Source of the DNA: Psychromonas sp. L1A2
GTDB lineage: Bacteria; Pseudomonadota; Gammaproteobacteria; Enterobacterales; Psychromonadaceae
Reading direction: 5' to 3'
NCBI RefSeq assembly: GCF_009828855.1
Contig: NZ_WUAG01000002.1
Coordinates: 496,001 to 560,000, forward strand
Length of the DNA stretch: 64,000 nucleotides
The position numbers were made by a program, and so were the translations under genes. Numbering within the stretch: position 1 is the first letter of the stretch; each line of letters begins with the position of its first letter. The notes beneath the pieces are model-generated. The model saw only the letters and a list, made by a program, of their open reading frames with translations. It did no database searches and was not told where the DNA came from. Shown here one piece after another: positions 1 through 64,000 of this stretch.

Positions 1-1472
1 AAGCGCTAATTATCGTACCTGAAATTGGCCTCACACCACAAACTATCAAACGTTTTAAAGCGCGTTTCAATGTGCCTATTTATTTAAAACATTCAGCATT
101 AAATGAACAACAGCAATTAGAAACCTGGTTACATGCTCAACAAGGTAGTGCCGCTATTGTTATTGGTACTCGTAGCGCTATTTTTAGTGACTTTAAAAAC
201 CTAGGTTTAATTATTTTAGATGAAGAGCATGACGCTTCTTTTAAACAACAAGATAGTTTTCGTTATCACGCGCGTGATTTTGCAATCAAACGTGCTTCAC
301 AACAAAACATCCCTATTTTGTTAGGCTCTGCGACCCCTGCTTTTGAATCTCTTAATAATGCACTATCCGGTCGTTACCAACATTTATTTTTAACGCATCG
401 AGCAGGCAATGCAAAACCACCTAAAAATGATCTCATTAACCTGACTGGCTTGCCACTCAAATCAGGTCTATCTCCGCAGTTAATTGAATTAATGCAGCAA
501 CATTTGGCAAAAAACAATCAAGTCATTTTATTTTTAAATCGTCGAGGTTATGCGCCTGTTTTAATGTGTCATGAATGTGGATGGTTAGTAAAATGTGAAC
601 GTTGTGATGCTTTTTATACTTACCATAAAAGCGCTAACTATTTGCATTGTCATCACTGCATGGCAACACACCCTGTTCCAGAACAATGTCATGACTGTGG
701 CTCTACTAATTTGCACTCTACTGGTGTTGGAACAGAACAACTTGAAGAAACATTAAACCTGCTATTTCCAGAGCATCCCACGGTACGAATTGATCGAGAC
801 AATACGCGTAAAAAAGATAGTTTCAATAATTATCTTAATGATATTAATAGCGGCAAATATAAAATTTTACTCGGTACGCAAATGTTAGCCAAAGGGCATC
901 ATTTTCCAGATGTCACATTAGTCGCTTTAGTCGATGTAGACGGAGCGCTGTTTAGTAATGACTTCCGTGCAAGTGAACGATTAGGGCAATTATTTACACA
1001 AGTAGCAGGTCGAGCAGGACGAGCAGAGAAAAAAGGCCAAGTGGTTTTACAAACTTTTCATCCTGAGCATAACCTATTACAAGAATTAGTGAATAACGGC
1101 TATGGTGATTTTTCTCGAACTGCATTGCAAGAAAGAAGAATGGCACAGTTACCGCCCTTTTCTTATCAAGCTCTCATTAGAGCTGAATCTTTGAATGCGA
1201 CACAGGCAGAAAACTTTCTCACCCTTTGTAAGCAAACTTTAAATCAAATCGCTGATAACAATAAAGTCAGCGATAGATTATTGATATTAGGCCCCATTGC
1301 AGCCTCTATGGAAAGAAGAGCAGGCAAATACCGCTTTCAATTGTTACTACAAAGCGAACAAAGAGTGTTGATTACTAAAACATTAAACATCGCATTAGCA
1401 CACTTTGAAAAGCTACCAGAAGGGAGAAAAGTGCGCTGGTCAATTGATGTTGACCCGATAGATTTTATTTAA
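1..1472 (+). CDS. priA: Primosomal protein N' (PriA helicase), 5' end missing
   Basis: PriA is the 3'-5' DNA helicase that rebuilds replication forks and loads the primosome. The reading frame is open from base 3, before the first possible start, and the upstream residues (VPEIGLTPQT) are typical PriA helicase sequence, so the gene is cut by the window edge and lacks its N-terminal DNA-binding part and Walker A. Visible are the DEEHD Walker B box, the zinc-binding cysteine cluster (CHECG, CERCD, CHHCM, CHDCG) and the helicase C-terminal motifs GTQMLAKGHHFPDV and QVAGRAGR. It faces relA across a shared hairpin terminator. Identification is secure; only the start is missing. Confidence 0.97.
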   Translation, partial: ALIIVPEIGLTPQTIKRFKARFNVPIYLKHSALNEQQQLETWLHAQQGSAAIVIGTRSAIFSDFKNLGLIILDEEHDASFKQQDSFRYHARDFAIKRASQQNIPILLGSATPAFESLNNALSGRYQHLFLTHRAGNAKPPKNDLINLTGLPLKSGLSPQLIELMQQHLAKNNQVILFLNRRGYAPVLMCHECGWLVKCERCDAFYTYHKSANYLHCHHCMATHPVPEQCHDCGSTNLHSTGVGTEQLEETLNLLFPEHPTVRIDRDNTRKKDSFNNYLNDINSGKYKILLGTQMLAKGHHFPDVTLVALVDVDGALFSNDFRASERLGQLFTQVAGRAGRAEKKGQVVLQTFHPEHNLLQELVNNGYGDFSRTALQERRMAQLPPFSYQALIRAESLNATQAENFLTLCKQTLNQIADNNKVSDRLLILGPIAASMERRAGKYRFQLLLQSEQRVLITKTLNIALAHFEKLPEGRKVRWSIDVDPIDFI

Positions 1473-1520
1473 TCAAATTAGCTAAAAAGTAGTTAGCCAA
1501 AATAAGGTTAACTAAAAGCA

Positions 1521-1564
1521 AAAAAGCCTAATAATCATATCTCAATAAAATTATTAGGCTTTTT
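1521..1564. terminator. Bidirectional terminator between priA and relA
   Basis: A 15-bp perfect stem (AAAAAGCCTAATAAT and its complement) is separated by a 14-nt loop. A-runs on one side and T-runs on the other make it work in both directions for two converging genes. Confidence 0.9.
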
Positions 1565-1619
1565 ATATATTTAAAGACCTTTCTAAATATTATTCATTAA
1601 TACGCCTGCATTACATGAA

Positions 1620-3833
1620 TTAAATTCGGCGTGCATCAGACACATCTTTTAATTGCTTCAATTTAACTAAAAGTTTATTGATCTCTTTGTTATTTTGAAC
1701 TTCTAAAGATAAATCGATAGTCGCCGTTAACGTCTTCGTATTGGTTTGACTGTTAACCCCTAAGAGATTCACTTTTTCATTGGATAATACCGTTGTAATA
1801 TCTTTCAATAAGCCATTTCGATCATCTGCAATTAAACGTAATGTCAGTGTATAACCCGATGACTGGGAATCTCCCCAGTTTGCATTAATAATACGTTCTG
1901 GATGCGCTTCTTCTAAATCCGCTAATTGTTCACAGTTCTTTCTATGAATTGAAATACCACGCCCTTGCGTAATATACCCAACAATACCTTCACCAGGCAC
2001 TGGCTGACAACATCTTGCAATGTTATGCATTAAATCAGCTACACCATCAATAATAATGTCTTTACCTGTATTTTTAGGCGCTATTTGTATTTTACGGTTT
2101 TGTAACTCTAATAGTGCAGCGGCATCTTGTTGTTCTAGTGTTTGTTGATGATAAAAACCATCTAAAAAGTGAACAAGTTGGTTAAGACGTAAATCACCAT
2201 TACCAATTCCCGCATAGATATCATCTGTTGTACCGACATTAAAACGCGTGATTGCAGGTGTAATATCCGTTAACTTCAAATCAATTTTAACAAGTTCAAC
2301 TTCTAGTAACTCACGACCTGCAATAATATTTTTATCGCGATCTTGTTTTCTAAACCAAGTAGCCACTTTATGTCGCGCTCTTGGCGCATTAATATACCCA
2401 AGTTGCGGATTTAACCAATCACGACTTGGATTCGGTTCTTTTTGAGTCAGAATTTCAATTTGATCACCGGTTTTTAATTGATATGTAAAAGGAACAATAT
2501 GATTTGCTACTTTTGCACCAATACAACGATGCCCAATCAGACTATGAATATAATAAGCAAAATCAAGTGGTGTAGAGCCTGCAGGTAAATCGATGACTTC
2601 ACCTTTAGGTGTAAAGACATAAACGCGGTCGTTAAATACTTGGCTACGAATCTCTTCAACTAAATCATCGCCATCGGTCATATCCTCTTGCCATGCTAAG
2701 AGTTTACGTAACCATGCGATTTTTTCTTCGTAGTTACTGGCTGATTTCCCACCAGCATTACCTTCTTTGTATTTCCAATGTGCTGCAACGCCCATTTCCG
2801 AGTCTTCATGCATTTGCTGAGTACGTATCTGAACTTCAACAGGTTTACCACTATCTCCTAATACAACGGTATGAATTGATTGGTAACCGTTGGGTTTAGG
2901 GTTGGCGATGTAATCATCGAACTCACGGGGAATATGACGCCATTTAGTATGTATTGCACCTAGTGCGGCATAGCAATCTTGTAGCTTTTCAACCACGACA
3001 CGTACTGCTCTTACATCATAGAGTTCATCAAATTGCAGATCTTTTTTCTGCATTTTTCTATAAATGCTATAAATATGTTTAGGCCGACCATAAGCCGTCC
3101 CTTCTATGTTCATTTCAGCTAGCGATGATTTAACGGTTTCAACAAAGTCTTGGATATAGTTTTCGCGGTCAATGCGTTTTTCATCAAGTTGCTTAGCTAT
3201 ATTTTTATAGGTTTCTGCTTGTAGGTAACGAAAAGAAAGGTCTTCTAATTCCCACTTTAGCTGCCCTATTCCCAAACGATTTGCTAATGGTGCGTAGATG
3301 GTTGATATTTCATGTGCCAGTTTAACTTTAGTGTCTTCATCGGCAATTTTAACTTGGCGAAGATAGCATATTCGCTCAGCGAGCTTTATCACTACAGCAC
3401 GAACATCTTCAACCATTGCCAATAGCATGTGTCGTAAATTGTCAACTTGAGATTCGGCGTTTTGTTTATTGCCACGGCTTTGTAAGGCTCTAATCCCTTC
3501 CATTTCCATTGCGCCTTTTGCTAATTTAGCAATACGCTTTGGCCATAGTTCATCAACTTTTTCAGTGCTTAAAACATCTTGTGCGAGTAAAGGAAAGATT
3601 AATGCAGCATTTAAAGTATCCATATCCATGTTCAAAGTAACGAGGATCTCAACCATTTCACAGCCTAATTGCAATGCAATAATCTGTTGTTCCGAGTCAC
3701 ACAACTCACTCACTTTATTATAATTTTCGAATAAGTTACTTTGATCTTGTTTACTTAAACCAAATGTTGTCACCCATTTATCTGGGGCTTTTAAGGCACT
3801 TTGGTAAAAGTGTGTATCACGAACTGAAACCAT
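1620..3833 (-). CDS. relA: GTP pyrophosphokinase RelA, (p)ppGpp synthetase I
   Basis: RelA binds ribosomes stalled with uncharged tRNA and makes (p)ppGpp from ATP and GTP/GDP, starting the stringent response. At 737 aa it has the usual length. In order: a degenerate HD hydrolase-like region (about 30-170), the synthetase domain (about 240-365, with YGRPKHIYSIYRKM, NPKPNGYQSIHT and the EFDD signature of monofunctional RelA rather than the SpoT-type motif), a TGS domain (about 400-465), a Cys-rich region with ARCCQPVPGE, and a C-terminal ACT domain. The ATG is preceded by GGAGAG. It lies downstream of rlmD on the same strand, as in enterics, but with about 290 bp between them. Confidence 0.97.
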   Translation of the reverse strand: MVSVRDTHFYQSALKAPDKWVTTFGLSKQDQSNLFENYNKVSELCDSEQQIIALQLGCEMVEILVTLNMDMDTLNAALIFPLLAQDVLSTEKVDELWPKRIAKLAKGAMEMEGIRALQSRGNKQNAESQVDNLRHMLLAMVEDVRAVVIKLAERICYLRQVKIADEDTKVKLAHEISTIYAPLANRLGIGQLKWELEDLSFRYLQAETYKNIAKQLDEKRIDRENYIQDFVETVKSSLAEMNIEGTAYGRPKHIYSIYRKMQKKDLQFDELYDVRAVRVVVEKLQDCYAALGAIHTKWRHIPREFDDYIANPKPNGYQSIHTVVLGDSGKPVEVQIRTQQMHEDSEMGVAAHWKYKEGNAGGKSASNYEEKIAWLRKLLAWQEDMTDGDDLVEEIRSQVFNDRVYVFTPKGEVIDLPAGSTPLDFAYYIHSLIGHRCIGAKVANHIVPFTYQLKTGDQIEILTQKEPNPSRDWLNPQLGYINAPRARHKVATWFRKQDRDKNIIAGRELLEVELVKIDLKLTDITPAITRFNVGTTDDIYAGIGNGDLRLNQLVHFLDGFYHQQTLEQQDAAALLELQNRKIQIAPKNTGKDIIIDGVADLMHNIARCCQPVPGEGIVGYITQGRGISIHRKNCEQLADLEEAHPERIINANWGDSQSSGYTLTLRLIADDRNGLLKDITTVLSNEKVNLLGVNSQTNTKTLTATIDLSLEVQNNKEINKLLVKLKQLKDVSDARRI

Positions 3834-4082
3834 CTAACTCTCCAAAAAAGTAGCTGAATATTTAAGTTGGAAGCAAAAAATTAACACTTATTAAGGACAT
3901 GTTTAAATACCTGGTCATCACCTTAAAAAAGGATAAATGTAGACGTTATCCCTTCTGACTTAATTCACATGAAGCGATTCTATTTTATAGAGTGCTTCCA
4001 ATTAATTTATATTTTGAATCGCCAACTAAAAAATCATTCAATCAAAAAACTAATAATACTTAAAATTATTAACTTATAAAGT

Positions 4083-4118
4083 CATTGTCTCTTTATTATT
4101 GTGACAATGGCCTTTTAA
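4083..4118 (-). terminator. Possible weak terminator after rlmD
   Basis: A 7-bp stem (CATTGTC/GACAATG) lies just downstream of the rlmD stop on the minus strand. The following T-tract is poor, so termination may be partial and allow read-through to relA. The remaining spacer to relA (3834-4082) shows nothing clear. Confidence 0.35.
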
Positions 4119-4125
4119 ACGTTGA

Positions 4126-5463
4126 TTATTTTTTAGTAAATAATGCCATTGACTCCATATGTGCTGTTTGTGGGAACATATCAATCAGACCTAATTTAGC
4201 TAATGTATAACCTTGCTCTAATAGTAATGCACTATCTCTTGCTAATGTCACAGGATCACATGAAACATACAAAATATGACTTGGCTTTTTATTAGCGACA
4301 AACGCCATACACTCGGCAGCACCCGCTCGAGCAGGATCGAGTAGTATTTTATCGTAACGTAGTTGTGCCCAATCTGCTTTTAATTCATTCAAGTCACTTA
4401 AATCTGCTTGATAAAAGGCAACATTCGTTAAATGACAATGCAAAGCATTCTGTGCGCCACGGTCGACCATTTTTTGAATACCTTCGACGGCAACAACTTG
4501 TTCAACTTTTTTAGCAATGGGTAAGGTAAAATTACCTAACCCACAAAACAAATCTAAGACATGATCCGTATTTTTTAGTTCAAGCCAAGAAATTGCTTGC
4601 TGAACCATTTGTTGATTAATGTCTGCATTTACCTGTAAGAAATCATCAATGTTAAACTCAAACTCACAATCTTGTTCTGCTAACGAATAGGTTAACTTGT
4701 GTTGTTCTGTTAAACATTGAATATCAGTCGGGCTACTTTGCGCATAAAAATGCAATTGATGTTCTGCAGAAAAGGCAATGATTAATGCGATATCTTGATC
4801 TAATAATGGTTTTAAATGGCGTAATAACACGGCAACCGTATTATCCGCTTCAACTAACTCTATATGACCTAATGCCATCTTACCTTGTAACTGATTTAAC
4901 AACGCTTTAAGAGGCAAAATTAATTGTGACAATGCAGGTTTTAATACCGGACATTTTTGTTGATTAATGAGTTCATTACTGGCCGAGCGACGGAAGCCCA
5001 TTTGTACTTTTTTGGTTTTTTTATCATACATCACACCAAAACGTGCACAACGACGATAAGCCCAAGCATCTGATTTTAATGTTGCTTGTAATTCTGCTGG
5101 TTTATATTTTGCAAAACGCTCAAACAACGCCATAAGACCCGTTTGTTTTATTTCAATCTGGCTTGCCTGTTCAATATGTTGTAAATGACACCCCCCACAT
5201 TCTTGGTAATGTTCACAATGTGGTTCGGTACGTAAATTACTCGCTTGATGTATTTTTAGAATACTGGCTTTTTTATAGCGTTTTTTATCTTCATCGATAG
5301 AAACATCGACGATTTCACCTACTAAACCACCTTCAACGAACATTGGCTTATTTTGATGGAATAACATCCCTCTGCCCTGATGATCGAGCTTATCGATCTG
5401 ACAATGTTTAATTATTTTGTTATTTTGCTTATTTGTGCGCGATGCTTTGAAGAACTGGGCCAT
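4126..5463 (-). CDS. rlmD: 23S rRNA (uracil-1939-C5)-methyltransferase RlmD
   Basis: This enzyme methylates U1939 of 23S rRNA using SAM. The protein has 445 aa: an N-terminal TRAM RNA-binding domain (about 20-75), iron-sulfur cysteines C83, C89 and C92 (PHCEHYQECGGC) plus a later Cys in QKCPV, SAM motif I (VLDLFCGLGNFTLP), and the nucleophile region LYVSCDPVTLARD with Cys402. The ATG start gives MAQFFKAS. It is divergent from barA with 115 bp between them and upstream of relA, the conserved barA/rlmD-relA neighbourhood. The only realistic alternative, RlmC, is shorter and lacks the N-terminal TRAM domain. Confidence 0.96.
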   Translation of the reverse strand: MAQFFKASRTNKQNNKIIKHCQIDKLDHQGRGMLFHQNKPMFVEGGLVGEIVDVSIDEDKKRYKKASILKIHQASNLRTEPHCEHYQECGGCHLQHIEQASQIEIKQTGLMALFERFAKYKPAELQATLKSDAWAYRRCARFGVMYDKKTKKVQMGFRRSASNELINQQKCPVLKPALSQLILPLKALLNQLQGKMALGHIELVEADNTVAVLLRHLKPLLDQDIALIIAFSAEHQLHFYAQSSPTDIQCLTEQHKLTYSLAEQDCEFEFNIDDFLQVNADINQQMVQQAISWLELKNTDHVLDLFCGLGNFTLPIAKKVEQVVAVEGIQKMVDRGAQNALHCHLTNVAFYQADLSDLNELKADWAQLRYDKILLDPARAGAAECMAFVANKKPSHILYVSCDPVTLARDSALLLEQGYTLAKLGLIDMFPQTAHMESMALFTKK

Positions 5464-5578
5464 AAATATTTCACAGGTGAAGTAAGCTATGCCATGATAG
5501 CGGTTACGTTTATCGGAACGCTATTGTCACACAAAAAATACAAGCATTCATTACTCCATTGAAATTAGATTTTACCTT

Positions 5579-8356
5579 ATGACTAAATACGGCCTACGCG
5601 CACAAGTTATTGCCTACACTGTTCTACCGACTGTCCTTATCGGTGGCATTTTAGCTGGTTACTTTTCATTCCATCGCTTCCAACAAGCCGATGAGTTTTT
5701 AATTGATCGGGCATTGAACATTGCAGATGCATTATCAATCGCCAGTGAATACGGTATGCAGGATGAGACCAGAACTATTCTGCGTCGATTAATTGGGACC
5801 ACTCATCGAAAAAATAGCCCTATGATCAAAAGTATTGCTATTTTTACTGCTGATAATAAATTATTTGTTATCAGTAATTACCATCGTGATTATCAAAAGT
5901 TGCGTTTAGATAAAGACCAACCAATACCCGACTTACCGCAAATCACGACTTTAGATGACAGTATCATTATCCATAGTCCGATTATTGATGAAACAAACTT
6001 TTTAGAATACCAACTGACTTTCGATCAACCTCGTAAAGTAGTCGGCTATGTTGCATTAGAGATAAATAGGGATCAAATTGAGCTATTGCTTTATCGAGAT
6101 GCCGCTTTCTCTTTGTTAGTGGTGTTGTTAGGTATTATAGGCAGTTTATATTTGGCCTTTAAACATGCTAAACGTATTACAGCCCCTATTTCTGACATGG
6201 CATCAGTCGTTGAAAAAATCAGTTTAGGGCGTTTAAATTCTCGCGTTGAAGGTGAATACACGGGTGAAATTGGTTTACTACAACATGGTATTAACGAAAT
6301 GGCATTGGCCATGTCTAAACATCATGAAGAGATGCAAGAAAGTATTGATTTAGCGACCAGCGAATTACGTGAAACGTTAGACCAAATGGAAGTGCAAAAT
6401 ATTGAATTAGATATCACTCGTAAAGAAGCACAACAAGCTGCTTCCGTAAAATCTGAATTCTTAGCCAATATGAGCCATGAATTACGTACTCCATTAAATG
6501 GTGTTATTGGCTTTGCAAGACAGTTATTAAAAACACAAATGACTAATAATCAAATGGATTATTTGCAAACAATTGAGCGTTCAGCAGGTAACCTGTTAAA
6601 TATTATTAATGACATTCTCGACTTTTCTAAGCTAGAAGCCGGCAAATTAGACCTTGAGCATATCCCTTTCGAAATCCGTGAATCGATTGATGAAACAATG
6701 CATCTATTAGCGCACAGTGCACACGAGAAAAATATTGAATTAAGTTTAATGGTTGATGAAGACGTCCCCCAAGAACTAATTGGTGATGCGATGCGTCTAC
6801 AACAGATCTTAACTAACTTAATTGGTAATGCTATAAAATTTACTGAACAAGGTAATATAGAAGTTAAGATTCAGCGTACTGAAAAAGAAAATGATACCGA
6901 TAAAGGCATCAAACTTAAATTTATTATTTCAGATACTGGTATTGGTATATCAGAGGCACAACAAGAACAACTATTTAAAGCCTTTGGACAAGCAGATAGC
7001 AGCATCACGCGCCAGTATGGCGGTACAGGTTTAGGACTTGTTATCACGCAAAAACTAGTCAATGAAATGAAAGGTAGTATTGACTTAGTCTCAACACCTA
7101 ATGCGGGCTCTACTTTCTGGTTTACTATCGCCATAGAGAGGTGTACTCGCGAACCACTCGCTTCACTTCCATTAGAAAGATTATCTAATCGAACAGTGTT
7201 AGCTTATGAGTCAAATGAATACGCAGTACGCGCATGCTCTCAATTGCTAATGCAATGGAAAACCAATGCCACTATCACTGAAACAGACTTACAATGGAAA
7301 AAGGCACTTCATAAACGTTATGACAGTATCGTGATTGGACATAGTAACAATACTAATATCAATCCGCTGTTAATTCATATCGAGCAAGCAAAAGAATACA
7401 CTGACAATATTATTGTGTTGCTGAATTGCAGCGACCCAAGTGTTTACGAGCAATTAATGGAAACAGGTATAACTCATTGCTTAAATAAGCCAGTTAACCA
7501 TAAAAACTTTGCAAATGCCTTAGTATCAAATGAAACAACGCCAACAACATTACAAATTGCAATGCCAATACAACGTAAAGACATTAATGTAATGGCTGTA
7601 GATGATAATAGAGCGAACTTAAAACTTATCTCTGCAATGTTAACCGATAGAGTTCATCGAGTAACAACGTGTAAGAATGGTAAAGAAGCTGTTGAACATG
7701 CAAAAAATACACCTTTTGATATTATCTTCATGGATATACAAATGCCTATTTTAGATGGTGTCAGTGCTTGTGCTCAAATTAAAAAGGATTCTCTGAATCA
7801 AGAGAGCCCTATTATCGCAGTAACCGCACACGTTCTCCCGGGTGAAAAAGAGCAGTTCTTGCAAAAAGGTATGGATGATTGTTTGGCAAAACCGATTGAT
7901 GAATTGGCATTACAAGCCATCATTAACAAATGGGCACCTAATGCACAAATAATGGAGGTAGCTCCTCAAGAAGAAATAGCTAAGCTCCCTCATAAAAAAA
8001 TACCAGCTATCGTAAAGAAATCCTTTGATTGGGAGTTGGCATTACAGCAATCAGCCGGCAAGAGTGATTTAGCTAAAGAGATGTTGAGTATGTTATTAGA
8101 AGAGTTTGATGATATTCGAAAAATAGCAAATAGTGCGATTAATGGTGATGTTGATAGTGAACAATTTGCAAAGGCAATCCATAAATTTCATGGTGGTTGT
8201 AGTTATAGCGGCGTTCCTAAATTAAAAAATATCGCAGGCTTAATTGAAAAAGAGATCAAAAATGCGGTCAATCCAGACTTGTTAGAACCTGAACTATTGG
8301 AACTATTAGACGAGTTGGATAATGTAGAAAAAGAAGCAAAGACTTATTTAGCATAA
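5579..8356 (+). CDS. barA: Hybrid sensor histidine kinase BarA
   Basis: BarA is the inner-membrane tripartite kinase that phosphorylates the response regulator UvrY/GacA/SirA, which turns on the CsrB-type regulatory RNAs and so controls carbon use, motility and biofilm formation. The 925-aa protein has TM1 (about 12-32), a periplasmic sensor loop, TM2 (about 172-192), HAMP, a HisKA domain with His300 in SHELRT, an HATPase domain (GNAIKF, DTGIGIS, GGTGLGL), a degenerate receiver-like segment (about 525-640), a true receiver with Asp719 in FMDIQMP, and an HPt domain with His871 in KFHGGCSYSG. The relay His-Asp-His is complete. Its usual partner regulator is not in the window. Position opposite rlmD-relA supports the name. 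Confidence 0.95.
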   Translation: MTKYGLRAQVIAYTVLPTVLIGGILAGYFSFHRFQQADEFLIDRALNIADALSIASEYGMQDETRTILRRLIGTTHRKNSPMIKSIAIFTADNKLFVISNYHRDYQKLRLDKDQPIPDLPQITTLDDSIIIHSPIIDETNFLEYQLTFDQPRKVVGYVALEINRDQIELLLYRDAAFSLLVVLLGIIGSLYLAFKHAKRITAPISDMASVVEKISLGRLNSRVEGEYTGEIGLLQHGINEMALAMSKHHEEMQESIDLATSELRETLDQMEVQNIELDITRKEAQQAASVKSEFLANMSHELRTPLNGVIGFARQLLKTQMTNNQMDYLQTIERSAGNLLNIINDILDFSKLEAGKLDLEHIPFEIRESIDETMHLLAHSAHEKNIELSLMVDEDVPQELIGDAMRLQQILTNLIGNAIKFTEQGNIEVKIQRTEKENDTDKGIKLKFIISDTGIGISEAQQEQLFKAFGQADSSITRQYGGTGLGLVITQKLVNEMKGSIDLVSTPNAGSTFWFTIAIERCTREPLASLPLERLSNRTVLAYESNEYAVRACSQLLMQWKTNATITETDLQWKKALHKRYDSIVIGHSNNTNINPLLIHIEQAKEYTDNIIVLLNCSDPSVYEQLMETGITHCLNKPVNHKNFANALVSNETTPTTLQIAMPIQRKDINVMAVDDNRANLKLISAMLTDRVHRVTTCKNGKEAVEHAKNTPFDIIFMDIQMPILDGVSACAQIKKDSLNQESPIIAVTAHVLPGEKEQFLQKGMDDCLAKPIDELALQAIINKWAPNAQIMEVAPQEEIAKLPHKKIPAIVKKSFDWELALQQSAGKSDLAKEMLSMLLEEFDDIRKIANSAINGDVDSEQFAKAIHKFHGGCSYSGVPKLKNIAGLIEKEIKNAVNPDLLEPELLELLDELDNVEKEAKTYLA

Positions 8357-8407
8357 AAATCTATCTTGCTCTGATAATTGGAGAATTAAAGGTAGCGATG
8401 AGTTTTA

Positions 8408-8525
8408 ATACCGATTACATTAAATATATTGTCTAAATTTCACCCAGGAAAAACAGTTCAATTCAAGGCGTAAATTGAGCTGTTTTAACAAGTAAAATAG
8501 ATAAGCTATTTATTGTAATTAGTAT
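8408..8525 (+). repeat. MITE-like repeat, copy A (short form)
   Basis: 118 bp between barA and a channel gene. It starts ATACCGATTACATTAAATA and ends TTAGTAT, and shares with the other copies the inner words TCTAAATTT, GCAGGAAAAA-like, AAGGCGTAAATTGAG and TTTTAACAAGTAAAATAGAT. It is the most diverged and shortest copy, with a large internal deletion. Confidence 0.8.
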
Positions 8526-8535
8526 AATAAGTAGT

Positions 8536-8637
8536 TAACCTCAATTCTGGTTAATGAAAGCAAGATTATATTTAAAATCATAAGGTTACTTCTACTATAC
8601 CACTTTGTATCGCTTTGCTTATCCAGGACTGAGGTTA
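8536..8637. repeat. Second inverted-repeat element, about 102 bp
   Basis: Bounded by TAACCTCAATTCTGG and CCAGGACTGAGGTTA, which are inverted copies at 13 of 15 positions. The right end (TGTATCG-TTTGCTTA-CC) resembles 63358-63395 near the other window end, so it may be a separate dispersed element. The remainder of the 8357-8809 spacer has no gene. Confidence 0.5.
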
Positions 8638-8734
8638 GATAATTTTAAGCTCTATAAATGAAATTAGCTGTAGTTTATCAAAGGTAATTAATGTTCTGTC
8701 TTAACTGCCTATATAAATAAACTATATGGCGCTG

Positions 8735-8767
8735 ATAAAAAATAAAGGCTTATCAATGATAGGCCTT
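8735..8767 (-). terminator. Terminator of the 8810-9919 channel gene
   Basis: On the minus strand the stem AAGGCCTATC / GATAAGCCTT has a 4-nt loop and is followed by TTATTTTTT. A clear intrinsic terminator about 45 bp after the stop codon. Confidence 0.85.
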
Positions 8768-8809
8768 CGCTTTACTACTTTTTGAAATAACAAAGGCATG
8801 ACTTACCTA

Positions 8810-9919
8810 TTATTTAATACTGTCAGAGCTCTCTAGTAAGTTTCTATGGTCATCCTTGTCCATGTGCAATTGACGGGTAGGGAAGGCGAACTCTGCTCCA
8901 TGCTCAATCACTATATTGGCTACTTTTAATAAAACATCTTGCTTCACTTCATGAAACAAAATCCAGTTAGTTGTTTTAGTGAAAGTATAGATAAAAAAGT
9001 CTAAAGATGAATTATTAAATAAATCAAAGTTAACAATCAAAGTCTGAGACTGATCGATATCAGGATGATTTTGTAACATCTCTCTAACCGCTTTTATAAT
9101 ATGCTCGACTTGTTGAATATCTTTATAACGCAGGCCAAAGTCTTCTTTAATACGTCGATTAGTCATACGAGATGGATTCTCTACAACAATGGTTGTAAAT
9201 AAACTGTTTGGGACGTAAATAGGACGTTTATCAAAAGTACGAATACGTGTTACACGCCAGCCAATTTCCTCTACGGTCCCTTCGATTGACTTGTCAGGAC
9301 TACGGATCCAATCACCTACTTTAAAAGGTTTATCCATATACACCATGGTTGCACCAAATAGATTTGATAATAAATCCTTAGCCGCCATACCAACAATTAA
9401 CCCCCCCATACCACCGAATGCAAGCACACCAGAAATACTTACCCCTAAGGTTTGAATAATTGATAAAGTAATAATAGTAATAATGGAAAGCTTCGCTAGT
9501 TTAGATAATGCAGTAACTGTCGTTGTATCTTTTGCATCATCGGCAATATAAGTATGTTCTGCTTTATAAACTAAGCGCCAAAATACCCAACCAATCAAAA
9601 ATAAAATAGCCACTTTTTGAACCGCTGGTAAATAATCAGAAATGGCAAACTCTTCACTTTCTGCGATCACTCTCATTGACATTGATGTCCCCATCAAGAC
9701 AATCACCCAATTGATCGGTTTATTAACGGCATAGAACACAATATCGTCCCAACTATTTAACGTTTTGGCGATCATATTCTCAGCTCTTCTTGCAAAATAA
9801 CGCCAAACTAATTGCAATAAAAGAGTGATGCATAACATTAGAGCGAAGTTAGCAACCCAATTTCCAATATTTATTGTAAGTAGCCAATCACTTACATAAA
9901 CTTCAGCTTGTTCAAACAT
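8810..9919 (-). CDS. MscS-family mechanosensitive channel (YnaI-like)
   Basis: A membrane channel of the MscS superfamily, expected to open under membrane tension and release solutes after a drop in external salt. The 369-aa protein has about five hydrophobic segments (near 20-40, 65-85, 105-125, 145-165 and 170-190), a pore region with [20 protein letters not shown], then the beta-domain PFKVGDWI and a cytoplasmic vestibule part. The extra N-terminal helices relative to canonical MscS suggest a YnaI/YbdG-type channel. The start is ATG with AAGGA upstream. It lies downstream of canonical mscS on the same strand but 620 bp away, so it probably has its own promoter. Confidence 0.88.
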
Positions 9920-10540
9920 ATAAATCCTTAGGGTAAAACGAAGACGTTAAGATAATAACAACTGATGATACTCATAAAAGACTAAAAGCTAAACCTGTTG
10001 CAACTACTAAACAATTGATAAGTAGAATCAATAAAACAACATGAACGAAAAAAAGTTCAGTATAAGCAATGAAAAAAATACTTATTATAGCAAGTAATAT
10101 TACACTTCTTGTTGTTAAGTAACCGTCATTAAACTCTAAAAAATGATCAATTCAATTCGAATAATTATCGATTAGAATTGAAAAGTCTCTTATTATTAAA
10201 AGTCGCTTAACTCTCTATTTAAGATTCCATTAAGCGTATTCGAAAATAACCTCATATATTTATACCCCACCGAGAAGTGTGACTAATAGACAAAATTGAT
10301 AAATATAAAAAGAACGATTTACACTAGGAAGATCAATGATAACGATTGATAAACAGAGTTTATTTAAGGCTTAAAATTTAAAAATAATTTTTAATACGTT
10401 AAACTTTTACTCTTCTTATGCCAGCCCATTACTTCTGATTTCAGTAAAAATTTAAAGGTAGATTGAAAAGTAATAACACTATAACCATTAAAGTTAATCG
10501 TTCAAATAGAGTCGCTTTAATGATTTAAGTAAATAAAACT
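9920..10540. other. Intergenic region between two channel genes
   Basis: 620 bp of AT-rich DNA with no convincing ORF. The only structure seen is an 8-bp dyad (TTCAATTC/GAATTGAA) at 10151-10182, which lies upstream of the 8810-9919 channel gene and could be regulatory. No clear terminator follows the mscS gene. Confidence 0.5.
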
Positions 10541-11404
10541 TTATTTACGATGCACATCCATTTGTGGATAAGGTATTTTAATGTTTTCACTATCTAGCGC
10601 ATTTTTAATGCTTTCAGTTAGCGCAAATCGTACAGACCAATAATCACCTGATTTGACCCAAGGTCGAACTACAAGGTTCACGCTTGAGGTTGCCAACTCA
10701 GACACAGCGATTTGTGTGCCAGGTTCAGTTAACACTTTATCATTCGCTGATACTGCAGCCTCTAAAACGTCTTTAACATGTTTCAAATCAGATTGATAAC
10801 TAACACGTATAATAAGGTCAATACGACGTATAGGCTTACGAGAAACATTAACAATATTACCTTTTAAAATCGCAGCATTGGGCACAACGATATGCTTATT
10901 ATCACCGGTTCTTAATATGCAATGAAATAACTGAATTGATTCAACCGTTCCAGCAGTACCTGCAGCTTCAATAAAGTTCCCTATTCTAAAAGGGCGTAAG
11001 GTCACTAATAAAATACCAGCGGCAAAATTAGATAAGGCTCCTTTTAGGGCCAAACCGACCGCAAGTCCTGCTGCAGCCAGAATCGCCACAAATGAAGCAG
11101 TTTGAATGCCTAGATGCCCTCCTCCCGCAATAAGGGTCATTGCAATCAGCGTATAACGCGCAATCGCAGCCAAGAAGTCTACGATCGTTTTATCTACTTT
11201 CTTTTTAGTTAATATGCGCGATAAAAGGTGAGAGAGTGTTCGCGCAATATATAAACCAATAATAATGATTAATATTGCAACAACAAAATTCACGATATAA
11301 CTTAATATCAACTCATTATGTTCACGGCCCCAATGAATAAGTTGCTGAAGAAAGTGAGTATTTTCTACTGAAGTACTTGTTAATTCTGTATTTTCTAAAG
11401 ACAT
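10541..11404 (-). CDS. mscS: Small-conductance mechanosensitive channel MscS
   Basis: Canonical MscS, 287 aa, close to the E. coli length of 286. It forms a heptameric inner-membrane pore gated by tension and protects against hypo-osmotic shock. There are three N-terminal TM helices (about 30-55, 70-90 and 95-125); TM3 shows the Gly/Ala-packed pore sequence AAAGLAVGLALKGALSNFAAG, followed by LRPFRIGNFIEAAGTAGTVE and the beta and C-terminal vestibule domains ending PYPQMDVHRK. Match to the family is over the full length. Start is ATG. It is the clearest of the four MscS-family genes in the window. Confidence 0.96.
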   Translation of the reverse strand: MSLENTELTSTSVENTHFLQQLIHWGREHNELILSYIVNFVVAILIIIIGLYIARTLSHLLSRILTKKKVDKTIVDFLAAIARYTLIAMTLIAGGGHLGIQTASFVAILAAAGLAVGLALKGALSNFAAGILLVTLRPFRIGNFIEAAGTAGTVESIQLFHCILRTGDNKHIVVPNAAILKGNIVNVSRKPIRRIDLIIRVSYQSDLKHVKDVLEAAVSANDKVLTEPGTQIAVSELATSSVNLVVRPWVKSGDYWSVRFALTESIKNALDSENIKIPYPQMDVHRK

Positions 11405-11738
11405 GTTAATTCCTACGATGCCGATTTAATAATTAATATCGATTAAAATAAATAACCCGTTTAAAGTTCATTAAGAAAAACGACTCAATGATGAATTTAG
11501 TCATTATATTCATCCGAACGTTTTTATTAATGCTTTATCGATTAATTAAATAACCTATTACAACCTTCCTTTTTTACAACCTTCTTTTTACAAAATAAGG
11601 TTGACAGGGTTACCTTCAAAACATTGTTTTTACTGCATACTTTTTACAAAGATTAATAACGTAAAACACACTGTTTAAATAAACAATACAGCCGCTATAT
11701 ATTGAACTAACTACCTGATAAATAAAAGTGTATTAATA

Positions 11739-11863
11739 ATACCAATTCCATTAAATAAGGGTTCTAAATTTTACGCAGGAAAAAGGACTTAGTCTAAGAC
11801 ATAAGTTGAGTCCTTTCGAAGAATAACTGAAACAGGTTAATTAGAGTGATTGGTGATTGGTAT
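11739..11863 (+). repeat. MITE-like repeat, copy B (short form)
   Basis: 125 bp with ends ATACCAATTCCATTAAATAA and GATTGGTAT. It contains the left-end words GTTCTAAATTTTACGCAGGA and CCTTTCGAAGA and lacks much of the right half. It lies downstream of the obgE terminator. The rest of the 11405-11955 spacer holds two near-copies of ACAACCTTCTTTTT at about 11560-11590 and no gene. Confidence 0.85.
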
Positions 11864-11888
11864 AATCATATTATTCAAAAATCAATGA

Positions 11889-11921
11889 CAAAAAAGCCAC
11901 TTAGTTTTCACTAAATGGCTT
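11889..11921 (-). terminator. Terminator after obgE
   Basis: On the minus strand the stem AAGCCATTTAG / CTAAGTGGCTT (one G-U pair) is followed by TTTTTTG, 35 bp after the obgE stop codon. Confidence 0.9.
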
Positions 11922-11955
11922 CTCAATAAAGATAAATAATGGATGTTAGAAAAGA

Positions 11956-13143
<1,188 letters not shown>

Positions 13144-13223
13144 TCACTACTTAAGTAGCGATGATTATACCCATTTCTATTGATCATAGATCACATTTTT
13201 TATTTTCAATAGAAATAGATAGA

Positions 13224-13256
13224 CAAAAAAAAACCTCGCATTTGCGAGGCTTTTTA
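13224..13256 (-). terminator. Terminator after rplU-rpmA
   Basis: Minus-strand hairpin GCCTCGCAAATGCGAGG flanked by A- and T-runs of five or more bases. It is a strong intrinsic terminator between rpmA and obgE, so obgE probably depends on its own promoter or on read-through. Confidence 0.92.
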
Positions 13257-13274
13257 AAATTTGCTTCGAAAAAA

Positions 13275-13532
13275 CTATTCAGCAACAATGCTCACGAATG
13301 AACGTAAAGGCATGCCTTTCTTTTCGAATTTAACAGTACCAGTCGCTTTAGCGAATAGTGTGTGGTCTTTACCTAAGCCAACATTTAGACCAGCGTGGAA
13401 TTTAGTACCACGTTGACGAACTAAAATGTTACCAGCTAAAACAGATTCGCCACCAAAACGTTTAACACCTAAGCGTTTACTTTCTGAATCACGACCGTTA
13501 TTAGTACTACCACCAGCTTTTTTATGTGCCAT
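13275..13532 (-). CDS. rpmA: Ribosomal protein bL27
   Basis: Structural protein of the 50S subunit whose N-terminal arm reaches the peptidyl-transferase centre. It has 85 aa, the normal length, and starts [16 protein letters not shown], the conserved bL27 beginning; the sequence [13 protein letters not shown] is also diagnostic. It lies 16 bp downstream of rplU in the same transcript and before a strong terminator. There is no N-terminal extension needing cleavage as in Firmicutes. Confidence 0.98.
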
Positions 13533-13548
13533 TTTTAATAACTCCTAA

Positions 13549-13860
13549 TTAAGCGTTAATCGCAGTAATTTTAATTTCAGTAAACCACTGGCGATGACCA
13601 GCTTGCTTACGAGAATGTTTACGACGGCGGAATTTAACGATTTTAACTTTCTTGCCACGACCGTGAGCTACTACTTCTGCAGTAACTTTACTACCTTCAA
13701 CGTATGGAACACCAACTTTAACATCTTCAGCACTTGCTACTAATAGAACTTTATCAAATTCTACAGTTGCACCAGCTTCAACATCAAGTTTTTCCAAACG
13801 AAGAGTTTGTTCAACAGCAACACGGTGTTGCTTGCCACCACTCTGGATAACAGCGTACAT
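13549..13860 (-). CDS. rplU: Ribosomal protein bL21
   Basis: Protein of the large ribosomal subunit that binds 23S rRNA. The 103-aa sequence begins [15 protein letters not shown] and contains [16 protein letters not shown], the conserved RNA-contact segment. It is the first gene of the rplU-rpmA pair and is divergent from ispB, an arrangement conserved with E. coli. A good sigma-70 promoter lies about 85 bp upstream. Confidence 0.98.
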
Positions 13861-13944
13861 GTTTCTTACTCCGTTCAGGCATCTCGTGTTGTTTTATTTC
13901 AAACATAACATCGAGAGCGCACTAATTAATCACAATGGACGCGG

Positions 13945-13973
13945 ATTCTACAGAGACATTCTTACTTTGGCAA
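13945..13973 (-). promoter_or_regulatory. Sigma-70 promoter of rplU-rpmA
   Basis: On the minus strand, TTGCCA and TAGAAT are separated by exactly 17 bp. The leader before rplU would be about 75-80 nt. This is the best promoter match seen in the window. Confidence 0.75.
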
Positions 13974-14614
13974 CGAGTTTTGGTTAAAAAATTGCAATTA
14001 GTTTATTGCTTTATCTTTTAATCCTAAAACTTCAATAAAAAGCATTGTAAATCAATGCCATGAAGATCGTGACATCAAAGCTGATAAATAACATTTTTTT
14101 TTAGTTTATTTAACAACCGAAAACAAAACAAAAACCTATATTTAGCAGTAAAAAACGAGTTAAAATAATAATTAACAGCAATTAATACAACGCAATAAAC
14201 TAATGAATAATTTAGCTAATCTAATGGCTATATCTTAAATACTATCCCCCTTCTTATCTATTGAAAACAGCTTACCAACACCCATCCAAGAGTCAGAAAA
14301 GCTATTTGTAATCAAAAATTGCCTTTCTTATTTTATTGTTAATCCCTTTTTAAAGGTTACTCAACATAAAACTATTAACGGTCTTTAGGCGTAGTTTTAT
14401 TTTAGAATTCACAGTAAAAGTAAAAAAGAGCAAAAAAAACATTAAAAATGGACAAAATAACATACTAAAAATCAACTAAATAAAACTTAATTTAACACTT
14501 ATTGATTAAATGATGATTAAGCGTTTGTTAATGCAGTTAGGGTGTTGAGATATGTTCAATAAACGGCAATAATACACGCATTATTTTCAAGACATCCAAT
14601 GGGACTTTTTAGGC
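13974..14614. other. Intergenic region upstream of ispB
   Basis: About 640 bp of very AT-rich spacer between the rplU promoter and ispB. No ORF, repeat-family copy or clear hairpin was seen. It must hold the ispB promoter, but no single candidate stands out. Confidence 0.5.
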
Positions 14615-15586
14615 ATGGATATTAAACAAATTCAGCAGCTTTCTTTAACAAACATGACTCAAGTAAATCAATTGATTACTGAGCAATTAAGCTCTGATGT
14701 TGCGTTAATTAATCAGCTTGGCTTTTATATTATCAACAGTGGCGGTAAACGAATTCGCCCATTACTAACTGTGTTAGCAGCACAAGCGGTAAATGTTTAT
14801 AACCCAGAGATCACCAAACTAGCAGCCATTATCGAGTTTATTCATACAGCTACCTTATTACATGATGATGTTGTTGATGAATCAGATCTTCGTCGTGGTG
14901 AAAAAACCGCTAATGCTTTATTTGGTAATGCCGCCAGTGTGTTAGTAGGTGACTTTCTATATAGCCGTTCCTTTGAAATGATGACCGAACTTGAAAATTT
15001 AAAAGTCATGAAGGTACTTGCAAGCGCAACCAATGTGATTGCAGAGGGCGAAGTATTACAATTAATGAATTGTAATAATCCTGATACCACTGAAAAAACT
15101 TATATGGATGTTATTTACTTTAAAACAGCAAAATTATTTGAAGCGGCAACACAGTTGGTTGCTGTATTAGGAAAGCAGACAACAGAAGTTGAAACTGCAC
15201 TACTTAATTACGGTAAATATTTAGGCACTGCCTTCCAATTAACAGATGATGTAATGGATTATGCATCTGATGCTAAAGAGATGGGTAAAAACACCGGTGA
15301 TGACTTAGCAGAAGGTAAACCTACATTACCATTACTTTATGCGATGCAACATGGCACAGGCGCTCAGAAAGCCTTAATTAGAGAAGCTATTGAAAAAGCC
15401 AATGGCATGCAAAACTTTGATTTAATCATGCAAGCATTAAATGACACTAAAGCACTTGAATATACTAAACAACGTGCAATGGAAGAAGCTGATAAAGCAA
15501 TTGAAGCGATTTCAATCTTACCTGAAAGTGATTACAAAGAGGCAATGATTAGCCTTGCTCATATTGCAGCTAATAGAACAAGCTAA
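14615..15586 (+). CDS. ispB: Octaprenyl diphosphate synthase
   Basis: Extends farnesyl diphosphate with isopentenyl diphosphate to make the C40 side chain of ubiquinone and menaquinone. The 323-aa all-helical protein carries both aspartate-rich motifs of trans-prenyltransferases (LLHDDVVDESD near residue 85 and LTDDVMDYASD near 210) and the GGKRIRPLL substrate loop. ATG start, MDIKQIQQL. It is divergent from rplU, as in E. coli, which favours IspB over the farnesyl diphosphate synthase IspA. Product chain length cannot be read from sequence with certainty. Confidence 0.95.
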   Translation: MDIKQIQQLSLTNMTQVNQLITEQLSSDVALINQLGFYIINSGGKRIRPLLTVLAAQAVNVYNPEITKLAAIIEFIHTATLLHDDVVDESDLRRGEKTANALFGNAASVLVGDFLYSRSFEMMTELENLKVMKVLASATNVIAEGEVLQLMNCNNPDTTEKTYMDVIYFKTAKLFEAATQLVAVLGKQTTEVETALLNYGKYLGTAFQLTDDVMDYASDAKEMGKNTGDDLAEGKPTLPLLYAMQHGTGAQKALIREAIEKANGMQNFDLIMQALNDTKALEYTKQRAMEEADKAIEAISILPESDYKEAMISLAHIAANRTS

Positions 15587-15609
15587 ACAATAAAAAAAAT
15601 AGAAGATAC

Positions 15610-15632
15610 AAAGAGAAAGCCTCTCTTTCCTT
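15610..15632 (+). terminator. Possible terminator after ispB
   Basis: A 7-bp stem AAAGAGA/TCTCTTT with a 5-nt loop lies just after the ispB stop, followed by an interrupted pyrimidine tract. Weak. Confidence 0.35.
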
Positions 15633-15845
15633 TGTTCCCTTCTATCTGAAGTATTAATATTAGTCTCAAATATCCATTACATTTCAGCCCTACTTGATAG
15701 ATCCCTTCTTTAAACTAGCATCTTTATTCAGAATTCCAGGTCCCCCTATTCCATTAATATTTTAATTTAAGGTTATTACCCATCTATTGATAAACAATAA
15801 CGATCAACGTAATCACTTCGTCTTAAAAAATTAATAATTAAAGTT

Positions 15846-16071
15846 ATACCGATTATATTAAAGAATAAGAGATCTAAATTTTATGCAGGAAAAATGACTT
15901 AGTTTAAGGCGTAAATTGAGGCCTTTCTAAGGTTACCTTGGTTAATCTTCTGTCGGTGAATTAACTAAAAGAGGTTAATGCTTTAATGGTTGCTCCCTTT
16001 ACGAAATTTACAACGAAGCAATAAGTTATTTTAACAAGCAGAATAGAGCAATTAATTAGAGTGATTAGTAT
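15846..16071 (+). repeat. MITE-like repeat, copy C (full length)
   Basis: 226 bp with ends ATACCGATTATATTAAAGAA and GTGATTAGTAT, between ispB and purA. It has the full internal region: GCAGGAAAAATGACTTAGTT, CCTTTCTAAGG, GAATTAACTAAAAGAGGTTA, TTTACGAAATTTACAACGAA and TTATTTTAACAAGCAGAAT. No ORF of recognisable protein is conserved with the other full-length copies D and E. Confidence 0.9.
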
Positions 16072-16271
16072 AAGTCGCTGAAAAAAGCTCAATAATCTTA
16101 GTGGTGTGTAAATCAAGAAAGTTATCGAAGTAATCGCCAAGTATTGGTGGTTATTTAACACAGAAGTTTTCGAAGTTATATTGACTGATTCACTTATCCA
16201 GCATGGCAATTAAATGACTATGTAACGTTATTAAGATAAAACGGTATAACTAAACGGAACCCTACATAAAC

Positions 16272-16309
16272 AAAAAGCCCGTTATATTCTGCAATATAAC
16301 GGGCTTTTT
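16272..16309 (-). terminator. Terminator after purA
   Basis: A stem of about 15 bp (AAGCCCGTTATATT and complement) with a short loop and A/T-runs on both sides. Strong, and able to act in either direction. Confidence 0.93.
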
Positions 16310-16336
16310 AAACAATCATTGTATTGATTAAATCAA

Positions 16337-17665
<1,329 letters not shown>

Positions 17666-17751
17666 CTAGCGAATTGAGCGAGGATTTTAGCAAAGTTTAA
17701 ACAGTTGAATCAATATCTTTGTTAGTTAATACGCAGATAAATAATTTTAAA

Positions 17752-17781
17752 TAAAAAAAAGGCCGATAAATCGGCCTTTTT
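17752..17781 (-). terminator. Terminator after hflC
   Basis: Hairpin GGCCGATAAATCGGCC flanked by eight A's and five T's (plus strand), between hflC and purA. On the minus strand the long T-run follows the stem directly, separating purA from the hfl genes. Confidence 0.92.
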
Positions 17782-17825
17782 ACAATAGGTTACTGTCATT
17801 TTCACCAAAGGTGATTCACATCAGT

Positions 17826-18692
17826 TTATTGTTTAGACCCCATATATTTAAAGAAATCAGAGTCAGGACTTAATACCATTACATCTTGTTTGTCTGCAAA
17901 ACTCTTTTGGTAAGCTTGCATACTACGCATGAAGGCATAAAACTCAGGATCTTTAGAAAATGATTCAGAGTAAATTTTAGATGACTCTGCATCACCTCGA
18001 CCACGTATTTCAGCAGACTCTTTGTTTGCTTGAGCTAACATGATTGATACTTTACGGTCGATATTAGCGCGAATCACTTCAGACTTCTCTTGACCTTCTG
18101 AACGATGCTCTCTTGCTACAGCTTGACGTTCTGCACGCATACGTTTGTAAATACTGTTGCTTACACCATCAGGTAAATTAATTTTCTTGATGCGTACATC
18201 AATCACTTTAATACCTAATTCAGATGAACGAGCCATACGTTTAAGTGCTGTTTCCATCACTTCACCACGTTTACCCGAGACAATATCTTTAATCGTATGA
18301 GAACCGATTTCGTTACGTAAACCATTATTAATTTTACGTTTCAATAACGCTTCAGCTTGTACTTTATTACCACCCGTTGATAAGTAGTAAACGGCTAAAT
18401 CATCTATTTGCCATTTAACATAAGAATCGATAATTAAATCTTTCTTTTCTGATGTTACAAAGCGGTCAGGTTGATCATCTAACGTTTGAATACGAGTATC
18501 CATAATACGAATAGAATCAATAAACGGTACTTTAAAGTGTAATCCAGGTCCGTAAACGACTGGGTTATTATCACTGTCACGCTTCACTTTACTGAATTGC
18601 ATAACGATGCCGTTTTGACCTTCAGATACAACAAATGCGCTGCTGATAAAAGCCAAAAACAAAATTGCTGGCAGTATTAATAATTTCTTCAT
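17826..18692 (-). CDS. hflC: HflC, FtsH protease modulator
   Basis: SPFH/prohibitin-family subunit that forms the HflKC cage around the membrane protease FtsH and moderates its access to membrane substrates. 288 aa: one N-terminal signal-anchor (about 4-22), then the SPFH domain and a coiled-coil rich in Glu/Arg/Lys (about 180-250). The start ATG overlaps the hflK stop by one base (TAATG), showing translational coupling. The partner gene is directly upstream. Confidence 0.96.
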   Translation of the reverse strand: MKKLLILPAILFLAFISSAFVVSEGQNGIVMQFSKVKRDSDNNPVVYGPGLHFKVPFIDSIRIMDTRIQTLDDQPDRFVTSEKKDLIIDSYVKWQIDDLAVYYLSTGGNKVQAEALLKRKINNGLRNEIGSHTIKDIVSGKRGEVMETALKRMARSSELGIKVIDVRIKKINLPDGVSNSIYKRMRAERQAVAREHRSEGQEKSEVIRANIDRKVSIMLAQANKESAEIRGRGDAESSKIYSESFSKDPEFYAFMRSMQAYQKSFADKQDVMVLSPDSDFFKYMGSKQ

Positions 18693-19879
18693 TAGTCTCT
18701 CCCAGTAGTACGGGTGCTACGTGAATCTCGAACGCTAGTAGCAGCCTTTTCATCTAAATCCGCTTGCTCATCGGCACGAGAACGAGTTTCAATTTCAGTT
18801 TGAATTGGTAAACGAGAAGCACCATTAGCAGGGTTACTCATTAATTTATCAAGTGGTAAGAAGGTTAAGTTGCCACCTGCTTTGTTATCAATCAATACTT
18901 TAGAACTATTGCTTAATACTTTTTCCATTGATTCAATGTATAAACGTTGACGAGTCACTTCAGGATTAGCCTGATATTCAGGTAGTAACTGATTAAACTT
19001 AGCAACTGCACCTTGTGCTTGTAATACGATACCTTCTTCATAAGAACGTGCTTGTTGTTCAATACGTTTCACTTGACCACGAGCAATCGGTTCTTTCTCA
19101 CGCTCATATGCTTCAGCTTCACGAACAAAACGTTCTTCATCTTCTTGTGCAGCGATTGCATCATCAAACGCGTCTTTAACCTGTTCAGGCGGACGTGTTT
19201 GTTGTAAGTTCACATCAAGAATTTGAATACCTAAGTCGTAAGGAGCAATGATTTTATCCAACATTTCCCACGTTTCTTGGCGTACCACTTCACGACCCGT
19301 TGTTAAAGCATCATCCATTGTTGAATGACCAATAACAAAACGTAAAGAACTGTCTAACGCTTGTAATAAACTGTTATCAGGATTCGTTACACTGAATAAA
19401 TATTTTTCAGGTGAAACGATACGATATTGAATTTCCATTGAAACTTGTACGATATTTTCATCTTCCGTCAACATAAAACCAGAAGTGGGTAACGTACGGA
19501 AAGCTTCAACGTTAATTGGAATAATTTGATCTACAAATTTTGGATTCCAGTGTAAACCAGGTTCAACTTGTGAATGGTAAGCACCTAAACGTAGAACAAC
19601 GCCACGGTCAGATTCTTTTACTGTGTACCAACCACTTGCAAACCAAACAAGTACAATGATAGTTAAGATAGCAATAGCAACAAACTTTCCACCGTTAGCG
19701 TTACCGCTACCACCCGTTGGACCTTGAGTTGATTTTTTGCCAAACAAGCCACCTAAAAACCCAGATATTTTTTGAAATACAACATCTAGGTCAGGCGGAC
19801 CTTGCTCATTCTTTTTATCGTTTTTGTTCCACGGGTCTTGATCTTTTTTATCATCTTTACCCGGTTCATTCCAAGCCAT
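18692..19879 (-). CDS. hflK: HflK, FtsH protease modulator
   Basis: Second SPFH subunit of the HflKC complex. About 395 aa: a hydrophilic Gly/Asn/Lys-rich N-terminus (MAWNEPGKDDKKDQDPWNK), one TM helix (about 72-92), the SPFH domain and a charged coiled coil. A longer frame begins at an ATG at 19900, but the sequence there supplies AGGAG five bases before the ATG at 19879, and MAWNEPG matches the known HflK N-terminus. Coupled to hflC by a one-base overlap; 138 bp downstream of hflX. Confidence 0.95.
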   Translation of the reverse strand: MAWNEPGKDDKKDQDPWNKNDKKNEQGPPDLDVVFQKISGFLGGLFGKKSTQGPTGGSGNANGGKFVAIAILTIIVLVWFASGWYTVKESDRGVVLRLGAYHSQVEPGLHWNPKFVDQIIPINVEAFRTLPTSGFMLTEDENIVQVSMEIQYRIVSPEKYLFSVTNPDNSLLQALDSSLRFVIGHSTMDDALTTGREVVRQETWEMLDKIIAPYDLGIQILDVNLQQTRPPEQVKDAFDDAIAAQEDEERFVREAEAYEREKEPIARGQVKRIEQQARSYEEGIVLQAQGAVAKFNQLLPEYQANPEVTRQRLYIESMEKVLSNSSKVLIDNKAGGNLTFLPLDKLMSNPANGASRLPIQTEIETRSRADEQADLDEKAATSVRDSRSTRTTGRD

Positions 19880-20016
19880 GTTAGCTCCTGATTTACTCAT
19901 AAATTGAATTAATAAAATCTGTTTAATAATGAATCATTTAAAAGAATTTACCACCTACTCAAACTGTTACTGCAATGTAACAATGTTCACTCTAATAATA
20001 AAGCGTTTATGACATA

Positions 20017-21348
20017 TTAGGTCCATTCTTCCTTATCTAATTCTGCGACAGTTTCGTAGTTAGTATCCACTACAAACTCTTCTATATAATCGCCTTCTTG
20101 TTTTATCAGACGCTGCCAATCAGTATTATTAAGACGGATATTAATAACACTATTACCATTTTCTGCATACGCTTCATTTTCAATACATTCTAATTGATAG
20201 AATAAAGCGCGTAATTTGCCCTGTGCAGGTGGTATTGATAATTGCAAAGAACGAATCTTTCCAGATAATAGACTGGTTAACGCATTAAATAAAAGATCAA
20301 CACCAATATCTTTTTGAGCAGATAGCCAAACTCTGATCGGTTGACCTAAGTCATCATAATCAATTCTCGGTTCCGCTTTTTCTAATGCATCTATTTTATT
20401 CATTACCATTAACGTAGGGACTTCCCCTGCGTCAATTTCATTTAATACGTCTTCAACTGCATCAACATTAGCTAAATAGTTTTCATCAGAACAATCAATG
20501 ACGTGTAGAAGCAAGGTTGCTTCACGTGTTTCTTGTAAAGTTGCTTTAAAAGCAGCAACAAGGTCATGTGGTAAGTGACGGATAAAACCAACTGTATCGG
20601 CTAAAATACAAGTCCCAACATCATCTACAGAAATTTTTCTTAATGTTGGGTCTAAAGTAGCAAATAGTTGATCGGCAGCATACACCTTCGCAGCAGTAAT
20701 TTGATTAAATAATGTTGACTTACCGGCATTGGTATAACCTACTAATGACACTGTAGGTACTTCATTACGTAAACGTGAACGACGCCCTTGTTCTCGTTGT
20801 TTTGCCACTTTTTCTAAACGAGATTTGATAGTGGTAATACGCGCGCCTAATAAACGTCTATCACTTTCAAGCTGGGTTTCACCAGGACCACGCATCCCGA
20901 CACCACCTTTTTGTTTATCAAGGTGTGACCAACCACGAATAAGACGACTCGACATATAATGCAATTGGGCCAGCTCAACTTGTAGCTTACCTTCATAAGT
21001 TCTTGCTCTTTGCGCAAAGATATCAAGAATAAGTGCTGTTCTATCGAGCACTAAACATTCGCAAATCTTTTCCATATTACGTAATTGTGCTGGCGTTAAA
21101 GCATGATTAAAGATAACAATATCAGCTTCCATTGTACGAACTGTATCTGCGATTTCTTGTGCTTTACCAGTACCAACAAAATAACGTGCATGAGGTGATT
21201 TACGTGGGCCAGTTACGGTTGCAACTGAATTAACTCCGGCAGAACTGACCAGCAGTTTTAATTCATCAAGATCTTCTTTATTATTTTCATCTGAAAAAGA
21301 AACATGGACTAAAACAGCCTGTTCACCGGCTTCGTAACGTTCAAACAA
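20017..21348 (-). CDS. hflX: GTPase HflX, ribosome rescue/splitting factor
   Basis: HflX splits stalled ribosomes, particularly after heat stress. 443 aa: N-terminal HflX domain (1-190, with RGPGETQLESDRR) and a G domain with GYTNAGKST, DTVGFIRHLP and NKID. The start is a TTG preceded by GGAGAG at proper spacing, and MFERYEAGEQAVLVHV matches the known N-terminus, so this non-ATG start is well supported. It follows hfq on the minus strand, with a hairpin terminator between them. Confidence 0.96.
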   Translation of the reverse strand: MFERYEAGEQAVLVHVSFSDENNKEDLDELKLLVSSAGVNSVATVTGPRKSPHARYFVGTGKAQEIADTVRTMEADIVIFNHALTPAQLRNMEKICECLVLDRTALILDIFAQRARTYEGKLQVELAQLHYMSSRLIRGWSHLDKQKGGVGMRGPGETQLESDRRLLGARITTIKSRLEKVAKQREQGRRSRLRNEVPTVSLVGYTNAGKSTLFNQITAAKVYAADQLFATLDPTLRKISVDDVGTCILADTVGFIRHLPHDLVAAFKATLQETREATLLLHVIDCSDENYLANVDAVEDVLNEIDAGEVPTLMVMNKIDALEKAEPRIDYDDLGQPIRVWLSAQKDIGVDLLFNALTSLLSGKIRSLQLSIPPAQGKLRALFYQLECIENEAYAENGNSVINIRLNNTDWQRLIKQEGDYIEEFVVDTNYETVAELDKEEWT

Positions 21349-21420
21349 TTAACTCTCCAATAGATTAAGTAGGAATTATAAATAGACCTTAATCCTACCA
21401 CAGCTATAAAATGATTAGAT

Positions 21421-21448
21421 AAAAAAATGGCCTACCTGTTGGCAAGCC
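21421..21448 (-). terminator. Terminator after hfq
   Basis: On the minus strand GGCTTGCC-AACA-GGTAGGCC forms an 8-bp stem with two G-U pairs, followed by ATTTTTTT. It would cut most transcription from miaA-hfq before hflX. Confidence 0.8.
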
Positions 21449-21494
21449 GTTACTATAGCCATGATTATAAATGTAACCAAAATTTATAATTTAC

Positions 21495-21776
<282 letters not shown>

Positions 21777-21876
21777 TTAAAAAAAAACCGACTCAAAGAC
21801 TAAAATTTTGATCCGCACCTCTTTCTATCCCTTTGTATTTCAAATAACTAACGATTTAATCGATTTTATGCGGTGG

Positions 21877-22812
21877 TTATAAAATTGATTTAACCTTTTC
21901 GAAGTTATCTGGGCTAGCACTTTCTAACCACGTAATGTTTTGTTTCCAGCCTCGTAGCCAGGTCATTTGTCTTTTAGCAAGTTGTCGAGTCGCCACAACA
22001 CCTCTAAAACGCATCTCATCATAATCTAATTTACCTTCAATATATTCCCACATCTGTCGATAACCGACACAACGCATAGATGGTAAATCTAAATGTAAAT
22101 CTCCACGGTCAAATAAGCCTTTTACTTCTTGTTCAAAACCAGCCTTTAGCATTAAATCAAAACGCCTTTCGATACGTTCATGTAAAACAGACTTCTCTGT
22201 AGGAGCAATCGCAAACTGATGCACATCAAAAGGAATCGGATCACTCTTGATCGCAGTCAACTCGGTCATACTTTTACCGCTAATACGGTAAACTTCAATA
22301 GCTCTCGCTAAACGTTGTGGGTCATTAACGTGAATGCGTTCAGCTGAAACAGGATCAATAATACGTAATTCATCGTGCAATGCTTGCCAGCTTGTTTCAT
22401 TCACTTGTTGTTCTATCGCTGCTCTTATCTTTGTATCCGCACTAGGTAGTGGCGATAAGCCTTCAACTAATGCTTTGTAATAAAGCATAGTGCCACCCAC
22501 TAATAATGGAGTATTACCTCTAGCAACAATCTCATCCATTAAACGTAATGCATCATCACGAAAATTACCCGCGGAATAGCTTTCTTTTGGATCAATGATA
22601 TCAACCAATAGATGTGGCGCTAATGCTTGCTCTTCTGCACTGGGTTTTGCAGTACCAATATCCATTCCTTTATAAATAAGCGCAGAGTCGACACTGATAA
22701 TTTCACAACGACATTGCTGTGCTAGTTTAATCGCTAAATCTGTTTTCCCCGATGCGGTTGGACCCATTAAAAAAATAGCTTTTGGAAATGGAGATGAACT
22801 GGTGTTGGACAT
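21877..22812 (-). CDS. miaA: tRNA dimethylallyltransferase MiaA
   Basis: Adds a dimethylallyl group to A37 of tRNAs that read codons beginning with U. 311 aa, normal length. P-loop [12 protein letters not shown], the substrate Asp in [19 protein letters not shown], and the [12 protein letters not shown] segment are clear. The start is ATG one base after the mutL stop, so the two genes are translationally coupled; the order mutL-miaA-hfq is conserved. Confidence 0.97.
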
Positions 22813-22813
22813 A

Positions 22814-24766
22814 CTACTGAATACCTTGTAATAACAACGATAAGTTAGGCTGTTTAAAGCAATTTTGTAAGTGTTCTACTGATAATTTAATTAATGATTC
22901 CAAAACTATTTCTATTTCAGATATCGATAATATTTTGCTTGGCTCGTTTTCTGCCAATAAATGGCTCAACTGATCGCATAATAATTTAATCTGAGACTCA
23001 TCATTCTCGATAGTTTCAAAGCTCATCGCATCTAAGCTACCTGACTTAATACCAAGGTATTCAAATACTTTAGGTAGAATAGTTGCAATTGGTGCATGCC
23101 TAAAAGCGGCAGGGACTTGGCTAACAATCACAAATTGAGATTGAAACTTATAAGTGAAGCCTAGTCGATTTAATATTGTAGTCGTCTGCTGTGCGATATC
23201 TAACATATCAGACTCTAATTTAAAACGAACAGGCAACAGTAAAGGCTGTGAAATTACTTCTCCATCTTGCCATGCTGTATACAAATGTTCAGAAACTAAC
23301 GCTTTGTTAGCTAAAGTTAATGACACTAATAACAAACCATTGTTAGAAAGCTTGCACCAAGCCGGATAGATAGGTTGCATTAATAGGTGCTCAGCATCAA
23401 TAATACTAATCACATTAGCAGCTTTATGTTGACTACTTTTACTTCCAAAGGATTGTACTGAAGGAGCAATATTTTGCTGGTATGCTTCAGCGACAAAATC
23501 ACAATAAGCACCAACTTGCTGATGATCTAACTGAGGGCGAGCAGCGGGCGCTGAGTAATTACTCTGCCCATAATTATTTCCTCTATTCCTTTCTTGCGAG
23601 CCTCCATAATTATCAGTGTTATTACCACTAATATTGCTATCGTTATCATGATGGCTTGAATCTTGAGACTCATAATTGAGATTAGTTGGCGGCTGATAAG
23701 CATGTTCTGAAACACGTTGATTATCCGTACTTTGTGTATTATTTTCTTCTAACTCATGCCCTAATAGAGAACTATCACTTAGCGTTGCATTTAGTGTGCT
23801 GCTGATAAAATCATGCACCCATCGAGCTTGGTGAAACCTAACTTCATGCTTAGCAGGATGTACGTTTACATCGACCTCTTTAGCATCACATTCAATATAA
23901 ATGATATAACCAGGAAACATGCCTTGCGGTAAGAAATGCGCATAAACCTGCCTAATCGCATGATTAACTAATTTATCGCGAATCATTCGGCCATTAATAT
24001 AACAATATTGAACATCAGCTAACGGCCTAGGGGATAATCGATCAGATACCCAACCTGAAATCTTTAATGCTTGATCCGCTGTTTCAAAAAATACAGCATG
24101 CTGCATAAACTGTTCACTACAGATTGCCGCAATTCTCTTTTCTTGTTGAGCTTGTTCTGGCGCAGCACGATACTGTCTGATGACTTTATTATTATGCTTT
24201 AAGGTGATTGCAATATCGAAACGACTCAATGCAATACGTTTAATTAATTCATCAATATGCTGAAATTCAGTTTTCTCTGTTTTTAAAAAACGGCGGCGTG
24301 CTGGTGTATTAAAAAACAAATCCAATACTTCAACCGTCGTTCCTTGAGGATGAGCTGCAGGTTGAATGCTTACTTGCATATCACGCCCTTCAGCAATAGC
24401 TTGCCATGCTTGCTCTTGGCCGACAGGTTTTGAAGTAAAAGTTAAACGAGAAACAGAGCTAACACTGGCTAATGCTTCTCCTCTAAAGCCTAAGCTTACA
24501 ATCGCTTCGAGATCATCAAGATGACTTATTTTACTCGTCGCATGACGACTTAAAGCAAGTGTTAATTGCTCTTTATCGACACCGTTACCATTATCCTTAA
24601 TGCGTATGCATTTAGCACCGCCCTGCTCAATCTCAATATCAATACGAGTTGCGCCCGCATCTAAACTATTTTCAACTAATTCTTTAACCACTGAAGCAGG
24701 TCTTTCAACCACTTCACCAGCCGCTATTTGATTAGCTAATCGTGCAGGTAATATCTGAATAGGCAT
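22814..24766 (-). CDS. mutL: DNA mismatch repair protein MutL
   Basis: GHKL ATPase that links MutS to downstream repair. 650 aa. The N-terminal ATPase shows [15 protein letters not shown] and [10 protein letters not shown], with the transducer domain to about 330. A linker rich in Asn, Ser, Gly and His (about 345-410) is followed by the dimerisation domain. The DQHA(x)2E(x)4E endonuclease motif of other MutL proteins is not visible, consistent with the MutH-dependent type of gammaproteobacteria. It lies between amiB (18 bp) and miaA (1 bp), in one operon. Confidence 0.96.
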
Positions 24767-24784
24767 GATAATAAACTCGTAAAA

Positions 24785-27643
24785 CTAACTAACAGGAATG
24801 GTTAACACTTGACCAATAGCCAATGATTTTGAACGCAACTTATTCGTCGATATAATAGCGCTTGTTGTGGTGCCATAACGTTTAGCGATCACAGACAAAG
24901 ATTCACCACTTCGCACTTTATGTTTCTTTCTTACAAAGTTTGTCGACGGTATTTTTAACTTTTGTCCCACTTTTAACGAGTTAGATCGCAAGTTATTAAA
25001 CTGTTTAAGTTGTTGTGTTGTTATGTTGTACTTATTAGCGATCACAGATAACGATTGTCCGCTACTCACTGTATGTGAGGCAGGACGAGTTGGCACAATA
25101 TAATTTGAACTTGGGATTTTTAATGTCTGCCCCACAAGTAAGCGCGAAGAGCTCAGGTTGTTATACGCTTGAAACTGTTTAGCAGTACGACCATATCGTT
25201 TGGCAATAACAGACAGAGACTCGCCACTTTTAACTTTATGGTGAGTAGGTTCAGGTGCTTTAACTGCCTTTTTAACTGTACTAACATTTACACTGCTTTC
25301 GCCAGGTATTTTAATCTTTTGACCAACGTATAAAGACGTCTTTTTCAACTTATTATAGGCAATCAAATCCGCTGTGCTTTGATTATACTCTCGAGCAATC
25401 AAAGATAACGCTTCTCCAGATTTCACTGTATGTACTATCGGTTTTTTAACTACTTTTTTAACAACTTTAGGAGATACCGAAGACTGAACTTTTCCTCCCG
25501 GAATGTTAATCTTTTGACCAACGTATAAAGTGGTCTTTTTTAAGTTGTTATAAGCCACTAAGTCAGCAGTACTTTGATTATACTCTCGAGCAATCAAAGA
25601 TAACGCTTCTCCTCGTTTTACCGTATGCACGATTGGTTTTTGAACGACTCTTTCAACTACCTTCGGTTCAGATAAAATAGGAGTAGATTGAGCAACTCCA
25701 CCCGGTATTTTAATTTTTTGACCAACGTATAAACTAGTCTTTTTTAAGTTGTTATAGGCCACTAAATCAGCTGTACTTTGATTATATTGTCTTGCAATCA
25801 AAGACAATGCTTCACCGGACTTTACTGTATGCACGATTGGTTTTTGAACAACTTTTTCAACTACCTTTGGTTCAGATGAAATAGTAGTAGATTGGGTAAC
25901 TCTACCCGGTATTTTAATTTTTTGACCAACGTATAAACTAGTCTTTTTTAAGTTGTTATAGGCCACTAAATCAGCTGTACTTTGATTATATTGTCGTGCA
26001 ATTAAAGACAATGCTTCACCAGGTTTTACAATATGCGTTTGTTCTTTTTGAACAGCCTGTTGTACTAGTGAAGAGACTTCATTATTACCAGGGATCTTAA
26101 TTTTTTGACCAACAAGTAGAGACGTTTTTTGTAATTTATTATGAGCAACTAAACCCGCGATCGATTGATTATATTTATTCGCAATAATAGATAATGATTC
26201 ACCACGTTTTACAGTATGTGTCGTTGCTTGTTGAATTGTTGTAGCAGCCTGCTGTGAACTTGCTTCAGGCTTCTCCTCAATAACATGATAATTCTCAGGA
26301 ATACTTAATACTTGCCCAATACGCAAAGAGCTCGATTTTAAATGATTAAAATCTTTCAGCTTAGCACTACTAACACTATAACGTCTTGATAGGACTGAAA
26401 GCGATTCGCCGCTTCGAACGGTATGTTTAATAGCACGTTTTTTCTGTGCAAATAAACTGCCTTGTGGAGGTTTCTCACTAAAATGTGTGTAGATACCTTT
26501 GAAAACGGCATTAGCAATTTTGTTTTGAAATTCAGCTTGATTTAATAAACGCTCTTCAGTGCGATTGGTAATAAAGCCAGCCTCCACTAAAATTGATGGA
26601 ATGTCTGGAGATTTCAATACAGCTAAACTGGCATGCACAGGTTCTTTCTTATGCATCGTTGTAACTTTAGACAGTTCATTTGTTACTAAACTACCGATGT
26701 TAAAACCAACGCCCATGGTGTTACCCATGGACATGTCTAATAACATTTTATTTAAGAATGGCACACTATCCGAGTCTTGAATTAAATCGCCAGCCCCACC
26801 TAATAGCTCTGATTGCGCTTCATTCCTTTCCATCCAGCGTCCTAACTCAGTAGTCGCTCTTCGGTTAGACAATACCCAAACAGATGCTCCTTTAGGTCGA
26901 CTTGAGGTAAACCCATCAGCATGAATAGACACTAAGAAATCAGCTTTACCTTTACGAGCAATCTCAGAACGTTTATTCAAATTAACAAAGTAATCACCGG
27001 TTCTAATTAAAAAAGCCTGCATGCCTCTTTGAGCATCAATAACATTCTTTAAACGTTTGGCAATTTCTAATGTTACTTTTTTTTCATAACTGTATTTACC
27101 TAAAGCGCCTGGATCATCACCACCATGACCAGCATCGATAGCAACAATAATATTACGGCCATTAGGCGTCGCAGAAATTTGGTTAGGTACCTTTGTTGCA
27201 ATCGTTGGTAAATCGATCACTAGGCGGTGACCATAAGGTTTTGCAGGTGGTAAGCTGAATATCTTAGCTTTACTGACTTCTTTTAAATCAATAACTAACC
27301 GAAATGTGTTTGCTTTAGACGTTTTACTTTCTCTTATATTACTTATTAATTTACCTTTGTTTTTAATCGTTTTTAAATTAGCTTTATTGATTGTTCCAGT
27401 AAGATCTATCACTAAACGATCAGGGTTAGTAAGGTAATGGGTCTGATATTGAGGTTTATTGCTGAGATCAAACACAACACGAGTATTATCTGGAGAAGGC
27501 CATGTACGAACGCCTTTTAATTCAGTTTGTGCGGCAGAAACGCTTAAACTGATACTTTGAATCATCAGTAAGCTGCACAAAAAAAGCACTCTAGCATGGG
27601 ATAATCGCTTTAATAATATCGTGAAAGTTTGCTTTATCATCAT
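24785..27643 (-). CDS. amiB: N-acetylmuramoyl-L-alanine amidase AmiB with nine LysM modules
   Basis: Periplasmic zinc amidase that removes stem peptides from murein to split daughter cells, normally activated by EnvC-type LytM factors. 952 aa, about twice the E. coli length. Order: signal peptide (to about 38), AMIN domain (40-140), Amidase_3 domain (about 165-390; VAIDAGHGGDDPGA, SIHADGF, LVEAGFITN) containing the insert that carries the blocking helix, then nine LysM murein-binding modules starting near 405, 474, 538, 605, 673, 738, 801, 856 and 906. Modules 3-6 are almost identical. The ATG overlaps the tsaE stop (ATGA). The amidase part is canonical; the LysM number is unusual. Confidence 0.95.
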   Translation of the reverse strand: MMIKQTFTILLKRLSHARVLFLCSLLMIQSISLSVSAAQTELKGVRTWPSPDNTRVVFDLSNKPQYQTHYLTNPDRLVIDLTGTINKANLKTIKNKGKLISNIRESKTSKANTFRLVIDLKEVSKAKIFSLPPAKPYGHRLVIDLPTIATKVPNQISATPNGRNIIVAIDAGHGGDDPGALGKYSYEKKVTLEIAKRLKNVIDAQRGMQAFLIRTGDYFVNLNKRSEIARKGKADFLVSIHADGFTSSRPKGASVWVLSNRRATTELGRWMERNEAQSELLGGAGDLIQDSDSVPFLNKMLLDMSMGNTMGVGFNIGSLVTNELSKVTTMHKKEPVHASLAVLKSPDIPSILVEAGFITNRTEERLLNQAEFQNKIANAVFKGIYTHFSEKPPQGSLFAQKKRAIKHTVRSGESLSVLSRRYSVSSAKLKDFNHLKSSSLRIGQVLSIPENYHVIEEKPEASSQQAATTIQQATTHTVKRGESLSIIANKYNQSIAGLVAHNKLQKTSLLVGQKIKIPGNNEVSSLVQQAVQKEQTHIVKPGEALSLIARQYNQSTADLVAYNNLKKTSLYVGQKIKIPGRVTQSTTISSEPKVVEKVVQKPIVHTVKSGEALSLIARQYNQSTADLVAYNNLKKTSLYVGQKIKIPGGVAQSTPILSEPKVVERVVQKPIVHTVKRGEALSLIAREYNQSTADLVAYNNLKKTTLYVGQKINIPGGKVQSSVSPKVVKKVVKKPIVHTVKSGEALSLIAREYNQSTADLIAYNKLKKTSLYVGQKIKIPGESSVNVSTVKKAVKAPEPTHHKVKSGESLSVIAKRYGRTAKQFQAYNNLSSSRLLVGQTLKIPSSNYIVPTRPASHTVSSGQSLSVIANKYNITTQQLKQFNNLRSNSLKVGQKLKIPSTNFVRKKHKVRSGESLSVIAKRYGTTTSAIISTNKLRSKSLAIGQVLTIPVS
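25315..26035 (-). repeat. Tandem DNA repeats inside amiB (LysM units 3-6)
   Basis: Four units of about 195-204 bp with the shared word GACCAACGTATAAA beginning at 25321, 25516, 25720 and 25924. The units are nearly identical over the LysM part; linkers differ slightly in length. A diverged fifth unit begins near 26107. The pattern indicates recent duplication by unequal recombination. Confidence 0.9.
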
Positions 27644-28098
27644 AAGTTATTTAATACTCTTAAACCATTTTCGGTATTTGCTTGTAAGGTAATTTCTCGT
27701 TGTTCGCCAACATAAACAAGCGTTAAATCAATATCCGCGTTAGGTAAAAAACCTACACCACGTTCTGGCCATTCAACTAAAGAATGGCTCGTTTCACCAA
27801 AATAATCACGGATCCCCATAAATTCTAATTCTTCAGGATCTGATAAACGATATAAATCAAAGTGGTACACTTGCCAATCAGCTAACTCATAGGGTTCAAC
27901 TAAAGTATAAGTTGGGCTTTTTACATTGCCCACATGGCCTAAACCTTGAATAAACCCTCGCGTCAATGTCGTTTTCCCTGCACCTAAATCGCCGTGTAAA
28001 TAAATACAAGTTGCAAGCTCACAGGCTTGACTTAAGCGTTGACCAAACAGAACTGTTTGCTCTGCATTCTCTAATTTTTCTTTTAATATATTCGACAT
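27640..28098 (-). CDS. tsaE: TsaE, ATPase for tRNA t6A biosynthesis
   Basis: P-loop ATPase that regulates the TsaB-TsaD complex in making threonylcarbamoyl-adenosine at tRNA position 37. 152 aa with Walker A HGDLGAGKTTLTRG, KSPTYTLVEPY and LVEWPERG, all typical. It is the first gene of the amiB-mutL-miaA-hfq operon and overlaps amiB by four bases. In E. coli nnr precedes it; here it is directly divergent from queG with no nnr gene. TsaD is encoded about 2 kb away. Confidence 0.95.
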   Translation of the reverse strand: MSNILKEKLENAEQTVLFGQRLSQACELATCIYLHGDLGAGKTTLTRGFIQGLGHVGNVKSPTYTLVEPYELADWQVYHFDLYRLSDPEELEFMGIRDYFGETSHSLVEWPERGVGFLPNADIDLTLVYVGEQREITLQANTENGLRVLNNL

Positions 28099-28185
28099 TG
28101 AGTTTTATTAACTTCCAATATAAGTAACCAATTTAGGTAAATAGTGCCATTTAATAATATCTTGTTAGATAGTGAGAATATTTTA

Positions 28186-28248
28186 TTAAGTAACTATAAT
28201 ATATTCTTAAGTAACTATAATATCTTCTTAAGTAACTATAATATCTCG
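28186..28248. repeat. Three tandem 21-bp repeats between tsaE and queG
   Basis: The unit TTAAGTAACTATAATAT plus a four-base variable end occurs at 28186, 28207 and 28228. The 21-bp period is close to two DNA turns, so it could present a protein site on one face of the helix. It lies in the divergent 379-bp promoter region of tsaE and queG, which otherwise has no gene. Confidence 0.85.
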
Positions 28249-28477
28249 CAAAACAAGCATATCAATAGATAAACAGTATTAAGTCATTATTTTCAATAGT
28301 ATCAGAAAGCATATAGACCTCACTACCCCTAGGTAAGTTCGCTTTAAAACAGTTCTATCATAAACTAAGTCACCCGCTAAAAAACAGTACTTTTAGCCTC
28401 TCAAAAAATATAACGAGTATGATAAACTTACGCTAATAAAAGATGCTTAAATAACGAGCCCTTATTTTTAATTTAAA

Positions 28478-29689
28478 GTGAATAATTTAAAACAAATAAT
28501 GAAAAATAATCAACACATTGAAAATACATCGCCAACAGACTCAATTCCCCAAGTTACTTTATCTGAAACAGCGCTTTCTGAACTTGCAGATAATATAAAA
28601 AAATGGGGAAAAGCGTTAGGTTTTCAAAAAGTGGGTATTACTGATATCGACCTTAAAGATCAAGAAGCTAATTTACAAACATGGTTAGATAACGATTACC
28701 ACGGCGAAATGGATTACATGGCAAAACACGGAATGAAACGTGCTCGTCCTGAAGAACTATTGCCAGGAACAGTACGTGTTATTTCAGCTCGTATGGATTA
28801 TTTACCCGATGATGCCCAATTTGCATCAAACCTAGAAGATAAAGATCTCGCTTACATTAGTCGTTATGCACTGGGCCGCGACTACCATAAAGTACTACGT
28901 AAAAAGCTAAAACAATTAGGCGATAAAATTCAAAGTGAAGTAAAAGCATTAGGTTTTCGACCTTTTGTTGATAGCGCACCAGTATTAGAACGTCCATTAG
29001 CAGAAAAAGCAGGATTAGGCTGGGTTGGGAAACATTCGTTATTACTTGATAAAGAGTCTGGATCTTGGTTTTTTATTGGTGAGTTATTAGTTGATTTAGC
29101 ATTACCTGTCGACAAACCACAATCTAACCAATGTGGACAATGCGTTGCTTGTATCAAGATTTGCCCAACTCAAGCGATTGTTGCACCTTATGTTGTGGAT
29201 GGAAGACGCTGTATTTCATACCTGACTATTGAATTACAAGGCGCTATTCCTAATGAATTTCGTAAAGCGATTGGTAATCGTATTTATGGTTGTGATGATT
29301 GCCAATTAATTTGCCCTTGGAATCGTTTTGCAGAAACCACTGAAGAATCTGACTACCAAGCGAAAGATTTTTTACAAAACCAATCCTTAGTGAGCTTATT
29401 CGGTTGGTCTGAAGAGACTTTTTTAAAGAATACAGAAGGATCTCCCATTCGAAGAATAGGCCATCAACGTTGGTTAAGAAATATAGCAATAGCCTTAGGC
29501 AATGCACCGAGCAGTATTGAAACAATCACAACTTTACAAGATAAACTAGCAACAAGTGATGATGAGATGGTCAATGAGCACATTGAATGGGCGCTATCAG
29601 AGCAACAGCAAAAACTGCCAATGAATATAGATAGATTAAATAATCGATTAATTAATGCCGTTAAAAAAGGCTTACCAAGAGATGCCTAA
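28478..29689 (+). CDS. queG: Epoxyqueuosine reductase QueG
   Basis: Cobalamin- and Fe-S-dependent enzyme that makes queuosine, the last step of modifying G34 in tRNAs for Asn, Asp, His and Tyr. About 403 aa. It has two 4Fe-4S signatures, CGQCVACIKICPTQAI and CDDCQLICPWNRF, and a catalytic region with VDSAPVLERPLAEKAGLGW. The start could be the GTG at 28478 or the ATG at 28499; neither has a good ribosome-binding site, and the first 30 residues are not conserved. Divergent from tsaE, as in E. coli (yjeS), but without nnr between. Confidence 0.95.
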   Translation: MNNLKQIMKNNQHIENTSPTDSIPQVTLSETALSELADNIKKWGKALGFQKVGITDIDLKDQEANLQTWLDNDYHGEMDYMAKHGMKRARPEELLPGTVRVISARMDYLPDDAQFASNLEDKDLAYISRYALGRDYHKVLRKKLKQLGDKIQSEVKALGFRPFVDSAPVLERPLAEKAGLGWVGKHSLLLDKESGSWFFIGELLVDLALPVDKPQSNQCGQCVACIKICPTQAIVAPYVVDGRRCISYLTIELQGAIPNEFRKAIGNRIYGCDDCQLICPWNRFAETTEESDYQAKDFLQNQSLVSLFGWSEETFLKNTEGSPIRRIGHQRWLRNIAIALGNAPSSIETITTLQDKLATSDDEMVNEHIEWALSEQQQKLPMNIDRLNNRLINAVKKGLPRDA

Positions 29690-29810
29690 GTTTAGATAAT
29701 TAGTGTAGATACTTAATTGGGAAGGTTAGTCAGTTTGATTGATTTAGTTTGATTTAATTTGTTACTAAGACGAAAAAACGAGTATTTGAGGTTATCAGCG
29801 ATAATCATAA

Positions 29811-29846
29811 GTAGTGTTTAAGCTAGCTAACTAGCTTAAACACTAC
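29811..29846. terminator. Perfect 16-bp palindromic hairpin between queG and tsaD
   Basis: GTAGTGTTTAAGCTAG and its exact complement are separated by four bases. It sits between converging genes queG and tsaD. T-runs after the stem are weak on both strands, so efficiency is uncertain. Confidence 0.65.
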
Positions 29847-29848
29847 TT

Positions 29849-29912
29849 TCTAAATATAGGTTTTCTAAATATAAGCTATCTAAAAATAGACTGTCTAAAT
29901 ATAAGTTATCTA
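29849..29912. repeat. Four tandem 15-bp repeats running into the tsaD stop
   Basis: Units TCTAAATATAGGTTT, TCTAAATATAAGCTA, TCTAAAAATAGACTG and TCTAAATATAAGTTA lie head to tail from 29849 to 29908, then TCTATAG overlaps the tsaD stop codon. Replication slippage is the likely origin. Confidence 0.85.
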
Positions 29913-30935
29913 TAGCGAAGCATTGACACTTTCTAAATCTTGTAAAGGCCAACGTGGTTTAGCTTTTATTTCTAACCCTTGCGTGTGCCCTGCTTTAAGA
30001 CGTTGCATCCCAGCATAAGCAATCATTGCACCATTATCGGTACAAAATTCACTGCGAGGATAAAACACTTCACCACCTAATTTTTTCATCGTAGCAGCAA
30101 GTTGTTCACGTAAAGCCGTATTGGCACTAACACCGCCAGCAACCACTAAACGTTTCAAGCCAGTCTGTTTTAAAGCACGCTTACATTTTATTGCAATCGT
30201 ATCAATAACCGCTTCTTGAAAAGCATAAGCAATGTCAGCTTGTGTTTGAGCATCTTTACCTTCACGTGCAATCGTAACAGCAGCAGACGTTTTTAAACCA
30301 CTAAAGCTAAAGTCTAGACCAGGTCTATCAGTCATCGGACGTGGAAACTTAAAGCGACCAGCAACACCTTGTTCAGCCATTTTTGCTAAACGCGGGCCAC
30401 CAGGATAATCTAACCCTAATAATTTAGCCGTTTTATCAAAAGCTTCTCCAGCAGCATCATCGATACTTTCACCTAATAACGTATATTCACCGATATCATC
30501 AACTTGCACTAATAAGGTATGACCACCTGACACCAATAATGCAACAAATGGAAAGTCTGGTTTGTTTTCTTCTAACATAGGCGCGAGTAAATGCCCTTCC
30601 ATGTGATGTACTGCAATAGCAGGTTTATCCCATGCAAAAGCTAAACTACGACCAATACAAGACCCCACTAACAAAGCCCCAACTAAACCAGGCCCAGCAG
30701 TATAAGCAATCGCATCAATGTCATCTTTAGTACAGTTAGCAAGTTCAAGTGCTTCTTTAATAAGTGGAATTGTTTTACGAACATGATCACGCGATGCTAA
30801 TTCAGGCACCACACCACCATAATCAGCATGTAACTTAACTTGACTATATAATTGGTGAGATAATAAACCTTGTTGATCATCATAAACGGCAATACCCGTT
30901 TCATCACATGATGTTTCAATGCCCAAAATTCGCAT
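29910..30935 (-). CDS. tsaD: TsaD, tRNA N6-threonylcarbamoyladenosine transferase
   Basis: Transfers threonylcarbamoyl to A37 of ANN-reading tRNAs together with TsaB and TsaE. About 341 aa with the metal-binding [11 protein letters not shown], the [13 protein letters not shown]-terminus and the ASKHA fold motif LVSGGHT. A longer frame starts at 30950, but ATGAGG there provides GAGG nine bases before the ATG at 30935, which gives the family N-terminus MRILGIETS. It is divergent from rpsU, the conserved tsaD/rpsU-dnaG-rpoD arrangement. Confidence 0.96.
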
Positions 30936-31138
30936 AATAAACAACCTCATAGCAGTAATATTTAGTTAACTTAATAGACATTAACTAAGCAAAATAAAAA
31001 ACTAAATAGAAAATTAAACGCATTCTAGCGGAAAAGCACAGTAAAGATTGCTTTTTTTAACGATCTTCATTATAAAATGCAGATCTGAAGATCATTAGGA
31101 TCTTTATACTTTTTTAATTAAAATTAATGCGGAATTTC

Positions 31139-31168
31139 TTTACATTATCCCCCAAATAGGATTAAAAT
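31139..31168 (+). promoter_or_regulatory. Candidate promoter of rpsU-yqeY
   Basis: TTTACA and TAAAAT with 18 bp between them, about 60 bp before the rpsU start. The rest of the 293-bp divergent spacer contains a small AAGATC/GATCTT dyad near 31090 and nothing else recognised. Confidence 0.45.
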
Positions 31169-31228
31169 CTCGCACCAATTTAAATGCACTGGTCAATTTA
31201 CGACCGTAACCATAAAGGTAATAGGCAT

Positions 31229-31444
31229 ATGCCAGTAATTAAACTTCGTGAAAACGAACCATTTGACGTAGCACTACGTCGTTTTAAACGTTCTTGTGAA
31301 AAAGCAGGTATCTTAGCAGAAACACGTAAACGTGAATTCTTCGAAAAACCTACTACAGTTCGCAAACGTGCTAAAGCAGCAGCTGTTAAACGTCACTTGA
31401 AAAAACTTTCTCGTGATAACGCTCGTCGCGTTCGTCTATACTAG
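31229..31444 (+). CDS. rpsU: Ribosomal protein bS21
   Basis: Small-subunit protein near the anti-Shine-Dalgarno region of 16S rRNA. 71 aa starting [21 protein letters not shown] when read in two parts, with a basic tail, the standard length. A longer frame begins at 31184, but the ATG at 31229 has AAGGTAAT upstream and gives the family N-terminus. First gene of the macromolecular-synthesis cluster (rpsU-dnaG-rpoD), here with yqeY inserted 18 bp downstream. Confidence 0.98.
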
Positions 31445-31462
31445 AATAGTTAAAGGTTCTCG

Positions 31463-31906
31463 ATGTCTTTAAAAACAAGATTACAAGAAGAGCAAAAGCT
31501 TGCAATGCGCGCAAAGGATAAAGTTCGTTTATTGACTATCCGCTCATTAATAGCCGCTGTGAAGCAAATTGAATTAGATGATCAAGTTGAACTGGATAAC
31601 GACGCTGTTACAGCAGTTTTAGTTAAGTCGGTAAAACAACGTAAAGATTCAATTAGTCAGTTTGAAAAAGCTGAGCGACATGATCTTGCTGATATTGAAA
31701 AAACAGAACTTGCTATCTTAGAAGAGTTTTTGCCTCAAGCACTCACTTCGGAAGAAGTTGAAACACTTATTAAGCAAGCAATAGCATCTTCTGGTGCACA
31801 AGGCATGCAAGATATGAGTAAAGTGATGGGGTTACTCCAAAAAGACATTCAGGGAAGAGCAGATATGGCTCAAGTGAGTTTGCTTGTAAGAGCAAACTTA
31901 AAGTAG
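31463..31906 (+). CDS. yqeY: YqeY/GatB-like domain protein
   Basis: 147 aa of the GatB_Yqey family, related to the C-terminal tRNA-binding part of amidotransferase subunit GatB. Family motifs seen: KDKVRLLTIRSLIAAVK, RKDSISQFEKAERHDLA, EEFLPQALT and SKVMGLL. The exact role of the free-standing protein is not established; a link to tRNA or translation is likely from the domain. It is co-transcribed with rpsU and ends at a strong terminator, as in many Vibrio-like genomes. Confidence 0.9.
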   Translation: MSLKTRLQEEQKLAMRAKDKVRLLTIRSLIAAVKQIELDDQVELDNDAVTAVLVKSVKQRKDSISQFEKAERHDLADIEKTELAILEEFLPQALTSEEVETLIKQAIASSGAQGMQDMSKVMGLLQKDIQGRADMAQVSLLVRANLK

Positions 31907-31927
31907 ACATACTCCTCGTCTCTGATT

Positions 31928-31966
31928 AAAAAAGCCCCAGCTTAACTTAAGTCTGGGGCTTTTTTG
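31928..31966 (+). terminator. Terminator after rpsU-yqeY
   Basis: The stem AAAGCCCCAG / CTGGGGCTTTTTT with T-run separates rpsU-yqeY from dnaG, so dnaG needs read-through or a promoter in the following 200 bp. Confidence 0.93.
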
Positions 31967-32173
31967 TTTTAATAGGTAAAATTTTTACAGTAAAGCTGAT
32001 ACCTTTAAGGTTTATTAATTATTATTCCTAGCATTACCCGTTTCAAATAAATATCAATATTGATTGAACCAATAACAGTAAAGCTCTCTCTATAATATAT
32101 TCAGTTTAGTTATCTTGTATCGTTATAATAGTAACGAGTATACTACTGACTTTTCTACCTACAGGACTCAAAA

Positions 32174-33916
32174 ATGGCTGGCCGTATTCCTAAAAATTTC
32201 ATTGACGATCTAATCTCACGCACTGATATCGTTGACGTAATTGACAGCCGCCTTAAATTGAAGAAAAAAGGTAAAAGCTACCGTGCGCGCTGTCCTTTCC
32301 ATAATGGTAATAACGATTCAACTTTCTCAGTAAGTCCAGATCAACAGTTTTATCATTGCTTCAATTGCGGTGTAAGCGGTAACGTTTTATCCTTTTTAAT
32401 GGAATATGATGGCATTGAATTTGTTGATGCGGTTGAAGTACTAGCAGAATCATTATCCATTGACATACCTCGAGAAGATTCAGGGCAAGCACAATCAACA
32501 GCCACTTACGTCGACAGAAAAGATCTTTATCAATTAATGGGTGATATCACTCGCTTTTATCAGCAGCAGCTACGCACTCATAGTAATAGTGAAAAAGTAA
32601 TCAGTTATCTAAAAAGTCGAGGCTTATCAGGTCAAACAGCTAAATACTTTCAAATTGGTTACGCCCCTGATGGTTGGGATGAAGTCCGCAAAAAATTTGC
32701 AATAAACAAACAAACTGAACAGCAATTGGTTGATGCTGGTATGCTGATCAGTAAAGATAGCGGCGGTAGCTACGATCGTTTCCGTGACCGCTTAATGTTT
32801 CCAATTCATGACAGGCGTGGTCGAGTGATTGGTTTTGGTGGACGCGTTTTTGATGATACAACGCCAAAATACTTAAACTCACCTGAAACACCTATATTCC
32901 ATAAAGGCAAAGAACTTTATGGTTTATATCAAGTCAAACAATACGAGAAAGATGTTCAACGTATCCTAGTCGTTGAAGGTTATATGGATGTCGTTGCATT
33001 AGGCCAGTTTGATATTAACTACGCCGTTGCTTCTTTAGGCACCGCAACCACACCAGATCATATTCAATTATTATTTAGACAAACCAGTGAAGTTGTTTGC
33101 TGTTTCGATGGTGATAATGCAGGACGAACAGCCGCATGGCGTGCTCTTGAAAATGCCCTGCCCTCTATTCAAGATGGTCGAACATTACGCTTTATGTTCT
33201 TACCAGACGGAGAAGATCCTGATAGTTTAGTTCAAAAAGAAGGCAAAGCATTTTTTGAAAAACTTATCGATCAAGCAATGCCTTTATCTGATTTTTTATA
33301 TCAACATTTATTATCACAAGTTGATATGCGCAGTGCCGATAGTAAATCGAAATTAGCACAACTAGCGATTCCATTATTAACTAAATTGCCTGATTCAGTG
33401 TTCAGACAAATGATGGAAACTCGTTTAATAAGCTTATTAGGCATTGAAAAAGAAGGGTTAAAAAAATTATTACCCGCAGCAAAAACCGTTGAAAAAAAGC
33501 AAGCATCACAAAAAATAACGCCAATGCGTCTAGCAATTTCACTATTACTACAACAACCAAAAATGGCTTATCAACTACCTGAAATACCTGAATTTAAAGA
33601 GATACAAATACCTGGGATAAATCTTTTGAATACACTACTTGAAATGTGTAGAAATGCCCCCCATATAAATACAGGAACGTTAATAGAGCATTGGCGAGGT
33701 TATCCCGAAGAAAAACAATTAATTACCTTAGCAACTTGGGATAATCAAATAAAAGAAGATAAATATGAAGAGTTTTTCTTTGATATATTAGATACTTTTT
33801 TATCAAAATACTTCACCCAACGTATTGAATTTTTGAAACAAAAGTCCAGACAGGGCGAGATTTTAACAAAAGAGGAAAGAGTGCAACTAGCACAACTTTT
33901 CATAGAACAAAAATAA
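32174..33916 (+). CDS. dnaG: DNA primase DnaG
   Basis: Makes RNA primers at the replication fork. 580 aa: zinc domain with C40, H43, C62 and C65 (CPFH, CFNCG; one residue longer between the pairs than in E. coli), RNA-polymerase domain, TOPRIM (VVEGYMDVVAL, FDGDNAGRTAA), and a C-terminal DnaB-binding domain (about 435-580) that is poorly conserved. ATG with AGGA upstream. It lies between yqeY and rpoD in the conserved cluster. Confidence 0.97.
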   Translation: MAGRIPKNFIDDLISRTDIVDVIDSRLKLKKKGKSYRARCPFHNGNNDSTFSVSPDQQFYHCFNCGVSGNVLSFLMEYDGIEFVDAVEVLAESLSIDIPREDSGQAQSTATYVDRKDLYQLMGDITRFYQQQLRTHSNSEKVISYLKSRGLSGQTAKYFQIGYAPDGWDEVRKKFAINKQTEQQLVDAGMLISKDSGGSYDRFRDRLMFPIHDRRGRVIGFGGRVFDDTTPKYLNSPETPIFHKGKELYGLYQVKQYEKDVQRILVVEGYMDVVALGQFDINYAVASLGTATTPDHIQLLFRQTSEVVCCFDGDNAGRTAAWRALENALPSIQDGRTLRFMFLPDGEDPDSLVQKEGKAFFEKLIDQAMPLSDFLYQHLLSQVDMRSADSKSKLAQLAIPLLTKLPDSVFRQMMETRLISLLGIEKEGLKKLLPAAKTVEKKQASQKITPMRLAISLLLQQPKMAYQLPEIPEFKEIQIPGINLLNTLLEMCRNAPHINTGTLIEHWRGYPEEKQLITLATWDNQIKEDKYEEFFFDILDTFLSKYFTQRIEFLKQKSRQGEILTKEERVQLAQLFIEQK

Positions 33917-33927
33917 GATTAATGGGA

Positions 33928-33957
33928 TTAGCATAAAATTCAATTTAAGCGTATACT
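33928..33957 (+). promoter_or_regulatory. Candidate rpoD promoter
   Basis: TTAGCA and TATACT spaced by 18 bp in the 102-bp gap between dnaG and rpoD. An internal rpoD promoter at this place is known in related bacteria; this site is only a sequence match. Confidence 0.4.
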
Positions 33958-34018
33958 CGAGCGCTTATATTTTTTCCCATTTACACCACATTTTACGACT
34001 ACTTTTTGGATGGTACCT

Positions 34019-35863
34019 ATGGCGCAAACACCTCAATCTCTACTGAAAGAATTGATCATTAAAGGTAAAGAGAACGGCTTCTTAACCTTCGCAGAAGTGA
34101 ATGATCACCTTCCGCAAGATATCGTGGATTCAGAGCAAATTGAAGATATCATTCAAATGATCAATGACATGGGTATCCGAGTTGTTGAAACAGCTCCTGA
34201 TGCAGACGATCTTATTTTATCTGGTACAGATAACGACGAACCTGATGAAGATGCAGTAGAAGCCGCAGCACAAGTGCTAGCGACTGTAGAATCTGAAATT
34301 GGTCGTACAACTGACCCAGTACGTATGTACATGCGTGAAATGGGTACAGTAGAACTACTGACACGTGAAGGCGAGATTGTTATCGCTAAACGTATCGAAG
34401 AAGGCATCAAAGAAGTACAAAATTCAGTTTCTGAATACCCAGCAACTATCCGTAACTTATTAGATAACTACGATAGCTACGAAGCTGAAGAAATGAAATT
34501 AACTGATTTAATCAGCGGTTTCATTGATCCAAATGATGATATGACTCAAGCAGTTAGTGCAACTAATATCGGTTCTGAATTATCAGAAAAAGAATTAGAA
34601 GACGACGATGCTGATAAAGAAGATGACGAAGAAGAGGAAGAAGGCCCTAAAGGACCTTGTCCTGAAGAAGCCGCTGAAAAATTTGCTGAGCTACGTCGTT
34701 TAAATAACATTGTTGAAAAATCAATTACTAAAAATGGTCGTAAACATGCAGATACATTAACTGCGATAGCTGACCAAGCTGAATACTTCCAACAATTTAA
34801 ACTTATCCCTAAACAGTTTGACCGTATGGTAAAACTGATACGCGGTAATATGAATGCAGCACGTGTTCAAGAACGTTTAATTCTAAAAATCTGTGTTGAG
34901 CAGTGCAAAATGCCTAAAGCAGATTTTATTAAAATGTTTAAAGGCAACGAAACAAACAGCGCATGGTTAGAAAAACTATTAGCTGGTAACGAAGCTTTCG
35001 TTGTAGGCATTAAAGAGTCTGAAGAAGACTTAGAGCGTTGCATTCGTAAAATGTTAGCAATCGAAGTGGAAAGCACACTCAGTATTACTAACTTAAAAGA
35101 AATATCTCGTGCAATGAGTATTGGTGAAACTAAAGCTCGTCGTGCTAAAAAAGAAATGGTTGAAGCTAACTTACGTCTAGTTATCTCGATTGCTAAAAAA
35201 TATACCAACCGTGGTTTACAGTTCTTAGATTTAATCCAAGAAGGTAATATCGGTCTAATGAAAGCCGTTGATAAATTTGAATACCGTCGTGGTTACAAAT
35301 TCTCAACATATGCTACATGGTGGATCCGTCAAGCAATCACTCGTTCTATCGCTGACCAAGCGCGTACAATCCGTATTCCTGTACACATGATTGAAACGAT
35401 TAATAAACTTAACCGTATCTCTCGTCAAATGTTACAAGAAATGGGTCGTGAGCCACAGCCTGAAGAGTTAGCTGAACGCATGATGATGCCTGAAGATAAA
35501 ATTCGTAAGGTATTAAAAATTGCTAAAGAGCCAATTTCAATGGAAACACCAATTGGTGATGATGAAGATTCTCACTTAGGTGATTTCATTGAAGATACAA
35601 CGATTGCATTACCGGTTGATAGCGCAACAAGCGAAAGCCTAAAAAATGCAACTAATGATGTATTAGAAGGTTTAACTGCTCGTGAAGCGAAAGTACTACG
35701 TATGCGTTTTGGTATCGATATGAATACTGACCACACGTTAGAAGAAGTGGGTAAACAGTTTGATGTAACACGTGAACGTATTCGTCAAATTGAAGCAAAA
35801 GCACTACGTAAACTTCGTCACCCAAGTCGCAGTGAACAACTTCGTAGCTTCTTAGACGAGTAG
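34019..35863 (+). CDS. rpoD: RNA polymerase primary sigma factor RpoD (sigma-70)
   Basis: The vegetative sigma factor. 614 aa from the ATG at 34019, which gives [13 protein letters not shown] as in homologues; the frame opens nine bases earlier. Regions: sigma 1.1 (1-80), region 1.2 ([16 protein letters not shown]), a non-conserved acidic stretch (about 190-210, Asp/Glu-rich), region 2 ([22 protein letters not shown], read as two parts; [17 protein letters not shown]), region 3 and region 4 ([19 protein letters not shown]), ending SFLDE. Followed by a terminator and a tRNA gene. Confidence 0.98.
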
Positions 35864-35899
35864 TTTGACCTACGAATTATAAAAAACCTGATAATCATT

Positions 35900-35927
35900 T
35901 AAAATCCTACTTCGGTAGGATTTTTTA
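35900..35927 (+). terminator. Terminator after rpoD
   Basis: AATCCTAC-TTCG-GTAGGATTTTTT: a stem with a UUCG tetraloop and a T-run. Confidence 0.93.
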
Positions 35928-36042
35928 TACGTATTCATTTATTTAAATAATAATAACGCATAGAGCGCTGATTAAATAAGCAATCAAACTGAATAAACTA
36001 GACAGATAAATAAGTAGCTTATATAATCAGCCCACAAATTAA

Positions 36043-36119
36043 GGCCCTTTAGCTCAGTTGGTTAGAGCATACGACTCATAATCGTCAGGTCCCCCGTTCG
36101 AGTCGGGGAAGGGCCACCA
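36043..36119 (+). tRNA. ileX: tRNA-Ile2, anticodon CAU (lysidine type)
   Basis: 77 nt including an encoded CCA. The acceptor stem GGCCCTT/AAGGGCC, D-arm AGCTCAGTTGGTTAGAGC, anticodon loop CTCATAA and T-arm GTTCGAGTC are complete. CAT at the anticodon would be called Met by simple rules, but the ACGACTCATAATCGT arm, the GGCCC-type acceptor stem and the position just after rpoD match E. coli ileX. C34 would be converted to lysidine by TilS so that it reads AUA. Elongator tRNA-Met is less likely. Confidence 0.88.
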
Positions 36120-36125
36120 TATTTT

Positions 36126-36163
36126 AAAAACCGTAATAGATTAATTTTTATTACGGTTTTTTT
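36126..36163 (+). terminator. Terminator after tRNA-Ile2
   Basis: The stem AAAAACCGTAATA / TATTACGGTTTTTTT ends the tRNA transcript a few bases after CCA. Confidence 0.9.
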
Positions 36164-36477
36164 ATATCTTCAGATTCAGAACTAAGAACGATTTTGGTTT
36201 TCGAATTACAAACAGGCTTTAATTAAAATAAGTTTAATGCTCATTGATTAGTTTTTGCTTACTTAATCGTTAATAAATAAGCAATCGATCAAACACAAAA
36301 CCCCTCTGTATTTAATATCCTCACCTTTAAGTTTTTACTAGCCACCTTAAAAGCTATCTGCATAATTTCTATAATAAATACCTATTAGTAAATAATCGCA
36401 AACAGATAATATTTTAAACGTAAGTATAGCTATAAAAACCTGAGATATAAAACGCGATATAGTTTCAAAACTACTTA

Positions 36478-36498
36478 ACCTCAAAGACTTTGAGGTTG
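36478..36498. promoter_or_regulatory. Perfect dyad upstream of yajR, SoxR/MerR-like
   Basis: AACCTCAAAG-A-CTTTGAGGTT is a perfect 21-base palindrome 88 bp before yajR. Its arms CCTCAA/TTGAGG are the same as those of the SoxR operator, but the middle is one base shorter. A possible promoter (TTGATT at 36497, TAAAAT at 36519) starts at its right edge. An operator role is inferred. The remaining spacer from 36164 has no gene. Confidence 0.5.
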
Positions 36499-36585
36499 AT
36501 TGACAGTGGTTGCGTGATAAAATGCTTTTCCCTCCTGACATAGTTCTATGCCTAGGGTTTCACTACGATAGAGTTAATATATTTT

Positions 36586-37956
36586 ATGAGTGCTACTGGT
36601 TTAAATAGTATTGAAAAAAGAGCGGCATTTTCGCTTGCTGCCGTTTTTGGTCTTCGTATGCTTGGCCTATTTATGATCCTCCCTGTTTTTGCTATTTATG
36701 GAGAGCAATTAGCAGGATATAGCCCAATGTGGATTGGTTTAGCGATTGGTGCTTATGGTTTAACACAAGCCATGCTACAAATTCCGATGGGTATTTTGTC
36801 AGATAAGTACGGTCGTAAACCAATCATTCTAATCGGTTTATTAATCTTCTTGTTAGGGAGTATCGTTGCCGCCATGTCAGACACTATTTATGGTGTTGTA
36901 TTTGGCCGAGCTCTACAAGGTATGGGAGCAATAGCCAGTGCAATATTAGCATTAGCAGCCGATTTGAGCCGTGAAGAGCAGCGTCCTAAAGTAATGGCAA
37001 CCATCGGTATGTTTATTGGTTTATCATTTACCATAGCAATGATCATGGGCCCCATCGTAGCGAAAGCTTTTGGTTTGAGTGGTTTATTTTGGTTTATCGC
37101 TGTACTGACTATTTTAGCGATGCTATTGATTCAATTTATGGTGCCCCACTCTGTTAACAAAGCCCCCCGCGGTGACAGTGTTGCTTTACCTGCGCAACTT
37201 AAAAAGTTAGTTCGTCACCCTCAATTGTCGCGTCTCAATTTTGGTGTATTTACTCTCCATATGGCGATGACAGCCTGCTTTATTACTTTGCCTAAGCAGT
37301 TTGTTGCTAGTGGTTTGATGCTTGAAGATCATTGGCAATTATATTTACCTACGTTAATTGGCTCATTCTTTTTCATGGTGCCATTCATGATCTATGCGAT
37401 CAAAAAGCAGAAAGAGAAACAGATGTTGTCGGCTTCTGTTTTATTGCTGACATTGGCTCTTTTCCTTTTATGGTATTTACCGATGAGCTTTACCAGCTTA
37501 GTGGTATTAGTGATTATGTTCTTCACTGCGTTCAACTATTTAGAAGCGACTATGCCGTCCATACTATCTCGTATTGCACCTGCAGGTGTGAAAGGTAGTG
37601 TTATGGGCATTTACTCTAGTAGTCAGTTTTTAGGTGCGTTTACGGGTGGTGTTTTAGGTGGTCTAATTGCAAGTCGTTTTGGTGAGCAAGCTATCTTTTT
37701 AGTCATGGCTGTTATTAGCGCAATATGGTTATTAGTCACAATGGGTATGAAGCCGCTTAAGAAATCGAAAAACTTTAGCTTTGCCATTAATGTTGAAAAT
37801 GAAAAGCAAGCAGGTGAAGTAGCTGAGCAATTGATTAATATGCCTGGTGTCATTGAAGCAACAATTGTATTCACTGAAGCGATAGCTTATTTAAAAATTG
37901 ATGAGAAAATCGTTAATATTGCTGATATCAAAGCGCTACTTAACCAACCTAAATAA
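36586..37956 (+). CDS. yajR: YajR-type MFS transporter with C-terminal YAM domain
   Basis: Twelve-helix major facilitator protein, probably a proton-driven exporter; its natural substrate is unknown. 456 aa with the loop 2-3 motif GILSDKYGRKP (motif A), LRMLGLFMILPVF in TM1, and a soluble ferredoxin-like C-terminal domain (about 395-456: INVENEKQAGEVAEQL, MPGVIEATIVF) that marks YajR. E. coli YajR has 454 aa and also lies beside cyoE, here in convergent orientation. The ribosome-binding site is weak. Confidence 0.9.
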   Translation: MSATGLNSIEKRAAFSLAAVFGLRMLGLFMILPVFAIYGEQLAGYSPMWIGLAIGAYGLTQAMLQIPMGILSDKYGRKPIILIGLLIFLLGSIVAAMSDTIYGVVFGRALQGMGAIASAILALAADLSREEQRPKVMATIGMFIGLSFTIAMIMGPIVAKAFGLSGLFWFIAVLTILAMLLIQFMVPHSVNKAPRGDSVALPAQLKKLVRHPQLSRLNFGVFTLHMAMTACFITLPKQFVASGLMLEDHWQLYLPTLIGSFFFMVPFMIYAIKKQKEKQMLSASVLLLTLALFLLWYLPMSFTSLVVLVIMFFTAFNYLEATMPSILSRIAPAGVKGSVMGIYSSSQFLGAFTGGVLGGLIASRFGEQAIFLVMAVISAIWLLVTMGMKPLKKSKNFSFAINVENEKQAGEVAEQLINMPGVIEATIVFTEAIAYLKIDEKIVNIADIKALLNQPK

Positions 37957-37960
37957 TCAA

Positions 37961-37998
37961 GTTAATAGGCTGTTAACGACTAATAACAGCCTATTAAC
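37961..37998. terminator. Long hairpin after yajR
   Basis: GTTAATAGGCTGTTA and its exact complement form a 15-bp stem five bases after the yajR stop. No T-run follows, so it may protect the mRNA end rather than terminate alone. Confidence 0.5.
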
Positions 37999-38247
37999 GC
38001 CATCGATTCGACCTCGTTTTTACTTCTTTATATAAATACTATTCCACGGTAGTAAATAACAAGCTAACCTTAAGCGAAAACTAGCTCTGTGTAATAAACG
38101 CCTTCTGAGTAATAAACGAATTTAATTCTGAAGTATTTCGAATCTTAAGCATTAATCCAAATTAGTTTAGAGCACTTAAGAGATAGTAACTAGAATGTTC
38201 CTGTCTATTATTAACTCATTTTATATCGTCATCAGTTTGCTTTTATA

Positions 38248-38470
38248 ATACCGATTACATTAAATAAGTGTTCTAAATTTTGCGCAGGAAAAATGACTTA
38301 GTTTAAGGCGTAAATTGAGGCCTTTCGAAGATTAGCTTCGTTAATCGTCTATCGATGAATTAACTAAAACATGTTAACTCATTAATGGCTGTTTCCTTTA
38401 CGAAATTTACAACGAATAAATAAGTTATTTTAACAAGTAAAATAGATCAGTTAATTAGTGTGATTGGTAT
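38248..38470 (+). repeat. MITE-like repeat, copy D (full length)
   Basis: 223 bp between the convergent genes yajR and cyoE, with ends ATACCGATTACATTAAATAA and TTAATTAGTGTGATTGGTAT. The ends are imperfect inverted repeats of each other over about 20 bp. This is a good reference copy: it contains every internal block seen in C and E. Confidence 0.92.
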
Positions 38471-38563
38471 AACTTTACCTTTATAACTTTAAACCCTTAT
38501 CTGTTGTGCTAATTGCTCACTATTTTGATTCAGGTAATGAATAAGCGGCGAGTCATTAAGAAA

Positions 38564-38597
38564 GAAAAAAGGCCTAGAGTGTTAACCCTAGGCCTTT
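38564..38597 (-). terminator. Terminator of the cyo operon
   Basis: On the minus strand AAAGGCCTAGGG-TTAACA-CTCTAGGCC is followed by TTTTTTCTTT, 55 bp after the cyoE stop. Confidence 0.9.
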
Positions 38598-38651
38598 CTA
38601 TTCATACTATTGTCGTATTGCTCTTCGTAATAAAAAGAGCCTAAAATTGGT

Positions 38652-39536
38652 TTAGTTAAACCCAATCATATGCGGCGCTATACTCTGATAATCAACTGCC
38701 ATGGCAATACTCAAGGCGGTAATATTAATAATAGAGAAAGCAAACACTTGGCGAGCCCAACCACTAACATCAATATTACGACGATAACCTCTCAATGCCA
38801 TTAACAACCACCAAAAACTAGTGGTACAAGCAACGGCCATAAAAGCAGCTCCCGTATAACCATTGATCGGTAACAACATCACTACTAACGTATATATCGC
38901 GATATATAACACGATATGACGCTTAGCTTTGTCAATTCCTTGCGCTACTGGTAGCACAGGGATATTTGCCGCTTGGTAATCTTTAAAACGGAAAATAGCA
39001 ATCGCGTATGAATGCGGCATTTGCCATAAACTAAACATAACTAATAGTATCAATGCGCCCATATCAAACTGACCGGTAACAGCACAGTAACCAACGACTG
39101 GCGGTACTGCACCAGATAAGCTGCCGATAAACGTGCCATAAACCGAATTACGTTTCATATAAAGGCTATACACACCAACATAAATAAAGTAACCAAAAGC
39201 AGCAAAAAGTACGGCAACTTGTGTGGTGTAGGCAATTAATAAGCCAAAGCCCATTATCCCTAAAACAATACCGTGACATAAAGCGGCCATTCCAGACATC
39301 TCGCCAGTCACAGTGACTCGCGTACGAGTTCGTGCCATCTTGATATCGATATCTCTATCAATCACATTATTAATAGCACAACCCGAAGCAATAACGAGCG
39401 ATAAGCCAATTAACGTAGCCGTCATTAACCACAGGTCTATATCACCTTTTGACGCGAGTAAAAAACCACCCGCCACACTGATAAAGTTCCCCATGATAAT
39501 GCCAGGTTTAGTCACACTCCAATAACGACGAAACAT
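38652..39536 (-). CDS. cyoE: Protoheme IX farnesyltransferase (heme O synthase)
   Basis: Inner-membrane UbiA-family prenyltransferase that adds farnesyl to heme B, giving heme O for cytochrome bo3. 294 aa with about nine TM helices, the Asp-rich [18 protein letters not shown] and a second conserved Asp region near [15 protein letters not shown]-like [18 protein letters not shown] lies before the ATG. Last gene of cyoABCDE, 42 bp after cyoD. Confidence 0.96.
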
Positions 39537-39578
39537 CTTTAACCTCTTTTTTCTAAACTATCAGTTACTTTAAATAAA

Positions 39579-39908
39579 TTAGTACATCATCATTGCGTTA
39601 GATTCGTAAATAATCCAAACAGATAATCCCACTACCATGACGATAATCAAGGCACTGAATAAGAAAGAGAATGTACTCGCTCTACCATCTTCAGTGATGA
39701 AATTAAGGTGTAAGAAGTACTTTAAATGCACCCAAATTTGCACAATAGCTAACGTAATAATGGTCCATAACGTGGTTACTTTTGAAAAGTCACCTGTCAT
39801 TACCATATAAAACGGGATGACCGTCAAAATAACCGCTAACACAAAACCAATTAGGTACGTTTTTACACTACCGTGCGATAAGTCATCATGTGATTCATTA
39901 TGAGTCAT
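39579..39908 (-). CDS. cyoD: Cytochrome bo3 ubiquinol oxidase subunit IV
   Basis: Small subunit with three TM helices that aids assembly of the CuB centre. A longer frame starts inside cyoC, but the ATG at 39908, overlapping the cyoC stop by one base (TAATG), gives the family-like N-terminus [18 protein letters not shown] and 109 aa, the usual length. Hydrophobic segments near 20-42, 47-67 and 82-104. Confidence 0.94.
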   Translation of the reverse strand: MTHNESHDDLSHGSVKTYLIGFVLAVILTVIPFYMVMTGDFSKVTTLWTIITLAIVQIWVHLKYFLHLNFITEDGRASTFSFLFSALIIVMVVGLSVWIIYESNAMMMY

Positions 39909-40543
39909 TACATTGCTCCCATTAAATAAACAACGGTAAATACACAAATCCAAACGATATCTAAGAAGTGCCAAAATAGGCTTAAGCACGTTAAACGCGT
40001 TACCGTTGGTTTACCTAAACCACGGCGTGCAACTTCGATCATCATTATCGCCATCCAAATTAAACCAGCAGTTACATGCAATCCATGTAAACCAACTAAA
40101 GCAAAAAATGAGCTTAAAAAAGCACTTCCTTGCGGGCCATTACCATGTTCAATAAGGTGAGTGAATTCATAGATTTCCATACCGATAAAGGTAGCACCTA
40201 GACAAAAAGTGATTGCTAACCACATTAAAGTGAGTGCTTTCTTTTGTCCTTGTGCACAAATCATCGCAAAACCAAAAGTAATACTACTGATCAATAACGC
40301 AGCAGTTTCAACGGCAACAAAATCAAGTTCAAAAATATCTTTACCTGATACTCCGCCAACTGTATTCATAAATAACACAGCATAAGTAGCAAAGAACGAA
40401 GCAAATAAAAGACAATCGGTCATTAAATATAACCAAAAACCAAATACAGTATCGCCAGAAGTATCATGATGCTCATGTGCATGATCATCATGTGAGGCTA
40501 GTGCTGTATTTTCAGCCTCTACGTTGATAGATAACGTACTCAT
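39908..40543 (-). CDS. cyoC: Cytochrome bo3 ubiquinol oxidase subunit III
   Basis: Five-helix subunit III of the heme-copper oxidase, 211 aa. His-rich N-terminus ([10 protein letters not shown]), then [20 protein letters not shown] and [12 protein letters not shown] typical of CyoC. It overlaps cyoB by four bases (ATGA) and cyoD by one, indicating tight translational coupling. Confidence 0.96.
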
Positions 40544-42543
40544 GCTTTTATCCCCTTACTGTTATTTTTAGCCGAACCGCTTAAGTTGAAGGCATTCTCT
40601 GTTGCTAACACTTCTTCTGGTTGCACGTAATAATCAACATCATTGCTGTAACAACGTTTAATAAATACTGCAATAGCACCGACTAAACCAACAATAGCTA
40701 ACCACCAAACATGCCAAATCATAGCAAAACAGAAGATAGTTAATGTTAGGCCCATCAAGACACCAGCAGCCGTATTTTTAGGCATATGAATAGCTTCATA
40801 GCTTGCTTTAGTCTGGTAAACTTGTCCCTTTTCTTTCATATCTGTCCACGCATCAATGTCATGTACTTCAGGGATCACTGCAAAGTTATAAGCTTGTGGA
40901 GGTGACGATGTCGCCCACTCAAGTGTATGGCCATTCCATGGGTCGCCCGTTTCATCATCAAGCGCTTCACGATCTCTAAAGCTCACATATAATTGAACAA
41001 CTTGACAAATAATACCGAACATAATGAGCACTGCACCGCCAGCAGCGATATATAACCAGATATTCCAATCAGGGTTATTAGTGTGGTTTAAACGACGCGT
41101 CATACCTAGGAAACCCAGTACGTAAAGCGGCATAAATGCAACAAAGAACCCAACAATCCAGAACCAGAAAGCTGCTTTCCCCCAACGTACGTTGAGTTTA
41201 AAGCCCATTGCTTTAGGGAACCAAAATGCAAAGCCAGCAAGGTAACCAAAGACTGCACCACCAATGATCGTATTATGGAAATGTGCAATTAAGAATAGGC
41301 TGTTATGTAATACATAATCGGCACCTGGAATCGCTAATAACACACCTGTCATACCGCCGACCGTAAAAGTAACCATAAACCCAAGTGTCCACATTACTGG
41401 AACAGTCATTTGTAAACGACCACGGTAAATAGTAAATAGCCAGTTGAAAAGCTTCACTCCTGTTGGTACCGCGATAATCATGGTCATCACACCAAAGAAG
41501 GCATTAACGTTAGCGCTAGACCCCATCGTAAAGAAGTGATGTAACCAAACAATAAAGCCTAAAATAGAGATCGCGCCACTTGCGTATATCATCGATGTAT
41601 AGCCGAATAAACGCTTAGAAGTGAACGTAGAAATAATTTCAGAGAAAATACCAAAAGCAGGTAATACTAAAATATATACCTCAGGATGACCCCAAGCCCA
41701 GAACAGGTTGATGTACATCATGGCATTACCGCCACCATCATTGGTAAAGAAGTGAAACCCTAAATAACGGTCAAGCGTTAACATTGTTAACACGGCAGTT
41801 AATATTGGGAATGATGCTGCAATTAAGATATTAGCCCATGTACAAGTCCAAGTGAAAATTGGCATTTTCATCAAAGTCATACCTGGCGCACGCATTTTAA
41901 ATACAGTCACTAAAAAGTTAACCGCAGTTAATAACGTACCAAGCCCAGATATCTGTAAAGCCCAAATATAATAATCAACTCCGACTCCAGGGCTAAACGT
42001 CAGCTCCGATAGTGGCGGATAAGCTACCCAACCTGTTTTAGCAAACTCACCAAAAACAAGTGAAATATTAATTAAAATCGCACCGCTGGCTGTTAACCAA
42101 AAACTTAAGTTATTTAAGAAGGGGAAAGCAACATCACGTGCACCAATTTGCAGCGGCAAGATGATGTTCATTAAACCAATCATAAATGGCATAGCCATAA
42201 AGATGATCATAATAACACCATGCGCTGTAAATATTTGGTCGTAATGCTCTGGAGGTAAAATCCCTGGGGCACCACTTGTTGCAAGCGCAAGTTGAGTTCG
42301 CATCATGATGGCATCACTGAAACCACGGAACAGCATGACTAAAGCAACGAAGATGTACATGATACCTAAACGTTTATGATCCACCGAAGTGATCCAATCA
42401 CGCCAAAGTACGCCCCATTTTTTATATTTTGTAATAAGAGTAAAAAGAACGATTCCGCCAATAGCAATGGCAGCCATTGTGAACACGAGAATCGGTTCAT
42501 GGTACGGAATTGCATCTAAAGATAATTTACCTAAAAACGACAT
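40540..42543 (-). CDS. cyoB: Cytochrome bo3 ubiquinol oxidase subunit I
   Basis: Catalytic subunit holding low-spin heme b, the heme o3-CuB centre and the proton channels; it reduces oxygen to water while pumping protons. 667 aa with about 15 TM helices. CuB ligands are in [15 protein letters not shown] and WLHHFFTMG, and the heme ligands in [13 protein letters not shown]; the first heme histidine is in [12 protein letters not shown]. Directly follows cyoA (2 bp). Confidence 0.97.
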
Positions 42544-42545
42544 AC

Positions 42546-43478
42546 TTATTCCTCGCCTTGGCTAATAGATGGTGTTGCTGAATGTTCAGCCATGTCATGA
42601 GGCATATCAGTCATTTTCTTCATACCTTTCATGTCTTTCATACCTGGCATATATTTCATGATAATGGTGTGGAACAAACCTTCATCAACATCGCCGTAAT
42701 AGGTTACTGGGTTATTTTCACTTGCTTTAGCTAGTTCGTAATAATTAGCTTTAGTCAGTTTATTACCCTTTGCTTTTACATCACTTACCCATTTATCAAA
42801 ATCACCTTGGGTAGGCGTTGCAATTGCATTAAATTTCATGCCTGAGAAACCCGCTCCACTATAATTTGCAGAGAAGCCTTTAAAGGTACCTGGCTCATTA
42901 GCAATTAAATGCAACTTAGTTTCCATGCCTGCCATTGAGTAAATTTGACTACCCAATTGCGGAATGAAGAATGAGTTCATTGTGCTTTCTGATGTAATTT
43001 TGTATTCAACCGGCACATTAGCGGGGAACACCAATTCATTTACCGTCGCAATACCTTGCTCAGGATAAATAAATAACCACTTCCAGTTTAATGAAACGAC
43101 TTCAACAGTAAGATGCTTACCTTTGCCTTCGATCGGTTTATAAGGGTCTAAACTATGGGTCGACTCCCAAGTAATGACACCTAAAACAATGACAATCAAA
43201 ATTGGAATAGCCCAAACAAAAGCTTCTATTTTAGTTGAGTGAGCCCATTTCGGAGCATAAATTTCATGAGTTTGTGTATCTCTATATTTCCATGCGAAAT
43301 ATAAAGTCATCACAATAACGGGGATAACGACAAGCAGCATAAGAACGGTAGCGATGATAATTAAGTTCTTCTCATCAATACCGATTTGACCTTTTGGATC
43401 AAGTACTCCGCCTGAACAGCCAGACAATGCCAGCACTGTACTAGCTAACGCTATATTACAAAGGTTGCGAATTAACAA
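42546..43478 (-). CDS. cyoA: Cytochrome bo3 ubiquinol oxidase subunit II (lipoprotein)
   Basis: Subunit II of the quinol oxidase. 310 aa with a lipoprotein signal (lipobox LSGC near 19-22), two TM helices (about 40-62 and 85-105) and a cupredoxin-like domain without CuA ligands, as expected for a quinol enzyme. The C-terminus is rich in Met and Lys ([18 protein letters not shown]). The start is TTG, supported by AGGA seven bases upstream and the signal sequence. First gene of the cyo operon; copy E of the repeat lies about 120 bp upstream. Confidence 0.95.
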
Positions 43479-43599
43479 TGGACTATCCTACTAATACCTA
43501 TCAGCATAATTACTTTGAAAGCATCACTTGTTGAAATGAACAACAACGCTATTTTTAATCCTAATAGCTCACTATTGGGATTAAAAACACCTTGTATTT

Positions 43600-43822
43600 A
43601 TACCAATTACACTAATTAACTGATCTATTTTACTGGTTAAAATAGCTTATTTCTTCGTTGTAAGTTTCGTAAAGGAAACAGCCATTAAAGAATCAATCTC
43701 TTTTAATTAATTCTCCGATAGACGATTAACAAAGTTAATCTTCGAAAGGCCTCAACTTACGCCTTAAACTAAGTCATTTTTTCTGCGCAAAATTTAGATC
43801 ATTTATTTGATGTAGTTGGTAT
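43600..43822 (-). repeat. MITE-like repeat, copy E (full length, reversed)
   Basis: 223 bp in the opposite orientation to copies A-D, same length as D. Its plus-strand left end is ATACCAATTACACTAATTAA and its right end GTAGTTGGTAT. It sits upstream of cyoA in the 625-bp spacer 43479-44103, which otherwise shows no gene. Confidence 0.9.
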
Positions 43823-44103
43823 TACTCATTTTTCATATGTCATGTTAAACAATTTAATTAACTAAATTGGTATAACCTAAATGTTGAAAGAAGTTGTTTA
43901 AAACTGATTTAAGTAATTTAAAAACAACAGAGTAGATAATTTCTCAGTATTTTTAGAACCAATAGAAAAACTAACGATTATAAGAATGAGAAAATTAAGG
44001 GAGTTGGTTGAATCGCGAAATACTGTTTTTATATAATTTAAAAATGAGACAAAAAACCTCAAAACTTATTAAAGAATATCAACAACTGTTTGCGTTCAAC
44101 TAT

Positions 44104-44508
44104 TTACTGAGGTGGTGCGCGACAACCATGAGTATTAAGTCCAATAAAGGACTGAAGTGTTTCACTTAGAGCAAAGGCCGCTTTTTGTAAAACGATAGCG
44201 GTTCGACGGGCTGAAAAGAAAAGAAAAATTAACCAAGATAAACCAACAAGCAGTTGGCCCGATAGCTCAGGATCAGCTAAAAAACTGAATATATTAACTA
44301 AAGAAGACTCAGCTAAAGTGCTTTCTATTAATAAAGTGCTTAACTCTGTAATATATTCAATAACACCACTAAACATCATGATCGCATTAACGAATATAAT
44401 AGTTAATATAGACAACAATTTTTGCTCAACACAAAGGTATCGCGCACTCAAATACAATCTATTTAGCATAGATAGTATTTTTATTTGCAAATAACGTTGT
44501 AAACTCAA
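44104..44508 (-). CDS. Hypothetical small membrane protein
   Basis: Not recognised. The frame gives 134 aa from a TTG at 44508 (AAGG lies about nine bases upstream), or about 121 aa from the internal ATG. Two hydrophobic segments (about 32-52 and 84-102) separate short charged parts; the C-terminus is SFIGLNTHGCRAPPQ. Base composition and codon use look like the surrounding genes. There is no operon partner: cyoA is 600 bp away. An FNR/CRP-like dyad lies about 86 bp upstream of the start. It could be a real orphan membrane protein or a chance frame. Confidence 0.5.
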   Translation of the reverse strand: MSLQRYLQIKILSMLNRLYLSARYLCVEQKLLSILTIIFVNAIMMFSGVIEYITELSTLLIESTLAESSLVNIFSFLADPELSGQLLVGLSWLIFLFFSARRTAIVLQKAAFALSETLQSFIGLNTHGCRAPPQ

Positions 44509-44593
44509 AGCATTGACCTTAGTAGTTATATAGGTTTATTAAAAACAAACGACTTGAGCCCACATTCCCTACTTCATTTTCAAAGCGTCTATT

Positions 44594-44607
44594 GTGATTC
44601 AAATCAA
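44594..44607. promoter_or_regulatory. FNR/CRP-like dyad
   Basis: GTGATTCAAATCAA matches the FNR consensus TTGAT-N4-ATCAA at nine of ten fixed positions. It lies upstream of the small membrane protein. The remainder of the 586-bp spacer to 45094 shows only an imperfect hairpin (GTTGAAGAGAA/TTCTCTCCAAC, 44969-44991). Confidence 0.35.
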
Positions 44608-45094
44608 AAAAAGCTTTAGTAAGCACTAAATTTTGGCAAGTATAACAAAGTCATTGTAGGCAACAAGTAGAAAAGCCCTCAACAAGTAAGTTATTTAGTT
44701 TTAATTAAAATGGAACGACTGACTAACCTGTTATTACATCATTAAAACTCTTAGCTGAAGTGCGCTATATTCTTCAAAACTAAATATCTTATTTTGTATA
44801 AGGTACCTAAGTAAAAAATTCAATATAAAACCAATGTATTTATATACTTATTGAATCTCACAATGGATCAAATTAACGATTAATAAATAAGAAATATATT
44901 TAAACTATGAGTTTTATTCAACGACTAGTAGGAGATACATTTGATAGATAGATTTTTCATTAGGAATTGTTGAAGAGAATTTCTCTCCAACATCTAACAA
45001 AAAATAGTAACGAGCGGGACTATTCCTTTATAGAAGATAATTGCTTGTGGAAATGCTTTACCTTTATAAAACAGATCACTTACAAACTTAAGTA

Positions 45095-46348
45095 TTACTG
45101 AGAAGCGACAGCAACCCCACCTTTCCCTTGATGCTTTGCTTTATATAATGCTTTATCGGCTTCAGACAACAAGGTTTCGACGTTATGTACTTGTTTCGAT
45201 AATGAAGAAACACCAATACTAACTGAAAACTTTAAATGACCAACATCAGTTATAACGGTTAACGTCGCTAAATCTTTACAAAGACGTTCGGCAATCAACT
45301 TTGCATGTTCAAGGTCAGTTTTTGGTAAAATAAGTACAAACTCATCTCCTCCCCAACGACCAATAAAATCGCTTTCTCTGAGGTTCTTTTTAGCAGTAAT
45401 AGCAAATGATTGGAGCACTTTATCACCGCTATGATGACCATTTTTATCATTAATTTCTTTAAAATTGTCGATATCTATTAATACACAACACAAAGCATTC
45501 GAATGTTGCTGCGCATAATTAAATTCTTCTGCCAATAATTCATTAAAGGCTCGACGTGTTAATAGGTTAGTTAACACATCATAATTAGCTCTGTGTTCTA
45601 GACGTTCGCGAAGTAGCTGTTGCTCTGTAATATCGATTACAGTTATTTGCGTGGTTTGTTCACCATCCCAGATAACTGTTCTTGATAATAAACTCACCCA
45701 TACTGTTGAACCATCAACACATATTCCTTTACTTTCAGTCTTAATAACACTTTCATCTCCTGCAAGTAATGATCTATTATCTCGGTGAGCCTGTTCATGG
45801 AACTCAGAAGGAATTAGCGGAAGAATAGTTTCACTATCGAGCAACGCTTGTTCATTCTTAAAACCAAACATTTGCGCATAAGCATTGTTACAAAATAACG
45901 GTTTAAAATTATTATGTACAAGGATACCTTGAATTGATCCATCTACTAAAACTCGATAACGCTCTTCACTTAACCTCAAATTACGCTGCACCTCAAATTG
46001 ATAACTTAGGTCAATAATAATAACCTGCATTGCAGGAGCACCTTGCCAATCAATAATATTATCAATGGCAAGTACTGTTAATTCATTATTTTCTTTATCA
46101 ATGTTTTTATAAGTACGAACACCAGGCTTCTGCTTACCAGAGATAAGATCTTTATATGCTTCTACCGCTTTTAGATGTTCTACTGGAGAAATCAATTCTA
46201 ATATGCTACTAAGCGATAAAATGTCTTGAGCACTCTTATAACCATAAAAACGTGCGTAATTGTCATCACTATAAAGCGGCTCAAAGTCACGATGGACTAC
46301 AACACCATAATGAGGCTCAATAAGTAATTGTTCAGAAAAACCTGTCAT
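45095..46348 (-). CDS. PAS-PAS-GGDEF diguanylate cyclase
   Basis: Probably makes the second messenger c-di-GMP from two GTP. 417 aa: two PAS-type sensor domains (about 8-115 and 128-245), then a GGDEF domain (about 255-415) with an intact active site GGDEF at 333-337 and an RESD inhibitory site just before it, so product feedback is likely. No membrane helix, so cytoplasmic. GGAG lies before the ATG. It lies downstream of an MscS-family gene on the same strand, about 250 bp away; the signal sensed by the PAS domains is unknown. Confidence 0.92.
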   Translation of the reverse strand: MTGFSEQLLIEPHYGVVVHRDFEPLYSDDNYARFYGYKSAQDILSLSSILELISPVEHLKAVEAYKDLISGKQKPGVRTYKNIDKENNELTVLAIDNIIDWQGAPAMQVIIIDLSYQFEVQRNLRLSEERYRVLVDGSIQGILVHNNFKPLFCNNAYAQMFGFKNEQALLDSETILPLIPSEFHEQAHRDNRSLLAGDESVIKTESKGICVDGSTVWVSLLSRTVIWDGEQTTQITVIDITEQQLLRERLEHRANYDVLTNLLTRRAFNELLAEEFNYAQQHSNALCCVLIDIDNFKEINDKNGHHSGDKVLQSFAITAKKNLRESDFIGRWGGDEFVLILPKTDLEHAKLIAERLCKDLATLTVITDVGHLKFSVSIGVSSLSKQVHNVETLLSEADKALYKAKHQGKGGVAVASQ

Positions 46349-46594
46349 GCTGTACCTACTCCATGATTAGCATAAGCTCAATATATTTTAACGTGTCATT
46401 TTACGTCTTTTAATACTCAATCGCTTTATCATAAGCGCTGACAAAAAATAACTTGGTCCATAATAAATAGAAAATATCACATTTAACTGTCTTTTTATTT
46501 ATATTTATTGATTTAATATTAGCATGAACATTCTCAAGTAAATGATAATCGTTATTTTTACCATAAGGTGCTTGTATTATTAATATACAAAAAT

Positions 46595-47614
46595 TCAATT
46601 ACTTAAAATATTTTCTCCTTCTTCAGGGTCTCGAGCTTTAGCAGCTTGTTCTCTTATATCTTGATGGTCACTACTAATATCATCATCGCTATAGTCTTCG
46701 AATTTGTTAGTCGTTTTACCGGAAGCATTGTTAGGTAGCGGTTCTTTCTGTTGTTTAGAAGGTCTATTTTCTTCTACACTTTGTGACAAAATAATTCGCT
46801 CTCTCGCATCATCTGGCATCGTAACCTTTTCTTCCAGAAAAACCTCAACTACTTTTTTCATCAAAACCGATGAGATTTTTAACTGACTGTTAATTTCACT
46901 GTTAATCCAAAAATAAAGTCGTAAATTACAAGTTGATGATCCCAATGAGTTAACCAATACTTGAGGAGCAGGTTCTTCCAATATCGCAGGATGTTGCTTC
47001 ATAATATTTTCAACTAAAGACTGAGCATAATCAAAATCAGTATCGTAACCAATACCAATATCAAAAGAGGCTCTTATGTTTGGATTTGCAGTAAGATTAC
47101 GTATCGCATTTTTATAAATTGTCGCGTTAGGCAATTGGATATGATCGCCATTAAAATCAACCAACGTAGTTGCGCGAGAGGTCATTTTCTTGACCACACC
47201 TAAATATCCGGCTACTTCAATAATATCGCCTAGTTTAAAAGGACGTTGAATACTTAATAATAAACTTGATAGAAAATTTTCAGCAATATCTTTAAACGCA
47301 AAGCCAACAATTAACCCTAATACACCAGTACCACTTAATAAAGCAACAGCAAATTGTGTCAGTCCAACAAGCCGTAATAATATGTATAGGCCTAACAGAA
47401 CGATCAATAGGCTCATGGTTCTACGAATCACTAATTGTATTAATCGATTATTCGTCGTTTTAGTTAATGGTTTAGTGAGCAAATTAGCAATAGGTTTTGA
47501 TAACCAAAAAAAAGTGACAAAAATAACTAAACCAATAAATATTGAAGGTAATTTATCTAATACTACTTGAGAAAACTGAACTAAATCATCTATGACCATT
47601 TGAATTTTCATCAT
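46595..47614 (-). CDS. MscS-family channel with long acidic tail
   Basis: 339 aa. Three TM helices (about 22-42, 65-85 and 90-112), pore helix GVLGLIVGFAFKDIAENFLS, beta-domain entry RPFKLGDIIEVAGYLG and the vestibule domain to about 265. It then continues with a hydrophilic, Asp/Glu/Lys-rich tail of about 75 residues (SYSDDDISSDHQDIREQ-like) absent from canonical MscS. Start ATG, poor ribosome-binding site. Divergent from a second MscS-family gene across a 618-bp spacer. Confidence 0.9.
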   Translation of the reverse strand: MMKIQMVIDDLVQFSQVVLDKLPSIFIGLVIFVTFFWLSKPIANLLTKPLTKTTNNRLIQLVIRRTMSLLIVLLGLYILLRLVGLTQFAVALLSGTGVLGLIVGFAFKDIAENFLSSLLLSIQRPFKLGDIIEVAGYLGVVKKMTSRATTLVDFNGDHIQLPNATIYKNAIRNLTANPNIRASFDIGIGYDTDFDYAQSLVENIMKQHPAILEEPAPQVLVNSLGSSTCNLRLYFWINSEINSQLKISSVLMKKVVEVFLEEKVTMPDDARERIILSQSVEENRPSKQQKEPLPNNASGKTTNKFEDYSDDDISSDHQDIREQAAKARDPEEGENILSN

Positions 47615-47814
47615 TGTTCATTCATTATTACTGTGCTGAATAGGGTATCTTTTAAACTACTTAAATAGCCTTTATATGTAAATAACCTCATTGATGAAAT
47701 AATAATTTTAATAATTTCATCATGATTTTTATTTAAATATAAATAGCTTTAACACACCTAAATCACAATAAATAATATAAAACTAAGCTTATATTCTTAA
47801 GCTAATTACCACTT

Positions 47815-47904
47815 AAGGTGCAAAATTCAACAAGTAGTGAAGTGAAAAAATTCTAGCCTGAAAGAAAAAGATCTAATGGGTTAATTCTAATAACGAAGAC
47901 GTTT
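47815..47904. repeat. Third repeat type, copy 1
   Basis: About 90 bp that resemble 58177-58273: shared words are AAGGT-CAA-ATTCA, AGTGAAGT, AGATCTAA-GGGTTAA and AACGAAGA. Followed to about 48080 by a segment with inverted words GTTGCAAC-like and CTGCAACGAGG. The spacer 47615-48232 has no gene otherwise. Confidence 0.5.
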
Positions 47905-48232
47905 GCTTCTCAGTTTTCCCTTTGAGCGGTTAGCTTGAAAACTAATTCTGCGTTGCAACTTTCGATAAGGACTAGCCATTATCATCATGTTGCACCTTGA
48001 TTGGGATCCAAATTAGCGAAAAACAAAGCACTTTGAACTGCAACGAGGATAGTCACAACAAACGACAAGTAATGTAATTGGCACCATGTACTTGCTTTCT
48101 GCTAAAGTTATTGTTGTATTAATTAACATTTAAAATACCAGTAAAACCTTTTCTCATTAAAAGCATTAAAAAGCAGATCCTTCAATTCAAAATGAGGGCC
48201 ATAAGCAAAAAACACAATCCTTAGGAAACTAT

Positions 48233-49174
48233 ATGGAATTATTAAAAGTTGAAAAGTTCTGGAGTTTAATCTACGAAAAATTAGAGTCATGGCTTGAAGC
48301 AACAATTAAAATTTTACCTAATATTGTTGTGGCTATATTAATCGCAATCTTCTTTTCAATTCTTGCCCGTTACGCAGGTAAGATAATGAATAATTTTTTA
48401 CGTAGAACTAAAGTATCCCCTCAAATAGCGAATTTGTTGTCATCTATATTCAAAGTAGGTGTACTGGTTGCTGGTATTTTTATTGCATTAGACTTCCTAG
48501 GGTTAAGTGGTACCGTCACCTTTTTATTGGCAGGTGCTGGTATCGTTGGCTTAGCCATCGGTTTTGCATTTCAAGACATGACAGAGAATCTCATTGCCGG
48601 CATCGCAATGGGTATCCGTAAGCCATTCCAAATTGGTGACATTATCGAAACGGATAAAGTATTTGGTGAAGTTAAAACAATTAATTTAAGAAATACGTTA
48701 GTTGAAACTTTTTCAGGACAATTAGAAATAATTCCAAATAAAATATTATTTAGAAATATATTAACCAATTACTCTACAAAAGGAATAAGACGCATAGAAG
48801 TTCCTTTTGGTATTTCTTATGCAGACGATCCAGACAAAGCAACCAAGATCATTGTTGAACATATAAATCAGTACAAGTTCGTCATTAAAAAACAAGAAAC
48901 TGCAGTGTACGCAACAGACTTTGGAGATAGCAGCGTTAATTTATTATTATGGTTTTGGATAGATTACCCTGGTAAAACAGGTTTTATGCAAGCCAAACAT
49001 GAAGCCATTATAGGTGTGAAAAAATCCCTTGAAAAGGCAGATATTCTAATCCCTTTCCCTATTCGAACACTGGACTTTGGTGCAAAAGGAGGAGAAAAAT
49101 TAAATAACATGTTGAACGCTACTGAGGACCATAATAATGATAGTGTTGCAGAGAGTAAACGACCTGATGAGTAA
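48233..49174 (+). CDS. MscS-family mechanosensitive channel
   Basis: 313 aa. An N-terminal amphipathic part, TM helices (about 28-48, 65-85 and 92-115), pore helix GAGIVGLAIGFAFQDMTEN, then RKPFQIGDIIETDKVFGEV and the cytoplasmic domain; the C-terminus is polar. AGGAA lies before the ATG. The pore sequence differs from that of the divergent 46595-47614 gene, so the two are not recent duplicates. Converges on the DUF2254 gene. Confidence 0.92.
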   Translation: MELLKVEKFWSLIYEKLESWLEATIKILPNIVVAILIAIFFSILARYAGKIMNNFLRRTKVSPQIANLLSSIFKVGVLVAGIFIALDFLGLSGTVTFLLAGAGIVGLAIGFAFQDMTENLIAGIAMGIRKPFQIGDIIETDKVFGEVKTINLRNTLVETFSGQLEIIPNKILFRNILTNYSTKGIRRIEVPFGISYADDPDKATKIIVEHINQYKFVIKKQETAVYATDFGDSSVNLLLWFWIDYPGKTGFMQAKHEAIIGVKKSLEKADILIPFPIRTLDFGAKGGEKLNNMLNATEDHNNDSVAESKRPDE

Positions 49175-49253
49175 CAATCAAACAACTAAAAGATAGAGGT
49201 AAGTGACTCTTTTTTAAGTTTATAATAAACAGTTACTACCTATCTGATACTAC

Positions 49254-49286
49254 TCTAGGGCTAAGTTTTTACATCTTAGTCCTAGA
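49254..49286. terminator. Hairpin between convergent mscS-like and DUF2254 genes
   Basis: TCTAGGGCTAAG / CTTAGTCCTAGA: 12-bp stem with one G-U pair and a 9-base loop. There is no clean T-run, so it is only a probable terminator. Confidence 0.4.
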
Positions 49287-49357
49287 ATAGATTCATTGTT
49301 CTCGAAGAGACTTTAATCGTTATTTATGTTACATGCCCTCTTCTCTTTATTTAGCAC

Positions 49358-50686
49358 CTAATCAACAGTTGATAAAATGGCATCAACTTTAGTATTAATT
49401 TCTTGCAAATCCTCTTCAGCTAAAGACTGTTTAGATTGTTGCTCTTTAATCATTTTAGTTTGACTAATAACAAAGTGTTTTTGTTCATCATTACCTGCAA
49501 ATACCATCAACTCCTGCAAAGAGACAAGTAACCTAATAGTCACTGATACATTATTATTTGCGTGCTGTCTTATTTGATCAAATGCAGCCTTAGCAATGTA
49601 TTTAAATGTAGGCACTTTGCTAATGACTCTTAATATGCCAGCTTGATCAAAATGCTGCTTTTCTGGAAATGCTCTTTTAGTTAATACGCATAATGTAGCG
49701 TTAAGTTTATCGATACAGGTAATGGCAGAATACGGGTCGTTAATGCCCGGTGAAAGCGCACGTAATGCTATTTCTACTAACTGATGAATTGCAAACTCAG
49801 GATCTTGAACTGGTGTTCGACAGGCACCAAGGGTAATCAGGTCTAAAACGTCTTTAATTATATTTTTATCGATTGAAGCATCACAGTGAATAGTCGCTAT
49901 AACCGAGTCTTCAACAACAAAATCACCCGGTTTAAAGTGACACTCAATCAATACTTCATTTTCATTAGCACGCGTTAATAACTTTTCAATATCAATTGTT
50001 TGTACGTAACCACTACATGTTGACAATACGTTTTGTAGATTACTTCGCACTCTAAAATCACTGTCTGTTACCTTAGGTGACACCACTGTTTGTTCGCTAT
50101 TTTGAATAGCTGGAAATAGCTTTTCAATGCCGCTCTGTAATTCACGATAGACGTCATCAATAACAATATCAGCTTGAATAGATTTAGCCACATGGTGAAT
50201 AAAGTAAATTAAAACACCAACACTAATACAGGTCATAGCGACAGCGATAATAACCGTTAATCCGGGTTTAAAAGCATAAGGTTCTTGAAAAGAAATCGCA
50301 CAAAAAACGAGAATACAAAATAAGAAATTTGAGATAAAAGCACCGAGAACAAATTGAGTGCCTATATCCATCATAAAATTACGCAGTAAACGTGGTCCAA
50401 ATTGCGAAGAAGCCAAGGTTAAAGCAACAATCGTAATAGAGAAGGCAATACTAGTAACCGTAATCATCGCTCCTGCAATCATTGCCAATAAAGAACGAAT
50501 CGCTTCTATATCCATTTTATAAATAATAGGAATAGAGATATCTAAACTAGGAATAAAAAAAGCATCAATACAGACCGTTAAAATAGCCAACAATATAGAC
50601 ATTAGCACCATAAAACCTGGTAAAAACCAAAAGCTAGAGCGAGCCTTTTCTATCAGTAATGCATATTTCATGAAATTAAATTGCAA
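49358..50686 (-). CDS. DUF2254 family membrane protein
   Basis: 442 aa of unknown function. Four hydrophobic segments in the first half (about 18-40, 62-85, 108-130 and 140-165) followed by a large soluble part. The stretch TLASSQFGPRLLRNFMMD is the family signature. The start is a TTG at 50686 with AGGTG five bases upstream; the ATG fifteen bases further in is too far from that site. A perfect 14-bp-stem palindrome lies 44 bp upstream. Location beside two MscS-family genes suggests a role at the membrane under osmotic stress, but this is only context. Confidence 0.88.
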   Translation of the reverse strand: MQFNFMKYALLIEKARSSFWFLPGFMVLMSILLAILTVCIDAFFIPSLDISIPIIYKMDIEAIRSLLAMIAGAMITVTSIAFSITIVALTLASSQFGPRLLRNFMMDIGTQFVLGAFISNFLFCILVFCAISFQEPYAFKPGLTVIIAVAMTCISVGVLIYFIHHVAKSIQADIVIDDVYRELQSGIEKLFPAIQNSEQTVVSPKVTDSDFRVRSNLQNVLSTCSGYVQTIDIEKLLTRANENEVLIECHFKPGDFVVEDSVIATIHCDASIDKNIIKDVLDLITLGACRTPVQDPEFAIHQLVEIALRALSPGINDPYSAITCIDKLNATLCVLTKRAFPEKQHFDQAGILRVISKVPTFKYIAKAAFDQIRQHANNNVSVTIRLLVSLQELMVFAGNDEQKHFVISQTKMIKEQQSKQSLAEEDLQEINTKVDAILSTVD

Positions 50687-50729
50687 ATTTTCACCTAATT
50701 ATGTTTATTTTGAAATGATAATAAGTATA

Positions 50730-50760
50730 TGTATATAAAAGTAATCTACTTTTATATACA
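50730..50760. promoter_or_regulatory. Perfect palindrome upstream of the DUF2254 gene
   Basis: TGTATATAAAAGTA and its exact complement are separated by three bases. It could be an operator or a 5' leader hairpin for the DUF2254 mRNA. Confidence 0.6.
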
Positions 50761-50968
50761 TTTAAGGTTTATCAATTATGACGCTAACATAAGGCTTTTA
50801 TTGTCATGCGATGCCCTTCAGGTAAAAATGTCATAAAGGCAAGTTTAACCCAAATAGCCGTTTTATTAGCCTAGTTACTGTTAACATCAATGATTTAGTT
50901 TAATAATGAATTATCATCAAAAAATCCATTTACTTAACTTAAGTCAAATTAAATTAATGTCGATATTA

Positions 50969-51130
50969 ATACCAATCACACTAATTAAGTTATCTATTTT
51001 ACTTGTTAAAATAACTTATTTCTTCGTTGTAAATTTCGTAAAGGGAACAACCATTTAACTCAATTTTCGCCTTGAACTAACTCATTTTTCCTGCGCAAAA
51101 TTTAGATCACTTATTTAATGTAATCGGTAT
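50969..51130 (-). repeat. MITE-like repeat, copy F (162-bp deletion form)
   Basis: Reverse orientation; ends ATACCAATCACACTAATTAA and TTTAATGTAATCGGTAT. It lacks about 60 bp of the middle present in C, D and E. It differs from copy G by about four bases. Confidence 0.92.
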
Positions 51131-51365
51131 AACATTTGATTATTGAAAAAATAGGTTTTCAGAACAGATAAGAATATATTTAATATTTTAAAGATAAAAC
51201 CAAGAAGTGACCATTTATAGCAGAGAACAAAAAGTAAGTATTTACTATCGAAATTAACGTTAGTATATAGATCATTTCGCTCCCAAATTGGATAATGAAA
51301 GCGATAGTGTTATTGGATATCAATACGTTAATTTTTATACATTACTGTATCGTTATTTAATAAAG

Positions 51366-51402
51366 TACAGCCATAAAAATACGATCATTTTTATGACTGT
51401 GC
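51366..51402 (-). terminator. Terminator after the lipoprotein gene
   Basis: ACAGTCATAAAAAT / ATTTTTATGGCTGT: a 14-bp stem with one G-U pair, 20 bp after the stop. The T-run is interrupted. Confidence 0.6.
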
Positions 51403-51422
51403 GAGTATAGTTATAATATTAA

Positions 51423-51845
51423 TTAGCAGTCAGTGTCCTGAGCTGCAACACCCTCTTTAGCACTTTCACAAGCATCTTCAATTGCATTACCTGCATCTGT
51501 TGCCATATCGCTTGCTTTATCAGATACACTGTTAGCAGCATCATTTACCGAATTACCCGCATCTGTTGCTATATCAGTTATTTTTTCGCCACTTTCTTCA
51601 GCAGCAGCGTCAGCACTGTCAACCAACTCAGTCATTTTTTTACCAGCAGAGTCTGCAGCTTGACCAGCTTCAAGAACAACTTCATCGACTTTTTCACCGG
51701 CTTCTTTAACTACATTGTTTACATCAGTAGCGACTTCGTTAACCTTTTCACTTGTTGTACTTTCAGGCTTATCATCACATGCAGCTAAAGCAAATACAGC
51801 AGTTAAAGCGATAATAGAAGTTGTTAAATATTTTAATTTGATCAT
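51423..51845 (-). CDS. Ala-rich lipoprotein with 11-residue LEA-like repeats
   Basis: 140 aa, not recognised as a named family. A lipoprotein signal ends in LAAC with the lipidated Cys23, followed by Asp-Asp (a known inner-membrane retention signal in enterics; the rule may not hold here). Residues about 33-132 form amphipathic helix repeats of 11 residues rich in Ala, Asp, Glu, Lys and Val, for example KITDIATDAGN and KASDMATDAGN. This resembles LEA or apolipoprotein-like segments. Two more cysteines, C126 and C140, could form a disulfide. The protein is probably periplasmic and may coat or protect membranes; function is inferred only from the repeat type. Confidence 0.8.
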   Translation of the reverse strand: MIKLKYLTTSIIALTAVFALAACDDKPESTTSEKVNEVATDVNNVVKEAGEKVDEVVLEAGQAADSAGKKMTELVDSADAAAEESGEKITDIATDAGNSVNDAANSVSDKASDMATDAGNAIEDACESAKEGVAAQDTDC

Positions 51846-52101
51846 GATTATTTCCGTTGGTTAATTGAATTGTTAAGAGTCATTATTTGTAAATTCTTAA
51901 TCCATATTAAGTTCTATATTAATAAACAAAGAACGGTTCATAACTAAGGATTTAAGATAATTAACTCAAATACCGCTGGTGAGACAGGTAGCAATCAAGA
52001 AAGTTCGGCTGTTTATCAAATAAGTAGGTTAAATATCAATGAGTAATCAAATACATAGTTTTTGTGACTCTATACTGCATTGATAAGGTTGGTTAATAAG
52101 T

Positions 52102-53748
52102 TTAATTTTTTACTATACGATTTCTTCCCGTTGCTTTGGCTTTATATAGTGCATCGTCAGCTCTGTGTAGCCAGTCTTTAAACTCCTCACCTTCTTTCAT
52201 GGTTACCATGCCAGTACTAAAAGTGATTTGACCAACTGTATCTAACTGAATTTTTGAGATTTTTTCTCGTATCTGATCCATCCTATTAAACGCACCATCA
52301 GCACTTGCTTCCCATAATAAGATAACAAATTCTTCGCCTCCCCAACGGCATATGAGGTCTTCTGTACGCATATTATTAACGAGTTCATTAGCAAACCAAC
52401 ACAAAACTTGGTCACCCTCGTTATGGCCAAAGGTATCGTTTACTTTCTTAAAATGGTCAATATCTAGAATAGCTAGCGTGATAGTTGCACCATGTCTCTT
52501 CGCTCTAGCAAGCTCTTTATCAAGTAAAGACATGAAAGCTCGACGATTGTAAAGATGAGTTAAAGGATCTTTAGAAACAAGTTCTTCCAATTTGTCATTT
52601 TGTTCACTCAACAAAGCGTTCTTAGTGGATATTTCTTCTGTACGTTCATTCACTACTTTTTCTAAATGTTCTGTGTGTGAACGAATTTTTTTAAAGCTAC
52701 CTTTGAAAGCTTTGGATAATTGGCCAATTTCATCTTTAGAATTAACCCCTTCAAAGTCATGATTTTTACTGCTAACCGCTACTTTTATCTCTTTAGTTAA
52801 TTTAATAATGGGCCTTGTTACACTATTAGATAGTTGGCTAATAAAAATTAAAAATACCGCCATTAAAATAGATGAAATAATTAATATGTTATATAAGATT
52901 TGATAGATAGCGATAAAGATTTCAGACTCTTTTGTCGTCACAAATAGTGTCCAACCTGGTAAGTAGTCGACTTTAGAAAATGTCACAATTTTAGACTCAT
53001 TAATGGCAGCATCCATATAACGACCATAACCATGATCTTGTAAATTAATTTGTTTTACTATTTTATAAAAACCAGGATAACTTTTACTTTCTTCAGTTGA
53101 AAGTGTGCTTTTCAATACAAGCTTTTCAGAGGGGTGTGAAACAATTAAATTGTTTGAATCCACCAGCCAAGCATAACTCTGCTTTGTGAGTTTAATCGGT
53201 GACAATTTTTTAGTTAAAGCCGATATAGGCACAGCAACGGCAATACTACCTATCCACTCTTGTTGATTATTTAGGATAGGAACAGCCACTATTATTACAG
53301 GTTTTTTTTCAAACTGACTCTGCATGAGTACTGTAATATTATACTCTTTTCCTCGCCACTGCTCTCCATGCACGAACAAAGGATTAGTTACTTTATTTTC
53401 ATGTCCTAACACATCGGTTAAATTAAAGTTTTTATCAACATAAATAGCATTAATGAAATTTCCTTTGCCTATCATCATCAGCCTTTGTAGCTGCTGCATA
53501 ATAAAGGGTTTATCATTAGTTTTTAATTGAGGGTTATCGCTAACCATTTGCAACATAGCAACATACTGAGCAAACTCTTGACTGAGTAAGTTAGCATGCA
53601 TTTTTGAGATGTCAGTCGATTTTTCCAATTCGAGATCTAGCACTCGTTCACGCTCATTAATAAAAACAATCGTTAGAAGGAGGCAGGTAAAGATAATCAT
53701 CGCGAGAGAAAAAATAGTAATTACTTTTGCTTTAATACTTTGAAACAT
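52102..53748 (-). CDS. Membrane diguanylate cyclase (dCache-HAMP-GGDEF)
   Basis: Probable c-di-GMP synthase that senses a periplasmic signal. 548 aa: TM1 (about 10-30), a periplasmic Cache-type sensor (about 35-270), TM2 (about 280-302), HAMP (about 305-360), a short coiled coil and a GGDEF domain with GGEEF at 470-474 and an RTED inhibitory site. AGGGG precedes the ATG. The best guess for the ligand of a dCache domain is a small organic acid or amino acid, but nothing in the sequence shows it. Confidence 0.92.
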   Translation of the reverse strand: MFQSIKAKVITIFSLAMIIFTCLLLTIVFINERERVLDLELEKSTDISKMHANLLSQEFAQYVAMLQMVSDNPQLKTNDKPFIMQQLQRLMMIGKGNFINAIYVDKNFNLTDVLGHENKVTNPLFVHGEQWRGKEYNITVLMQSQFEKKPVIIVAVPILNNQQEWIGSIAVAVPISALTKKLSPIKLTKQSYAWLVDSNNLIVSHPSEKLVLKSTLSTEESKSYPGFYKIVKQINLQDHGYGRYMDAAINESKIVTFSKVDYLPGWTLFVTTKESEIFIAIYQILYNILIISSILMAVFLIFISQLSNSVTRPIIKLTKEIKVAVSSKNHDFEGVNSKDEIGQLSKAFKGSFKKIRSHTEHLEKVVNERTEEISTKNALLSEQNDKLEELVSKDPLTHLYNRRAFMSLLDKELARAKRHGATITLAILDIDHFKKVNDTFGHNEGDQVLCWFANELVNNMRTEDLICRWGGEEFVILLWEASADGAFNRMDQIREKISKIQLDTVGQITFSTGMVTMKEGEEFKDWLHRADDALYKAKATGRNRIVKN

Positions 53749-53884
53749 AAAGCCCCTAAAAATTTTCGACTTGCAATTTACCTAACTAAAAACGTCGAAT
53801 AAAAAAGAATATTAGTTGAATATACATTGTAAAGTTGAATAAAAAAATAATTATCAAGTTTCAATCAAAAATAGCCACTATTAT

Positions 53885-53928
53885 TAGGTATTAAATTAGA
53901 GACTAATAGGTATTAAATTAGAGACTAA
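53885..53928. repeat. Two tandem 22-bp repeats upstream of the membrane cyclase
   Basis: TAGGTATTAAATTAGAGACTAA occurs twice in a row without mismatch, 137-180 bp upstream of the cyclase start. The rest of the spacer 53749-54239 shows no gene. Confidence 0.9.
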
Positions 53929-54239
53929 TTATTAAGTTTTAAAGATCAAATTCGACATATTAGAAACAAAAAATACGATAATATTGACTTTAAACGATTC
54001 AGGACTCTAGTAAGTAAAACACTTATCAACAATGAATAACTAGCCTTCTAATACGATACGTTTTCCGTTAAATAGAATGGCAAAAGTAAATGATTGTTAT
54101 CTTATGTAGAATCCAATGGTTAGCATCAAAAGTGATACAAGTTGTAATTAAAAATGCAGCTAGTTAAATATATCCTAGCAAAACAGAATATTTACTTTAA
54201 GCTAATCAAATATTAGATTTGTAATGAACAGGACTGCAC

Positions 54240-54623
54240 ATGAGTGACTTATCCCCATCACGTATTAAAGAAATTTTAAAGTTTGACCAACAGCAACGCT
54301 TTCAATATTTATGTAAAGAAGTTAATAAACAGAAACAGATTTGGTTATTAATCGATGAACACGGCTGTGTCATGTTGAATACGGAAGATGAAGATTGTGT
54401 TCCTGTATGGCCTAATAAAGAGTTTGCTGAAGAGTGGGCAACTGAAGAATGGTCGCACTGTAAAGCAGAGGCTATCAGCTTAGATAAATGGTCTGAGCGT
54501 TGGACACGAGGACTAGAAGACGATGAATTATCAATAGTGGTATTCCCAGATAAAGATCTTAATGGTTTAATCTTCTTTCCGGACGAATTTGAACATGAAA
54601 TAAAGCTACAAGCTAAAAAGTAA
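54240..54623 (+). CDS. DUF2750 domain protein
   Basis: 127-aa soluble acidic protein of unknown function. Family features: the Trp-rich middle (PVWPNKEFAEEWATEEWSHC), LDKWSERWTRGLEDD and VVFPDKDLNG. AGGA precedes the ATG. It is followed at 155 bp by a DUF1007 gene on the same strand, but the spacer is long enough for a separate promoter. No enzyme motif is seen. Confidence 0.85.
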   Translation: MSDLSPSRIKEILKFDQQQRFQYLCKEVNKQKQIWLLIDEHGCVMLNTEDEDCVPVWPNKEFAEEWATEEWSHCKAEAISLDKWSERWTRGLEDDELSIVVFPDKDLNGLIFFPDEFEHEIKLQAKK

Positions 54624-54778
54624 GCAGGTAGATTATTGTGAGTGTATGGCGCGTCATACATTTACAATATCCATTCACCATAAAACGTTCCAATAAAAAA
54701 TAGTCGACCTACTGTAATATTTTTATAGTTTAAATGTAGAAAACTTAAAAGAGCGAACCATAAAAAATAAGAGTTTAT

Positions 54779-55435
54779 ATGAACAAAGTATTTATTTTAT
54801 TACAACCAAATTGGTTTTCAAAAATAAGTTTCATTTTTACATTACTGTTTCCTCTTACACTATCTGCACATCCTCATGCATGGGTGGATACCAATACTTA
54901 TATCGATAGTAATGAAACACATATTACCGCTTTACACATGACTTGGACTTTTGATGCTGAAACATCAACCTACATGTTACAAGGTGAGGATATTAGCCCT
55001 GAAAAAATTGACCAAACACTACAAAGGCTAGCAGAAAGTGTGGTGGGTAATATGTATAACGAACATTATTTTACATACTTGTATGACGGAAATGAGCCTG
55101 TTCGTTATAAAGAAGCTAATCATCCACAACTGATCCAAGATGGCAATAAACTAGTACTCAGTTTTGAATTACCCTTATCGAACCCAATTGCCTTTAACAA
55201 TAAAAAATTCAAACTCTATATCTACGATGAAACGTATTTTGTTGATATGTCTTGGTTAGACAAAAGTAATATTCAATTATCCGAACAATTAACCGCAAAA
55301 TGTGCCGGTAAATTAGTTGCACCTAAAGCATCAGATGAGCTCCGTGCTTACACTTTATCTTTAGCAAGTGACGTAGCACCCGATAATACAATCGGGCAAC
55401 TGTTCTCTCAAAAATATCAGCTACACTGTCCATAA
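54779..55435 (+). CDS. DUF1007 periplasmic protein
   Basis: 218 aa with a signal peptide (cleavage probably after LTLSA, before HPHAWVD). The mature N-terminal HPHAWVDT is the family signature and a plausible metal-binding site. Relatives are often encoded beside a NicO/RcnA-type nickel-cobalt or zinc permease; no such gene follows here, where sdaA is next. Start ATG with AAGAG. Role in metal handling is inferred from family context only. Confidence 0.88.
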   Translation: MNKVFILLQPNWFSKISFIFTLLFPLTLSAHPHAWVDTNTYIDSNETHITALHMTWTFDAETSTYMLQGEDISPEKIDQTLQRLAESVVGNMYNEHYFTYLYDGNEPVRYKEANHPQLIQDGNKLVLSFELPLSNPIAFNNKKFKLYIYDETYFVDMSWLDKSNIQLSEQLTAKCAGKLVAPKASDELRAYTLSLASDVAPDNTIGQLFSQKYQLHCP

Positions 55436-55606
55436 ACGAACAGTAAGCCGTAAGGGAAAGTCGCTTTCTAAATTAACAAGCTAACTTAAATTATTACAAG
55501 TCAGGCAACTAGATAGGCTTTAACGTGAAATGAATGTCTCTTACACACGATTAAATACTTAACTAATTTATAGGTAAGTATTATTCCCCTAGGTTTAGGA
55601 GCGATT

Positions 55607-56974
55607 ATGCTTTCTATCTTCGATATTTATAAAATTGGCATTGGCCCTTCAAGCTCGCATACTAGCGGTCCAATGTTAGCCGCTTATTTATTTGCGACTG
55701 CTAATAAAGAGGCTATTACCCGTATTACCAAGATAAAAATTCAATTATACGGTTCCTTATCATTAACTGGTAAAGGGCATCATACAGACCGAGCATTGAT
55801 GTTAGGCTTAATGGGGTTTAAACCCGATACCGTTAAAACTAATACGGCTAATTTATTATTAAAATCGATATCAGAAACAAAAACACTGCCTTTTTTAAAT
55901 CAACACGCTATCGCGTTTGATCCAGAAATCGATATCGAATTTCTTAGAGAAAGTTTACCTCTACATGAAAATGGCATGCGCTTAATTGCTTATCAAGACG
56001 AACAAGAAATAGATGCCCATACCTACTACTCTACTGGCGGCGGTTTTATCAGTACTGCAGAAGAATTGTTAAATCCAATTAAAACACCTAAAAACAGTGT
56101 TCCGCTTCCATTTAACTCAGCTGAAACCTTATTAAATCAAGCAGACCAAAACGGTTTAAGTATTGGTGGTTTAGTATTAAGAAACGAATTAAGTTTTTGT
56201 ACTGAACAACAGCTTGATGAAACAACCACTAAAATATGGAAAGTAATAAATCTATGCTTGGAGCGTGGTTTACAGACAGAGGGTATTTTAGAGGGCGGAT
56301 TACAAGTTACACGTCGTGCACCAGCTTTATTCAAAACATTAAAAGCGAGTGAAGGAATTGATAATGATCCAATGAGCATTTTAGATTGGGTCAACTTATA
56401 CGCATTTGCAATTAGCGAAGAGAATGCATCAGGAGGACAGGTTGTCACCTCGCCAACTAATGGTGCAGCAGGCGTTATTCCCTCAGTATTGATGTATTAC
56501 AACAAATACATCCGTGAAATAGATAATACTCAATTAAAAGATTTTTTAGCGGTATCTGCAGCCATTGGTATGTTGTATAAAATGAATGCATCAATTTCAG
56601 GTGCGGAAGTTGGTTGTCAGGGGGAAATAGGCGTTTCTTCATCGATGGCGGCTGCAGGTTTAACGGCTATTCGTGGTGGTAGTAATGAGCAAATATGTAT
56701 TGCCGCAGAAATAGCAATGGAGCATTCACTCGGGATGACCTGTGACCCTATTGGTGGATTAGTACAAATCCCTTGTATAGAGCGAAATGCAATGGGCGCA
56801 ATGAAAGCAATCAACGCCTCTAGAATGGCCTTGAAACGAAACAGTAAATCACTGATCTCATTAGATAAAGTAATAGCGACTATGTACCAAACAGGAAAGG
56901 ATATGAACAAAAAATATCGAGAAACTTCACAGGGAGGTTTGGCCATTATTCATATGGCGCCACCTTGCGAGTAA
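55607..56974 (+). CDS. sdaA: L-serine ammonia-lyase (L-serine dehydratase)
   Basis: Converts L-serine to pyruvate and ammonia with a 4Fe-4S cluster. 455 aa, single-chain type: beta domain at the N-terminus (IGPSSSHTSGPM) and alpha domain with cluster cysteines in VGCQGEIGVSSSMAA, MTCDPIGGLVQIPC. TAGGAG precedes the ATG. The name sdaA versus sdaB cannot be settled by sequence alone. No serine transporter is adjacent. Confidence 0.95.
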   Translation: MLSIFDIYKIGIGPSSSHTSGPMLAAYLFATANKEAITRITKIKIQLYGSLSLTGKGHHTDRALMLGLMGFKPDTVKTNTANLLLKSISETKTLPFLNQHAIAFDPEIDIEFLRESLPLHENGMRLIAYQDEQEIDAHTYYSTGGGFISTAEELLNPIKTPKNSVPLPFNSAETLLNQADQNGLSIGGLVLRNELSFCTEQQLDETTTKIWKVINLCLERGLQTEGILEGGLQVTRRAPALFKTLKASEGIDNDPMSILDWVNLYAFAISEENASGGQVVTSPTNGAAGVIPSVLMYYNKYIREIDNTQLKDFLAVSAAIGMLYKMNASISGAEVGCQGEIGVSSSMAAAGLTAIRGGSNEQICIAAEIAMEHSLGMTCDPIGGLVQIPCIERNAMGAMKAINASRMALKRNSKSLISLDKVIATMYQTGKDMNKKYRETSQGGLAIIHMAPPCE

Positions 56975-57093
56975 GCTTTATTTATAATGTTTTTGTGGTG
57001 TTTTTTTGTAGACGTTTTTAACAGCCTTCTTTAATGGATTTTCTAGTATTTTTTGTGATTTTTAATGCATAGCTAGTTCATAGATCTCTAATA

Positions 57094-57131
57094 AAAAACC
57101 TCTAAGCATCTAATAAGGTGCATAGAGGTTT
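57094..57131. terminator. Bidirectional terminator between sdaA and the FKBP gene
   Basis: AAACCTCT / AGAGGTTT with an inner GCATC/GGTGC stem and A/T-runs outside. It serves two converging genes. Confidence 0.85.
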
Positions 57132-57182
57132 CTATTTTAAAGCCAATTAATCTGAAGTATTTACCTCAGCATTAGTCTTGCT

Positions 57183-57656
57183 TTACTTATTGATTTTTAA
57201 TAACTCAACTTCGAAAATCAACAATGAACCTGCCGTTATTTTACCTGCATTACGATTACCATAAGCTAGCTTACTTGGAATGTAGAAACGAAACTTATCC
57301 CCTTCTACCATTAGTTGAACACCCTCAGTCCAACCAGGAATAACTTGGTTCAAACCAAAAGAGATTGGCTTACCACGAGCAACTGAACTATCAAATACAG
57401 TGCCATCTATTAATGTACCGTGATAATGCACTTGTACGTTACTTGTTGCAGTTGGGTGCTCAGTACCTTCACCTTTTTCTAAAACCACATATTGCATACC
57501 TGAGTCAGTAGTTTTTACGCCCTCTTTCGTTGCATTTTCAGCTAAAAAAACGTCGCCTTTTGCAATATTTTCCGGCGCACTTTTACCTGCATTCATAGAT
57601 TGGAAAATAAAAAATGCGACGATTAAAATTGCTGCTATTAAAATAAATTTGACCAT
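57183..57656 (-). CDS. Membrane-anchored FKBP-type peptidyl-prolyl isomerase
   Basis: 157 aa. An N-terminal TM anchor (about 3-20), a short linker and a complete FKBP domain (about 50-155): VQVHYHGTLIDGTVFDSS, VIPGWTEGVQLM and FYIPSKLAYGNRNAG. It probably speeds proline isomerisation of periplasmic proteins. The FkpA/Mip dimerisation helix is missing, so it is closer to FklB-like single-domain types with an anchor. Confidence 0.93.
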   Translation of the reverse strand: MVKFILIAAILIVAFFIFQSMNAGKSAPENIAKGDVFLAENATKEGVKTTDSGMQYVVLEKGEGTEHPTATSNVQVHYHGTLIDGTVFDSSVARGKPISFGLNQVIPGWTEGVQLMVEGDKFRFYIPSKLAYGNRNAGKITAGSLLIFEVELLKINK

Positions 57657-57945
57657 TATAAATACCTATTGTTATTCAAATATAAAATGAAGTGCGACTG
57701 TACTAAATTTTAGAGCTTAGTTTAAGAGTTGTATAAGAATAGTTTAATAATAATGTCAGTTATGCAAACCATGAAGCAGATATTAAATTCGATTGTTAAT
57801 ATTAAAATAGATGACTAATAAATATCTAAAGGACATTTAAATAAATAGCAGCACTTTATATTAAACGTTGTATTAAAGACACCGCAAGCGGACACCAGGT
57901 TTACAATAACGCTTTATCACCAAGATTCCCTTAAAACGGTAGGCA

Positions 57946-57980
57946 ATAAAAAAGCGAGGCTATATCAATAACCTCACTTT
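57946..57980 (-). terminator. Terminator of the RND efflux operon
   Basis: On the minus strand AAAGTGAGGTTAT-TGAT-ATAGCCTCGCTTT forms a 13-bp stem with two G-U pairs, followed by a T-run. It lies 290 bp after the stop codon and directly beside repeat copy G. Confidence 0.85.
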
Positions 57981-57981
57981 T

Positions 57982-58143
57982 ATACCAATCACACTAATTA
58001 AGTTATCTATTTTACTTGTTAAAATAACTTATTTCTTCGTTGTAAATTTCGTAAAGGGAACAACCATTTAGCTCAATTTTCGCCTTGAACTAAGTCATTT
58101 TTCCTGCGCAAAATTTAGATCTCTTATTTAATATAATCGGTAT
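57982..58143 (-). repeat. MITE-like repeat, copy G (162-bp deletion form)
   Basis: Almost identical to copy F, same orientation and length. It lies between the RND stop and its terminator, so it should be transcribed as part of the operon's 3' untranslated region. Confidence 0.92.
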
Positions 58144-58176
58144 TAAAAGTAAACTTATCTATATTCGCTATCATTC

Positions 58177-58273
58177 AAGGTACAACATTCAGTAAGCAGT
58201 GAAGTCAACAAGTGTTAGGCAAAAAGTGTCAGATCTAACGGGTTAAATCGACACTTTCTAACAACGAAGATAT
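58177..58273. repeat. Third repeat type, copy 2
   Basis: Resembles 47815-47904 over about 95 bp (AGTGAAGT, AGATCTAA, GGGTTAA, AACGAAGA). It abuts the stop codon of the RND pump gene. Confidence 0.5.
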
Positions 58274-61200
58274 TTAATCACTAGAGGTTGCTGTTTTCTC
58301 TTCGCTTGCTCGTAACTCTTCATTAAGTAGCTTTTCTACATGACCCGGTGAATGGGTTCCACCTGATATCAATCGATACATGGCAGGAATAACAAATAAC
58401 GTGACCACCGTAGCAAAAGCCATTCCGAAAAACACCACTGTCCCCACAGAAATACGACTTTCAGAACCTGCACCATTAGACATAATTAATGGGATAGACC
58501 CAGCTAAAGTAGTAAACGCTGTCATTAATATTGGGCGTAAACGACGTGCAGAAGCATCAATAATTGCCACTTCTAACGCATGGCCCTTGTCACGTAATTG
58601 GTTAGCAAATTCAACAATCAAAATACCGTTCTTAGTCACCATACCAATTAGCATGATCATACCAATTTGACTATAAATATTAAGCCCTTGTTGCATCACA
58701 ACCATGCCAATAAAGCCGCCTAATACCCCCATAGGAACAGTAAGCATAACCACTAATGGATTGATGAAACTTTCAAATTGCGCGGCTAATACTAAATAAG
58801 CCACCAGTAAAGCTAAACCAAATACAATGAATACACTGCTCCGATTTTCTTTATACTCTTTTGATTCGCCAGTATAAGAAATAGTGATATCACTTGGAAA
58901 TAACTCAATGGCTTTAGCATCTAAATAATCTAATACCTCACCTAATGATTTACCTTCCGCAGCACTGCCGCCCAAAGTAATCGATTTTTGTTTATTGTAA
59001 TGCGACAACCTATTTGCTGATGCGACCTCTTCAATATCTGCCAATGTATCTAAAGTAATCAGATCACCGCCTCTTGTGCGCATATAAATCTGACTTAGGT
59101 CGCTCACATTATTAAAGCTATTTTCATCACCTCGTAAATAAACATCATATTCTTCGCCACGTTCAACATAAGTCGTTTCACTACTTCCGCCTAACATCAC
59201 TTCTAATGTTTCAGAAATATCATCCAAACTAATGCCTAACTCAGCAGCACGTTCTTTGTCTAAGGTCACCACCAGCTCAGGTGTTTTTTCCGAGTAATCA
59301 AGGTCACCACCAACAACCATGCCATCAGCTTCAGCCTGTTGCCTTAACAATTCAGCATACTTTTCTAACTCTTTGTAATCTGAACCGCCTAATACAAACT
59401 CAACTTGGTCGCTCGATCCACCTCGGAATCCAGGTAATAAAGGGCGAACACGGATGTCAGGTAAGTTTTTTAACGCTTTATTCACCAGTCCTAGCGCTTG
59501 AGTAGCAGAAACAGTTCTATCATTCCAATCTTCCAATACCATGATAACAAAACCTGTTTGGTCACCAGCATTACCACCAAAAGCAGGCGCTTGAGTACTA
59601 AATGATTTAATAACGCCCTGTCCTAATAAAGGCATTAAACGCTCTTGTACAAGATCCATATTCGCAGACATACGGTTAAAGCTGGTTCCTTCAGCGCCTT
59701 TTACGAAAGCGAAAATCACCCCTCTATCTTCTTTAGGTGCAAGTTGAGAAGGCACTTGTTGCATCAAGAAATAACTACCTGCAATACAACCAAGAATGAC
59801 TAACGGCGCCGCTAAACGCAATTTCATTGCACAATTTAAACCACGGCGGTAAACATTCTCTAAACGGTTAAACTGCTTATCAACCCAACGATTAAAACGA
59901 TTCTGTTGTTGATGCTCTTTCAGCATTTTACTAGCAAGTACTGGCGTTAAGGTTAATGCGATAAATGAAGAGAAAATAACAGACATGGCCAATAACACAG
60001 AAAACTCAGTAAATAATAGTCCCACCATACCGTCCATAAAGGAGATAGGTAAAAAGACCATTACTAATACTAAGGTTGTGGCAATAACGGCAAAGCCAAC
60101 TTCTCTAGTCCCTTTATAGGCAGCCATTAATGGCTTTTCACCTTTTTCCAAGTGATGGAAAATATTCTCAACAACAACAATCGCATCATCGACCACCAAA
60201 CCGATCGATAAAATAAGCGCCATTAAAGTAATGAGATTAATTGAGAAACCAAAATAATAAGCAGCAATAAAAGAAGAAACTAATGAAACAGGAACAGTAA
60301 TAGCAGGAATAATAGTCGCTCTAGCTTGGCCGATGAAAATATACAAAACCAAGACAACTAAACCACCCGTTATCATTAAAGTGCTATAAACCTCATCAAT
60401 AGAACGCTCAATGAATACCGTAGAGTCATAATTTAAAACTAAATCAGTATTATCAGGTAAAAACTGTTGGATATTATCCACTTCTTTACGGACTGACTTG
60501 GCGACCTCCAGTGGGTTAGCATCTGTTTGTGTAATAATACCTAAGCTTAGATTTACAATACCATTATTTTTAAAAGCAGAGTTTTCATTTTCTGCACCAA
60601 CATAAACTTTAGCAACATCTTTTAAATAGATTGGCGTACCGTCATTAGCGGTACGGACCACTAAATAATCAAAGTCTTGAGGTTCGGCATACAAACGAGC
60701 CGTTCGAACTGACATCACCGTCGTATCATTTCGCACTTCACCACCAGGACTTTCAACATTTTCAGACTCTAATGCTGAAATAATGTCACTGACCGTCACC
60801 GAACGTCCCGCCATCATATCGGGCTGTAACTTAACGTACATTACTTTGTATAAACCACCAGTAACGTTAACTGAACTAACACCCGTTATTAAGCTAAATC
60901 TGTCGGTTAAAGCACGTTCTGCATAGTCGGTGAGTTGCGTCCTATCCATGGTTGAAGATTTAAGATTGATATACATGGAAGGTTCACCAGAACCATCATC
61001 TTTAGACACAATAGGTTCATCTGCCTCATCGGGTAACGCCCCTTCCGCTTTTGCCACTGCATCACGTATGTCACTGACACCTTCTGTTAAGTCCCAGCCA
61101 ATATCAAAGGTAACGGTGATACGAGACATGCCATTACGCGTAACAGAATCAACTTCATCGATGCCACTGATTCCGGTTACTTGGTCTTCAATAACAGAAG

Positions 61201-61390
61201 TAACTTGGCTTTCCATGATCGTTGCACTCGCCCCTTCATAACGAGTGGTGATTGAGACAACAGGGCTTTCAACATCGGGCATCTCTCGTACAGCGAGCTT
61301 TTCAAATGAAACTATCCCAAAAACACAAAGCAATAGACTTAATACTATTGCCATTACGGGCCGTTTTACAGACACATCGGATAACCACAT
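58274..61390 (-). CDS. RND-family efflux pump, inner-membrane subunit
   Basis: Proton-driven tripartite efflux transporter (HAE1 family). 1038 aa with 12 TM helices, starting MWLSDVSVKRPVMAIVLSLL. TM4 has the proton-relay pair in GLVVDDAIVVVEN; QFESFINPLVVMLTVPMGV and MVTKNGILIVEFANQ are typical. The start overlaps the stop of the membrane-fusion gene by one base. No outer-membrane channel gene is present, so it probably uses a TolC encoded elsewhere. Substrate unknown. Confidence 0.94.
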   Translation of the reverse strand: MWLSDVSVKRPVMAIVLSLLLCVFGIVSFEKLAVREMPDVESPVVSITTRYEGASATIMESQVTSVIEDQVTGISGIDEVDSVTRNGMSRITVTFDIGWDLTEGVSDIRDAVAKAEGALPDEADEPIVSKDDGSGEPSMYINLKSSTMDRTQLTDYAERALTDRFSLITGVSSVNVTGGLYKVMYVKLQPDMMAGRSVTVSDIISALESENVESPGGEVRNDTTVMSVRTARLYAEPQDFDYLVVRTANDGTPIYLKDVAKVYVGAENENSAFKNNGIVNLSLGIITQTDANPLEVAKSVRKEVDNIQQFLPDNTDLVLNYDSTVFIERSIDEVYSTLMITGGLVVLVLYIFIGQARATIIPAITVPVSLVSSFIAAYYFGFSINLITLMALILSIGLVVDDAIVVVENIFHHLEKGEKPLMAAYKGTREVGFAVIATTLVLVMVFLPISFMDGMVGLLFTEFSVLLAMSVIFSSFIALTLTPVLASKMLKEHQQQNRFNRWVDKQFNRLENVYRRGLNCAMKLRLAAPLVILGCIAGSYFLMQQVPSQLAPKEDRGVIFAFVKGAEGTSFNRMSANMDLVQERLMPLLGQGVIKSFSTQAPAFGGNAGDQTGFVIMVLEDWNDRTVSATQALGLVNKALKNLPDIRVRPLLPGFRGGSSDQVEFVLGGSDYKELEKYAELLRQQAEADGMVVGGDLDYSEKTPELVVTLDKERAAELGISLDDISETLEVMLGGSSETTYVERGEEYDVYLRGDENSFNNVSDLSQIYMRTRGGDLITLDTLADIEEVASANRLSHYNKQKSITLGGSAAEGKSLGEVLDYLDAKAIELFPSDITISYTGESKEYKENRSSVFIVFGLALLVAYLVLAAQFESFINPLVVMLTVPMGVLGGFIGMVVMQQGLNIYSQIGMIMLIGMVTKNGILIVEFANQLRDKGHALEVAIIDASARRLRPILMTAFTTLAGSIPLIMSNGAGSESRISVGTVVFFGMAFATVVTLFVIPAMYRLISGGTHSPGHVEKLLNEELRASEEKTATSSD

Positions 61391-62466
61391 TATTTGCTAT
61401 CCTTTTTCTTAGGTTTATTCAATTTTGCTGTTGTATCAGCAGTTTCTTTAGTGGTACTTAGGTCGTTAACCGTTAATCCATCACGCATATTAACTAACCC
61501 TTGTACGACGATACGCTCACCAACTTTTAAACCTGATTCGATGATAGCTTGGTCTTTAATTCGAGCACCTAATTCAACTTCTCTCCGTTCTACTTTATTA
61601 TCGACCGTTACTACATAAACAAAACGTTTAGTACCTGAATACTCTATAGATTGCACTGCAATAATAGGTTCATTAACCGCTTTAAAATCAAGACGTGCAG
61701 ACAACAACATACCTGGTTTTAATTGCTGACTTGTATTGTCAAACAACAAACGTACTCGAAGGTTTAATGTATCAGGATTAATACGAGAATCGATCGCCAT
61801 AACTTTACCCGTAAAGGTTTTATCACCCCAAGCACGGGTGGTTGCTGAAACATCCATCCCAACTTCAATTTGAGATAAGTAACGTTCAGGTACAGGAAGA
61901 TCTAAAGTCATTTGTGATAGGTTATCTAATGTTAATAAGGTTTCACCAATTGAAACATTCTTCCCTTCACTAAAATCAAGTAGCCCTATCGTGCCTTCAA
62001 AAGGAGCAACAATGCGATGATTATCCACAAACACTTGAGCCGCTAATAAACGCGCCTTACCAATTGCTACCGATGATAATTGAGCATCTAACTCGGTCTG
62101 TGTAATCGCTTGTTTTTTAATAAGACGTTGGTAATCTTTTAATGTTCTTTGTTCATTCGCTAAATAAGCTTTAGCTTCTGCCAATAATGCATTAGCACCG
62201 GCATTATCTAAACTAATCAATAGTTGGCCTTTTTTGACTTTTTGATTGGCCTCCACTGCAATTTTTGTCACTTTCGCTGCCACTTCAGATGCAATACTGA
62301 CGTATTGTTTCGCCTGTAACTTACCAATCAAAGACAAAGACTGAGTGACTTCATGTGTATCAACTATCTCACTTTTGACGGAAACAGCAGGAGCAGCAAA
62401 AACAGAATGGCTAAACGAACTCAGCAATAAACTAGTTAACATAAAAACAGTATTTAATTTATTCAT
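61390..62466 (-). CDS. RND periplasmic adaptor (membrane fusion protein)
   Basis: Adaptor that joins the RND pump to an outer-membrane channel. About 358 aa from the ATG at 62466, which gives a clean signal peptide (cleaved near SVFAA); a longer frame starts at 62502. Visible are the biotinyl-lipoyl half-motifs (VSIASEVAAKVTKI, VAPFEGTIGLLD), a short coiled-coil hairpin, and beta-barrel parts. The C-terminus is Lys-rich (KLNKPKKKDSK). First gene of the two-gene operon; no regulator is adjacent. Confidence 0.93.
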   Translation of the reverse strand: MNKLNTVFMLTSLLLSSFSHSVFAAPAVSVKSEIVDTHEVTQSLSLIGKLQAKQYVSIASEVAAKVTKIAVEANQKVKKGQLLISLDNAGANALLAEAKAYLANEQRTLKDYQRLIKKQAITQTELDAQLSSVAIGKARLLAAQVFVDNHRIVAPFEGTIGLLDFSEGKNVSIGETLLTLDNLSQMTLDLPVPERYLSQIEVGMDVSATTRAWGDKTFTGKVMAIDSRINPDTLNLRVRLLFDNTSQQLKPGMLLSARLDFKAVNEPIIAVQSIEYSGTKRFVYVVTVDNKVERREVELGARIKDQAIIESGLKVGERIVVQGLVNMRDGLTVNDLSTTKETADTTAKLNKPKKKDSK

Positions 62467-62778
62467 TATTTTTTCTTCTAAATAAGTGGGTAAGACAAAC
62501 AATAAAAAATCAACAGCATCCAGCTATCATTTCCTATCATAAAGTAAAAAGAACAAAAGATTGTGAAGAAAATATGGAGAAATAATAATAAACTTGAAAC
62601 AAAACAAATAATTAATAGAGTTTTTCTATTGAAATGGATAAAAACCAGCTAGTTTTTTGTAAATACTCATATTAGTTCACAACAACAAATAGCCATCGAT
62701 GCCTATAATTAAATCCTTCAATAAATAGGATCAACTTTATCGAGAATAATTAAGATAAAGTATTATAAGGAGAGCTTT
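62467..62778. other. Divergent promoter region, efflux operon / ABM gene
   Basis: 312 bp with no gene. A TATAAT at 62704-62709 could serve the ABM gene as a -10 box, with no good -35. The efflux operon promoter must also lie here, but no operator was recognised. Confidence 0.4.
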
Positions 62779-63087
62779 ATGGTCGTCGTATTATTTCGCT
62801 GGGAAATAAACCCAGTACATGAAAAAGTATTTAAAGAGGGTTGGACTGAATTAGTACAACGTAATATTGAAAAATATGGCGCACTAGGATCTCGATTACA
62901 TAAAACAAAAGATAATCAATGGGTTTCCTATAGCCAATGGATAAGTGAAGAACATTATCTAAAAGCACAAGGGTTGGAAGACAAACATGAAGGGGCAAGA
63001 TCTAAAATGCTCACTGCTATTATCAGTGCCGCAGAGCCTTTGGTTCTCGTTCCTGTATTAGACCATTTAATATCCAGTAAACTCTAA
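62779..63087 (+). CDS. Antibiotic biosynthesis monooxygenase (ABM) domain protein
   Basis: 102 aa, a single ferredoxin-like ABM domain: VVVLFRWEINPVHEKVF at the start and SYSQWISEEHYLKAQG in the middle. Proteins of this fold include small cofactor-free monooxygenases and heme-degrading enzymes, so the reaction is uncertain. AAGGAGAG precedes the ATG, an excellent ribosome-binding site. Monocistronic. Confidence 0.82.
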   Translation: MVVVLFRWEINPVHEKVFKEGWTELVQRNIEKYGALGSRLHKTKDNQWVSYSQWISEEHYLKAQGLEDKHEGARSKMLTAIISAAEPLVLVPVLDHLISSKL

Positions 63088-63242
63088 TCGCATCATCGTA
63101 TTTAGTCCCCATTTATACCGCTTACCTTTAGCGTTAACAAAACAGCGCTAAACATAATTTTTAATAAGATGTCGTCATAGTTGTTTATTGTTATAACTTT
63201 ACCAGCAACTAACAACTAGCGTTGACTAAACGAAAAAACTCA

Positions 63243-63278
63243 AATGAGTTAAAGATAAACCAATATCTTTAACTCATT
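63243..63278. terminator. Hairpin between ABM gene and nitroreductase
   Basis: AATGAGTTAAAGATA and its exact complement (15 bp) with a 6-base loop lie between converging genes. On the minus strand a T-run follows seven bases later. The rest of the 63088-63388 spacer has no gene. Confidence 0.6.
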
Positions 63279-63388
63279 ATTGGACTAACAACAATCGACT
63301 AAAGAAAGTGAATGTGCAGCGCCTAATTCTTAATAAAATGAATAAAGCATTAACGCTGCTGTATCGATTTGCTTACCCGAAATGGAGA

Positions 63389-64000
63389 TTAAATAACCTT
63401 GAGTACTTTATCCATTGTTAAACGCGTTTTAGGCAGAGAAAAATTATAATCTTCTGACGGATGATGGTAACCAATCGCTAATGCAACATGACATTGATAA
63501 TCACCTAGTTCATCGTAAAAAATGTCACCAATTAACTCACTATCAACGCCTTCCATTGGTGTTGAATCGACTTTCAAGCGCGCTAATGTATGCATAGCAT
63601 TACCTAATGCAAGGTAAACTTGAGACTTAGTCCAATTCTCATTATTCCCTTTCTCATCAGTATTAATATCAGCAAAAGAATAACTACCAAATGCTTTTTC
63701 TTTATCTTCCAATTTAGTGCGATTATCCACAATGCCTTGGTCGACTACTTTTTCATAGTCAGCACGAGTGTAAGCAGGGTTATGTGCAAATAAGATAATA
63801 TGTGAACAAGCTAAAATATGATGCTGATTAAACTGGAATTTATTAGCAAAAGAATCAACCATTCTCTGTTTTGCTGCATCACTTTCAATAACAATAAACT
63901 TCCAAGGTTGAGAGTTTATTGACGAAGGAGAAAGGCGCAATGCTTGGTACAAAACCTCTAAATCTTGCTGAGATACTTTTTTAGTTGCATCATATTTTTT
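63389..64000 (-). CDS. NfsB-type NAD(P)H nitroreductase, 5' end missing
   Basis: FMN-dependent oxidoreductase of the nitroreductase family. The frame remains open to the window edge and the extra 16 residues (KKYDATKKVSQQDLEV) match the normal N-terminal region, so the gene continues beyond base 64000; the TTG at 63952 is not the start. The FMN-site motif SPSSINSQPWKFIV and the C-terminal AIGYHHPSEDYN are clear. Natural substrate unknown. Confidence 0.93.
   Translation of the reverse strand, partial: KKYDATKKVSQQDLEVLYQALRLSPSSINSQPWKFIVIESDAAKQRMVDSFANKFQFNQHHILACSHIILFAHNPAYTRADYEKVVDQGIVDNRTKLEDKEKAFGSYSFADINTDEKGNNENWTKSQVYLALGNAMHTLARLKVDSTPMEGVDSELIGDIFYDELGDYQCHVALAIGYHHPSEDYNFSLPKTRLTMDKVLKVI

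Follow-up and report, generated by a model that had tools for sequence, protein, structure and literature searches.

An AmiB-type amidase of Psychromonas with a genus-wide array of eight to ten LysM modules, a candidate multivalent peptidoglycan anchor

As described in the sections of the published reports drawn on here, Vibrio cholerae encodes only AmiB, which is activated by EnvC and NlpD (PMC6638016), and E. coli has three such amidases (PMC12440217). In AtlA of Enterococcus faecalis, according to the part of the source cited, wall binding rises with the number of LysM modules, which behave as beads on a string, and peptide-bearing glycan is bound less well than bare glycan (PMC4083421). 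Septal targeting of AtlA requires its six LysM modules, for which six foreign ones are no substitute (sections of PMC10113225), so LysM number alone may not be decisive. A literature search with most subscription journals outside its range returned nothing about the AmiB of Psychromonas or about its LysM tail, and a term search of the P. ingrahamii genome paper (PMC2405808) gave neither 'amidase' nor 'LysM'.

The window analysed here is a stretch of 64,000 nucleotides from Psychromonas sp. L1A2. A preliminary description had placed an AmiB of 952 aa with nine C-terminal LysM modules at 24785-27643, and both coordinates and count were borne out by the ORF call and by Pfam, which delimits nine separate LysM stretches (PF01476; family score 389 bits, E 2.8e-119). 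The PF11741 and PF01520 domains are both over their cut-offs and stand in the order AMIN then Amidase_3 (Table 1). A six-frame search of the L1A2 genome also identified nine places over the LysM cut-off in the 953-codon frame, and the protein probably starts with an export signal. The gene order at the locus is tsaE-amiB-mutL-miaA-hfq (hfq being read from sequence only), which we take to be the amiB neighbourhood of E. coli. Elsewhere, four different MscS-type mechanosensitive channel genes lie inside 41 kb, at 8810-9919 (-), 10541-11404 (-), 46595-47614 (-) and 48233-49174 (+).

Table 1 Features of the amiB-type gene and its neighbours, in positions of the window
Feature	Position	Strand	Basis
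amiB-type gene, 952 aa	24785..27643	(-)	ORF call with ATG start; Pfam AMIN, Amidase_3, nine LysM
AMIN domain, residues 45-145	27209..27511	(-)	Pfam PF11741, E 5e-16
Amidase_3 catalytic domain, residues 167-384	26492..27145	(-)	Pfam PF01520; phmmer to 8c0j, 4bin, 8c2o
LysM 1, residues 407-450, fixed first module	26294..26425	(-)	Module mapping and between-species comparison
LysM 2-8 and linkers including the last linker, residues 476-907	24923..26218	(-)	Inner modules turn over
LysM 9, residues 908-951, fixed last module	24791..24922	(-)	Module mapping and between-species comparison
tsaE, directly upstream, 4-base overlap with amiB	27640..28098	(-)	PF02367; TIGR00150 over cut-off
mutL, directly downstream of amiB	22814..24766	(-)	
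miaA	21877..22812	(-)	TIGR00174 over cut-off
hfq-like 75-aa ORF	21495..21722	(-)	Name from its sequence alone

The best NCBIfam model for the protein is AmiB (NF007751), ahead of AmiC and AmiA, at 300.3 bits against a cut-off of 532; because this score is below the cut-off we label the protein AmiB-type and not a certified equivalog. Using phmmer it aligns with the solved amidases 8c0j, 4bin (AmiC) and 8c2o (AmiA) through the inserted segment, which covers approximately residues 258-330 of the protein, within the Amidase_3 domain, and is alignable to 8c0j and 4bin. Four residues in a region alignable to the solved amidases, H173, E187, H241 and E354, are invariant in five Psychromonas proteins and are presumably the metal ligands and the catalytic glutamate. 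A genome search covering the Amidase_3 class, with other amidase families such as Amidase_2 outside it, gave a single match in L1A2.

The nine LysM modules start at residues 407, 476, 537, 605, 673, 738, 802, 857 and 908, separated by linkers of 7-25 aa, and form a strongly basic tail (pI 10.3). In the DNA the inner array corresponds to a 204-bp tandem unit (3.6 copies, 84 % match), and the repeat families are spaced by approximately 150-204 bp. Two groove segments, located by alignment with chain 2mkx and with the contact residues given in part of PMC4083421, carry the motifs G-[EQ]-[SA]-L-S and L-x-[IV]-G-Q, which are kept in 9/9 modules. An AlphaFold run on five close sequences had a mean pLDDT of 53.6, its catalytic domain being of no use and its tail usable. 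Each LysM is predicted as a strand-helix-helix-strand block with pLDDT mostly 60-80, while the six longer linkers fall below 40. The model supports a tail shaped as beads on a string, whose length we estimate from assumed sizes at approximately 22 nm with the beads touching and 76 nm with the linkers stretched. An assembly artefact was rejected as the source of the array; the L1A2 assembly consists of two contigs, and G006, G011 and G022, each assembled as a single contig, have 8, 9 and 9 modules.

A genome search identified four M23 proteins in L1A2. One of these has EnvC as its top-scoring NCBIfam model (268.2 bits against a cut-off of 270) and another, which has one LysM, scores best to NCBIfam NlpD (260.6 bits, cut-off 311). 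The EnvC-like gene is directly followed by a gene for a PF04748 divergent polysaccharide deacetylase (L064, 634-1473 and 1474-2748). Sections of PMC12440217 describe the E. coli PF04748 protein YibQ/SddA, whose gene accompanies that of EnvC, as a deacetylase of amidase-stripped glycan. Such deacetylation could loosen the grip of LysM. Of the 14 LysM found in the genome, nine belong to the AmiB-type protein and three to a single 545-aa frame, while the NlpD-like protein and a 376-aa frame have one each. As nine of the 14 sit in AmiB the LysM expansion is specific to it, and a general inflation of LysM in this genome was rejected on the same count.

Psychromonas sp. SP041 and others are among the relatives, whose best tblastn segments reach at most 86 %. 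Our genus sample consisted of the L1A2 genome and a further 23 searched, 24 in all, and an intact gene was present in 19, which include L1A2 itself and three genomes that are 51-85 % complete. All 19 intact genes hold 8-10 LysM, with eight in seven genomes (G004, G005, G006, G007, G014, G015, G019), nine in nine (G000, G003, G008, G009, G010, G011, G012, G020, G022) and ten in three (G001, G013, G023). The tail is on these counts a trait of the genus Psychromonas and not of one strain, and a peculiarity of a single strain was rejected. The preliminary description had named, as what would refute its proposal, nine modules shared by all close relatives as an ordinary lineage trait; this largely applies, the tail being common to 19/19 intact genes, although the number is 8-10 and not exactly nine. 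Five genomes (G002, G016, G017, G021 and G018) were left out of the count statistics. In the first four of these (4/24 genus genomes) contig ends interrupt the gene inside its array, leaving 4+6, 4+4, 3+5 and 3+6 whole or partial modules respectively, with overlap possible. We did not find amiB in G018, where mutL continues past the start of its contig, and because mutL abuts the contig end the absence of amiB from G018 does not follow. These five broken or unassembled genes could conceal longer arrays. Such arrays can break assemblies, and amiB may look truncated or absent in annotations.

Outside the genus we counted modules in 28 genomes, comprising the seven nearest, 17 of the order (mostly those with the longest frames) and four of a class survey, and each holds 0-4 LysM, consistent with the earlier statement that other AmiB proteins have none to a few. 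The seven nearest have one LysM each and share 51-59 % identity over residues 1-396. Among the 17 genomes of the order, in which five frames run off the examined stretch on the N-terminal side, four LysM are present in two f11 and four f19 genomes and three in two f21 genomes, while the remainder have two (four genomes), one (four) or none (one). Two other families of the order therefore have four-LysM AmiB-type proteins, f19 (L069-L072) and f11 (L065, L066), and Psittacicella hinzii (L035, L036) also belongs here. The four long frames of the class survey hold 1, 1, 1 and 3 LysM. The longest non-genus frame in the order is 734 aa, among the 283 of 370 genomes drawn that have listed best-match frames (127 rows, 77 of 78 and 79 of 80), the best match in some families being a short amidase and not AmiB. 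In the class survey, with amidase matches in 248 of 369 genomes, no frame other than that of L1A2 exceeds 797 aa among the matches listed. This 797-aa frame (G460) has one LysM, with 687 of its 797 aa read, and was rejected as a long-array rival. Also rejected were G169 and G237, whose listed lengths of 716 and 700 aa each include an internal stop and which give 553 and 540 aa and two LysM, and G043, listed at 1282 aa, which reads 580 aa with three LysM. An array of 8-10 modules is, on these counts, unusual beside AmiB-type proteins elsewhere.

In a tree of the catalytic region with six outgroups, the 19 proteins of the genus fall into a single clade (100/100). To identify the nearest neighbours of individual modules we compared them against other species with less than 85 % catalytic identity. 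First modules are nearest to the first modules of other species in 19/19 cases and last modules to last modules in 19/19. Inner modules behave otherwise: of 110, 59 lie closest to a module of their own array and 42 to one of another species, with 9 equidistant; for the 19 penultimate modules the corresponding numbers are 3, 15 and 1. This pattern shows end modules that are fixed across the 19 species and inner ones that turn over, partly homogenised within species. G022 (L008) has seven consecutive inner modules that are identical in protein and on average 94 % identical in DNA. Its array is a case of strong within-gene homogenisation. In L1A2, modules 3 and 4 are 95 % identical with a pS of 0.18 (pS and pN are uncorrected values throughout), as against 0.53-0.59 with their counterparts in the two nearest relatives, and being closer to each other than to those counterparts they indicate at least one recent copying event. 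Modules 3-6 of L1A2 show pS 0.18-0.64 and pN 0.02-0.07 among themselves, and the L1A2 modules show pS 0.39-0.67 and pN 0.00-0.10 against their best counterparts in the two relatives. The mostly synonymous differences point to purifying selection on the modules. No module of the array stands out as the ancestral one: the single LysM modules of seven outgroups are variously similar to first, inner or last modules, none of these being clearly favoured.

We favour, with a probability of roughly 0.7, the reading that this is an AmiB-type septal enzyme, the only Amidase_3 amidase found in the genome, in which the genus-wide array of 8-10 LysM would anchor the enzyme, in other respects an ordinary septal amidase, to peptidoglycan in a multivalent way. 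AmiB would be exported and kept off by the inserted segment until opened by EnvC or NlpD, and once activated would remove stem peptides from the glycan of the septum. Its LysM beads would attach to GlcNAc on neighbouring glycan strands, their avidity being additive or cooperative, and this multivalent grip would keep the enzyme on the wall, at the septum, we infer, rather than over the whole sacculus. Higher murein affinity from the tail is plausible by analogy with AtlA. Since the LysM modules of AtlA bind stripped glycan better than peptide-bearing glycan, the tail may also hold the enzyme on its own product, stripped glycan. Against this reading count the nearest families, which manage with one LysM, the scores below cut-off to the AmiB, EnvC and NlpD models, and the failure of six foreign modules to replace those of AtlA.

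The counts of 8, 9 and 10 need at least nine changes on the catalytic-domain tree. We simulated random walks with eight rates pooled, a root at nine and unit steps, using the runs with at least nine inferred changes, for which few low-rate runs qualified; a range this narrow arose in 8 of 11,219 and a variance this small in 0 of 11,219. The observed range of 8-10 is tighter than an unconstrained random walk would give, which speaks for stabilising selection on the number of modules, or for a mutational bias toward that number, rather than for free drift. Two cautions apply: gene conversion can homogenise without altering number, and longer arrays could be concealed in the five genomes whose gene is broken or missing. 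On the alternative view the number has no functional meaning: LysM would have been duplicated in the ancestor of the genus, with modules since added and removed by unequal exchange. Such neutral repeat drift is consistent with the tandem 204-bp unit, with the 59 of 110 inner modules whose closest counterpart, among the species compared, lies in their own array, with the seven inner modules of G022 identical in protein and 94 % in DNA, and with what the five incomplete genomes could hide. It does not readily explain why the modules differ mainly at synonymous sites or why 8-10 were kept through at least nine changes when the simulations so seldom stayed in that range and never had so small a variance, and we regard it as improbable. 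A more specific proposal is that the number is held at 9 +/- 1 by stabilising selection amid continual inner replacement and represents a selected avidity setting, the tail gripping the enzyme's stripped glycan and so tying cutting to sites already cut. We offer this tentatively, as a possible but doubtful refinement of the anchor.

A structural role for the tail could also take the form of a ruler or tether by which the amidase, once activated, would span the periplasm to get to glycan, as the narrow module number, the flexible linkers, the basic character (pI 10.3) and an estimated extended length of up to approximately 76 nm might suggest. The preliminary description had suggested that the tail could span a wider periplasm, for which its estimated length would suffice. 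A ruler is hardly compatible with linkers whose length (7-25 aa here) and sequence differ along the array and among the five species compared; in addition the LysM beads should bind the wall along their length, which leaves this role very unlikely. The LysM array could also have a targeting role that works via a protein partner, ahead of export or in its course. AtlA of Enterococcus faecalis, a multi-LysM septum-cleaving enzyme, is a published precedent (sections of PMC10113225), although the AtlA system belongs to a monoderm and is dependent on the partner protein AdmA, and to this we give the least credence of all. Multivalent anchoring to peptidoglycan remains our preferred reading.

The protein is a variant of known AMIN-Amidase_3-LysM amidases, of which the fixed ends, the replaceable middle and the narrow count, all absent from the preliminary description, are the most interesting aspects. 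Psychromonas provides a natural series of 8-, 9- and 10-module septal amidases beside nearest families with one module, and as this series exists the tuning of a division hydrolase by LysM number is testable with real orthologues in a Gram-negative cell.

The Psychromonas protein resembles E. coli AmiB and AmiC in its catalytic domain with an inserted segment (alignment with 4bin, AmiC) and in having AmiB as its best NCBIfam model, but it scores below the NCBIfam AmiB cut-off. To our knowledge the E. coli amidases are without LysM. A single AmiB-type amidase accompanied by candidates for both activators recalls Vibrio cholerae, the EnvC- and NlpD-like proteins here being below their NCBIfam cut-offs, whereas two f21 frames (580 and 601 aa), from genomes that we take to be Vibrio-like, hold three LysM, the V. 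cholerae protein itself lying outside the comparison. AtlA of Enterococcus faecalis is likewise septum-cleaving with a C-terminal LysM array, its linkers being of 16-23 residues (part of PMC4083421), but is a glucosaminidase of a monoderm with six modules and an unrelated catalytic domain. The AMIN-Amidase_3-LysM amidases of the nearest families have the same domains as the Psychromonas protein, but in each of the seven genomes with one LysM only.
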